Below are positions 1-38,503 of a DNA stretch of 38,503 nt, one piece after another. The position numbers were made by a program, and so were the translations under genes. Source of the DNA: Lachnospiraceae bacterium (GTDB lineage Bacteria; Bacillota; Clostridia; Lachnospirales; Lachnospiraceae); the NCBI GenBank assembly GCA_017621815.1, contig JAGASK010000035.1, forward strand, positions 1 to 38,503, in the 5' to 3' direction. The stretch's first letter is position 1; each line of letters starts with the position of its first letter. The notes beneath the pieces were generated by a model that was not told where the DNA came from, made no database searches, and was given only the letters and a program-made list of their open reading frames with translations.

Positions 1-34
1 TAATACGGGAATCAAAGAAGAAAAAGTAATAATA

Positions 35-102
35 TATAGCTACATTTTCAGCTATAAAAAAATCCGCAGAAAGCTTGATTTTAAAGCAATCTACGGATTT
101 TT
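35..102. terminator. Two consecutive hairpins, the second a likely bidirectional terminator
   Basis: Positions 58-70 and 90-102 form a 13-bp stem with one mismatch around a 19-nt loop. It has an A-run on the left side and a T-run on the right, the form of a bidirectional intrinsic terminator. Just left of it, 35-41 and 50-56 form a perfect 7-bp stem with an 8-nt loop. No gene is visible in 1-57, so the gene terminated here would lie outside the window or end just before it. From 103 to 268 I see only AT-rich spacer leading to the sigma factor ribosome binding site. Confidence 0.6.
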
Positions 103-268
103 GCTGTCAAAGATGGGATTTTAACAAACATTCTTCATCCCGGCAACAGTAATGTTATGAAAATTTTCGCTTTCTGCAGCAACGCTTTTTTAAATTACCT
201 TATTTTAAAAATTATATGGCATCATTTGAGGCTTAAATGCGTGTTATGATATATGGGAGGTGAGAGGC

Positions 269-736
269 ATGTCAGTGGAAGAAATTGTCAATGAATATGG
301 AAATATGCTTTTTAAGCTATGCATCGTCCTGCTGTGCAACGAGCAGGATGCACAGGATGCCGTACAGGAAACATTTATCAGATATATGGAACATGCTCCT
401 GCTTTTCAGAATAAAGCCCATGAGAAAGCATGGTTAACGAAGGTGGCTGCCAATCTGTGCAGGGATGTGTACCGCAGCAGAATGAGACATCCCACAGTGA
501 ACCTGGACGAAATTTCAGAATATTGCGAACTGCCGGAGCAAGGCGAAGTGCTCTCGGAATTAATGAATCTTCCCAGTCAATTAAAAACAGTGATTTATCT
601 GCACTATATAGAAGGTTACAAAACCACGGAAATCGCAGCCATGATGGGAACTACTGTAAATGCCGTAAGAAAAAGGCTGCAAAGGGGCAGGGAATGCCTG
701 AAGCTTTCTTTATCGGAAAACAGCAGGAGCCTGTAA
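269..736 (+). CDS. ECF-type RNA polymerase sigma factor
   Basis: A 155-residue ECF (sigma-70 group 4) factor, expected to direct RNA polymerase to a small stress or envelope regulon. Sigma region 2 spans about residues 8-70, with the core-binding pattern NEQDAQDAVQETFIRY. Region 4 spans about 95-150, with a helix-turn-helix around KTTEIAAMMGTTVNAVRKRL. I chose the ATG at 269 because GGGAGG (255-260) sits 8 nt upstream; the in-frame GTG at 260 overlaps that site. The next gene starts 29 bp later and encodes a membrane protein with a cytoplasmic N-terminus, the usual sigma/anti-sigma arrangement. The target promoters cannot be read from this window. Confidence 0.9.
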   Translation: MSVEEIVNEYGNMLFKLCIVLLCNEQDAQDAVQETFIRYMEHAPAFQNKAHEKAWLTKVAANLCRDVYRSRMRHPTVNLDEISEYCELPEQGEVLSELMNLPSQLKTVIYLHYIEGYKTTEIAAMMGTTVNAVRKRLQRGRECLKLSLSENSRSL

Positions 737-765
737 TTGTATAGAAAGAAAGGTGTGAAAGTATC

Positions 766-1977
766 ATGAAGGTAAAGGACTTAAAAGAGGCCGTAAACGG
801 CATCAGCATGAATGATGAGATGCAGAAAAAAATAATAAAAAATGTAAAGTCACAAACAAACGGGAAGCAGAAAATAAGCAGCCCTCATCACTGGCCAAAA
901 ACAGCCGCAGCTGCGGCAATTGTGATTGCTGTATTGGGAATAGCTGCCTTTCCGGTAAAAGCCTTTGTCAATTCACTTGTACAGGAGCGTATGGAAAAGA
1001 TACCGGAAGAAGAAATCATCTCTATTGCTGATAAGGTTGAAAACCAGACTGAAGAGGCAGACAGCTATTCCAGGGAATATACAGCCGGCGAACAGACAAG
1101 GTATCAGGAACTGTATCAGCAATATCAGAATGGTGTTTTCCCTGAAAATGAAATTCCACAGGCTGACAGCGAAGAAGCTGCGGATAAATATGAATTCTGT
1201 TATCTGACCCCCACCGGTCGTTTCTGTCTGCCGGAGCGGGAACTGACAGATGAAGAACTTATGGAAATCATTGATTTTATATTAAAGAGAGAATACGCCT
1301 TCAACCAAAACTACGAGAAAGAACACGCAGAAGAAATTGCACAGGAAAAGGAACTGGAAAAAGCGGCAATTACAGCAAATGTGGAAAACGGAGGAATTAC
1401 AGAGCAGCAGGCCATAGAAACAGCATCCGCACTTCTGCCTGAGTTTTATGGAATTACGGGAGAGGGCATGGAATTTAATCACTATTACGATGGAGGCGAT
1501 AATCAGTCAGCACTGCAGGCAGAGCCATACTATTGCGTGAATTGGTGCGATATTATTAATCATCAGTATTATTATTTCTTCATCAGTGCACAAAACGGAC
1601 GCTTAATGAACACCACACACAGCAGCAGTGACATTGCAGATGCCAAAGGAGTAACAACTAAGGAAGCTGAAGATATCATTCCCGTCCTGCAGGAACAGGC
1701 GGCAGGCTTCATGCAGGAAAAGCTGAAGACACCATATGAGAAAGAATACATATACTATCTGACTTATAATGACGGAACCACCACCAGATATGCCAAATTC
1801 ATTTTTGAAAAGGGAGACGGGGGCGCCTGTGAAGTATCTTATCTCTGGGATGGTACTTTCACCGGTTATGAAGAAACTGACTTGGCGGATTATGAAAACG
1901 GAAAAACAATTTCCCAGTCTTCAGAAGACGGGAAAAAAGAAGTAAAAACAATTTTCAGACCTTTATCTGCCGGTTAA
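766..1977 (+). CDS. Membrane-anchored probable anti-sigma factor
   Basis: A 403-residue protein with a short cytoplasmic N-terminus (about 1-44), one transmembrane segment (about 46-68, rich in Ala, Ile and Val) and a large extracytoplasmic part. Roughly residues 200-290 (from ITEQQAIETA) look PepSY-like, an impression rather than a tested match. It follows the ECF sigma gene by 29 bp in the same direction, so the inferred role is to hold the sigma factor at the membrane until a signal reaches the outer domain. I see no zinc-binding HxxxCxxC anti-sigma motif at the N-terminus, so it is not a classical ZAS protein. An acidic, Glu/Gln-rich stretch (about 75-200) links the membrane segment to the outer domain. 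Confidence 0.7.
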   Translation: MKVKDLKEAVNGISMNDEMQKKIIKNVKSQTNGKQKISSPHHWPKTAAAAAIVIAVLGIAAFPVKAFVNSLVQERMEKIPEEEIISIADKVENQTEEADSYSREYTAGEQTRYQELYQQYQNGVFPENEIPQADSEEAADKYEFCYLTPTGRFCLPERELTDEELMEIIDFILKREYAFNQNYEKEHAEEIAQEKELEKAAITANVENGGITEQQAIETASALLPEFYGITGEGMEFNHYYDGGDNQSALQAEPYYCVNWCDIINHQYYYFFISAQNGRLMNTTHSSSDIADAKGVTTKEAEDIIPVLQEQAAGFMQEKLKTPYEKEYIYYLTYNDGTTTRYAKFIFEKGDGGACEVSYLWDGTFTGYEETDLADYENGKTISQSSEDGKKEVKTIFRPLSAG

Positions 1978-2032
1978 ATCCAAAGCTCCTGCAAGACAAA
2001 TGCCAAGTCCGGCAAAGGACTTATTTTCAAAA

Positions 2033-2076
2033 GTTCAGCCCCGCTCAGGCTTTTAAAATCCTGAACAGGGCTGAAC
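2033..2076. terminator. Bidirectional terminator between convergent genes
   Basis: A perfect 9-bp outer stem (2033-2041 with 2068-2076) encloses an inner 5-bp stem across a small internal loop. It sits between the convergent ends of the anti-sigma gene (stop at 1977) and the rsmH-type gene (stop at 2107). The T-tracts are short on both sides, so termination strength is uncertain. Confidence 0.65.
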
Positions 2077-2106
2077 TGATATGTCATTTTTACCGCCGTT
2101 TTCCTT

Positions 2107-3189
2107 TTATGCCTTCACCGCCCAGCGCATCTTGGTAGAACGTGCCCTGCTGTTTTCTGCGCATTCCTTCGCAGAAGGGCGGATAACTTCATCTGCTATA
2201 TCACTGAAAACGCCGTTCTTTTGAAACTCCTTAAAGGCTTTCTTCACCAGCCTGTCTTCCCCTGAATGAAAAGTCAGAATGGCAATTCTTCCGCCGGGTG
2301 CCATAACTGACGGCAGTTTTTGCAAAAAGGCATCCAACACCTCGAACTCACTGTTCACATCAATCCGAAGGGCCTGAAAGACTCTGGCACAGGATTTCTT
2401 AACAGCTTCCTTCTGTTCCTTTGCGGGCAGAAAAGAAAGCGCTTCGCCAATCACCCCGGCAAGCTGGGTAGTCGTTTCAATCACCTGACCCTTTTTCAGC
2501 TTAGCCGCTATCGCTCTTGCAATCTCCCTGGCATAGGGCTCATCGGAATTATCCCGAAACATCCACTCCAATTCCTCTTTTGAACTCTCCCTCAGTCTTT
2601 GGGATGCCGGAATTCCCGCCTGGGGATTCAGGCGCAAATCAAGGGGACCTTCATTTTTATAGGAAAATCCTCTCTCCGGATTATCAATCTGCATAGAGGA
2701 TACGCCAAGGTCTGCAAGCAAAAAATCAAAGGGACCATGCTCTTTTGCCACCTTGTCAATATTGGCAAAATTTTCGTGGATAACAGTTAAAATATCATCT
2801 CCGTAGCCCAAATCATTTAAACGCTGCTTCGTCTTTACAATTTCAATGGGGTCTATATCCAAAGCATAAAGATGCCCCTTACCGCCAAGGCACTGCAGCA
2901 TTTTCTGACTGTGCCCGCCGTACCCGAGAGTTGCATCCAGACCCTTTTGCCCCGGCTTTATCTGTAAAAAATCCAGAATTTCCTGCACACAAACAGAAAG
3001 GTGCATACCCGCAGGGGTACTGCCTTTTCTGATGACCTTTTCTATGGTGTCCTGATATTTTTCAGGATTCAGTTCTTTGTATTTCTCACTGTATTTTCTG
3101 GGATGGCTCCCTTTATACCGCACACGGCGCCTGTGAGGCTGTCCGCCCTGCCCCTCCGGCAGCCTGTTAGATTCTTCTGCTTCCATCAT
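2107..3189 (-). CDS. rsmH: RsmH-type 16S rRNA C1402 N4-methyltransferase, N-terminally extended
   Basis: RsmH (MraW) methylates N4 of C1402 in 16S rRNA using SAM. Visible family motifs are GLDATLGYGGHSQKML (SAM site), LLADLGVSSMQID, RGFSYKNEGPLDLRLN and ILTFHSGEDRLVKKAF. The C-terminus ARSTKMRWAVK matches the family ending. The protein has 360 residues against roughly 310 usually. The extra length is a basic N-terminal extension of about 60 residues before the conserved MHLSV segment. The gene stands alone instead of in the dcw cell-division cluster, so it may be a second paralogue and its exact target base is inference. A double ATG at the start leaves the first codon ambiguous by one residue. 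An AAAGG/AGGG Shine-Dalgarno lies just upstream. Confidence 0.9.
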   Translation of the reverse strand: MMEAEESNRLPEGQGGQPHRRRVRYKGSHPRKYSEKYKELNPEKYQDTIEKVIRKGSTPAGMHLSVCVQEILDFLQIKPGQKGLDATLGYGGHSQKMLQCLGGKGHLYALDIDPIEIVKTKQRLNDLGYGDDILTVIHENFANIDKVAKEHGPFDFLLADLGVSSMQIDNPERGFSYKNEGPLDLRLNPQAGIPASQRLRESSKEELEWMFRDNSDEPYAREIARAIAAKLKKGQVIETTTQLAGVIGEALSFLPAKEQKEAVKKSCARVFQALRIDVNSEFEVLDAFLQKLPSVMAPGGRIAILTFHSGEDRLVKKAFKEFQKNGVFSDIADEVIRPSAKECAENSRARSTKMRWAVKA

Positions 3190-3340
3190 CGCCCTGCCTT
3201 TCTCTTACATTTTCAAATCCCATTTTCCAAAATCTCCGCTGTTCTCTGCTTATAATAATACCCGAAAGCTGATAAAAACACCACCCTTATCGGCAGGCAA
3301 ATTAATTGCAGCATGGCTGTTCGATTCCTTCCTGTCAAAA

Positions 3341-3918
3341 TTATCGCAGTCTGTTACTGAATACCCACGAGTAAAATAAATCTTTTTTAGGTTTTTGATA
3401 GCTGTACTCTATCAATGTTTCTGTATTATCAATAATTTTAACAGCCTCATCCAGTACTTGCTGTGATGTTTTGTTTGTTATATCTATTTCTACTTCATTT
3501 ATCAACAGAGGTCTTTTATTTATTTTATCAAAGCATTTTCTTTGCAATTCATAATCAAGAAGACCATTTTTTCTATTCTTCATTTGATTATGAAGTTGTG
3601 ACAAGTCATTACAGGTAAGTTTAATGGTAATATAGTTATATCCCTTAAAAACATCAGGTATGTCAGCAGTTCTTAAATCATCAAAATCACTGCCAATAAT
3701 ATTCTTAATTCCCATCTCATGGAATTTCATCATTTGTGCCACACAACATTCCCAACACACTTGTTCTTCAAATACACCCTCATCTACATTTTCAGGTATT
3801 CCAAATTCAGGAACCATATTTTGTTCAACGAAAGCACCCTTATAATGTAAAACAACCCCTTTCCCAAGGTTGTCTTGCCAATACCGCTTGTTCCAATAAT
3901 AAAAATAAAATCTCTCAT
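3341..3918 (-). pseudogene. P-loop (AAA/kinase-like) ATPase broken by a single-base frameshift
   Basis: A start ATG at 3918-3916 (GGAG about 8 nt upstream) opens a frame reading MRDFIFIIGTSGIGKTTLGK, a clear Walker A motif. That frame runs into a stop near 3782. The downstream frame contains AFVEQNMVPEFGIPE and continues to a stop at 3341. Restoring one base near 3848-3862 joins the two into about 192 residues, and 578 nt is exactly one base short of a whole codon number. The C-terminal 158 residues remain open and could be translated from an internal ATG at 3817, but without the nucleotide-binding loop. The family resembles small kinase-like AAA proteins of unknown substrate. A sequencing error or programmed frameshifting could also explain the break. 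Confidence 0.75.
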
Positions 3919-4033
3919 TTCAAATGCTCCACATTTTCTCTGACTTTATCACTATAGCTTCTGATTTTCAGACTTCTTTAACATTTTCATTATATCACTC
4001 AGATATGAAATCCTCCACTATCATGAATCAGAG

Positions 4034-4082
4034 AACGCCGGAATCACGCAAAAACATAAAGTTTATGCGGATTTCCGGCGTT
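4034..4082. terminator. Terminator hairpin downstream of the GH31 gene
   Basis: AACGCCGGAA at 4034-4043 pairs perfectly with TTCCGGCGTT at 4073-4082, and the inner part extends the stem with a bulge. It lies about 60 bp beyond the GH31 stop, in the gap before the broken P-loop gene. The T-tract is weak on both sides, so the call rests on stem quality and position. Confidence 0.6.
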
Positions 4083-4141
4083 TTCCAATCCCTCAGCCGA
4101 CCCAAAATCATCTTGCGGAAGAGAGAAAAATTCTACTACTT

Positions 4142-6142
4142 TCACGCCTGTACTCTTTTAAATACCGGAATCATTTCGATAGGTGCAGCGCAAAGAACCC
4201 TTTGCCCGCCTTCATATTCCTTATCATCATTCAGGTTTTTCCATGTGCCTGCCGGAAGATAAACCTCTCTTTCAAATTCACCTGCATGGAGAATGGGCGC
4301 AACCAGATAATCGGAACCAAACATATACTGGTCATTCAATTCCCAACATTTTTCATCCTCAGGAAATTCATAAAACATGGTACGCATCAAAGGTGCGCCG
4401 GTTTCACTGGCCTCCTTCATCAGCTTCGCAATGTAGGGCTTTAAAGACAGTCTGGTATCCAGCTGCTTTTTCATAATGGCAAAGGCTTCTTCCCCATAGC
4501 TCCACAGCTCATTATCACGTCCTGTGTAAAGGTATCCGCCGCCGTATTCTTTATCGGAAAGGGGCGCAATATCGTGAGGTCCCCTGTCACCATGCATTCT
4601 TAAAACCGGACAGTATACTGCAAATTCAAACCAGCGAAGAAGCAGCTCTTTAAATGCAGGGTCATCCACATCATCCGTCATAAAACCGCCGATATCAGTA
4701 GTCCACCAGGGAATACCCGCAAGACCAATATTGAGGCCGCCGCTTAACTGGTCACGAAGGGACTCGAAAGTGCTGGGTACATCTCCCGACCATACCAGTG
4801 TGGAATACTTCTGACTGCCCGCCCATGCGCTGCGGACAAGATGAAGCATTTCTTTTTCCCGTCCCAAAGCAGTCATTCCTTCACAGAAGGTCTTTGCATA
4901 CAGCTGCGGATAAATGTTGCTGACTTCAAGAGCACAGCCCAAAGCATAACGGTAATTGTCATAATCATATACCGCAAAATCCGGCTCCGAATTATCCAGC
5001 CAGAACATATCAATGCCGTAATCAACGTAATTCTTTTTGCATATCTCCCATAAATATTCCCTTGCCTTAGGATTGGTAACATCTATTTCCAGACAGTCCC
5101 CCTGAAAATCGTAGGTCTGAAGACTTCCCCTCTCCGTGCGGATAAGAAAGCCCTTGTCAAACATTTCCTGAAAATGAATGCTCTTTTTATCTACCGTAGG
5201 CCATACGGAAACCACTACCTTTGTTCCCATATCATGAAGCTCGTCGCACATTGCCCCGGGGTCCGGCCAGTACTCTGAGTCAAACTGCCAGTCCCCCTGC
5301 CTTGTCCAGTGGAAAAAGTCAATAACAATCACATCCAGCGGAATATTCAGACTCCGGTACTTTCTGGCTACCTTAAGCACCTCTTCCTGGGTACGGTAAC
5401 GGAGCTTACACTGCCACAGTCCCAGCAGGCTTTCCGGCATTACAGCCGTACGTCCCGTTACAGCAGTGTAATTCTCTATAATCTGTGCAGGATTATCCCC
5501 TGCTGTAATCCAGTAATCCATTTCCTTTGTAGCTTCTGCCTGCCATTCCGTGTAGTTTTTACCAAAAGAAACCCTTCCCACCGCAGGATTGTTCCAAAGG
5601 AAACCGTAGCCCAGGCTGGATACCGCAAAGGGAACGGTTACCTGGGAATTTCTCTGTGCCAGTTCCAGAACACAGCCCTTTAAATCAAGATAAGGCTGCT
5701 GATACTGTCCCATGCCGAACATCTTTTCTCCGTCATTGCCTTCAAAGCGCAGGGTAAACTTATAATCACCGCCGATAATCGGCTTATAATCCCTTCCCAC
5801 TATTTTAAGACATCTGCTTTCTTTGCTTTCTGTGCCTTCATAATTCCGGTAATATTCCCTGAGGAAAAGCTTTCCGTCCCTGTAAAAAGAAAGAACTCCT
5901 GAACCGTTTACCCTGATGCTGAGCCGTCCGTTTTTTATAACGGCCTTCTCATTTCCATCAATCGTGATTTCAGCTTTTCTCTGTTCTTCCGGCACTTCCT
6001 CTGAAAGCGCCCAGTTTCGGCCTGTAAAATCCGTATACTGTGTAGCCCTGACCCTTAATGCATCCTGCCCCCAGGCTTCGATACAAAGCAATTCCGTTTG
6101 ATGGCGAGCCACCAATGTGTTGTTTACGTTTGAAAAAATCAT
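4142..6142 (-). CDS. Glycoside hydrolase family 31 alpha-glycosidase (alpha-xylosidase or alpha-glucosidase)
   Basis: A 666-residue intracellular enzyme (no signal peptide) that should release alpha-linked xylose or glucose from oligosaccharide ends with retention. An N-terminal beta-sandwich (about 1-230) precedes the (beta/alpha)8 barrel (about 235-590) and C-terminal beta domains. The predicted nucleophile is D383 in MFWLDNSEPDF; the predicted acid/base is D454 in VWSGDV. IPWWTTDIGGF and the MHGDRGPH segment complete the active-site frame. The ribosome binding site AAGGAGG lies 8 nt before the ATG. It is divergent from an AraC regulator (6283) and has its own promoter at 6167-6195, so it is probably induced by its product. 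GH31 sequence does not separate xylosidase from glucosidase by eye. Confidence 0.88.
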   Translation of the reverse strand: MIFSNVNNTLVARHQTELLCIEAWGQDALRVRATQYTDFTGRNWALSEEVPEEQRKAEITIDGNEKAVIKNGRLSIRVNGSGVLSFYRDGKLFLREYYRNYEGTESKESRCLKIVGRDYKPIIGGDYKFTLRFEGNDGEKMFGMGQYQQPYLDLKGCVLELAQRNSQVTVPFAVSSLGYGFLWNNPAVGRVSFGKNYTEWQAEATKEMDYWITAGDNPAQIIENYTAVTGRTAVMPESLLGLWQCKLRYRTQEEVLKVARKYRSLNIPLDVIVIDFFHWTRQGDWQFDSEYWPDPGAMCDELHDMGTKVVVSVWPTVDKKSIHFQEMFDKGFLIRTERGSLQTYDFQGDCLEIDVTNPKAREYLWEICKKNYVDYGIDMFWLDNSEPDFAVYDYDNYRYALGCALEVSNIYPQLYAKTFCEGMTALGREKEMLHLVRSAWAGSQKYSTLVWSGDVPSTFESLRDQLSGGLNIGLAGIPWWTTDIGGFMTDDVDDPAFKELLLRWFEFAVYCPVLRMHGDRGPHDIAPLSDKEYGGGYLYTGRDNELWSYGEEAFAIMKKQLDTRLSLKPYIAKLMKEASETGAPLMRTMFYEFPEDEKCWELNDQYMFGSDYLVAPILHAGEFEREVYLPAGTWKNLNDDKEYEGGQRVLCAAPIEMIPVFKRVQA

Positions 6143-6166
6143 TGAAATACCTCCTTCTTTTGCCTT

Positions 6167-6195
6167 ATGATAAAACTATAATGATTAATCTTCAA
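6167..6195 (-). promoter_or_regulatory. Sigma-A-type promoter for the GH31 gene
   Basis: On the minus strand TTGAAG (6195-6190) and TATCAT (6172-6167) are separated by exactly 17 bp, 4/6 and 5/6 matches to consensus. The -10 element lies 25 bp upstream of the GH31 start codon, leaving a leader of about 18 nt with the AAGGAGG site. The -35 element overlaps the direct repeat at 6187-6207. Confidence 0.65.
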
Positions 6196-6207
6196 AAAAT
6201 CTTGAAT
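6187..6207. repeat. 11-bp-spaced direct repeat, candidate AraC operator
   Basis: AATCTTCAAA (6187-6196) and AATCTTGAAT (6198-6207) are near-identical half-sites one helical turn apart in the GH31/araC divergent region. AraC-family dimers bind direct half-sites next to or overlapping the -35 element, and this pair overlaps the GH31 -35. Operator function is inference. Confidence 0.4.
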
Positions 6208-6282
6208 TAATTTAACATATGCTAACACGATTCTGATATTTTTTAATTCGCTCAGGTAATTGCGAAAGGGAGACGACAGAAA

Positions 6283-7194
6283 ATGATAAACCAGCAATAT
6301 GAACTGTTACGGGAACGGGTTTCCCACGGAAATGCCAGCTTTCCGCTTATGATATATGAAATTGAAACCGACTTAAGCTTCAAGGAGCGTGTCGGCTGCC
6401 ACTGGCATGATGAAATTGAAATTATGGTGGTAACTAAGGGACAGGCACAGGTGCATATTAACAACCGGAATTATTCTGTAAAAGAAGGCAGCATTATTTT
6501 TATCTCTTCCAACCATCTTCATTCCATAACAGGAAACGGTAATCTGCCCTTTGATTTTTTTGCTGTGGTTTTCAACCAGACCTTTTTAAACAGCTTTGTC
6601 AATGATGCCGTTCAACTGAAATACATTGACTGTCTGAAGAACAGTGAAGCTGTTTTTCCGGAAATCATTTTTCCCCGGCAGGACTGGGAGATAGAAATTT
6701 ATCATTTACTTCTGGATATCCGGGAAATCTTTGCGAAGAAAGAAACAGCTTATGAGCTGCTTATAAAAATTAAGCTGTACACTATCCTGTACCTTCTTTA
6801 TGCCCACTCTGACAAAGAAATCTCTGCCGGACATAAGCATGCAGATTACCATATTACCTTAACTAAAGCTGTCATCGAATATATTAAGGAAAATTATGAA
6901 AACCGCATCTCCCTGCCTGAGCTTTCCGCAAAATTCAATCTCAGCGAAGGGCACTTATCCCGTTTCTTTAAATCCATGACCAAAATGTCCATTGTGGAAT
7001 ATAGCAATTATTACCGCATCAGCAAAAGCCTTATGCTTCTTAAGGAAACGGAAAAAGATATCGGTGAAATTGCCGGAATGACAGGCTTTAACAATATCAG
7101 CTATTACAATAAAATTTTCAAAAAATATATGCATATGACGCCGTCACAGTTCAGGCAGGCCTTACAGGAAAATGAAACTGACGCTTGCATATAA
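6283..7194 (+). CDS. AraC-family transcriptional regulator (cupin sensor domain)
   Basis: A 303-residue regulator. The N-terminal cupin-like ligand domain (about 20-120) carries CHWHDEIEI and a following beta-strand-rich stretch. The C-terminal double helix-turn-helix (about 195-295) shows ISLPELSAKFNLSEGHLSRF and the family signature ending in NISYYNKIFKKYMHMTPSQF. GGGAGA precedes the ATG. It is divergent from the GH31 gene, so it most likely activates that gene in response to the released sugar. It also lies 53 bp upstream of lrgA in the same direction and could be cotranscribed with, or control, the lrg genes. The ligand cannot be read from sequence. Confidence 0.88.
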   Translation: MINQQYELLRERVSHGNASFPLMIYEIETDLSFKERVGCHWHDEIEIMVVTKGQAQVHINNRNYSVKEGSIIFISSNHLHSITGNGNLPFDFFAVVFNQTFLNSFVNDAVQLKYIDCLKNSEAVFPEIIFPRQDWEIEIYHLLLDIREIFAKKETAYELLIKIKLYTILYLLYAHSDKEISAGHKHADYHITLTKAVIEYIKENYENRISLPELSAKFNLSEGHLSRFFKSMTKMSIVEYSNYYRISKSLMLLKETEKDIGEIAGMTGFNNISYYNKIFKKYMHMTPSQFRQALQENETDACI

Positions 7195-7247
7195 ATCTGT
7201 CAGGTGCTATTGTAAACTGGTATCAGTTATTACAGGAGACATTCATT

Positions 7248-7616
7248 ATGAAATACTTAAAACAATTCGGCATTATCCTGCTGATTTCTTTTTTAGGAGA
7301 AATACTTCACTATATGATTCCCCTGCCTGTTCCGGCAAGCATATACGGTATTATTATTATGTTTCTGGGCTTGCAGTTTAAACTGATTCCTCTTTCAGAG
7401 GTAAAAGATACCGGAAAATTTCTGATAGAAATCATGCCCCTTATGTTCATTCCTGCTGCCGTAGGCCTGACAGAATCCTGGAGCATAATCAGACCCTCTA
7501 TTTTGCAATACACTATAATCACCGCAGTTTCTACCATCGCAGTCATGGCAGTCTCCGGCAAAGTAACGCAGCTGGCAATACGCCGCAGCAAAAAGGCGGT
7601 GAAAGAACATGACTGA
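7248..7616 (+). CDS. lrgA: LrgA/CidA-family membrane protein
   Basis: A 122-residue membrane protein with four hydrophobic segments and the family pattern PLPVPASIYGIIIMFLGL in the first half. LrgA/CidA proteins pair with LrgB/CidB. Relatives in Bacillus and Streptococcus work as a pyruvate uptake system, while older work describes them as holin-like modulators of autolysis. The ATG at 7248 is chosen because AGGAG (7234-7238) lies just upstream. An in-frame upstream start at 7185 would lie inside the araC gene and add 21 residues that do not look like LrgA. The gene overlaps lrgB by 8 bp, indicating translational coupling. Confidence 0.85.
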   Translation: MKYLKQFGIILLISFLGEILHYMIPLPVPASIYGIIIMFLGLQFKLIPLSEVKDTGKFLIEIMPLMFIPAAVGLTESWSIIRPSILQYTIITAVSTIAVMAVSGKVTQLAIRRSKKAVKEHD

Positions 7617-8301
7617 TTTTTTTGAGACCTCCGTTTTTCTCGGATTAATAATAAGCCTCTTTTCCTATGGAGCCGGAATGCTTCTGAAAAAGCGCTTTAA
7701 GCTGGGAATTTTTAATCCGCTGCTGATATCTGTTATTTTAACAATCCTCTTTCTTATTGTTTTCCGTATAGATTACGATATTTACTATGAAGGGGCAAAA
7801 TATATCAGCTACCTGCTGACACCTGCCACTGTCTGCCTTGCCATTCCATTATACGAACAGTTGGATGCGCTGAAGAAGAACTGGAAAGCTATCATGGTCG
7901 GAATTACTTCCGGCGTTCTCACCAGCCTGTTATGCATCCTTGGCATGGCACTTTTATTTCATTTAAGCCACGAGGAATATGTTACGCTTTTGCCAAAATC
8001 CATCACAACCGCCATCGGTATGGACGTTTCCGCAGAGCTTGGGGGCTACGTTTCCATTACCGTTGCAGTAATCGTCATAACCGGCGTTTTGGGAAATGTA
8101 ATCGGCGAAGCTGTCCTTAAATTGTTCAGAATCACGGAACCCATCGCCAAAGGCGCAGCCCTGGGATGCGCTTCCCATGCCATAGGCACTTCCAAAGCTA
8201 TGGAGCTTGGAGAAACGGAAGGCGCCATCAGCAGCCTTTCCATTGTTGTTGCCGGTATTCTGACCGTCATCGGCGCATCCGTCTTTGCGCAGTTTTTATA
8301 A
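7609..8301 (+). CDS. lrgB: LrgB/CidB-family membrane protein
   Basis: A 230-residue polytopic protein with about six or seven membrane segments. The family core SITTAIGMDVSAELGGYVSI and the conserved GCASHAIGTSKAMELGE region are both present. It is the partner of LrgA; together they form a membrane system for pyruvate or similar small carboxylates, or a holin-like function in older literature. The start overlaps lrgA by 8 bp and the next gene follows 12 bp after the stop, so this is a tight three-gene unit. Regulation here would be by the adjacent AraC regulator; I see no LytS/LytR two-component pair nearby, which is the partner in many other genomes. Confidence 0.9.
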   Translation: MTDFFETSVFLGLIISLFSYGAGMLLKKRFKLGIFNPLLISVILTILFLIVFRIDYDIYYEGAKYISYLLTPATVCLAIPLYEQLDALKKNWKAIMVGITSGVLTSLLCILGMALLFHLSHEEYVTLLPKSITTAIGMDVSAELGGYVSITVAVIVITGVLGNVIGEAVLKLFRITEPIAKGAALGCASHAIGTSKAMELGETEGAISSLSIVVAGILTVIGASVFAQFL

Positions 8302-8313
8302 AAGGAGTCCTAT

Positions 8314-8616
8314 ATGAAATTCATTTATGAACAGCCCCTTTTGGATTACATGTTAAAAAAGGGAAAAAAGACTATCGTAGTTGAAGAAATAACCAGCAAT
8401 AATTCAGATTTTGAAATAACGGAACTGCACGTTCAGCTTATTGACGAAAAAAGAGCTGAACATTTTAAAACCCGGAAAGGATATTATTCCGTCACAACAG
8501 ATGCAGGCACAGTGCTGCTTCCCCCTTACAAGCTGAAATGCGAGGATACCATTACTTTCGGATTAAAATCCTTCCTGGGAATTAAGTATGTTTCTTATAA
8601 AGGAATCAGTAAGTAA
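8314..8616 (+). CDS. Small protein of unknown function in the lrgAB operon
   Basis: A 100-residue soluble protein with a single cysteine, strongly beta-strand in appearance, with KGYYSVTTDAGTVLLPPY in the middle and SFLGIKYVSYKGI at the end. AAAGGAG lies 8 nt before the ATG, and it starts 12 bp after lrgB, so it is almost certainly cotranscribed. I do not recognise the family with certainty. The size and the closing LGIKYVSYKGI recall small HesB/IscA-like folds, but the metal-binding cysteines of that family are missing. A role linked to LrgAB transport is inferred from position only. Confidence 0.75.
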   Translation: MKFIYEQPLLDYMLKKGKKTIVVEEITSNNSDFEITELHVQLIDEKRAEHFKTRKGYYSVTTDAGTVLLPPYKLKCEDTITFGLKSFLGIKYVSYKGISK

Positions 8617-8641
8617 GAGCACATTTCTAAATTCTTGTTTA

Positions 8642-9889
8642 TTACTTTTTCGCAGAAATGCTGATATCCAGAACCGTCCAGTCATCAATGCCTGCATCAT
8701 ATTGATTTCCGCAGTAAGGGCAGCATCGATTCCTTGTAGCATCAAAGCTTCCACCGCATCCATGGCAGGATACCTTGACAATGGAAAAGTCCGGCTGAAC
8801 CTTCCACTTTGCATTATGCTTCATATGTAAGTTTACCACTTCACTTTTCGATTTGATTTTGGTGCCGTTAAAATACATATTTTTCATATATACCTTAAGC
8901 TTCACTACAACATATCCGTCAACCTTTTCTATCTTTTCAACCCCCAGGCCGCCCCGGTATTCCATATCGACAATATTTCCCAGAGAAGGAGCAATACCAT
9001 TTCCTTCATACTGAACATATTCCATCGGATCATCCGCATATAAGATCATCCGCATCAGAGATAACGCTTTTCCTTCAAAGTAATCATAACTGAATGCCGG
9101 ATCAAATTTTTGCAGCTCTGCGGTAATCTTTGCCTTTGCTCCGGCCATGCCTACCATAACCGGAATGGATTCACCTGCCCTTAAAATAATCGGTGAGAAA
9201 AGAAGTCCGAATATAAAAGTACCCAAATACATCATCGGTATAATTTCACTGGCCTTGTAATGCTCCAGAATCTTACTGTCACCTGTACTTAGGCTTACTA
9301 ATAACAAAGGCGTAAAAACGGTTGCAAATATAAAACACCATTTAAGCAGTTTCAATAATTTCCTCAAACCAAATTTCTTTACCGGCAGATTGTCTAAGAT
9401 ATAGAAATTAGTCACCTTAGGATACAGCTGCGACATCAAAAAATGGGTACCGCAATAAGCACAGCCTTCGTCCTCCAAGGCAGCTATTTGGGTTATATTG
9501 CCGCAATTCGGACAGACATAAGTTTCATTTCTCCGGTCCTTATTCTCATGCTGCGGCTGCTTAATCAATTGAAATATTGAAATTTCCCTTGTTTCACGAA
9601 AAATTTCTTTGTTGTTATGGTTATATGATATTTTCTCTTTTCCCAGAGCACAATTTAGCCTTTTATTATATCCATTCAGCAAACTGCTAATGGCATAATC
9701 CCCGACCCGCTGCACATTCCCTTCAATACTATAGTCTACAGTTCGCTGAATGCCCTTTTTCTGAAGCCTGTGTTCCTGCATATCCAGATATGCACGAATA
9801 TTCCAGTCCCCTAATTCCGGTTCCTTTCCGGTGCGGGACCACTCTCCCAACTGTTCTGTAAATGTCAGAAATAACTCTTTTTCATTCAT
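8642..9889 (-). CDS. Membrane protein with two zinc ribbons (possibly Tim44-like)
   Basis: A 415-residue protein. An N-terminal helical region (1-115) is followed by a first zinc ribbon (CPNCG at 126-130 and CAYCG at 143-147). Two membrane helices follow (about 184-202 and 217-235), then a domain of about 130 residues, then a second zinc ribbon at the C-terminus (CHGCG and CCPYCG). The domain with KFDPAFSYDYFEGKALSLM resembles Tim44-like lipid-associating domains; that is an impression, not a tested match. I chose the ATG at 9889 because GAGGAAAG precedes it; the in-frame ATG at 9922 lies 6 bp after the deacetylase stop with no ribosome binding site. It probably forms a short operon with the deacetylase. 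Confidence 0.75.
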   Translation of the reverse strand: MNEKELFLTFTEQLGEWSRTGKEPELGDWNIRAYLDMQEHRLQKKGIQRTVDYSIEGNVQRVGDYAISSLLNGYNKRLNCALGKEKISYNHNNKEIFRETREISIFQLIKQPQHENKDRRNETYVCPNCGNITQIAALEDEGCAYCGTHFLMSQLYPKVTNFYILDNLPVKKFGLRKLLKLLKWCFIFATVFTPLLLVSLSTGDSKILEHYKASEIIPMMYLGTFIFGLLFSPIILRAGESIPVMVGMAGAKAKITAELQKFDPAFSYDYFEGKALSLMRMILYADDPMEYVQYEGNGIAPSLGNIVDMEYRGGLGVEKIEKVDGYVVVKLKVYMKNMYFNGTKIKSKSEVVNLHMKHNAKWKVQPDFSIVKVSCHGCGGSFDATRNRCCPYCGNQYDAGIDDWTVLDISISAKK

Positions 9890-9928
9890 AGGTATCTTTC
9901 CTCTCGTCCTAAGCATTGTCATGAACGG

Positions 9929-10777
9929 TTAGTTTTTCATCTGTCTTCCTTCATGATTCATATGATATTTATCTCTGTATACCAATTCAGAAATCGGAAC
10001 AAAGGTATAGCCCTTTTCCTTTAAAGTGGTAATCAATGTATCCAATGCTTCTGCGGTATATTTTGCCCCATTATGGCAAAGAATAATCGAGCCGTTTCCA
10101 AGATGCTTATGCTCCGTCACTGTTTTAATAATGGAATCCACGCCATAATCTTTCCAGTCAAGGGAATCCACATCCCACTGAATGGTAAAGTATCCGCAGT
10201 CCTTTGCCACATTTACCACTGCATTATCATAGTCCCCATAAGGCGGCCTGAACAGGAACATTTCATATCCTGTCAGTTCCTGCACCTTTTGATGAACAGA
10301 CATCAGTTCTTCCTTTTTTTCCGCATCGGAAAGCTGGCTCATGTTTTTATGGTTTTCACTGTGGTTTCCAAGGTCATGACCTGCCGCTAAAATCGCCTTT
10401 ACATCATCAGGATAGCTTTCCACCCACCCGCCTGTCATAAAAAAGGTTACACGTACATCATGCTTCTTTAAAATCTCCAGAATTTTCTGGGTATCTTCAT
10501 TTCCCCAGGCGGCATCAAAGGAAAGGGCTATCTTAGGCTCATCCGTCTCCACACAGTAAATGGGAAGCTCCTTGCCGTTTACACTGTTGCTGACGCTGAC
10601 GTTTGCTTTTACTGTTACAAGCACTCCCCGGAGCACTGCAAAAGCTGCCAGTGCATATACGCCATACTTAAGTCCCAGAAGCATTCTCTGCTTTGCATAT
10701 TCCTCTCCGCTCTGTCCTTCCTTTCTCGGCGGAAAAATCCTTATCTTCTGTCTGATATTTTTTATGTATTCCTTCAT
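9929..10777 (-). CDS. Membrane-anchored polysaccharide deacetylase (NodB domain, PdaB-like)
   Basis: A 282-residue type II membrane protein with an anchor at about 38-57 and an outer NodB deacetylase domain. These enzymes remove N-acetyl groups from peptidoglycan or a related glycan. NodB motif 1 reads ALSFDAAWGNED, keeping the first Asp but lacking the second, as in PdaB-type members. Motif 2 is GNHSENH (metal histidines), motif 3 RPPYGDYD, motif 4 DVDSLDW and motif 5 LCHNG. The start is uncertain: an ATG at 10795 lies inside a stem-loop, while the ATG at 10777 follows it. I prefer 10777, although its only Shine-Dalgarno-like bases (GGGTG) are in the hairpin. Loss of the second Asp makes catalytic activity unsure. 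Confidence 0.82.
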   Translation of the reverse strand: MKEYIKNIRQKIRIFPPRKEGQSGEEYAKQRMLLGLKYGVYALAAFAVLRGVLVTVKANVSVSNSVNGKELPIYCVETDEPKIALSFDAAWGNEDTQKILEILKKHDVRVTFFMTGGWVESYPDDVKAILAAGHDLGNHSENHKNMSQLSDAEKKEELMSVHQKVQELTGYEMFLFRPPYGDYDNAVVNVAKDCGYFTIQWDVDSLDWKDYGVDSIIKTVTEHKHLGNGSIILCHNGAKYTAEALDTLITTLKEKGYTFVPISELVYRDKYHMNHEGRQMKN

Positions 10778-10820
10778 AATAAAAACACCCGGCATAACTG
10801 TTACTACATTCTATGCCGGG
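10778..10820 (-). terminator. Terminator-like hairpin overlapping the deacetylase start region
   Basis: CCCGGCATA (10788-10796) and TATGCCGGG (10812-10820) form a perfect 9-bp GC-rich stem with a 15-nt loop. On the minus strand it is followed by TGTTTTTATT, the signature of an intrinsic terminator for the upstream TIM-barrel gene. The run of U ends at the deacetylase ATG (10777), so the same element could act as an attenuator or hide the GGGUG bases. Confidence 0.65.
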
Positions 10821-10905
10821 CTATGTTCGTCCTATGTGCTGTTAATCAACCTTTTATCCCGGTTGTCAGGGAATATATCCTATCCGCATTGTTCCGATTT
10901 CCTGA

Positions 10906-11832
10906 TTACCTGTTAACAGAAGAAGCAATGCGATGGTAAGTATGGCGCACTCCCCGGACGGCCACCGAATATGCCTGAATATTTTCAGGAAGGGCCATGC
11001 CCGGATAGCCCGTATCTCCGATATGATGAATATCCGTTCCTGCCATTTTGCACATTAAAGCAATCTGCCTGATTGTCTGGGTGTCCGCTCCTTCCTGGCT
11101 TGTTCCGATAGAGGTAATGGTAAGGGCACCCAGGCTATGGGCATAAGTTATCAGCGTTTTCACATATTCCAGGGTAATTCCGGGTACTGTGCCCGGCGCA
11201 GGAAGCAGTATGATATCAGCCCCTGCCTGTACAAAGCTTTCAATATCTTCTTTGGTGATGATATTCTCAGCTGCCTCGGTTACGATACCTGATGCATGCA
11301 TTTTTCCTGCTGCAAGAATTACATCCTTACCCACCTCTTTTTTCAAGGCTTTTAAGGAATCGGTTATGGCCTTATTGCTGACCCCATTGCCTGGATTTCC
11401 CGTTAAAAGAATCATATTCACACCCATGTCCCTTGCTATAGCAGCATTTTCGGCTGTTGCTTTCCTGCCTTCCGACATTTCCCACAAGGTTCCCTGATTT
11501 TCCGAAGCTATTTCCTCTTCTACCGGTTCAAGGTTCAATCCGATTACCCTTCCTGTCAGACGCTTCAGCTCCCTTATGGTATCCCCGGCTTCCACAACGG
11601 GAAGGGCCTGAATAACCGGCTTATTCACATCAAACATATTCAGCAGCACGATATCAGCTCCCATAGCGGAAACAAACTCAGCATTTGTCACATCAGTAAG
11701 CAGGGGCATGGTAAGCCCGATGCATTCTGCCGCAATTACCCTTCCTTCACTTTTCACAATGCTTTCAAGTAATTCCTCTTTTTTGTATGACGCCAGTTCT
11801 GATGCTGTCGCATCAAGCAGTCTTTTTGCCAT
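10906..11832 (-). CDS. TIM-barrel protein of unknown reaction next to the EIIC-EAL gene
   Basis: A 308-residue soluble protein with an evident (beta/alpha)8 rhythm: RVIAAECIG, ADIVLLNMF, RVIGLNLEP, GVNMILLTGNPGNG, DVILAAGKMH, ADIILLPAPG, ALTITSIGTSQEGAD and GTDIHHIGDTGYPG mark successive strands. The PGNG and GTVPG loops look like phosphate-binding turns. I recall this family as a domain of unknown function sometimes labelled PEP-phosphonomutase-like or haloacid-dehalogenase-like; I cannot assign a reaction. GAGAGGAAAC precedes the ATG. It follows the PTS EIIC-EAL gene by 85 bp in the same direction and is probably cotranscribed from the promoter at 14113-14141, which suggests that it acts on the product of that transporter. 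Confidence 0.75.
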   Translation of the reverse strand: MAKRLLDATASELASYKKEELLESIVKSEGRVIAAECIGLTMPLLTDVTNAEFVSAMGADIVLLNMFDVNKPVIQALPVVEAGDTIRELKRLTGRVIGLNLEPVEEEIASENQGTLWEMSEGRKATAENAAIARDMGVNMILLTGNPGNGVSNKAITDSLKALKKEVGKDVILAAGKMHASGIVTEAAENIITKEDIESFVQAGADIILLPAPGTVPGITLEYVKTLITYAHSLGALTITSIGTSQEGADTQTIRQIALMCKMAGTDIHHIGDTGYPGMALPENIQAYSVAVRGVRHTYHRIASSVNR

Positions 11833-11917
11833 GTTCTGTTTCCTCTCCGCTGTTCATATTCAGCTATTTCATTATATAGACTTATTATATCCAATACCCT
11901 GCCGGGCTATTCTCATC

Positions 11918-14071
11918 TTATATATGCTGTTCCCGTTTTGCTTCCTCCGGTATTATCTGTTCCAGCTGTTCAATAGGTACCGCCGGGCTGTACAAATATC
12001 CCTGATACTGGTAACAACCCGTCTGTTCCAGTATTTTACGCTGTTCATCGGTTTCCACATATTCTGCCAGCACCTGAATATTCAGGTTTTTTGACAGGCT
12101 GGAAATAGATGTGATAATATCACAGCATCTGAAATTATTCATAACGCCTCTGCTCAACTCACCATCCAGCTTAATCAGATTAAATAAATTAGTCTGCAGA
12201 TACTTAATGGATGTGCTTCCCATGGAGAAATCATCTATTGCAAGTTCAAAGCCCATCCTTTTGATTCTTGTCAGCTTTTCAATCAGCGCTTCATTGATTT
12301 GAAGAGACGCCTGTTCCGTAATTTCTATCATAACATGCTTACAATACTCCGGATATTTTTCTCCCAGTTCCGCTAAAAAGTCCTCAATTTCCTCTGACTG
12401 TATTGTAGTCCCCGTTATATTGACAGAAATAACAGCCTGCTTTCCAAGGGCTGCAAGGAGCCGCTCCATATCTTCAAACACTGACAAAAACACCAGTTTT
12501 TCCAATTCGAAAAGCTTGTCCGTTTCTTCTGCAAGCTTAAAAACAAGGGGCGGATAAACCATTCCGTAAAAAGAATGCTTCCAGCGAAGCAGCGCTTCTG
12601 CACCCTTGCATTTTCCCTGATTATCAAACTGCGGCTGATAATATACTGTCAGTTTTCCGGATTTTATCTGGGTTCCCAGTTCTTCCGCCAAATCTCTCGC
12701 TACCAGCCCCGAATCATTTTTTAAAGCAAGCAAATCCACCGGCTTCCTGGTTTCCTCGCTTTCCTGCAGAATATCCACTAACCGCTTCATTCGCAGGCTG
12801 AAATCATTCAGGCTTTCATCCTCAAGAAGCCGTATAAAGGGCTTGTACAGCATCACTCCTACAGCCAGATTCACCACCTGCAATACAGAACCTGCCACTG
12901 AACCGGTTGCCTGATATCCGCCAAGAAGCACCGGTGTTGTCCATTCCACCTCATGCACCGGAAGCGGAACAATCCCTATTGTCATGGCGCCATAGCTAAT
13001 CAGAATAAGTACCATGGGCACCAGCAAAAAAGGAATGAAAAGAATAGGATTAAAGACCACCGGCAGCCCGAAGGTCATAATTTCATTAATATTAAACAGC
13101 ATGGGAACCAGCGCAAACTTCGAAAGACTGCGGTTGCTTTTCCGCTTACCGAAAAGGAGAAGTGCAATTAACAGGCACAATGTACCTCCGCATCCGCCTA
13201 TCAGTACAAAAACATCAAAAAATGTCTTGCTGAATATTTCTGTTGCGGGAAGCCCCTGACTTATCAGTTCAGTGTTAATGTCAATAGCCGGCACAAAAAT
13301 ACTCTGGCTTGCTGATTCAAGCACATCATTTCCGTGAATTCCGAAGAACCAGAGCAGATTCAAAATAAATTCAAATAGCAGTGCTGTTCCGAGGGAACGT
13401 CCCATATTTTCAAAAATGCGGTTCAGGACATTCGTGAACAGCATATGGAAACCTGTGACCTGAAACGCCTGGCATATAATCACATTTAACAGGGCAAAAA
13501 CAAGTGCAACCACTCCCAGCGGTACAATTGAAAAAATCATATCATGAAAGGAGGCGTCCGTACCTTCCGCATAAAAACGCATCTTCTTCCCTAACCGGCC
13601 ATCCACCATGTCATATAAAAATGAAGCTGTAAGAGCACAGATGACAGCTGTAAAAATCCCCTGCGCCCCCAGCACGCCCATATCCATTCCCTGCACGGAA
13701 AAAGCTCCGCTGAATATTGCAAAGCTGATTAAAGCCGCGAAAACCGCACCGTAATTATGAGGACGTGCCGCCATATGCTGTCTGATATAAGACAGGGAAA
13801 CACTGACCACCATATACAAAGACAGAATTCCGAAGGCTGCACGATAAATTGTATAAAACAGACCGCTAATAAAGCCGCCGCAAAAATCTGTAATCAGCCT
13901 TTGGTATCCTGAAACAGGCAGTGAATACAGCATCAATGCCAATGAACCGATTAGCAGTATCGGTGCCATCAAAACAAGGCTGCCCCGTATACAGCGAAGC
14001 AGCCTTGAATTCATCATTTTAAAATATAAACTTCTCATTACACTGAGAAATTCCCCTCTATGCTTTTCCAT
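11918..14071 (-). CDS. PTS EIIC (lactose/cellobiose type) fused to a c-di-GMP phosphodiesterase EAL domain
   Basis: A 717-residue fusion. Residues about 1-415 are a polytopic EIIC of the Lac/Cel family: FGIHG carries the substrate-site His (about 246) and FNINEIMTFGLPVVFNPILF the conserved Glu (about 330). A short linker leads to a cytoplasmic EAL domain (about 465-707). Its motifs are EALLRWKH, SVNIT, EITEQ, AIDDFSMG, KLDGEL, AEYVET and YQGYLYSP, so the metal and c-di-GMP residues are essentially all present and phosphodiesterase activity is plausible. EIIA and EIIB are not encoded nearby, so it may sense a sugar rather than transport it. I chose the ATG at 14071 (GGGG upstream); an in-frame TTG at 14101 is possible. 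A strong promoter lies at 14113-14141. Confidence 0.88.
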   Translation of the reverse strand: MEKHRGEFLSVMRSLYFKMMNSRLLRCIRGSLVLMAPILLIGSLALMLYSLPVSGYQRLITDFCGGFISGLFYTIYRAAFGILSLYMVVSVSLSYIRQHMAARPHNYGAVFAALISFAIFSGAFSVQGMDMGVLGAQGIFTAVICALTASFLYDMVDGRLGKKMRFYAEGTDASFHDMIFSIVPLGVVALVFALLNVIICQAFQVTGFHMLFTNVLNRIFENMGRSLGTALLFEFILNLLWFFGIHGNDVLESASQSIFVPAIDINTELISQGLPATEIFSKTFFDVFVLIGGCGGTLCLLIALLLFGKRKSNRSLSKFALVPMLFNINEIMTFGLPVVFNPILFIPFLLVPMVLILISYGAMTIGIVPLPVHEVEWTTPVLLGGYQATGSVAGSVLQVVNLAVGVMLYKPFIRLLEDESLNDFSLRMKRLVDILQESEETRKPVDLLALKNDSGLVARDLAEELGTQIKSGKLTVYYQPQFDNQGKCKGAEALLRWKHSFYGMVYPPLVFKLAEETDKLFELEKLVFLSVFEDMERLLAALGKQAVISVNITGTTIQSEEIEDFLAELGEKYPEYCKHVMIEITEQASLQINEALIEKLTRIKRMGFELAIDDFSMGSTSIKYLQTNLFNLIKLDGELSRGVMNNFRCCDIITSISSLSKNLNIQVLAEYVETDEQRKILEQTGCYQYQGYLYSPAVPIEQLEQIIPEEAKREQHI

Positions 14072-14112
14072 ATTTCCCCACAAAAGTTTTCCTTTACACA
14101 AATTATAACAAT

Positions 14113-14141
14113 ATTATACTTCTATAATCTGTATTTGTAAA
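14113..14141 (-). promoter_or_regulatory. Strong sigma-A promoter for the EIIC-EAL gene
   Basis: On the minus strand TTTACA (14141-14136) and a perfect TATAAT (14118-14113) are separated by 17 bp. The predicted transcript starts near 14106, about 35 nt before the ATG at 14071. This promoter would make the alternative TTG start at 14101 almost leaderless, which favours the ATG. Confidence 0.75.
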
Positions 14142-14183
14142 ACAAAACTCCGACACATTTCGCAAACTTTCTATTGCCGTGAA

Positions 14184-15332
14184 TTACAGCAGACTCTTAT
14201 ATAATGCTGTAATATCCTCCACGCTTGTCTCCCTGGGGTTGCCCGGCCTGCATGCGTCATCATAAGCAGACTGTGCAAGGAAAGGAATATCCTCTTCCTT
14301 TACGATTTCCTTTAAATCAGCAGGAATTCCCACATCCTGAGATAATTTCTTAACTGCATCGATTGCAGCTTTTCTGTATTCCTCCTGGGACATGGCGTCA
14401 ACGCCTTCTACGCCCATAGCTCTTGCAATTTCACGGTACTTTTCACCGGTAGCTTCCGCATTATACTCCATAACGGTAGGAAGAATAATCGCATTGGCAA
14501 TTCCGTGAGGTGTATCATACAATGCGCCGAGGGGATGTGCCATGGAATGTACGATACCAAGTCCTACGTTGGAAAAGCCCATTCCCGCTACATACTGTCC
14601 AAGCGCCATATCAGCTCTTCCTTCAGGAGTGTTTGCCACTGCTCCCCTTAAAGAACGGGAAATGATTTCTATTGCCTTTAAATGGAACATATCGGATAAT
14701 TCCCATGCTCCCGCCGTAATATAACCTTCAATGGCGTGTGTCAGGGCATCCATACCTGTTGCAGCTGTTAATCCCTTAGGCATAGTAGACATCATATCGG
14801 GGTCTACAAATGCGACTACAGGAATGTCCTTAGGGTCAACACAGACCATCTTACGATTCTTTTCCGCATCTGTAATAACATAGTTAATGGTTACTTCTGC
14901 TGCCGTTCCCGCTGTAGTAGGCACTGCAAAAATGGGAACTGATTTATTCCTGGTGGGTGCAACGCCTTCCAGGCTTACCACATCCTCAAAATCAGGGTTA
15001 TTGATGATAATACCGATTGCCTTTGCAGTATCCATGGAGGAACCGCCGCCGATTGCGATTAAATAATCTGCTCCTGACTTCTTAAATGCTTCCACACCTG
15101 TCTGCACATTTTCAATGGTAGGATTGGGTTTAATGTTAGAATATAACTCATAAGAAAGTCCCGCTCCGTCCAAAACATCAAGAACCTTTTTCGTAACCCC
15201 GAATTTTACCAAATCAGGGTCTGAGCATACGAATGCTTTCTGAAAGCCTCTTCCTTTTGCCTCCCCCGCAATATCCTGGATTGCTCCTGCTCCATGATAG
15301 GAAGTCTCATTAAGTACAAATCTGTTTGCCAT
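14184..15332 (-). CDS. fucO: Lactaldehyde reductase (iron-dependent alcohol dehydrogenase)
   Basis: FucO reduces L-lactaldehyde, the product of rhamnulose-1-phosphate cleavage, to (S)-1,2-propanediol with NADH and so regenerates NAD in anaerobic growth. The 382-residue length is normal. The dinucleotide region shows AIGGGSSMDTAKAIG, and the iron ligands lie in MDALTHAIEGY and HSMAHPLGALYDTPHG. AAAGGAG lies upstream of the ATG. It is the last gene of the rha operon, 34 bp after rhaD, and the cluster context gives the substrate. The product 1,2-propanediol is normally exported or fermented further; no propanediol genes are in the window. Confidence 0.92.
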   Translation of the reverse strand: MANRFVLNETSYHGAGAIQDIAGEAKGRGFQKAFVCSDPDLVKFGVTKKVLDVLDGAGLSYELYSNIKPNPTIENVQTGVEAFKKSGADYLIAIGGGSSMDTAKAIGIIINNPDFEDVVSLEGVAPTRNKSVPIFAVPTTAGTAAEVTINYVITDAEKNRKMVCVDPKDIPVVAFVDPDMMSTMPKGLTAATGMDALTHAIEGYITAGAWELSDMFHLKAIEIISRSLRGAVANTPEGRADMALGQYVAGMGFSNVGLGIVHSMAHPLGALYDTPHGIANAIILPTVMEYNAEATGEKYREIARAMGVEGVDAMSQEEYRKAAIDAVKKLSQDVGIPADLKEIVKEEDIPFLAQSAYDDACRPGNPRETSVEDITALYKSLL

Positions 15333-15366
15333 ACCTTTCTCTCCTTTATTTTTTTTATTTCTATCT

Positions 15367-16191
15367 TCATTTTACATATAAAAAGCGTTCCGGTAAAGTA
15401 ACTTTGAAATCTTTTGCAAGATTTTTAAAATCTTCCGGCGTAATCGTCTGAAGTTTGTCCGGTCTCATGGACATTACCTTTACATAAATTTCCGCGGATT
15501 TCTCTACAGTATGCATAAGTCCGAAGGTTAAGTCAAAGTCTTCCCCTGCCGCAAACATTCCGTGATGAGCCCAGACTGCCACATCATATTCCTTCATCAG
15601 CTTGCTGGTTGCCACAGCAATCTCCCTGCCCCCCGGAACCATCCAGGGCACAACACCGATTCCATCAGGAAATACCACAGGACATTCCGTAGCCATTTCC
15701 CACAGTTCTCTTGTAAATACCTCATCCTTTAAAGGCAGCACAAAGGTAAGGGCAATTACATTGGCAGGATGGGCATGATAAATCACCCTGTATTTTCCGT
15801 CCGTAGCCAGCTTTTTCACCTCATGATTCATCAGATGGGAGGGCAGCTCCGAAGTAGGTCTGCCGCCGTTCACAAGCCCCCATACAATACGGTAATTTTC
15901 ACCCTTTTCATCCAGCTCAATCATACAGAAGGAATCCTCCGGCTTAATCATCACATTGCGGAAATATTTGCCGCTTCCCGTTACCAGAAAATACTCCCCT
16001 GCAAGTGCCGGAACTGTAGTGCCGACAGGCTGCCACTGCTTTATTTCAAAGTTATCCTTAACAGCTTCCACTTCTTCCGGCTTTACGCGGTAAGAAAGAT
16101 TTCCTCCGTTTCTCTCATGCCACCCCTGATTCCAGCCGTCATCAGCCATCCTCATAAACCCCTGTACAAATTCAGCCTCCAAAAAATTCAT
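15367..16191 (-). CDS. rhaD: Rhamnulose-1-phosphate aldolase
   Basis: RhaD splits L-rhamnulose-1-phosphate into dihydroxyacetone phosphate and L-lactaldehyde. It is a class II (zinc) aldolase of 274 residues. Visible features are WHERNGGNLSYR near the N-terminus, HAHPANVIAL carrying two zinc histidines, and the later VWAHHGMFAAG segment. I set the start at the ATG at 16191 because GGAGG ends just upstream at the right spacing. The in-frame ATG at 16203 contains that ribosome binding site and would add four residues. It lies between rhaA and fucO in one operon. The 95-bp gap from rhaA contains a three-unit tandem repeat. Confidence 0.93.
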   Translation of the reverse strand: MNFLEAEFVQGFMRMADDGWNQGWHERNGGNLSYRVKPEEVEAVKDNFEIKQWQPVGTTVPALAGEYFLVTGSGKYFRNVMIKPEDSFCMIELDEKGENYRIVWGLVNGGRPTSELPSHLMNHEVKKLATDGKYRVIYHAHPANVIALTFVLPLKDEVFTRELWEMATECPVVFPDGIGVVPWMVPGGREIAVATSKLMKEYDVAVWAHHGMFAAGEDFDLTFGLMHTVEKSAEIYVKVMSMRPDKLQTITPEDFKNLAKDFKVTLPERFLYVK

Positions 16192-16213
16192 GTTATCCTC
16201 CATTCCGCCGCAT

Positions 16214-16248
16214 ATTATCTTTTCTTCATTATCTTTTTCTTATTATCT
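16214..16248. repeat. Three ATTATCT units at 14-bp spacing
   Basis: ATTATCT occurs at 16214, 16228 and 16242, each followed by a pyrimidine-rich stretch, giving a degenerate 14-bp tandem repeat in the rhaA-rhaD gap. On the transcribed strand it reads as A/G-rich AGATAAT units immediately upstream of the rhaD ribosome binding site. It may be slipped-strand expansion or a protein or RNA-processing site. Confidence 0.6.
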
Positions 16249-16286
16249 TCTGCAGCATTTCCATCACCATAAAACATCAGGATGCA

Positions 16287-17543
16287 TTATCTCTTGAATA
16301 ATACTTCCTCTTCATATTGCTTAACAGCGTCAAACCAGCTTCTGTCCGCAACAACGCCGCACTGCCTGCAGTATTCCTCCCAGACAGCTCCGAAAGGATA
16401 TGTTTTCATGTCCTCCTGCAGCATCATCAGCTCCGTCAGGCGGTTTTCATCCTGGAGCTTCTTAAATTCCTCATTGGGCGTACAAAGCGCGGAAAGCAGA
16501 GCCTTCTGCCAGCTGCGGAAGCCTACCACCCAGGCTGACACTCTGTTAATGCCTGCGTCAAAATAGTCAAGTGCCATATAGACACGACCAAGAGCATCAT
16601 TTCTTACGATTTCCTTAGCCATCTCCTTTGTTTCGTCATCGAAAAGCACTACATGGTCGCTGTCCCAGCGTACGGGCCTTGTAATATGCAGGGCAATTTC
16701 AGGGAAGAAACAAAGCAGGGCAGGAATCTTATCGGAAACCACCTCTGTGGGATGATAATGTCCGTTATCCATTAAGGGAAGGCAGCCTTCATGAGTTGCC
16801 GCAAAGGTCAGCGTAAATTCCGCGCTTCCTGCCGTATAGGATTCCACGCCGATTCCGAACACCTTGGATTCCACGCAGGGCTTTACCAGATTTTTATCAT
16901 AAGGCTCAGATAAAATCTGCTCTATGGAATCCTTGTAGCGGAGCCTCGGTCCCATACGGTCAGCCGGAATATCCTTATATCCGTCCCCAATCCAGATATT
17001 CATAACGCAGGGTACTCCTGTTTCCTTTGCAAAATATTCCGAAATGCGGATACATGCCTTTCCGTGGTCAATCCAGAATTTCCTCGTTTCTTCATCGGGA
17101 CTGGTAAGTGTAAGGCCGTCCTTTACCTTATCATGGGAAAAGAAGGTGGGATTAAAATCAATTCCCATATTTCTTTCCCTGGCAAAAGCTACCCATTTGG
17201 CAAAATGCTTCGGCTCAAGCTTATCCCTGTCAACATATTCGCCCTCTTCAAAAATGGCATAGCTTGCATGAAGGTTCAGCTTCTTTTTACCGGGCATCAT
17301 CTGAAGCGCCTTGTCCATATCCTGCATCAGCTCTTCGGGAGTTCTTGCCTTGCCCGGATAATTTCCGGTTGCCTGAATGCCTCCTGTCAAAGGGCCGTCA
17401 TGGTCAAAACCGGTTACATCATCTCCCTGCCAGCAGTGAAGGGATACGGGAATTTCCTTTAATGCAGCTATTGCGGCATCTGTATCCACTCCTGCTCCCG
17501 CATACATTTCCTTTGCCGCTTCATATCTTTCTTTCTGTGTCAT
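16287..17543 (-). CDS. rhaA: L-rhamnose isomerase
   Basis: RhaA interconverts L-rhamnose and L-rhamnulose in the first intracellular step of rhamnose breakdown. The 418 residues match the E. coli-type family. Recognisable parts are VSLHCWQGDDVTGFD near the N-terminus, GIDFNPTFFSH in the barrel, and LMDNGHYHPTE and RPVRWDSDHV, which carry metal and substrate ligands (Asp, His). AAGAGG precedes the ATG. It sits between rhaB and rhaD with gaps of about 109 and 95 bp, all in one direction, under the AraC regulator at 19150. Confidence 0.95.
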   Translation of the reverse strand: MTQKERYEAAKEMYAGAGVDTDAAIAALKEIPVSLHCWQGDDVTGFDHDGPLTGGIQATGNYPGKARTPEELMQDMDKALQMMPGKKKLNLHASYAIFEEGEYVDRDKLEPKHFAKWVAFARERNMGIDFNPTFFSHDKVKDGLTLTSPDEETRKFWIDHGKACIRISEYFAKETGVPCVMNIWIGDGYKDIPADRMGPRLRYKDSIEQILSEPYDKNLVKPCVESKVFGIGVESYTAGSAEFTLTFAATHEGCLPLMDNGHYHPTEVVSDKIPALLCFFPEIALHITRPVRWDSDHVVLFDDETKEMAKEIVRNDALGRVYMALDYFDAGINRVSAWVVGFRSWQKALLSALCTPNEEFKKLQDENRLTELMMLQEDMKTYPFGAVWEEYCRQCGVVADRSWFDAVKQYEEEVLFKR

Positions 17544-17652
17544 GTTTACCTCTTTTCTGCGCTTACCTGCGCTAAATTTTTGCTATTACAGGTCTGCAAT
17601 TCTTCCGAATCTGCCGGACCATTTATTTTTTATATCAAATCCGTCTGATACT

Positions 17653-19059
17653 TCACTTTTCCGGCTCATATTTCCGAATGGGGAAAGATGCAAAAATCCT
17701 TTCCCTTGCATCCTTAAGACTTTCAAGCTCTCCTCCTGCAATCATCTGTGCGGAAATATTCCCGATAGCAGTAGCCTCAGTAGGTCCTGTATAAACCGTA
17801 ACCCCTGCCGCATCCGCCGTAAGACGGTTCAGGTAATCCGCATTGGCTCCGCCGCCCACAATATGAATGCAGTCGTAATACTTGCCTGTCATTGTCTCAA
17901 TTTCCTTTTTGGTATCCGCATAGCACTTGGCCAGACTGTTGTAAATAACAGCAGCTGTCTGCGCAATTCCTTCCGGCACCTGCTGTCCTGATTCCCTGCA
18001 GGCGGCCTTTACTTCCTCCGTCATATTGGCAGGAGCAAGAAATCTGTCATCATTGCAGTTTACCAATGATGTAATTTCACATTTTGACGCCATGTCACAT
18101 ATTTCACCAAAGCTTAAATCTTGGCCGATTTCCTTTTTTACGGACTGAATCATCCAAAGTCCCATAATATTTTTCAAATACCGGAACCTGTAATCATAAC
18201 CGCCCTCGTTGGTCAGATTATGACTTCTGCTTTCTTCGCTGCAGTCCGCCTTTAAAAGCTCCGTCCCCATAAGCGACCAGGTTCCCGAACTGATGTAAAG
18301 CACGTCATCCCCCTCAGCGGGCACTGCCATAACGGCAGAACCTGTGTCATGAGTTGCCGGAAGCACCACCTTACAGGAATAGCCGATTTCTTCTGCTATT
18401 TCCTCTTTTAAACAGCCAAGCTCCGTTCCCGGCATCTGAATCTTTTGAAAAATGCAGGCCGGATACCCCAGCCTGTCAATCAATTCCATATCCCAATCCT
18501 TTGTTTCGGGATTGACCAGCTGGGTTGTGGTCGCATTGGTGTATTCTGCCGCCGCTTTTCCTGTCAGCAGAAAATTAAAATAATCGGGAATCATCAGCAT
18601 TTTATCTGCCCTTTGCAGTTCTTCAGGCTTTTTTTCCTTCAGCGCCATCAGCTGATAAACTGTATTGAACATCTGCTTCTGAATTCCGGTTCTTTCATAC
18701 AAATCCTTTTCCGGAATGCTTTCATAAACCTTTTTATCCATTTCTTTGGTACGGTCATCCCGGTAAGCCACCGCATTTCCGATTCTGTTATCCTCTTTAT
18801 CAAGAAGCACAAAATCCACCGCCCAGGTATCAATTCCCATGGAAACAGGTATTTTGGAAAGCTCCTTACACTTTTTCATTCCTGTCTTAATTTCCGCAAA
18901 GAGACGGTCTGCGTCCCAGACCTTTTCCCCCTGCTTTTCTTCCATTCCATTGGGGAAACGGTAAATCTCTTCCAGAATCATTTTCCCGTCTTCTTTATGG
19001 GCTAACATATGCCTCCCGCTGGATGCCCCGATATCCACCGCCAGATAATACTTCTCCAT
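17653..19059 (-). CDS. rhaB: Rhamnulokinase (FGGY family)
   Basis: RhaB phosphorylates L-rhamnulose to L-rhamnulose-1-phosphate with ATP. It has 468 residues from the ATG at 19059, chosen because GGGCGGGG precedes it and the family begins with MEKYYLAVDIGASSGRH. A longer in-frame start at 19128 would add 23 residues unlike the family. The N-terminal ATPase fold also shows MGIDTWAVDFVLLD. The C-terminal lobe has ISSGTWSLMG and HIVGGGANADYLNRL, the typical FGGY nucleotide-site pattern. It is the first enzyme gene of the cluster, immediately after the regulator, whose terminator separates them, so rhaB probably has its own promoter in 19060-19120. Confidence 0.93.
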   Translation of the reverse strand: MEKYYLAVDIGASSGRHMLAHKEDGKMILEEIYRFPNGMEEKQGEKVWDADRLFAEIKTGMKKCKELSKIPVSMGIDTWAVDFVLLDKEDNRIGNAVAYRDDRTKEMDKKVYESIPEKDLYERTGIQKQMFNTVYQLMALKEKKPEELQRADKMLMIPDYFNFLLTGKAAAEYTNATTTQLVNPETKDWDMELIDRLGYPACIFQKIQMPGTELGCLKEEIAEEIGYSCKVVLPATHDTGSAVMAVPAEGDDVLYISSGTWSLMGTELLKADCSEESRSHNLTNEGGYDYRFRYLKNIMGLWMIQSVKKEIGQDLSFGEICDMASKCEITSLVNCNDDRFLAPANMTEEVKAACRESGQQVPEGIAQTAAVIYNSLAKCYADTKKEIETMTGKYYDCIHIVGGGANADYLNRLTADAAGVTVYTGPTEATAIGNISAQMIAGGELESLKDARERIFASFPIRKYEPEK

Positions 19060-19115
19060 TCGCCCCGCCCTTTCTTTCCATTTTATTATCTTTATTTTAA
19101 GAAAAATCCGGGCAT

Positions 19116-19149
19116 AAAAAAAGAACACCTTTTGTTTAAAAAAGTGTCC
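19116..19149 (-). terminator. Intrinsic terminator of the araC-type regulator gene
   Basis: On the minus strand GGACAC pairs with GTGTTC (one G-U pair), then TTTT pairs with AAAA across a bulged G, followed by a run of seven T. It begins directly after the regulator stop codon and ends before rhaB, so it would uncouple the regulator from the structural genes. Confidence 0.8.
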
Positions 19150-20130
19150 TTATTTGCCAGTCACTCTGTACTTTCTCGGCGTCATCCCATACTTTTTCTG
19201 AAATATCCTGTGAAAATAACTCAGATTATCATATCCTACCGAGAGCCCCACATCCATAACGGACATTCCTGTATGTTCCAAGAGGTAAGCCGCCTGATTT
19301 AAACGCTTTTCCTGTACAAGCTCCGTGTAATTGCACCCGGTCAGCTTCTTAATTTCTTTGGAAAGCCAGTAAACATCATAATTTAAAAGTCCGGCAAGGC
19401 AGGTCAGCTCTCCGTCCCGGTAATTTTCCTCAATATACCCCAGCACATCAATCACCAGTTTCCGGCTCCGGTTCTCTGTATTTGTCTCCATGCGGTCCAT
19501 ATGATTCATGAGCTGAAGGAACAAAAGCCCCATAGTAGCCTGATTGATACTCCGTTTATTAGGCTGCCTGTTCCAGATAGTCCATATCAGATTCTCCAGA
19601 AGATTCTGAATCGGAAGCACATCCGCCACTTTAAAATGCATATAGCCTGCGCCCTTATTTTCCCCTCTCAGGCAATCCACTACAAAATCCCGGAGAAGAT
19701 TTTTTTCCTCTCCTATCATTTTAAGGCTGTAATCAAAAAATTCCGGCAGAATAATAAAATTTACCGCGATATCTTCTTCAGACGCCGGATAGATTTCCTG
19801 CAGCGCCTTCTGATTCAAAAACAGCAGCTCCCCCTCCTGTAAAATGACATCCTCCCCGTCAATCACATGATGGGTTTGGCCGGCGCACATATAAATTACC
19901 TCTATGTAGTTATGGGTATGCCTTGGAAAATGAACAAATCTCGTATGGGGACGGACCTGTATCAGCTTTCCTTCATCTAACAGCTTTGCGGCATCAATAA
20001 CATTGGCATCCTTACCCTCCGTATCGTCAGACATATACAGTTCTCTTTCGATTCCCGTCTGCCCGTTTAAAATCCGCTCTTCTTCCTTTGTAATTTTTTT
20101 AAGTTCCCTGTACAATTCTTCTGAAATCAA
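19150..20130 (-). CDS. AraC-family regulator of the rhamnose cluster
   Basis: A 326-residue regulator. The cupin-like sensor domain (about 50-150) shows RFVHFPRHTHNYIEVIYM. The C-terminal double helix-turn-helix (about 225-325) ends with YFHRIFQKKYGMTPRKYRV. Its place next to rhaB, rhaA, rhaD and fucO makes it the likely rhamnose-responsive activator, analogous to RhaS/RhaR but not assignable to either. The first codon appears to be TTG, with AAAGGG about 10 nt upstream. The next in-frame ATG would drop 32 residues and has a poorer ribosome binding site. Its promoter (20151-20178) abuts a divergent promoter and coincides with a 12-bp tandem repeat that could be an autoregulatory site. Confidence 0.88.
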   Translation of the reverse strand: MISEELYRELKKITKEEERILNGQTGIERELYMSDDTEGKDANVIDAAKLLDEGKLIQVRPHTRFVHFPRHTHNYIEVIYMCAGQTHHVIDGEDVILQEGELLFLNQKALQEIYPASEEDIAVNFIILPEFFDYSLKMIGEEKNLLRDFVVDCLRGENKGAGYMHFKVADVLPIQNLLENLIWTIWNRQPNKRSINQATMGLLFLQLMNHMDRMETNTENRSRKLVIDVLGYIEENYRDGELTCLAGLLNYDVYWLSKEIKKLTGCNYTELVQEKRLNQAAYLLEHTGMSVMDVGLSVGYDNLSYFHRIFQKKYGMTPRKYRVTGK

Positions 20131-20150
20131 GATTTTTCATCCCTTTTACA

Positions 20151-20178
20151 ATAATATTTCTTTCAATATTTCTTTCAA
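20151..20178 (-). promoter_or_regulatory. Promoter of the rhamnose regulator gene
   Basis: On the minus strand TTGAAA (20178-20173) and TATTAT (20156-20151) are separated by 16 bp, 5/6 matches each. The implied leader is about 14 nt and contains the AAAGGG before the TTG start. The -35 element directly abuts the -35 element of the opposite promoter at 20179. Confidence 0.6.
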
Positions 20179-20179
20179 T
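20156..20179. repeat. Perfect 12-bp tandem repeat in a divergent promoter
   Basis: ATTTCTTTCAAT is repeated head to tail at 20156-20167 and 20168-20179. It covers the spacer and -35 of the regulator promoter and touches the -35 of the opposite promoter. Such a repeat could bind the AraC-type regulator or be a simple duplication. Confidence 0.6.
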
Positions 20180-20207
20180 TGACGAATGACAGATTTGTGT
20201 ATACAAT
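20179..20207 (+). promoter_or_regulatory. Promoter of the truncated TSUP transporter gene
   Basis: TTGACG (20179-20184) and TACAAT (20202-20207) are 17 bp apart, each matching the consensus at 5 of 6 positions. Transcription would start near 20214 and give a leader of about 90 nt before the ATG at 20305. Confidence 0.7.
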
Positions 20208-20223
20208 AATACCGAACACTGAC

Positions 20224-20284
20224 CGCAGAGCGGGTCTGCTTATCGGACCGAATGCCGATGCGCTCTGTGTATCGTCTTATCGGA
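20224..20284 (+). promoter_or_regulatory. Structured leader RNA with a possible alternative fold
   Basis: A 9-bp stem (20224-20232 with 20261-20269, one G-U pair) encloses two mutually exclusive small stems: GGTC/GACC (33-36 with 46-49 of the 20200s) and ATCGG/CCGAT (20242-20246 with 20255-20259). CTTATCGGA occurs at both 20239-20247 and 20276-20284, so the second copy, 7 nt before GCGAGG, can also pair with CCGAT. This looks like a switch. It matches no riboswitch class I can recall. Confidence 0.4.
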
Positions 20285-20304
20285 TAAAAAGCGAGGTATC
20301 AGCT

Positions 20305-20772
20305 ATGCAGGTTTCCCTATCCATGTTTCTGATTGTATGCCCACTGGTCTTTTTAGCCAGCTTCGTAGATGCCATTGCCGGCGGCGGAGGCTTAATTTCA
20401 CTTCCCGCCTATCTACTTGCAGGAGTTCCCATTCACAATGCCATCGGGACAAACAAGCTTTCCTCCTGCATCGGAACCACCGTTTCCACCATCCGCTACT
20501 GCAGGAATAAATATGCAGACTTGGCAAGCGCTGTTCCTTCCGTGATTACCGCCCTTATCGGTTCCTCCATAGGCGCCCGTTTAAGCCTGTCCATCAGCGA
20601 AAAGCTGCTGCAATACCTGTTGATCCTTATTCTTCCCTTCACCCCTTATTTTGTTATAAAGAAAAAAACTTTTACCGATGCTGCTTTAACACAAATGAAA
20701 CGCAGCCTTGTCATCTTTTCTTCCAACCTTGCCGCTCTTTTTATAAAAGTTATCTGCCAGACCCTTGCCTAA
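20305..20772 (+). pseudogene. TSUP (TauE/SafE) family transporter, truncated
   Basis: The 155-residue product starts like a normal TSUP anion or small-organic-acid transporter: FVDAIAGGGGLISLPAYLLAG followed by IGTNKLSSCIGTTVST. Full-length relatives have about 250 residues and a second half opening with a GFYDGFFGPGTG-like repeat. Here that second repeat is absent. After KRSLVIF the text jumps to SNLAAL, which resembles a point deep in the second half, and ends soon after. An internal deletion of roughly 60-70 codons plus loss of the C-terminus is the simplest reading. The ATG at 20305 has GCGAGG upstream; a longer in-frame start at 20179 would lie inside the promoter. The stop overlaps the convergent pepT stop by 4 bp. 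Promoter and leader look intact. Confidence 0.75.
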
Positions 20773-21995
20773 TCCTGCTTTGCAGCAAGTGTCAGCAATA
20801 TATCCACAATTTTTTCCATGGAATCCGCACAAACATATTCAAATCTCCCATGGAAGTTATGCCCTCCCGTACAGAGATTCGGACAGGGCAGCCCCATAAA
20901 TGAAAGCCTTGCACCGTCAGTGCCGCCTCTGATCGGCACCACAACAGGACATACATCATTTTCTTCCATTGCCGCTTTCGCATTCTCAATCAAATGCATA
21001 TGCTGCTCAATAATCTCTTTCATATTATAGTAGGAATCCTTCATATCGATTACTACAGTACCTTCCCCGTACTTTTCATTCATGTAGTTCCCTATCCTTA
21101 AAAAGAATTTCTTCTTTTCTTCAAATTTTTCTTTGGAATGGTCCCTGATAATATACTCGGAGGAAGCTTTTTCCACGCTGCCCTGCAAAGCATCCAGATG
21201 ATAAAAGCCTTCATACTCTTCCGTGTACATGGGATTTTCAAACACCGGGAGCATATTCTGGAATTCCATGGCAAGCAAAAGCGCATTTACCATCTTGTTT
21301 TTTGCATCTCCGGGATGTACGCTTCTGCCGTTAAAAGTTACCCTGGCTCCTGCCGCATTGAAGTTTTCATATTCCAGCTCACCTAATTTACCGCCGTCCA
21401 CAGTATAAGCATAATCCGCTCCGAAAAGCTTTACATCAAAATAATCCGCTCCTGCTCCCACTTCTTCATCAGGAGTAAATCCAACCCTGATTTTACCATG
21501 GGCAATTTCCCTGTGGATAAGCAGATATTCCGCCATAGCCATAATCTCCGCTACCCCTGCCTTGTCGTCAGCGCCAAGGAGAGTTGTTCCGTCTGTAACA
21601 ATCAGCCTTTTTCCCGCATATTCGGAAAGTTCCGGAAAATCCTCCACCTTCATGATAATATTTTTTTCCTCATTCAGCAGAATATCCCTTCCGTCATAAT
21701 TTTCAATCATACGGGGCTTTACGTTTTCCCCGGTTACAGCAGGAGAAGTATCCATATGCGAAATAAATCCCAGCACCGGCTTATCCTCAAGCCCTTTTGT
21801 TGCAGGGACGGTAGCATACACGTAACAATGCTCCTTGTCATAAGTGATTTCCTCCGCTCCCATCTCTTCAAGCTCCTTTACAAGAAGCTTCGCCAGATTA
21901 TGCTGTTTTTCCGTAGTCGGGAAAGACATGCTGCTTTCATCCGACTGGGTATCAATCTTAACATAATTTAAAAACTTTTCTACGACCTTTGACAT
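20769..21995 (-). CDS. pepT: Peptidase T (tripeptide aminopeptidase)
   Basis: PepT removes the N-terminal residue from tripeptides in the cytoplasm. It is a dizinc M20 enzyme, here 408 residues. Zinc and catalytic motifs are [49 protein letters not shown] and [14 protein letters not shown] set the start at the ATG at 21995 ([12 protein letters not shown], as in the family), with AAGGA upstream. ATG codons at 22001 and a longer start at 22028 are in frame. It follows the AEC transporter gene by 38 bp and they may share a transcript. Confidence 0.92.
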
Positions 21996-22033
21996 ACTCA
22001 TTCCTTCTTTCCGTTTTATAACACTCAATATTT

Positions 22034-22951
22034 TTATCCTACAATCATGGACACAAGAGGCATAGTTGCCACCGACAAAATAGTTGTCAGCGCCACGCCC
22101 TTTGATGCCATTTCATAGTCTCCGTCATATTGCTGTGCCAGCATGGCTGTCATACTTCCCACCGGCGTTGCCAGCATTACCATACATACTCCGCAAATCA
22201 CATCATTATCCACCAACTGCCTGATAAGCAGTACGCCTGCTACAGGAATCACCAGCAGCTTAAGCGCTGAAAACAAAAGCAGCCTGCCATCCGTAAAAAG
22301 TTTTTTGATATTAATTGCGGCAAGGGATGCTCCTATAACCATCATGCTTAAAGGAGCTGTCAGATTGCTTAAATGGGTAACGGTAAGCTCCAGAAATTCA
22401 GGCACCGGAATTTGAAACAGATAAACAATAATAGTAATAATACAGGCAATTACTCCCACATTTAAGATTCTTTTAACTGAAAAGGATTCCCTCCAGTCAG
22501 TTTTTTCTCCGGTGGACATGGCTGCAACGCCGAAGGTGTAAATCAGAATATTATAGGGAATGGTAAACAATGCCGCATATAAAATGGCACTGCTCCCATA
22601 AAGTGCAGAAACTACAGGAAATCCCATAAAACCGATATTTGAAAAAATGGTCATTGCCTGATAAGTTCCCCGGCTTTTTTTATCCACCTTAAGCACTATG
22701 GGAATCAGCATTGCAAGAAGCAGCAGCACAGCATAAACTGCTATCACCAGACCTGCAATTAAAAGCAGCTCCTTTCCCTGAATTTTCCCTTCTCCCATAC
22801 ATCCTGTAAGAACCAGTGCAGGATTGGCAATGTTCACCACGATAGCAGAAAGCTTTTTGCTTACCTCATCCGTTATCATGCCCAGCTTATAGCACAAAAA
22901 TCCGATTCCCATCAAGATAAAAAGTACAATCATCTGCTGTAAAAGTAACAC
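22034..22951 (-). CDS. AEC-family (auxin efflux carrier type) transporter
   Basis: A 305-residue polytopic membrane protein with about ten hydrophobic segments in the two-fold AEC arrangement. The helix-breaking segments [11 protein letters not shown] in the first half and [16 protein letters not shown] in the second are typical crossing regions. Bacterial members carry malate, malonate or other small organic acids by secondary transport, sometimes amino acids or peptides. The substrate is not readable here. The start codon is GTG at 22951, with AAGGAG exactly 8 nt upstream; the next ATG (MIVLFIL) has no such site. Adjacent pepT may hint at peptide or amino acid metabolism but that is weak. 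Confidence 0.88.
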
Positions 22952-23059
22952 TTCCGTATCTCCTTTAATCCATATATTCCAAGGGCTCTTCTATAAAAAT
23001 ATTGTTAAGGAACCGCCTGTTTTATTGTTCTTTTCCGTTTCTCCTGTTATCTTTTATTT

Positions 23060-23089
23060 GTGAGCATAACTGCCTGGCTCGTTGCTCAC
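23060..23089 (+). other. Leader hairpin upstream of the 29-residue gene
   Basis: GTGAGCA (23060-23066) and TGCTCAC (23083-23089) form a perfect 7-bp stem with a 16-nt loop, ending 12 nt before the GGGAGG of the small gene. It has no T-run, so it is not an intrinsic terminator. I found no convincing promoter in 22952-23059. Confidence 0.45.
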
Positions 23090-23116
23090 AGAAACTAAAT
23101 TCCGGGAGGAAACACC

Positions 23117-23206
23117 ATGAATATTGATATTTTTTCTGTTACTGCCATTATTATTATTGTAGTTGGAGTCATTTGGGCATTTTATGAAGAAAACATCCGT
23201 AAATAA
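23117..23206 (+). CDS. 29-residue single-pass membrane peptide
   Basis: An ATG at 23117 opens a 30-codon frame ending in TAA at 23206. It is preceded by GGGAGGAAACACC, one of the best ribosome binding sites in the window, at ideal spacing. The peptide begins MNIDIFSVTA, continues with a run of Ile, Val and Gly that forms one membrane helix (about residues 9-23), and ends in the charged tail YEENIRK. The stop is 3 bp from the convergent ylmH stop. Nothing similar is in the neighbouring operons. Size and shape recall small membrane regulators of transporters or kinases, but I do not recognise the family and assign no function. Confidence 0.7.
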   Translation: MNIDIFSVTAIIIIVVGVIWAFYEENIRK

Positions 23207-23209
23207 TGC

Positions 23210-23971
23210 CTACTTTCTTCCATAAACAAGCACAGCGGCATTCAGCTTTCCTTTTTTGCTGATGCCCTGTTTTTCCGTGTAAATAAATTTCCCATATCCC
23301 CTGACACTGATTCTGTCACCGGGCTTTAGCAGCCGGCTGTTGTTTTCGCACAGCCTCCCATTTACAAATACTTTTTTCTGCCGGAAAAGCTCAATACTTT
23401 CACTGCGGGAAAGCCTGTACACCTTCGCCATTACTCCATCGATACGTTCTGATGCAGTCTGAATTTTTACCTCTGTCAAATCCTCCTGCCTTGTCACTGG
23501 AAAATCCTTCGTCTCTTCACACAAAATTGATGTATGTTTCACTTTACTTAAGTTTTCCATAATAAAAGGCGCAATACTCCTGCTGCAGAAAAGAAATCCC
23601 TGATTATCCTTCAGTATAATATCTCCCAAAGTGCTTCTGTCAATTCCGAGGTTCATCAATGCTCCGAGGAAGTCACGATGGCTTAAATCGTCTGCGAATT
23701 TCTGCTGCAGAGGTCTGATTTTAAGGCATACAATGGGAAATTCCTCTTCATAGCCAAATAATTCAGGGCTGCCAAAGCGTATCATCGCACGCTCCGCATC
23801 CTCGCTTCCCCCAAAGCACACTGCCGGAATAAAATCAAGCTCTTTCTCCATCTCATAAAAGCAGGATAAATCAGAAAGTCCCAGAAAACCTGTAAAGGTA
23901 TAAACATTATTCTGCCAAGCTTTCTCTGCTAATTCTTTCAACCGCTTTCTTAAAAGCTCATTTTCTTCCAT
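23210..23971 (-). CDS. ylmH: YlmH-type S4-domain RNA-binding protein
   Basis: A 253-residue protein. The N-terminal and central domains (about 1-170) are followed by an S4 RNA-binding domain (about 178-240) with RLSRSESIELFRQKKVFVNG and LLKPGDRISVRGYGKF. In Firmicutes YlmH usually lies beside division genes. Work in Bacillus links it to ribosome-associated rescue of stalled translation, a role I would transfer only as a family expectation. I chose the ATG at 23971 because AAGGAGGAGC precedes it. The in-frame start at 24055 would add 28 residues unlike the family. It lies 100 bp after the Imm1-like gene in the same direction. Its position here is outside the usual division cluster. Confidence 0.85.
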   Translation of the reverse strand: MEENELLRKRLKELAEKAWQNNVYTFTGFLGLSDLSCFYEMEKELDFIPAVCFGGSEDAERAMIRFGSPELFGYEEEFPIVCLKIRPLQQKFADDLSHRDFLGALMNLGIDRSTLGDIILKDNQGFLFCSRSIAPFIMENLSKVKHTSILCEETKDFPVTRQEDLTEVKIQTASERIDGVMAKVYRLSRSESIELFRQKKVFVNGRLCENNSRLLKPGDRISVRGYGKFIYTEKQGISKKGKLNAAVLVYGRK

Positions 23972-24071
23972 TGAAGCTCCTCCTTCCTGCCGGGCAGGGC
24001 TGTACCATTCAAACCGCAGATTATTATTACCTTTGACATGATTGCTTCCTTTCAAATTGTAAGTTATCGTT

Positions 24072-24494
24072 TCATATAGATTCTTCCCATTCTAAATCAG
24101 GATAAAGTTCTCCTGTCTTAGCAAAATGCAGGACACATTCCGCCGCCAGATTTAAATCATCCAGCGCATATCGCTTACAGACAGGGGATTGGCCACCGAT
24201 ATACACAGGGGCTTCTTCCTCTGATTCGGCTTGCCGGGTATTAACGGGCAGATACATATGGGTTTCTCCCAACTCATCCCACGTGTTGAAAGCAAGGGCT
24301 GCCCAGCCGTTTTCTACGTCCACCGTAAAAAAATCTTCCTCGCCGTATTGGTCAAGAGATAAGGCTGCACACCCGACCTGACGGTTTTTCCGAATAGCCT
24401 GCAGCAGCTGTTCTACCACGTTTAGCGTGACTTTATCTTCCTCATATACCCTGCTGTCAAAAGTAATAAAATGTATAGCTAAATTTTCTGCCAT
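24072..24494 (-). CDS. Imm1-like immunity-type protein (tentative)
   Basis: A 140-residue, acidic, soluble protein. The centre reads GWAALAFNTWDELGETHMYL and the end PVYIGGQSPVCKRYALDDL followed by AAECVLHFAKTGELYPDLEW. The closing pattern (small-residue strand, helix with AxxxxxxFxxTG, then a final xLEW) resembles Imm1-type immunity proteins, which bind polymorphic toxins. No toxin gene, WXG protein or secretion component is visible beside it. GAGAGGGAAT precedes the ATG at 24494. It is followed by ylmH and could share its transcript. Family assignment is from memory of the pattern and may be wrong; the conservative label is hypothetical protein. Confidence 0.55.
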   Translation of the reverse strand: MAENLAIHFITFDSRVYEEDKVTLNVVEQLLQAIRKNRQVGCAALSLDQYGEEDFFTVDVENGWAALAFNTWDELGETHMYLPVNTRQAESEEEAPVYIGGQSPVCKRYALDDLNLAAECVLHFAKTGELYPDLEWEESI

Positions 24495-24575
24495 AACAAT
24501 TCCCTCTCAATTTTAGTTTATCAACTTCTTGGGCATACACATTATAACACTCATTCATGAACTTTACCATCATAA

Positions 24576-24590
24576 TCCTGCTTCGCAGGA
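24576..24590. other. Compact 6-bp hairpin in the 276-bp gap before the GH2 gene
   Basis: TCCTGC-TTC-GCAGGA is a perfect 6-bp stem with a 3-nt loop. It lies about 80 bp upstream of the Imm1-like start and 180 bp upstream of the GH2 start. No T-run follows on either strand. The rest of 24495-24770 holds no gene or clear promoter that I can support. Confidence 0.4.
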
Positions 24591-24770
24591 GAGTCGGGGT
24601 TTACAAAGTCTTTCACCCACTAATGCATATTGCTGCTGCAAAATCAAATGCTGTTTTTTATAATTACATAATAAATATCAGAAAAACATATGATTATACC
24701 GGATGCATATGTTAAAATTAGTCCGGACACACTAAATTATCAGCAGGATTACATTCTGAAGGAGACTGCC

Positions 24771-26618
24771 ATGAACTTTAAAGATGCTCTTAAAAGTATA
24801 ATCAAGCCCCATGAGGATGATGTTTTCACTCCCCTGACCACCGTCTTCAGCGAAAATCTTGACAAAGAACACGTCTGGCCTGAATATCCCCGTCCCCAAA
24901 TGGTGCGTGATTCTTATATTAATCTGAACGGAAGCTGGGACTATGCCATCACAGGCACAGCCGTTCCTCCAACTGTTTTTCAGGGCAGCATTCTGGTTCC
25001 CTTTTCGCCGGAAGCCCTTCTTTCCGGCGTAAACAGGCAGCTGCAGCCCGAAGAATATCTTTGGTACCGCACTGCCCTCCCCGTAAACTATGCCGCACTT
25101 TATTCAGGCAAGCATCTTATTCTGCACTTCGGCGCTGTGGATTATCTTTCAGCGCTATATATTAACGGACAATCCGTTCTCACTCACGAAGGCGGATACC
25201 TTCCCTTTGAAGCAGATATTACGCCCTATCTCCTTCCGGAAAATAATATCCTGCTTTTAAAGGTGCAGGATTTTACGGAAGTGAAAAGCCAGGCAAGAGG
25301 AAAGCAGACTTTAAAGCGGGGCGGCATTTTTTATACGGCACAAAGCGGCATCTGGCAAAGTGTCTGGATGGAATGGGTGAATCCTTCCTATATAAAGGAT
25401 TTAAAGATTCAAACTGATTACGACAGCCGGAAGGTTTCCGTAGATTTATCCCTGTGTCTTGACAGCGCTTCCACCTGTGATATTGACCTGTCTTTATCCG
25501 CTCTGTTCCATGGCAATGAACTGACATCACAGAGTCTGACTTTTCCCGTACCGAAGGATGGTCATGCAGCTTTGTCCGACCTTCACGCCAGACTGGAATT
25601 CACAATTCCCGAAGCCGAATTTCATCCCTGGAGCCCTGAAACTCCTTCTCTGTATGATTTGAAGCTTTTCTTCGGCAAAGACCATGTCCGCAGTTACTTT
25701 GCCATGCGCCTGTTTTCTATTGAAAAGCATAAAGAAACGACAGATAAAGAAATCCCTGTTTTCTGCCTTAACCACAAGCCTTATTTTCTTATGGGCGTAT
25801 TGGACCAGGGTTACTGGCCGGATGGGCTTTACACCGCGCCTTCCGATGAAGCGTTAATTTATGACATTACTGCCATGAAAGATATGGGCTTTAATATGCT
25901 GCGCAAGCACATTAAAGTAGAATGTGCAAGGTGGTATTACCACTGCGACAGGCTTGGCATGATTGTATGTCAGGATATGGTAAACGGCGGAAGCGCTTAT
26001 CATATGCCCGTTATCAGTTATCTTCCCACACTTTGTCCGGGTCTGTCTTCTCATATAAAGGATTCCCACTATGCCGCTCTTTCAAGAAAAGATAAAGCTG
26101 CACGCATTCAGTGGGAAAAAGAATGTATGGAGACCATAGATACTCTTTCCTGCTTTCCCTCCATTGCCATCTGGGTGCCCTTTAACGAAGGCTGGGGACA
26201 ATTTGATACGAAACGGATTACAAAACTCATTCATGAAAAGGATAATACCCGTTTAATTGATTCTGCCAGCGGCTGGTTTGACCAGAACTGCGGCGATTTT
26301 ATCAGCGTGCACAACTATTTCCGTCCTTTAAGCGTAACGGTGAAAAAATGGAACAGCCGCGCCTTTTTCCTGTCAGAATACGGCGGCTTTGCCTGCCATA
26401 TCAAGGGTCATTCCAGTGTGGAACGCATCTTCGGCTACAAACGTTATGATACTTTAGAAGAACTGAAAGTAGCTTATGATGAGTTAATACAAAAATCCCT
26501 GCTTCCGTTACAAAGACAGGGACTTTCCGGTGCCGTTTACACCCAGCTTTCCGACGTGGAGGAAGAGGTAAACGGAATTCTTACTTATGACAGAAAGATA
26601 AACAAACTGAAACCATGA
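24771..26618 (+). CDS. Glycoside hydrolase family 2 enzyme (beta-glycosidase)
   Basis: A 615-residue cytoplasmic GH2 enzyme without a signal peptide. An N-terminal sugar-binding jelly roll (about 30-190, with YINLNGSWDYAI and HFGAVDYLSALYINGQ) is followed by an immunoglobulin-like domain (about 200-320) and a TIM barrel (about 330-600). The predicted acid/base is E473 in VPFNEGWGQF and the nucleophile E536 in FLSEYGGF. This compact type covers beta-galactosidase-, beta-glucuronidase- and beta-mannosidase-like activities, and the substrate is not readable. I chose the ATG at 24771 because AAGGAG precedes it; a longer start at 24690 lacks any ribosome binding site and has no family resemblance. 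It stands alone, convergent with the MATE gene 25 bp away. Confidence 0.88.
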   Translation: MNFKDALKSIIKPHEDDVFTPLTTVFSENLDKEHVWPEYPRPQMVRDSYINLNGSWDYAITGTAVPPTVFQGSILVPFSPEALLSGVNRQLQPEEYLWYRTALPVNYAALYSGKHLILHFGAVDYLSALYINGQSVLTHEGGYLPFEADITPYLLPENNILLLKVQDFTEVKSQARGKQTLKRGGIFYTAQSGIWQSVWMEWVNPSYIKDLKIQTDYDSRKVSVDLSLCLDSASTCDIDLSLSALFHGNELTSQSLTFPVPKDGHAALSDLHARLEFTIPEAEFHPWSPETPSLYDLKLFFGKDHVRSYFAMRLFSIEKHKETTDKEIPVFCLNHKPYFLMGVLDQGYWPDGLYTAPSDEALIYDITAMKDMGFNMLRKHIKVECARWYYHCDRLGMIVCQDMVNGGSAYHMPVISYLPTLCPGLSSHIKDSHYAALSRKDKAARIQWEKECMETIDTLSCFPSIAIWVPFNEGWGQFDTKRITKLIHEKDNTRLIDSASGWFDQNCGDFISVHNYFRPLSVTVKKWNSRAFFLSEYGGFACHIKGHSSVERIFGYKRYDTLEELKVAYDELIQKSLLPLQRQGLSGAVYTQLSDVEEEVNGILTYDRKINKLKP

Positions 26619-26643
26619 CCACTTGGCCCGTTACCCTTAAGAA

Positions 26644-28008
26644 TCAGACAGTTTCCGATTTCGTCAGCATCCTGTCCAGCTTCCTTCTGACATGAATATA
26701 TGCCGGAATCAGGAAAATATCCGCAAAAACCCAGGCCAGCGGATTGGAAAGGCAGGCTCCGAAAAAGCCCAGCTCCGGTACCAGAAACAATCCTGCCAGG
26801 GTTCTTGCCACCATTTCAAATACTCCTGCCAAAATAGCAAAGGTGCTAAATCCCATGCCCTGAATCATAAACCGGATGATATTTACAAAAGCAAGGGGGA
26901 TATAAAATGCACTGTTAACTATCAGCATCAATCTTGCATTGGAAAGAATTTCCGTTTCCTGCGCGCTGACAAACAGCTGTGCAAATTTATCTCCCAGAAA
27001 ATACATTGCCACAAATGCACATATGGAATAGACAACCCCCAGTATACTGCAGGAAAACAATCCCTTTCCAAGTCTGTCCAGCTTTTTAGCTCCCACATTC
27101 TGACCTCCGTAAGTAGCCATGGTAGAGCCCATCGCATCAAAGGGACAGCAGAAAAACATACTCACCTTGCTGGCAGCAGTTACGGAAGCTACTGCTACGG
27201 AACCGAGAGAGTTCACCGCAGTCTGTACAATAACCGAACCAATGGCAGTAATGGAATACTGTAATCCCATGGGAACACCCATGCTGCACAATACTTTCAT
27301 ATGATCAGGATTTATTTTCCATTCTTCCTTTGTAATATGCAGTATTTCAAATTTCTTCATCATATAAAACAGGCACAAAACCCCGGAAATCAGCTGAGAT
27401 ACCACCGTAGCAACAGCGGCGCCTGCAACTCCCATCCCGAAACTTACAATACACAAAAGATCCAGACCGATATTCAGCACGGAAGAAATTATAAGAAACA
27501 CCAACGGCGTCCTGGAATCCCCCATGGAACGGATAATACCGGATAAAATATTATATAAATAAGTGGCGGGAATCCCTATAAAAATTATCAGAATGTAAAT
27601 ATAGGCATCCTCTAAAATGTCCTCCGGTGTATTCATCCAGGTCAGAATATTTCTGCAAAATACAGTTACTATAACCGTCATTATTACAGCAAATAACGCA
27701 GACAGCCATGCACTGTTTGCCACAAACTGCCGCATGCCTGAATAATCCTTTGCCCCGAATTTATGAGCTACCGGAATCGCAAACCCGCTGCATACTCCCA
27801 TGCAGAATCCGATTACCATAAAATTAATGGAACCTGTAGCGCCGACTCCCGCAAGTGCCTTAACACCAAGGAACTGCCCCACAATAATAGTATCCACCAC
27901 GCTGTAAAACTGCTGGAATAAAAATCCAAATAAAAGCGGTATTGAAAACCCGAGAATTAATTTCATAGGAGACCCTACAGTCATATCCTTCGTTGAATTT
28001 CCAGCCAT
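26644..28008 (-). CDS. MATE-family multidrug/metabolite exporter
   Basis: A 454-residue protein with twelve membrane helices. MATE proteins export cationic drugs or metabolites using a sodium or proton gradient. Typical segments are PLLFGFLFQQFYSVVDTIIV near the N-terminus and the second-half counterpart around QNVGAKKLDRLGKG. The ATG at 28008 follows AGGAGG at good spacing; a longer frame from 28044 lacks a ribosome binding site. The sequence ends with short charged residues at 26644, convergent with the GH2 gene. I see no adjacent MarR or TetR regulator. A candidate promoter lies at 28056-28083. Confidence 0.9.
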   Translation of the reverse strand: MAGNSTKDMTVGSPMKLILGFSIPLLFGFLFQQFYSVVDTIIVGQFLGVKALAGVGATGSINFMVIGFCMGVCSGFAIPVAHKFGAKDYSGMRQFVANSAWLSALFAVIMTVIVTVFCRNILTWMNTPEDILEDAYIYILIIFIGIPATYLYNILSGIIRSMGDSRTPLVFLIISSVLNIGLDLLCIVSFGMGVAGAAVATVVSQLISGVLCLFYMMKKFEILHITKEEWKINPDHMKVLCSMGVPMGLQYSITAIGSVIVQTAVNSLGSVAVASVTAASKVSMFFCCPFDAMGSTMATYGGQNVGAKKLDRLGKGLFSCSILGVVYSICAFVAMYFLGDKFAQLFVSAQETEILSNARLMLIVNSAFYIPLAFVNIIRFMIQGMGFSTFAILAGVFEMVARTLAGLFLVPELGFFGACLSNPLAWVFADIFLIPAYIHVRRKLDRMLTKSETV

Positions 28009-28055
28009 TTCTCTTCCTCCTGACACAATACCTTCTGAAATCAAGTATGAGTATA

Positions 28056-28083
28056 ATCATATTTTCCGGAAAAGAATAGTAAA
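28056..28083 (-). promoter_or_regulatory. Candidate promoter for the MATE gene
   Basis: On the minus strand TTTACT (28083-28078) and TATGAT (28061-28056) are separated by 16 bp, 4/6 and 5/6 matches. The spacer contains TTTTCCGGAAAA, a perfect 12-bp palindrome that could be an operator. Confidence 0.45.
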
Positions 28084-28115
28084 ATCTTCTATGAAAAAAG
28101 TATGAATCTATTATT

Positions 28116-28922
28116 TTATCCTTCTAAATATTTTTCTATCACTTCTATCATCTCATCTACAGAATACAAGCTGCTATAATCATATGAAACAGCCCTGGAG
28201 GTATCGTATACACTAAAAAATTCATCTTCATATTCTTCTTTGCTCATTTCCACGCCGTTCCATTCATATTGATAAACCGGATTTCCCTCTGCATCAAACT
28301 GCACATTACTGTTATCTTCTGCTCCGTAATAACCTGCTGCAATTAAGGTCATTTCTCCGTCCACAATGCTGTAGACTAAATCATAATAGGTATCCATTAG
28401 CCCTTCTGAATTGCAGAGAAGATTCTCCCCCGGAATATAACTAAAATAAAGCCGGTTCAGCTGTGCAGAATGAACTTCGCCTTTTGCATAATAAATAATG
28501 CGGCATCCTGTTGCCTCATCAATCCCCACTTCCACAAGCTGGGGAATTTCATCATCACTCATAGTAATCAGCGTATATCCCTCCTGAGCCGCAGCGTCAG
28601 AATCATTTAGCAAATAATCCGCATAGGCCTGCTGCCATGCTTCAAGATTCCTTCCATCCGTTTCTTTATCATTCTGAAATGTTTCCTGTTCTCCTCCCGG
28701 TTCCTCATCAGAAGTCTGGGATTCTATCCTGTTTCCTCTTACAACGTTTTCGGACTCCGTTTCTGATTCTGCTGCTGTCTGTTTTATCTCTTCCTCTTGC
28801 TGCATAATAACTGTTTCCGGCATTTCATCCTGCATTGAATCGTTGCCTGAACCACATCCTGCCAGTGCTGCACATAACAGTATGCCGCTTATAATAATAT
28901 ATTTTCTTTTCCTTTTCATCAT
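28116..28922 (-). CDS. Secreted lipoprotein of unknown function
   Basis: A 268-residue lipoprotein. The N-terminus is MMKRKRKYIIISGILLCAAL with lipobox LAGC, so the mature protein is fixed to the outer face of the membrane by its first cysteine. A Glu/Gln/Thr/Ser-rich spacer (about 30-85) precedes a folded domain of about 180 residues with several Tyr, Asp and Glu. The start is one of two adjacent ATG codons (28922 or 28919); a weak GGCGG lies upstream. A longer frame from 28955 would put 11 residues before the signal peptide. I do not recognise the outer domain. The gene stands between the MATE and Uma2 genes with its own flanks. Confidence 0.8.
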   Translation of the reverse strand: MMKRKRKYIIISGILLCAALAGCGSGNDSMQDEMPETVIMQQEEEIKQTAAESETESENVVRGNRIESQTSDEEPGGEQETFQNDKETDGRNLEAWQQAYADYLLNDSDAAAQEGYTLITMSDDEIPQLVEVGIDEATGCRIIYYAKGEVHSAQLNRLYFSYIPGENLLCNSEGLMDTYYDLVYSIVDGEMTLIAAGYYGAEDNSNVQFDAEGNPVYQYEWNGVEMSKEEYEDEFFSVYDTSRAVSYDYSSLYSVDEMIEVIEKYLEG

Positions 28923-29005
28923 GTTCTTTACCGCCTTTGATAATAGCTGAATCATCAGCTTTGCAATGCTTTATTATTCTACAACTGTTTTTGCTGATTG
29001 CCAAC

Positions 29006-29029
29006 CGGTACAGTTCTCCTGCTGTACCG
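29006..29029. terminator. Perfect 8-bp hairpin between the Uma2 and lipoprotein genes
   Basis: CGGTACAG (29006-29013) and CTGTACCG (29022-29029) pair perfectly around an 8-nt loop, 27 bp beyond the Uma2 stop. There is no T-run on either strand, so it may be a weak terminator or a stabilising 3' end. Confidence 0.45.
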
Positions 29030-29055
29030 TTCTATTGTAAAAAGGCCGACGTCGG

Positions 29056-29652
29056 TTATCTTTTCAAATATTCCTTTAATTCACTAAAGTTCAATGTAAA
29101 ATCTTCAAATGTTCCTGCATCCACCGAATCTGTAAAATGATACATACACGGTGCTTCCCCATGCTCCAAATCATATACAATAACGGTTTCTCTTTCAGGG
29201 TCCACAATCCAGTATTCCCTGACACCGGCAGTCCTGTATGCCTCTAACTTCCTGCAATAATCCATCACTTTGCTGGAAGGTGATACAATTTCAATCGCCC
29301 AGTCGGGTGCACCATGGCATCCCTGTTCGTCCAGCTTGTCTCTGTCACATACCACTACGATATCCGGCTCCACATAATTCTTATTATCATTTTTCAAAAA
29401 TACAGCAAACGGCGCAAGAAATGCTTTACATCTGCCCTTCCTATTTCTGATATATTGCTGTATTTCCACAAACAGCCAACCCAGAATATCCTGATGTACC
29501 ATAGTCGGCGAAGCCATCATAAACAGTTCACCGTCAATCAACTCCGCACGCTCTCCTTCCGGCAGCGCCAGAATATCTTCAACTGTATACTCTCTTTTCC
29601 CATCGTCAACTGCCATAAAAACAGTTTCCTCCTGTAATGCCAGATTTTCCAT
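29056..29652 (-). CDS. Uma2-family PD-(D/E)XK nuclease-fold protein
   Basis: A 198-residue protein of the Uma2 (DUF820) group. Conserved parts are ELIDGELFMMASPTMVHQ, the catalytic-type PDIVVV (Asp), IEIVSPSS (Glu), the following KLEAYRTAGVREYW with the Lys, and IVDP. These make a complete PD-(D/E)XK core, so nuclease activity is plausible. The family is common in cyanobacteria and also occurs in Clostridia, with unclear biological role and links to mobile-element or defence functions in some genomes. The ATG is at 29652, with GGGAG just upstream. The start codon and ribosome binding site are folded into a perfect hairpin (29651-29680), see that entry. Confidence 0.85.
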   Translation of the reverse strand: MENLALQEETVFMAVDDGKREYTVEDILALPEGERAELIDGELFMMASPTMVHQDILGWLFVEIQQYIRNRKGRCKAFLAPFAVFLKNDNKNYVEPDIVVVCDRDKLDEQGCHGAPDWAIEIVSPSSKVMDYCRKLEAYRTAGVREYWIVDPERETVIVYDLEHGEAPCMYHFTDSVDAGTFEDFTLNFSELKEYLKR

Positions 29653-29680
29653 AAATCTCTCCCTTCCGGCAGAGATTTAT
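29651..29680 (-). promoter_or_regulatory. Start-codon-sequestering hairpin of the Uma2 gene
   Basis: In the transcript AUAAAUCUCU, a 10-nt loop (GCCGGAAGGG) and AGAGAUUUAU form a perfect 10-bp stem. The A and U of the start AUG lie in the stem, and the AAGGGAGAG Shine-Dalgarno spans loop and stem. Eight of ten outer pairs are in an A-U-rich arm, the layout of an RNA thermometer or a protein- or RNA-controlled start. Confidence 0.6.
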
Positions 29681-30025
29681 TCCACTCAATGTTATAATTC
29701 CCTGCCACTAAATATTGATTTCCCGAGTAAAGTGGCAGAAATTGCCTGAATATGCGAAATGCATGTTTCAATAGATTACCCTCGATGTTTTTAGAATAAA
29801 CCATCAGGGTTTTTATTTCAACAAAAAGATACCTGCCATAATTTTAATGACAGCAAACTGCACAACACAATATCTTGTGTCAAAATTGAAAATGTCTCAA
29901 TATTTAACAATATCTTGTATTCGCAATTTAAATAAACTATATTTTGATAATTTATTTCTCCATTTTGTATACCTCAACAAACTCCTCATTCATTACTATT
30001 TTCCCCTTGCCATATATATTTACAG
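29681..30025. other. AT-rich gap with a 12-bp direct repeat and no supportable gene
   Basis: No frame here shows a ribosome binding site or protein-like composition. ACAATATCTTGT occurs at 29867-29878 and 29907-29918, 40 bp apart; the first copy extends to the inverted repeat ACACAA-TATC-TTGTGT (29865-29880). A short hairpin with AAACC/GGGTTT and a T-rich tail lies near 29792-29815. The repeats may be operators for Uma2 or a remnant; neither strand gives a clear promoter. Confidence 0.4.
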
Positions 30026-30517
30026 TCATCGCTCATTTATTACTGTTTTTACCAATTGCCAGCCTATACTTCCCTCCCGCAGCAAATTTAATGCTTTTTC
30101 AAATTTTACCCATTCCACAGAATCTACTTCTTCGGATATTGTAAATTCTTCTTTTTCTACTACCGCTTTATATCCCAACATTAACATTTCCTTTTTCTCA
30201 TATGGGTAACTCTTTATAAAATGCAACTCCTTTACTCTAAGACCGATTTCCTCTCTAACCTCTCTGATTACTGTATCTTCTGCAGCTTCTCCGATTTTCA
30301 TAATCCCGGCTACACAAACATATTTAGTGGCAGATACATAATTCTGCCTTAACAAAGCAATCTCTCCATTTTCATTTACAACTGCCGCAATAATACTTGT
30401 TGTAAACATATCCCATAACGGAATTTCACAATTTGAACAATATGGAATTAATCCTTCATCTCCGATTTCTTTATGGGTTAATTTATTTCCGCAATATGGG
30501 CAATATATAAAACGCAT
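30026..30517 (-). CDS. Nudix hydrolase with N-terminal zinc ribbon (NudC-like)
   Basis: A 163-residue protein. A zinc ribbon (C6, C9, C27, C30) precedes a Nudix domain whose box is complete: G followed by five residues, E, seven residues and REVREEIGL. After the box, SYPYEKKEMLMLGY is at the place of the NudC specificity array (SQPWPFP in NADH pyrophosphatase), in degenerate form. An NAD(H)- or related dinucleotide-pyrophosphatase role is therefore possible; NADH specificity would need the full array. The ribosome binding site ACAGGAG precedes the ATG. The gene stands alone after the sugar operon terminator. Confidence 0.85.
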   Translation of the reverse strand: MRFIYCPYCGNKLTHKEIGDEGLIPYCSNCEIPLWDMFTTSIIAAVVNENGEIALLRQNYVSATKYVCVAGIMKIGEAAEDTVIREVREEIGLRVKELHFIKSYPYEKKEMLMLGYKAVVEKEEFTISEEVDSVEWVKFEKALNLLREGSIGWQLVKTVINER

Positions 30518-30580
30518 AATTATTTCTCCTGTTCTTTATTTTCCACAATTCATATTGACACTCTAAATCTGTTCCTATAC

Positions 30581-30614
30581 AGAAAGCGGATGAGCAGCTG
30601 CCCATCCGCTTTCT
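30581..30614. terminator. Terminator of the lacI-xylB-isomerase operon
   Basis: AGAAAGCGGATG (30581-30592) and CATCCGCTTTCT (30603-30614) form a perfect 12-bp stem with a 10-nt loop, 20 bp after the isomerase stop. T residues follow on the plus strand and A residues flank the stem, so it can act in both directions and also protects the Nudix gene. Confidence 0.85.
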
Positions 30615-30634
30615 TTTAAAATATTATGGAATTC

Positions 30635-32119
30635 TTATGCAAAAGGATTCTCAGACTTGTAAAGCATTCCCTTAGGCTGGTTGAATCCGATTTCATCAAG
30701 CTCTACGCCAATATATTTGAATACTTCGTAAAGAGCTTTTCCGTAATGGCCAAACATAACTGCGCCGTGATGAGGATAATTGCCTTCAATCAATACATGA
30801 CGATAGAATCTTCCCATTTCAGGAATAGCGAATACGCCAATACCACCAAAGGATCTGGTTGCAACAGGAAGTACTTCGCCGTGTGCAATATAAGCACGCA
30901 GCTTGCAGTCTGCTGTAGACTGTAAACGATAGAAGGTGATTTCTCCGGGAACAATATCTCCTTCCAGAGTTCCGTTTGTTACTTCTACAGGAAGTGAACG
31001 GGCCATAATCATCTGATTCTTCATGCTGCAGAAAGCAAGCTTCTTGGAGTTGGTATTTCCGCAGTGGAAGCCCATGAAAGTATCCTGATGTGTATAATCA
31101 AATTTACCCTTAATGGATTCTTCATACATATCATCCGGTACTGTATTGTTAATGTCAAGCAGAGTAACGATATCGTTGCTTACTGCCGTACCGATAAACT
31201 CGCTTAAGCAGCCGTAAATATCAACTTCGCAGGATACAGGAATGCCCATACCTGTAAGACGGCTGTTTACATAACAGGGAACAAATCCAAACTGTGTCTG
31301 GAATGCAGGCCAGCATTTTCCGGCAATTGCAACATATTTGCGATAGCCCTTGTGTGCTTCCACCCAGTCAAGCAGCGTCAATTCATACTGTGCCAGCTTA
31401 CTTAAAATTTCAGGCTTCTGATTTCCGGCACCAAGTTCTTCTTCCATTTCCTTAACCTTAGCGGGAATTCTCTCATCGCCTGCATGCTTGTTAAATGCTT
31501 CAAACAAATCCAGCTCGGAGTTTTCTTCAATTTCAACACCCAGGTTGTAAAGCTGCTTAATAGGTGCGTTGCAGGCAAGGAAGTTAAGCGGTCTGGGACC
31601 AAAGCTGATAATCTTTAAATCCTTAAGGCCAACGATTGCTCTTGCAATGGGCACGAATTCGTTAATCATATCTGCACATTCTGCTGCTGTTCCCACAGGA
31701 TATTCAGGGATATATGCCTTAATATTGCGGAGCTTTAAGTTATAACTTGCATTCAGCATACCGCAGTAAGCATCGCCACGTCCGCCTACCAGGTCATTCT
31801 GTGTTTCTTCGGAAGCTGCTATAAACATAGCAGGACCATCAAAATGCTTTGCAAGCAGTGTTTCAGCAATTTCAGGGCCGAAGTTTCCAAGATAAACGCA
31901 CAGAGCGTTGCATCCGGCATTCTTAATATCCTCTAATGCCTGAACCATGTGAATTTCACTTTCTACGATACAAATGGGACATTCATAAATATCCTCTGCA
32001 TCATATTTTGCCTTGTAAGCTTCTACCAAAGCTTTTCTTCTGTTAACGGACAGAGATTCCGGGAAACAGTCACGGCTTACAGCCACGATTCCGATTTTTA
32101 CTTTAGGTAAATTATTCAT
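30635..32119 (-). CDS. L-fucose/D-arabinose isomerase-family sugar isomerase
   Basis: A 494-residue aldose-ketose isomerase of the FucI/AraA superfamily, unlike the shorter barrel-type XylA. Family segments include GGRGDAYCGMLNA, IIGSFGPRPLNF-like SFGPRPLNFLACNAP, PVSCEVDIYGCLSEF with metal-binding Glu, and GFHCGNTNSKKL. The substrate is likely a pentose or 6-deoxyhexose. It is last in an operon with xylulokinase and DUF4867 and without an aldolase, which argues for a pentose (D-arabinose, D-xylose or similar) over fucose. I chose the ATG at 32119 because AAGGAGG ends 9 nt upstream; the ATG at 32128 overlaps that site. Specificity is inference. Confidence 0.82.
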   Translation of the reverse strand: MNNLPKVKIGIVAVSRDCFPESLSVNRRKALVEAYKAKYDAEDIYECPICIVESEIHMVQALEDIKNAGCNALCVYLGNFGPEIAETLLAKHFDGPAMFIAASEETQNDLVGGRGDAYCGMLNASYNLKLRNIKAYIPEYPVGTAAECADMINEFVPIARAIVGLKDLKIISFGPRPLNFLACNAPIKQLYNLGVEIEENSELDLFEAFNKHAGDERIPAKVKEMEEELGAGNQKPEILSKLAQYELTLLDWVEAHKGYRKYVAIAGKCWPAFQTQFGFVPCYVNSRLTGMGIPVSCEVDIYGCLSEFIGTAVSNDIVTLLDINNTVPDDMYEESIKGKFDYTHQDTFMGFHCGNTNSKKLAFCSMKNQMIMARSLPVEVTNGTLEGDIVPGEITFYRLQSTADCKLRAYIAHGEVLPVATRSFGGIGVFAIPEMGRFYRHVLIEGNYPHHGAVMFGHYGKALYEVFKYIGVELDEIGFNQPKGMLYKSENPFA

Positions 32120-32175
32120 GTGAAACATCCTCCTTAATATATGTGTTTAATTGTATTGCATTATCAACATTAAAG

Positions 32176-32796
32176 TCACTCATTGATATTGAGATTTTTG
32201 CCTACAAGTCCCATGGGACTTCCTTCGGGCAGTCCTCCCTCGGGATGACCCAGCAGCCATTTATTCTTAGCTGTTAAATGTCCATCTTCGCCGCCCTTAT
32301 GCGCTTCATCCAGATCAAGATTTGTTCCCTTAGGTAAAACCACCACTACCTTAAAGCCTGCGTTGTTGACGCCGCAGGGCGCATAGTGAAGGGTAGTTGC
32401 ATAGACCTCAACAGCCGTTCCTGCAGGAATTAAGAATGCCTCTACTTTCGATGTATCATAGGTAAAATCATCTGTAATATCCTGCTGGCATCCCAGCATC
32501 AGAATAGCATCCGTAGCAGCTACATTGATTTCTGAGCTTCTGTGATATTCCAGGGCATTTAACATGCAGTTATGACCGTTGCAGTAGCCAATTTGAACAG
32601 GCAGCTCTCCATAGGTCTTGTCTGTTAAATCCTTCATAACAGGAAGCGCTTCAAGTTCTGAATCGCCGGGTACATAGACCACATCATCAGGACAAGGTGT
32701 CCCATCCATAGCCTTTATAAGCTCTGTAAAATCAATGTCTTTAATAACCCTGCCGTATTTCCTGAATTTTTCGTCTGTTACACTGTAAACCTTCAT
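32176..32796 (-). CDS. DUF4867 family, cupin-like protein of a sugar operon
   Basis: A 206-residue soluble protein that I recognise as DUF4867, a family found beside sugar isomerases and kinases in gut Firmicutes. The centre has VQIGYCNGHNCMLNALEYHR and a conserved His/Cys set, LILGCQQD-like LMLGCQQD, and FLIPAGTAVEVYATTLHYAP, a cupin-like strand pattern with possible metal ligands. AAGGAG lies upstream of the ATG. Position between xylB and the isomerase suggests a step before isomerisation, for example sugar mutarotation or removal of a modification, but no activity is established that I know. It is a promising unknown in an otherwise understandable pathway. Confidence 0.8.
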   Translation of the reverse strand: MKVYSVTDEKFRKYGRVIKDIDFTELIKAMDGTPCPDDVVYVPGDSELEALPVMKDLTDKTYGELPVQIGYCNGHNCMLNALEYHRSSEINVAATDAILMLGCQQDITDDFTYDTSKVEAFLIPAGTAVEVYATTLHYAPCGVNNAGFKVVVVLPKGTNLDLDEAHKGGEDGHLTAKNKWLLGHPEGGLPEGSPMGLVGKNLNINE

Positions 32797-32838
32797 TCCC
32801 TTTCTCCTTTCCGGGTTTCAATTTGTCATTAAAAATTC

Positions 32839-32854
32839 TCACAGGCAAGCCTGC
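32839..32854. repeat. 16-bp intergenic repeat, copy 1
   Basis: TCACAGGCAAGCCTGC here is identical to 36573-36588. Both copies are just outside genes: after xylB here and after metI there. The core CAGGC-AA-GCCTG is self-complementary apart from the central pair. Confidence 0.55.
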
Positions 32855-32882
32855 CTGCACAGTCGGTTTTCATCCTGCAATC

Positions 32883-34352
32883 TTACTTAATAATATCAAA
32901 CAAAGGCTTGCAGGCAGGATAAATCTGCTTAAACTGCTGATATCTTTCTTCATATTTGGCAACCAGTTCAGGCTCGGGCACTACGGTATCCACAATCTTT
33001 ACAATTTTAGCCGCTGCTTCCTCCACATTTGCATATTCACTGCAGGCTACCGCTGCCAGCATAGCTCCGCCAAGGGCAGGTCCTTCTTCACTTTCAATGA
33101 CATCTACCTTCAGATTTAAAATATTGGCAATCATTTTTTTCCAAAGAGGGCTCTTGGCGCCGCCGCCGCAGATTTTCGTTCTTTCAATTTTAATTCCAAG
33201 AGATTTAGCCACCTCAAAGGAATCACGAAGGGCAAACGCAACGCCTTCCAGCACTGCCTGGGTCATATCTGCCCTGCTGGTATCCATCGTCATGCCGATA
33301 AAGGTTCCTCTGGCATTGGGGTTATTGTGAGGGGAACGCTCTCCCATCAGATAAGGCAGGAAATAAACATGATTTTCACCAAGCTTTTCAATTCCTTTCT
33401 GTTCCTCACTGTATTTATCGGTTCCGATAATATCTTCCATCCACCATTTATTACAGGAAGCCGCACTTAACATACATCCCATTAAATGATAGTGACCGTC
33501 CGCATGAGCAAAAGCATGAAGCGCATTGTATTTATCCACACCGAAATTCTTAGAAGAAATAAAAATCGTTCCGCTGGTACCAAGAGAAATATTACACATT
33601 CCATCGCCCACAGTTCCGGTTCCCACAGCAGCTGCCGCATTGTCTCCGGCTCCTGCCGCCACCTTAACAGTTTCGGAAATTCCAAGCTCGGCAGCAATCT
33701 CCTTTGTAACAGTACCGACACACTCATAGCTTTCATAAAGCTTCGGAAGCATTTCCTCCTTAATACCGCAGATTTCACACATTTCCTTTGACCAGCAACG
33801 GTTCTTTACATCCATAAGCAGCATACCGGAGGCATCGGAAACATCCGTGCAGTTAACCCCTGTCAGCTTATATGCAATATAATCCTTAGGAAGCATAATC
33901 TTTACAATCTGCTCAAAGTTCTCAGGTTCCTTATTCTTTACCCAGAGAATCTTCGGCGCAGTAAATCCGGTAAAGGAAATATTTGCAGTATATTCGGAAA
34001 GCTTATCCTTTCCGATTACATTATTTAGATAATCACATTCTTCATAAGTTCTTCCGTCATTCCACAAAATAGCGGGGCGGATTACATTGTCATCCTTGTC
34101 CAGAATGACAAGGCCATGCATCTGTCCCCCAAAGCTGATACCCGCTACCTGAGACTTATCAGCCTCTGAAATAAGTTCCTTAATTCCGGCAATCACCTGG
34201 GTATACCAGTCCTCCGGTTTTTGCTCTGACCAGCCCGGATGGGGAAAATAAAGGGGATATTCTTTGGAAACAATCTTCTGAATCTTTCCCTCTCCATCCA
34301 TGAGCAGCAGCTTCACCGCACTGGTTCCTAAATCAATTCCTATGTACAGCAT
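32883..34352 (-). CDS. xylB: Xylulokinase-type FGGY sugar kinase
   Basis: A 489-residue kinase. XylB phosphorylates D-xylulose to D-xylulose-5-phosphate, which enters the pentose phosphate pathway. The N-terminus MLYIGIDLGTSAVKLLLMD is typical of XylB, with SFGGQMHGLVILDKDDNVI and PAILWNDGRT next. SLGTSGTIFISS and KICGGGAKSPLWKKM complete the FGGY pattern. AAGGAGGG precedes the ATG. It lies 18 bp after lacI and upstream of DUF4867 and the isomerase, all one way. FGGY sequence alone does not exclude D-ribulose or L-ribulose, but similarity by eye is best to XylB. Confidence 0.88.
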   Translation of the reverse strand: MLYIGIDLGTSAVKLLLMDGEGKIQKIVSKEYPLYFPHPGWSEQKPEDWYTQVIAGIKELISEADKSQVAGISFGGQMHGLVILDKDDNVIRPAILWNDGRTYEECDYLNNVIGKDKLSEYTANISFTGFTAPKILWVKNKEPENFEQIVKIMLPKDYIAYKLTGVNCTDVSDASGMLLMDVKNRCWSKEMCEICGIKEEMLPKLYESYECVGTVTKEIAAELGISETVKVAAGAGDNAAAAVGTGTVGDGMCNISLGTSGTIFISSKNFGVDKYNALHAFAHADGHYHLMGCMLSAASCNKWWMEDIIGTDKYSEEQKGIEKLGENHVYFLPYLMGERSPHNNPNARGTFIGMTMDTSRADMTQAVLEGVAFALRDSFEVAKSLGIKIERTKICGGGAKSPLWKKMIANILNLKVDVIESEEGPALGGAMLAAVACSEYANVEEAAAKIVKIVDTVVPEPELVAKYEERYQQFKQIYPACKPLFDIIK

Positions 34353-34370
34353 CTTAACCCTCCTTATATA

Positions 34371-35420
34371 TTAAAAATATTTAATATTCTCCTGCATAAT
34401 AACCTCAAGCTTGGCATAGCGTTTCTTTTCCTCCCGGCGCTTGCCATAGCACATTTCGTCAAAAAGAATCTTTACCGCAATATAAGCCTGTTCCCGCAGG
34501 TCCTGGTAAATCACTGCATCAATGGTAGAATCTTCCACATAGCTTCTGATTTCTTCAAACAAATCAAATCCAACAAGCTTAATATCCTTCCTGCCGGAAT
34601 CTTTTAAAGCCCTGCTTATCACATCCAGCCGGTAAGTCAAATCAAAAATACCGGCAAGCTCTTCTTCCTTTGTAATGCATCCTGTAATCTGCTGATAAAT
34701 TTCCTGTTCTTCCATCAATCCATATACCACAGGAAGCAGCCTGACCTCGGGAAATTCTTCTATCTTATCCAGAAAGCCCTGCAGTCTGTCCAAAATATCA
34801 TGATTCGTTGTATATTCCTGGGTAACCGGAATAAAAACCCTGCCTCCCCGGGGCAGCATTTTCCCGAGAAGTTCTGCTGCAAGCCTTCCGCTTCTGTAAT
34901 AATCAACACCTACATAATAATTTTCTTCATATTCTTTTGCGTCACGGCTTAAGAGCACTACCAGACACTCTTTCTCCTTAAGCCTGTTTAAAATCTTCTG
35001 AATTACTTCGTAATAAGAATATGCCAGAATAAAGCTTGTGATTCCCTGCTCCAGCATTTCCTCCACAGCGCTTAGCTGTTCTTCCGGCTTTTCCACATCA
35101 AATTCCGAAATCATCAGTGTCAGTCCATCGTCCCCGAATTCTTTCACAGCCCGCTTCAACCCATTGCCTACCTCTGTGGAAAAATAATTCGCACTCTTTG
35201 ACTTAAATCCTACATAACCAATGGTATAATGCCTGTTCATGGCCAGATTTCTGGCATTTCTGTTCTGCACATAATGATACTTTTCAAGGGCCTCATTTAC
35301 AATTCTGCGTGTCCTCTCACTGACATTCCCCTTATTTTTAAGCACTTTGTATATAGTTGTGCGTGAAATACCTATTTCTTTAGATATTTCCTCCAATGTC
35401 ATCCGTGATAATTCTTCCAT
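34371..35420 (-). CDS. LacI-family repressor of the xylB operon
   Basis: A 349-residue regulator. The LacI helix-turn-helix is at about 7-30 (MTLEEISKEIGISRTTIYKV), followed by the hinge ending near residue 58, and a periplasmic-binding-type sensor domain (about 65-349) with YTIGYVGFKS and YYVGVDYYRSGRLAAELL. A perfect palindromic operator (35441-35456) lies directly upstream and overlaps the predicted transcription start of the gene's own promoter, so the repressor almost certainly controls itself and, through the 18-bp junction, xylB and the downstream genes. The inducer is likely a pentose or its derivative. GAGGG precedes the ATG. Confidence 0.9.
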   Translation of the reverse strand: MEELSRMTLEEISKEIGISRTTIYKVLKNKGNVSERTRRIVNEALEKYHYVQNRNARNLAMNRHYTIGYVGFKSKSANYFSTEVGNGLKRAVKEFGDDGLTLMISEFDVEKPEEQLSAVEEMLEQGITSFILAYSYYEVIQKILNRLKEKECLVVLLSRDAKEYEENYYVGVDYYRSGRLAAELLGKMLPRGGRVFIPVTQEYTTNHDILDRLQGFLDKIEEFPEVRLLPVVYGLMEEQEIYQQITGCITKEEELAGIFDLTYRLDVISRALKDSGRKDIKLVGFDLFEEIRSYVEDSTIDAVIYQDLREQAYIAVKILFDEMCYGKRREEKKRYAKLEVIMQENIKYF

Positions 35421-35440
35421 ATTGCCCTCATTCGCATGTT

Positions 35441-35456
35441 GTTAACACGTGTTAAC
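35441..35456. promoter_or_regulatory. LacI-type operator (perfect 16-bp palindrome)
   Basis: GTTAACACGTGTTAAC equals its own reverse complement and has the central CG typical of LacI-family operators. It is placed 3 bp downstream of the -10 element and ends 20 bp before the repressor ATG, so bound repressor would block initiation. I see no second copy in the window. Confidence 0.85.
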
Positions 35457-35459
35457 TAT

Positions 35460-35488
35460 ATAATATCACCAACCTGCATTACTGTCAA
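35460..35488 (-). promoter_or_regulatory. Promoter of the lacI-xylB operon
   Basis: On the minus strand a perfect TTGACA (35488-35483) and TATTAT (35465-35460) are separated by 17 bp. The operator follows directly. This is the best -35/-10 pair in the window and should be strong when derepressed. Confidence 0.85.
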
Positions 35489-35502
35489 TCGAACTTTCTA
35501 TT

Positions 35503-35546
35503 ATCATAACAGAGGCAGCCGGATACCCGGCTGCCTCTGTTATGAT
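35503..35546. terminator. Strong terminator hairpin between metQ and lacI
   Basis: A perfect 20-bp stem (35503-35522 with 35527-35546) with a 4-nt loop ATAC and a GC-rich core. It lies 40 bp after the metQ stop and 15 bp before the lacI promoter. It would stop the met transcript from running into lacI; the T-run on the minus side is short. Confidence 0.8.
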
Positions 35547-35585
35547 CATTATTTATTTTTCATTCATGAAAGCCGTCAGCCTTCC

Positions 35586-36491
35586 TTATTCAAAAGGAAC
35601 TACTGCACCTTCATATGTTTCTTCGATGAATTTCTTGATTTCATCAGATTTCAGAGTCTCTACAAGAGCCTTAACAGCATCATTGTTTTCATTGCCTTCC
35701 TTAACAGCAATTACATTCACATAGGTCTGAGCTGCAAGGGAATCAGAGGTTTCTGTTGCAAGCGCATCTGTCTGTGCATTTAAACCTGCATCAAGAGCAT
35801 AATTACCATTAATAACTGCAAAGGATACTTCTGAAAGCACCTTGGAAACCTGAGCTGCTTCCAATTCAACAAATTCAATGTTGTAAGGGTTCTCTTCAAT
35901 ATCAAGAATTGTTGCATTAATACCTGCATCTGCATTCAATGTAAGAAGACCGTTGTCCTGCAGAAGAAGCAGCGCTCTTGCTTCATTGGTAGTATCATTG
36001 GGGATTGCAATGGTAGCTCCCTCGGGAACATTCGTTAAATCGCTTTCTGTACCTGCATAAATTCCGAAAGGCTCATAGTGGATGCCGCCTGCATTTACCA
36101 GATGAGTTCCCTGCTCTTCATTGAAGCTCTCAAGATAAGGAATGTGCTGGAAGTAGTTAGCATCAATTTCACCTGACTCTACTACATTGTTAGGCTGTAC
36201 ATAATCATCAAATACTGTAACCTGCAAATCATAACCTTTTGCCGCAAGTATAGGCTTAGCTGCCTCCAGAATTTCCGCATGGGGCACTGCCGTAGCCGCT
36301 ACAGTGATAACCTGAAGTTCACCTGTCTGTGTTTCTGCATCTGTGTCTGTTTCTGCTGCCGCAGTATCAGCTGTCTCTGCTTCTGTCTGTGCTGTTTCTG
36401 CTGAATCAGCCGTTTTTTCCTTGCTGCCGCATGCAGTTAAAACACCTGCCATAAGCGCTGCAGTAAGAATAAGTGATAATACTTTTTTCAT
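35586..36491 (-). CDS. metQ: Methionine-binding lipoprotein of a MetNIQ ABC transporter
   Basis: MetQ captures methionine (L- and often D-) outside the membrane and hands it to MetI. The 301-residue protein has signal peptide MKKVLSLILTAALMAGVLT and lipobox LTAC. A spacer of Ala, Glu, Thr and Asp (about 25-58) keeps it off the membrane. The mature domain begins VITVAATAVPHAEILEAAKP, typical of NlpA/MetQ, and continues with NYFQHIPYLESFNEEQG. AAGGAGG precedes the ATG. It is the last gene of metN-metI-metQ, 109 bp after metI, with a small hairpin in the gap. The methionine assignment rests on the operon and family; other NlpA proteins bind other amino acids. Confidence 0.93.
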   Translation of the reverse strand: MKKVLSLILTAALMAGVLTACGSKEKTADSAETAQTEAETADTAAAETDTDAETQTGELQVITVAATAVPHAEILEAAKPILAAKGYDLQVTVFDDYVQPNNVVESGEIDANYFQHIPYLESFNEEQGTHLVNAGGIHYEPFGIYAGTESDLTNVPEGATIAIPNDTTNEARALLLLQDNGLLTLNADAGINATILDIEENPYNIEFVELEAAQVSKVLSEVSFAVINGNYALDAGLNAQTDALATETSDSLAAQTYVNVIAVKEGNENNDAVKALVETLKSDEIKKFIEETYEGAVVPFE

Positions 36492-36531
36492 AATAAATCT
36501 CCTCCTTTTGCAGTTTCCTGCATTTTTCTAT

Positions 36532-36554
36532 GATAAACCCTGTCGGGTTTTATC
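36532..36554 (-). other. Hairpin in the metI-metQ gap
   Basis: GATAAACCC (36532-36540) and GGGTTTTATC (36545-36554) pair over 9 bp with one bulged base and a 4-nt loop. Position between permease and binding-protein genes is where many ABC operons carry RNA-processing or partial-termination elements that change relative expression. Confidence 0.45.
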
Positions 36555-36572
36555 CCAAATAGATTTTATTCT

Positions 36573-36588
36573 TCACAGGCAAGCCTGC
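36573..36588. repeat. 16-bp intergenic repeat, copy 2
   Basis: This is an exact match to 32839-32854, located 12 bp after metI. It may be a small palindromic intergenic element; a genome-wide count would show if it is a family. Confidence 0.55.
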
Positions 36589-36600
36589 TGCATAAACAAA

Positions 36601-37266
36601 TCAGCCGGTGATTCTCTTATCCAGCTTCTTGGAAGCTTTTGTTCCAATCACCTGCAGAACCTGAACAATAATTACCAGAATAACTACGGCAGCATACATT
36701 ACCGGCAGCTGGTTTCTGTAATAACCATACTGAATCGCAATATTGCCAAGTCCGCCGCCGCCTACAACACCTGCCATGGCAGAATAGCCTAAAATAGTAC
36801 CAAGGGCGATGGTTGCTCCCACAATCAGTGAAGTCCTTGCCTCTGCCAGAAGCACTTTAAATATAATGGTAAAAATACCCGCTCCCATACTTTGAGCCGC
36901 TTCAATTACACCATGGTCTACCTCAAGCAGGGAAGATTCCACAAGCCTTGCCACAAAAGGCGCTGCCGCAAGGGCAAGGGGCACAATCGTAGCTGCAGGT
37001 CCGTAACTTTTTCCCACAAGGAGCTTTGTCAGCGGCATAATTGTAATCAGAAGAATCAAAAACGGTACGCTTCTTACAATATTAACAACAAAATCAAGGA
37101 TTTTATATATAACCTTTCTGGGCTTTAATCCGCCCGGCGCCGTCACCACAAGGATGACCCCGAGGGGCAGCCCGATTGCATAAGCAATCAGGGTGGAAAT
37201 CAACGTCATATAAATACTGATCCATGTATTATCAAGCAATAAGCCAATCATCTTACTATCCAACAT
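36601..37266 (-). CDS. metI: Methionine ABC transporter permease
   Basis: MetI is the membrane subunit of the MetNIQ importer, 221 residues with five membrane helices. The cytoplasmic coupling loop with the EAA-type pattern is at IEAAQSMGAGIFTIIFKVLL. Other recognised parts are NIVRSVPFLILLITIMPLT and VVGGGGLGNIAIQYGYYR. The ATG at 37266 has GGAG 4 nt upstream and overlaps the end of metN by 11 bp, showing translational coupling. Confidence 0.95.
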   Translation of the reverse strand: MLDSKMIGLLLDNTWISIYMTLISTLIAYAIGLPLGVILVVTAPGGLKPRKVIYKILDFVVNIVRSVPFLILLITIMPLTKLLVGKSYGPAATIVPLALAAAPFVARLVESSLLEVDHGVIEAAQSMGAGIFTIIFKVLLAEARTSLIVGATIALGTILGYSAMAGVVGGGGLGNIAIQYGYYRNQLPVMYAAVVILVIIVQVLQVIGTKASKKLDKRITG

Positions 37267-38278
37267 AATTCTCCAGCTCCTCCACTTCCAGATTTCTTTC
37301 TTTCAGATACTGAATCATCTTTTCTGCGGTTACCTTTTCCTCCGGCAGCTGCAGAATCATCTGTCCATGCGCCACACCGCCGATATCCTGAGTGTCCGCA
37401 AGAAGAATATTTACAGGAGCCTTGCAGGCAAGCACCATGTTGGCGATTACCGGTTCAAAAGAAGAATTGCTTTTAAATACGATTCTGATGCAGCGCTTTC
37501 CCTGCATCTCCTCATATTTGCTGTTTTCTCCCTGGAACACCAGCTTCTTTGCAGCGCTGCTCTTCGGTCTGGAAAAGACTTCTTCTACAGTTCCGGTTTC
37601 TGCCAGGGAACCGGAATCTATAATTGCCACATGGGTGCAGATTTCCTGGACAACACTCATTTCGTGAGTTATGATGACTATCGTAATGCCATATTTTTCA
37701 TTTATTTCCTTAAGCAATGCCAGAATCGCCTTGGTAGTAGTAGGGTCCAGCGCACTGGTAGCTTCATCGCATAAAAGAATTTTAGGATTATTGGCCAAAG
37801 CCCTCGCAATAGCAACTCTTTGCTTCTGCCCTCCCGAAAGCTGTGCCGGATATGCTTTTTCCTTTTCGGAAAGTCCCACGATTTCAAGCAGCTCTTTTGT
37901 CCGCTTTCTGGCTTCCTTTTTGGATGAACCTGTAATTTCCATTGGGAAACGAATATTGTCTGCCACAGTTCTTTGCATCAGCAAATTGAAATGCTGAAAA
38001 ATCATGGCAATCTCCGTTCTTGTTTTACGAAGTTCGCTTTCTTTTAATTCGGACAGGTCTTTTCCTTCTATTAATACGGTACCCGTAGTAGGCCTTTCAA
38101 GGAAATTAAGGCATCTTACCAGTGTGGACTTACCCGCGCCGCTCATGCCGATAATTCCGTAAATCTCTCCCTTATGTATATCAAGGTTGATTCCTTTTAA
38201 TGCCTCCACCTTATTGTCCTTACCCACGAAGGTTTTAGTGACATCTTTTACCTGAATGATAGTTTCCATTTTTTTCAT
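37256..38278 (-). CDS. metN: Methionine ABC transporter ATP-binding protein
   Basis: MetN powers methionine import by hydrolysing ATP. The 340 residues include Walker A GMSGAGKST, the signature LSGGQKQRV, Walker B ILLCDEATSALD and the switch His in IVIITHEMSV. The C-terminal NIL domain (about 263-338) is the family's methionine-sensing regulatory domain, which inhibits transport when methionine is plentiful. The start is the ATG at 38278, with AGGAT 6 nt upstream; the ATG at 38269 is also possible. The promoter at 38321-38349 gives a leader of only about 35 nt. No S-box or T-box structure is present upstream within the window. Confidence 0.95.
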   Translation of the reverse strand: MKKMETIIQVKDVTKTFVGKDNKVEALKGINLDIHKGEIYGIIGMSGAGKSTLVRCLNFLERPTTGTVLIEGKDLSELKESELRKTRTEIAMIFQHFNLLMQRTVADNIRFPMEITGSSKKEARKRTKELLEIVGLSEKEKAYPAQLSGGQKQRVAIARALANNPKILLCDEATSALDPTTTKAILALLKEINEKYGITIVIITHEMSVVQEICTHVAIIDSGSLAETGTVEEVFSRPKSSAAKKLVFQGENSKYEEMQGKRCIRIVFKSNSSFEPVIANMVLACKAPVNILLADTQDIGGVAHGQMILQLPEEKVTAEKMIQYLKERNLEVEELENYVG

Positions 38279-38320
38279 TCCTTCATCCTAATATTCACAA
38301 AATACTTCTCACATTTTCGT

Positions 38321-38349
38321 ATCATATCACAAACCCTACCGCGTTGCAA
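38321..38349 (-). promoter_or_regulatory. Promoter of the metNIQ operon
   Basis: On the minus strand TTGCAA (38349-38344) and TATGAT (38326-38321, extended by upstream TG) are 17 bp apart, 4/6 and 5/6 matches. The predicted start near 38314 is about 36 nt upstream of metN, too short for a SAM riboswitch. Confidence 0.7.
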
Positions 38350-38503
38350 CCGATTCTGCCCTTAAGTTTGTGTCAACACTTTATTGGCAACTTACCTTTC
38401 AGTTTTTCCAGGATGCCTTTTTCGGTTTTATTTTTTCAAAATAATGCTTTTGCAAATGCTCTCCTTGAAGCCGTCTGTATGGCATCCCTCATGGGTACAT
38501 GCA
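38350..38503. other. Right-edge region with no supportable gene
   Basis: Short frames reach the right edge on the minus strand, but none has enough length to judge. A second TTGACA lies at about 38372-38377 without a good -10. The region probably contains the 3' end of, or spacer before, a neighbouring gene outside the window. Confidence 0.4.

Follow-up and report, generated by a model that had tools for sequence, protein, structure and literature searches.

An EIIC-EAL fusion protein from a Lachnospiraceae bacterium as a candidate PTS-independent sugar receptor acting on c-di-GMP

We analyzed a window of 38,503 nt, meaning the whole stretch of DNA considered here, which comprises positions 1-38,503 of the forward strand of contig JAGASK010000035.1 from Lachnospiraceae bacterium GCA_017621815.1, an assembly with a completeness of 91.6%. 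Within this window, a gene encoding a PTS_EIIC domain fused to an EAL domain lies beside a gene for a DUF7916 TIM-barrel protein, and the features of the locus are the following.

10781..10820, minus strand: terminator-like inverted repeat with a T run, after the DUF7916 gene (partial-piece fold z -2.0)
10906..11832, minus strand: DUF7916 TIM-barrel gene (Pfam PF25509), adjoining the fusion gene
11918..14071, minus strand: EIIC-EAL fusion gene, 717 aa, ATG at 14071; other in-frame starts TTG 14083 and TTG 14101
11984..12685, minus strand: EAL phosphodiesterase domain (predicted), residues 463-696, Pfam PF00563, with a full active site
12686..12835, minus strand: EIIC-EAL linker of about 50 residues, residues 413-462, delimited from the alignment of 20 fusions
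13016..13981, minus strand: PTS_EIIC domain of the lactose/cellobiose type, residues 31-352, Pfam PF02378
13975..14007, minus strand: 13-pair hairpin followed by TTTT, in the 5' part of the fusion open reading frame
14113..14141, minus strand: sigma-70-like promoter candidate TTTACA-17-TATAAT, 11/12 of the consensus, just upstream of the fusion

The open reading frame of the fusion was called from a TTG start (11918-14101, minus strand) and contains the ATG at 14071, from which residue numbers are counted throughout. Both domains were detected by Pfam far above cut-off (PTS_EIIC, 1e-32; EAL, 1e-48 and 165.9 bits against a cut-off of 31.3), with PTS_EIIC at the N-terminus and EAL at the C-terminus of a single protein, an arrangement also found in all ten relatives scanned. 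The single-sequence structure prediction of the fusion had a pLDDT of 39.9. The EIIC-EAL architecture itself is already known, and EIIC-EAL proteins occur in both Bacillota and Pseudomonadota.

The EIIC half matched the NCBIfam lacE model TIGR00410 with 249.7 bits (cut-off 236) and did not reach the threshold of the cellobiose equivalog TIGR00359 (434.45). It is homologous to the solved ChbC structure 3QNQ (8e-52, aligned residues 18-420), and in the printed alignment H246 and E330 of the fusion stand opposite H250 and E334 of 3QNQ, which we take to be sugar-site residues. Across 29 fusions, comprising 20 in the main alignment and three further batches of 3, the Glu is kept in every protein and the His in 28, while W241, G244, H246, G247, N327 and E330 are invariant in the alignment of 20. 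The position directly after the conserved Glu (331) is Pro in one of the 29 fusions versus 21/21 plain EIICs, the fusion described here carrying Ile331, and P219 is likewise present in 1/29 versus 21/21, where the 21 plain EIICs were hand-picked and include close relatives. Fusions and plain EIICs are split with one change on a tree of 36 sequences. Since the solved 3QNQ has Met at 331 (it also has no Pro at 376 and retains Pro at 219), the Pro after the Glu is a usual feature of EIICs and not a strict one.

The EAL half contains the complete set of nine metal and catalytic positions (E492, N551, E583, E586, D613, D614, K634, E670 and Q690), presumably the residues required of a phosphodiesterase, and all nine are kept in 29/29 fusions; the domain is predicted to be a c-di-GMP phosphodiesterase with an intact site.

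The genomes that carry the fusion often lack PTS partners. Lactose-family EIIA (PF02255) was absent from 16 of 20 carriers, including the present genome, and lactose-family EIIB (TIGR00853) scored above its cut-off in none of the 20. Below that cut-off we found four clear matches and two marginal ones; the clear ones all fall in the four genomes that have the EIIA, each next to a separate plain EIIC as well as to that EIIA. Enzyme I, for which the N-terminal domain PF05524 served as probe, was present in 17 of 23 carriers, the present genome among them, and absent from six whose assemblies are 97-100% complete, one being a single 4.0 Mb contig; HPr was also absent from two of these six. The fusion is the sole PTS_EIIC match in 5/20 carriers. 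The present genome has three Enzyme I matches, seven HPr matches (two of them weak) and two other EIICs, both bearing EIIB domains, one of which is a PF02302 domain fused to its EIIC (37 bits against a cut-off of 23.6). PF02302 is named after lactose/cellobiose EIIB, yet covers other EIIB kinds; for this reason, and because the domain has no TIGR00853 match, it is unlikely that the fusion EIIC borrows an EIIB from another PTS. The first-pass annotation had read the gene as an EIIC-EAL fusion with intact His and Glu site residues, an apparently complete EAL active site and no EIIA or EIIB nearby. The fusion is borne out by Pfam and NCBIfam matches above cut-off, the residues of both sites are in place, and neither PF02255 nor TIGR00853 gave a match near the fusion or in its own genome, at the completeness given above.

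The adjoining DUF7916 gene matches PF25509 over its full length (429.8 bits, model positions 1-296 of 296), and the AlphaFold model of its protein consists of strands alternating with helices (pLDDT 90). Cotranscription with the fusion is plausible because the two genes share a strand, are separated by a gap of 85 bases, and are followed by the terminator-like repeat past DUF7916. A functional unit of the two genes, as the first-pass annotation had suggested, did not hold up when their linkage and co-occurrence were checked: the fusion was found in 0/115 sampled DUF7916 loci (some sampled twice) and DUF7916 in 0/25 fusion loci, on which grounds a conserved two-gene unit is rejected. Missing linkage of the two genes was one of the outcomes that the first-pass annotation had named as refuting its idea; this outcome applies to the pair and leaves the fusion itself unaffected. 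Of 98 relatives, 6 have the fusion, 19 have DUF7916 and 2 have both, a joint presence at chance level (hypergeometric P 0.33). DUF7916 lies repeatedly near glucose-type PTS genes; PTS genes were found at 12/80 named loci and at 12/16 of the phylum loci sampled, and two loci (L127 and L130) have DUF7916 close to a plain EIIC from the family to which the EIIC of the fusion belongs. DUF7916 is a neighbour of the fusion and not an obligate partner.

The other surroundings of the fusion vary by locus, and a shared partner gene was rejected among the neighbours scanned, several loci ending at contig edges. In at least 2 of 22 other loci (L024 and L031) the fusion has a GGDEF gene as its immediate same-strand neighbour; L116 has an arabinofuranosidase, L113 an MFS sugar transporter together with an enzyme of the glycogen-branching type, and many of the other neighbours scanned are unrelated genes. 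A link to the rhamnose cluster upstream was likewise rejected, as nearly none of its genes recur at other fusion or DUF7916 loci: rhaA, rhaB and rhaD of the window had no match in the 80 named DUF7916 loci, the lactaldehyde reductase had one (L150), and among 15 fusion loci and the EIIC-MCP locus L039 only an iron alcohol dehydrogenase (L034) fell into one group with a cluster gene. This near-absence means that the cluster says little about the ligand. The promoter candidate comes from a consensus scan that returned 33 sites versus 23.1 expected in shuffled sequence, a match being no proof of function. The hairpin within the 5' part of the gene folds at -24.5 kcal/mol (z -4.6), but as a candidate attenuator it is surpassed by more than 20 of the window's 53-base stretches, and no consistent equivalent appeared in the first 250 bases of 22 other fusion genes. 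Rfam gave no match at the gathering threshold within the window.

We propose, with a probability of roughly 0.6, that the fusion serves as a sugar receptor independent of the PTS, with a c-di-GMP phosphodiesterase under its control. The protein would be a membrane-bound one-component phosphodiesterase whose EIIC domain descended from the fold of a PTS di- or oligosaccharide transporter and now serves as a receptor. A sugar from outside would bind the old transport site (H246, E330), and the EIIC dimer would change in response; passed on to EAL through the linker of about 50 residues, this change would alter c-di-GMP hydrolysis, with no need for EIIB docking, sugar phosphorylation or a phosphorelay from Enzyme I and HPr. 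The PTS partners missing from many carriers, the retained residues of both sites, the separation of fusions from plain EIICs, the adjoining GGDEF genes and an EIIC-MCP relative speak for this reading. The Enzyme I of 17/23 carriers, the PTS proteins of the present genome, the incompleteness of its assembly, the exception that 3QNQ makes to the Pro signature and the hand-picked set of plain EIICs count against it. At the level of sequence, the fusion, its two intact sites and the missing PTS partners of many carriers are established; we infer sugar binding, EIIC dimerisation and catalysis, and the transmission of the signal from EIIC to EAL is conjecture. A beta-linked disaccharide is our default guess for the ligand because the EIIC is related to lacE/ChbC. 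The first-pass annotation had envisaged a coupling of sugar to c-di-GMP, either by sensing or through transport that gates signalling. The link from sugar to c-di-GMP stands as the likeliest role, while gating by PTS transport is disfavoured because EIIA is lacking in 16/20 carriers and Enzyme I in 6/23. It is also possible, at slightly under even odds, that EIIC-derived receptors freed from the PTS form a class feeding both c-di-GMP breakdown and chemotaxis, with the sugar site kept and the Pro mostly lost.

Other explanations have to be weighed against this reading. The EIIC may still transport and phosphorylate sugar with the EIIB of another PTS, the flux gating EAL; the intact His and Glu, and the Enzyme I, HPr and two EIIB-bearing EIICs of its own genome (one with PF02302), are consistent with this, but that genome has neither a lactose-family EIIA nor a TIGR00853-type EIIB and six carriers have no Enzyme I, and we regard this explanation as unlikely. 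We find it somewhat harder still to accept that EIIC does no more than anchor in the membrane, and dimerise, a phosphodiesterase that is constitutive or controlled through its expression. The lack of a conserved neighbour at fusion loci and the promoter-like site upstream would agree with such a role, yet an anchor would not need sugar-site residues and surroundings that are invariant in 20/20 fusions.

Control could also run in the reverse direction, EAL binding or hydrolysing c-di-GMP and thereby gating EIIC as a phosphorylation-free sugar facilitator. Both halves are conserved and the sequence leaves the direction of control unfixed; against this, the full catalytic set in 29/29 fusions suggests an enzymatic output, and an EIIC-MCP relative employs EIIC as input, which makes the reversed direction quite improbable. 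To the idea that the fusion senses a ligand which the DUF7916 protein converts we assign the lowest probability of all: the short same-strand gap, the terminator-like repeat, and the PTS genes and plain EIICs near DUF7916 elsewhere speak for a functional pair, whereas the arrangement has no second instance in the sampled loci of either gene and joint presence among the 98 relatives is at chance.

If the fusion is a PTS-independent sugar receptor, a single gene would tie a specific extracellular sugar to the motile/sessile c-di-GMP switch, in hosts as unlike as clostridia and marine proteobacteria, and genomes that lack Enzyme I would be natural test cases. EIIC-EAL has so far been an architecture label without a mechanism, and none is described for EIIC-EAL or EIIC-MCP in the literature searched, which left most subscription papers outside its scope.

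Comparison with known systems places the proposed receptor as follows. PTS phosphate is carried by EIIA and EIIB and not by EIIC; because of this, and because six carriers have no Enzyme I, a ligand receptor fits the fusion better than a phosphoreceiver. A review (PMC8846402) counts PTS_EIIC-containing c-di-GMP proteins and files PTS_EIIC as a phosphoreceiver domain, a view that the receptor reading, if true, would correct. By its architecture (PTS_EIIC with EAL) the present fusion is a member of this kind. The lactose/cellobiose EIICs (TIGR00410; ChbC 3QNQ) are homologous to the fusion and share its His and Glu; unlike these transporters, most fusions occur in genomes without cognate EIIA/EIIB and nearly all lack Pro 331 and Pro 219, although 3QNQ itself has no Pro 331. 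The yeast glucose sensors Snf3 and Rgt2 are transporter-derived membrane receptors, and the idea is similar here, while fold, organism and output differ. In Vibrio cholerae (EIIA-Glc/PdeS, described in PMC8846402), a PTS protein likewise puts a c-di-GMP phosphodiesterase under the control of sugars; what is read there is whether a separate EIIA is phosphorylated, which makes the PTS essential, whereas the fusion has its membrane domain covalently attached and can apparently do without the PTS. A further comparison is with an EIIC-MCP fusion (L039:7496-9841) located beside chemotaxis, EAL and HD-domain genes, in which, as in EIIC-EAL, a related EIIC supplies a signalling protein with its N-terminal membrane domain. 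It lacks Pro at 331 like the EIIC-EAL fusions and, unlike most of them, retains Pro at 219; its output is a chemotaxis signalling domain in place of EAL, which shows an EIIC domain apparently serving another signalling output.

The fusion is real and intact. In our analysis, a single reading frame, read from its ATG, holds a PTS_EIIC domain (Pfam, 1e-32) and an EAL domain (Pfam, 1e-48), and its closest solved EIIC is the cellobiose EIIC ChbC, 3QNQ (8e-52), whose H250 and E334 align with fusion residues H246 and E330. The gene lies in the following minus-strand order:

AraC-type regulator, (-)
rhamnulokinase, (-)
L-rhamnose isomerase, (-)
rhamnulose-1-phosphate aldolase, (-)
lactaldehyde reductase, (-)
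11918-14071(-), EIIC-EAL fusion
10906-11832(-), DUF7916, a TIM-barrel protein (PF25509)
polysaccharide deacetylase, (-)

The lactaldehyde reductase gene ends 82 bases before the earliest possible fusion start, and this gap contains a promoter-like site with 11/12 matches. A further 85 bases separate the fusion from DUF7916, downstream of which a terminator-like repeat and T run can be read off the sequence. Within the first 100 bases of the fusion frame, a 13-pair hairpin followed by TTTT (13975-14007(-), z -4.6) has no consistent counterpart among the relatives' fusion genes. The window also encodes a 426-residue protein (8642-9922(-)) that has no match in Pfam or NCBIfam at E 0.001; it contains two Cys-rich stretches resembling zinc ribbons and two that look by eye like membrane segments.

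The first-pass annotation described an intact sugar-site His and Glu and an apparently complete EAL active site, and both descriptions are borne out: H246, E330 and all nine EAL site residues are invariant in 20 aligned fusions. The enlarged alignment of 29 added C. difficile, Acetoanaerobium, Vibrio, Tritonibacter and Pseudoalteromonas, where Pfam confirmed the EIIC-EAL architecture, together with Photobacterium and three further genomes; here the EAL set is kept in 29/29, E330 in 29/29 and H246 in 28/29. Judged by conservation at the two sites, the family looks selected for the sugar site as well as the phosphodiesterase site. At a threshold of E 1e-60 or better, fusion matches were found in 16/295 genomes of the order and 6/98 relatives (own genome included in both), while the ten matches among 348 phylum genomes comprised, by frame length, four fusions (own included) and six plain EIICs. 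The three surveys together gave 23 fusion carriers; within the own genus, the fusion is present in 3 of 37 genomes.

The family seems able to do without the PTS, whose partner proteins are missing from many carriers. A lactose-family EIIA is present in 4/20 carriers, and no lactose-family EIIB reached the cut-off in any of the 20. Below the cut-off there were four clear EIIB matches (E 1e-21 to 1e-28), all in the four EIIA-holding carriers and each adjoining that genome's EIIA and a separate plain EIIC, plus two marginal ones. Enzyme I, searched by its N-terminal domain, is missing from 3/20 carriers and from all three additional phylum carriers, or 6/23 in total; these six include a single-contig genome, and one of them has 7% contamination. 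HPr is missing from 2/23 carriers and is matched only weakly in one more of the six. The fusion is the sole PTS_EIIC match in 5 of the 20 carriers; one additional carrier has a second match that falls below the cut-off and contains a stop. The own genome (3.5 Mb, 91.6% complete), of which the window is contig 23, yielded no clearly cognate EIIA or EIIB. Counting against PTS independence, Enzyme I is present in 17/23 carriers, with three in the own genome, where one other EIIC bears a PF02302 EIIB domain.

The EIIC halves also differ from plain EIICs in sequence. Pro occupies positions 331 (directly after the conserved Glu), 219 and 376 in 21/21 plain EIICs, versus 1/29, 1/29 and 3/29 fusions, respectively, the plain set being hand-picked (12 from surveyed genomes, 9 from plasmid records), with close relatives in it (L246, L247 and L249 on the tree) and some members not beside an EIIB. 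The signature is not strict, since 3QNQ departs from it at 331 (Met) and 376 and keeps Pro at the 219 site. In the glucose family, published work treats the Glu of the GITEP motif as indispensable to both transport and phosphorylation (PMC12900739). On an EIIC-domain tree of 36 proteins (23 fusions, 12 plain, one EIIC fused to an MCP signalling domain), which is unrooted and so gives no direction, one change separates fusions from plain EIICs, and the EIIC-MCP protein falls between.

The proposed pairing of the fusion with DUF7916 was not supported. Their adjacency was repeated in no fetched locus, and the two occur together in 2/98 relatives, which is chance level (P 0.33); in one genome (G654) they lie on separate contigs. 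The DUF7916 family, found in 28/348 phylum genomes and 19/98 relatives, instead has its own recurring PTS setting. PTS cluster genes lie near it in 12/16 phylum loci fetched, 2/19 loci of relatives and, within flanks of up to 10 kb, 12 of the 80 best loci. These 80 head a similarity ranking of at least 573 and overlap the phylum and relatives set. Scanned representatives of the neighbouring genes were assigned by Pfam to glucose-type EIICB, EIIA, antiterminator, Enzyme I and CutC.

Two loci of the own genus (L103:2307-9155 and L104) have DUF7916 first in a one-strand PTS cluster, ordered DUF7916, CutC, antiterminator, HPr, Enzyme I, EIIA, EIICB. At L127:6816-10928, a plain lactose-type EIIC lies between two DUF7916 genes and carries Gln where the sugar-site His would be; a sigma-54 activator-like gene is in the vicinity. 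A plain lactose-type EIIC was matched in six phylum genomes, and four of these (G379, G414, G543, G565) also have DUF7916, versus 28/348 overall (P 0.0005, an after-the-fact test in which some genomes are close kin); where both genes share a contig in these four, they are at least 40 kb apart.

A GGDEF gene adjoins the EIIC-EAL gene in at least 2/22 other loci, lying immediately downstream at L024 and, as a GAF-GGDEF gene, upstream with its end overlapped at L031; the remaining neighbours seen vary. The window's rhamnose genes do not count as evidence that rhamnose is the ligand, because that neighbourhood was not met again at the other fusion loci seen. In carrier G663, an arabinofuranosidase (L116:9949-11478(+)) begins just downstream of EIIC-EAL on the same strand and may hint at the ligand there. 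In G684, the genes after EIIC-EAL on its strand encode an MFS sugar transporter and a glycogen-branching-type enzyme (L113:3679-7893(-)).

The cluster around the EIIC-MCP gene of genome G116 (L039:7496-9841(-)) comprises another two MCP genes as well as genes for a CheW-receiver protein, an HD-domain protein and a stand-alone EAL protein; the EIIC would serve here as chemoreceptor input. In the open-access literature searched, we found no mechanism for EIIC-EAL or EIIC-MCP. The EIIC-EAL architecture itself has been published as a domain count, in a paper that terms PTS_EIIC a phosphoreceiver domain (PMC8846402). Beyond the residue counts, we infer that the EIIC half would bind sugar and that the sugar-bound EIIC would change shape and thereby shift the EAL domains, by analogy with the EIIC transporter described as a dimer with alternating access (PMC12900739).
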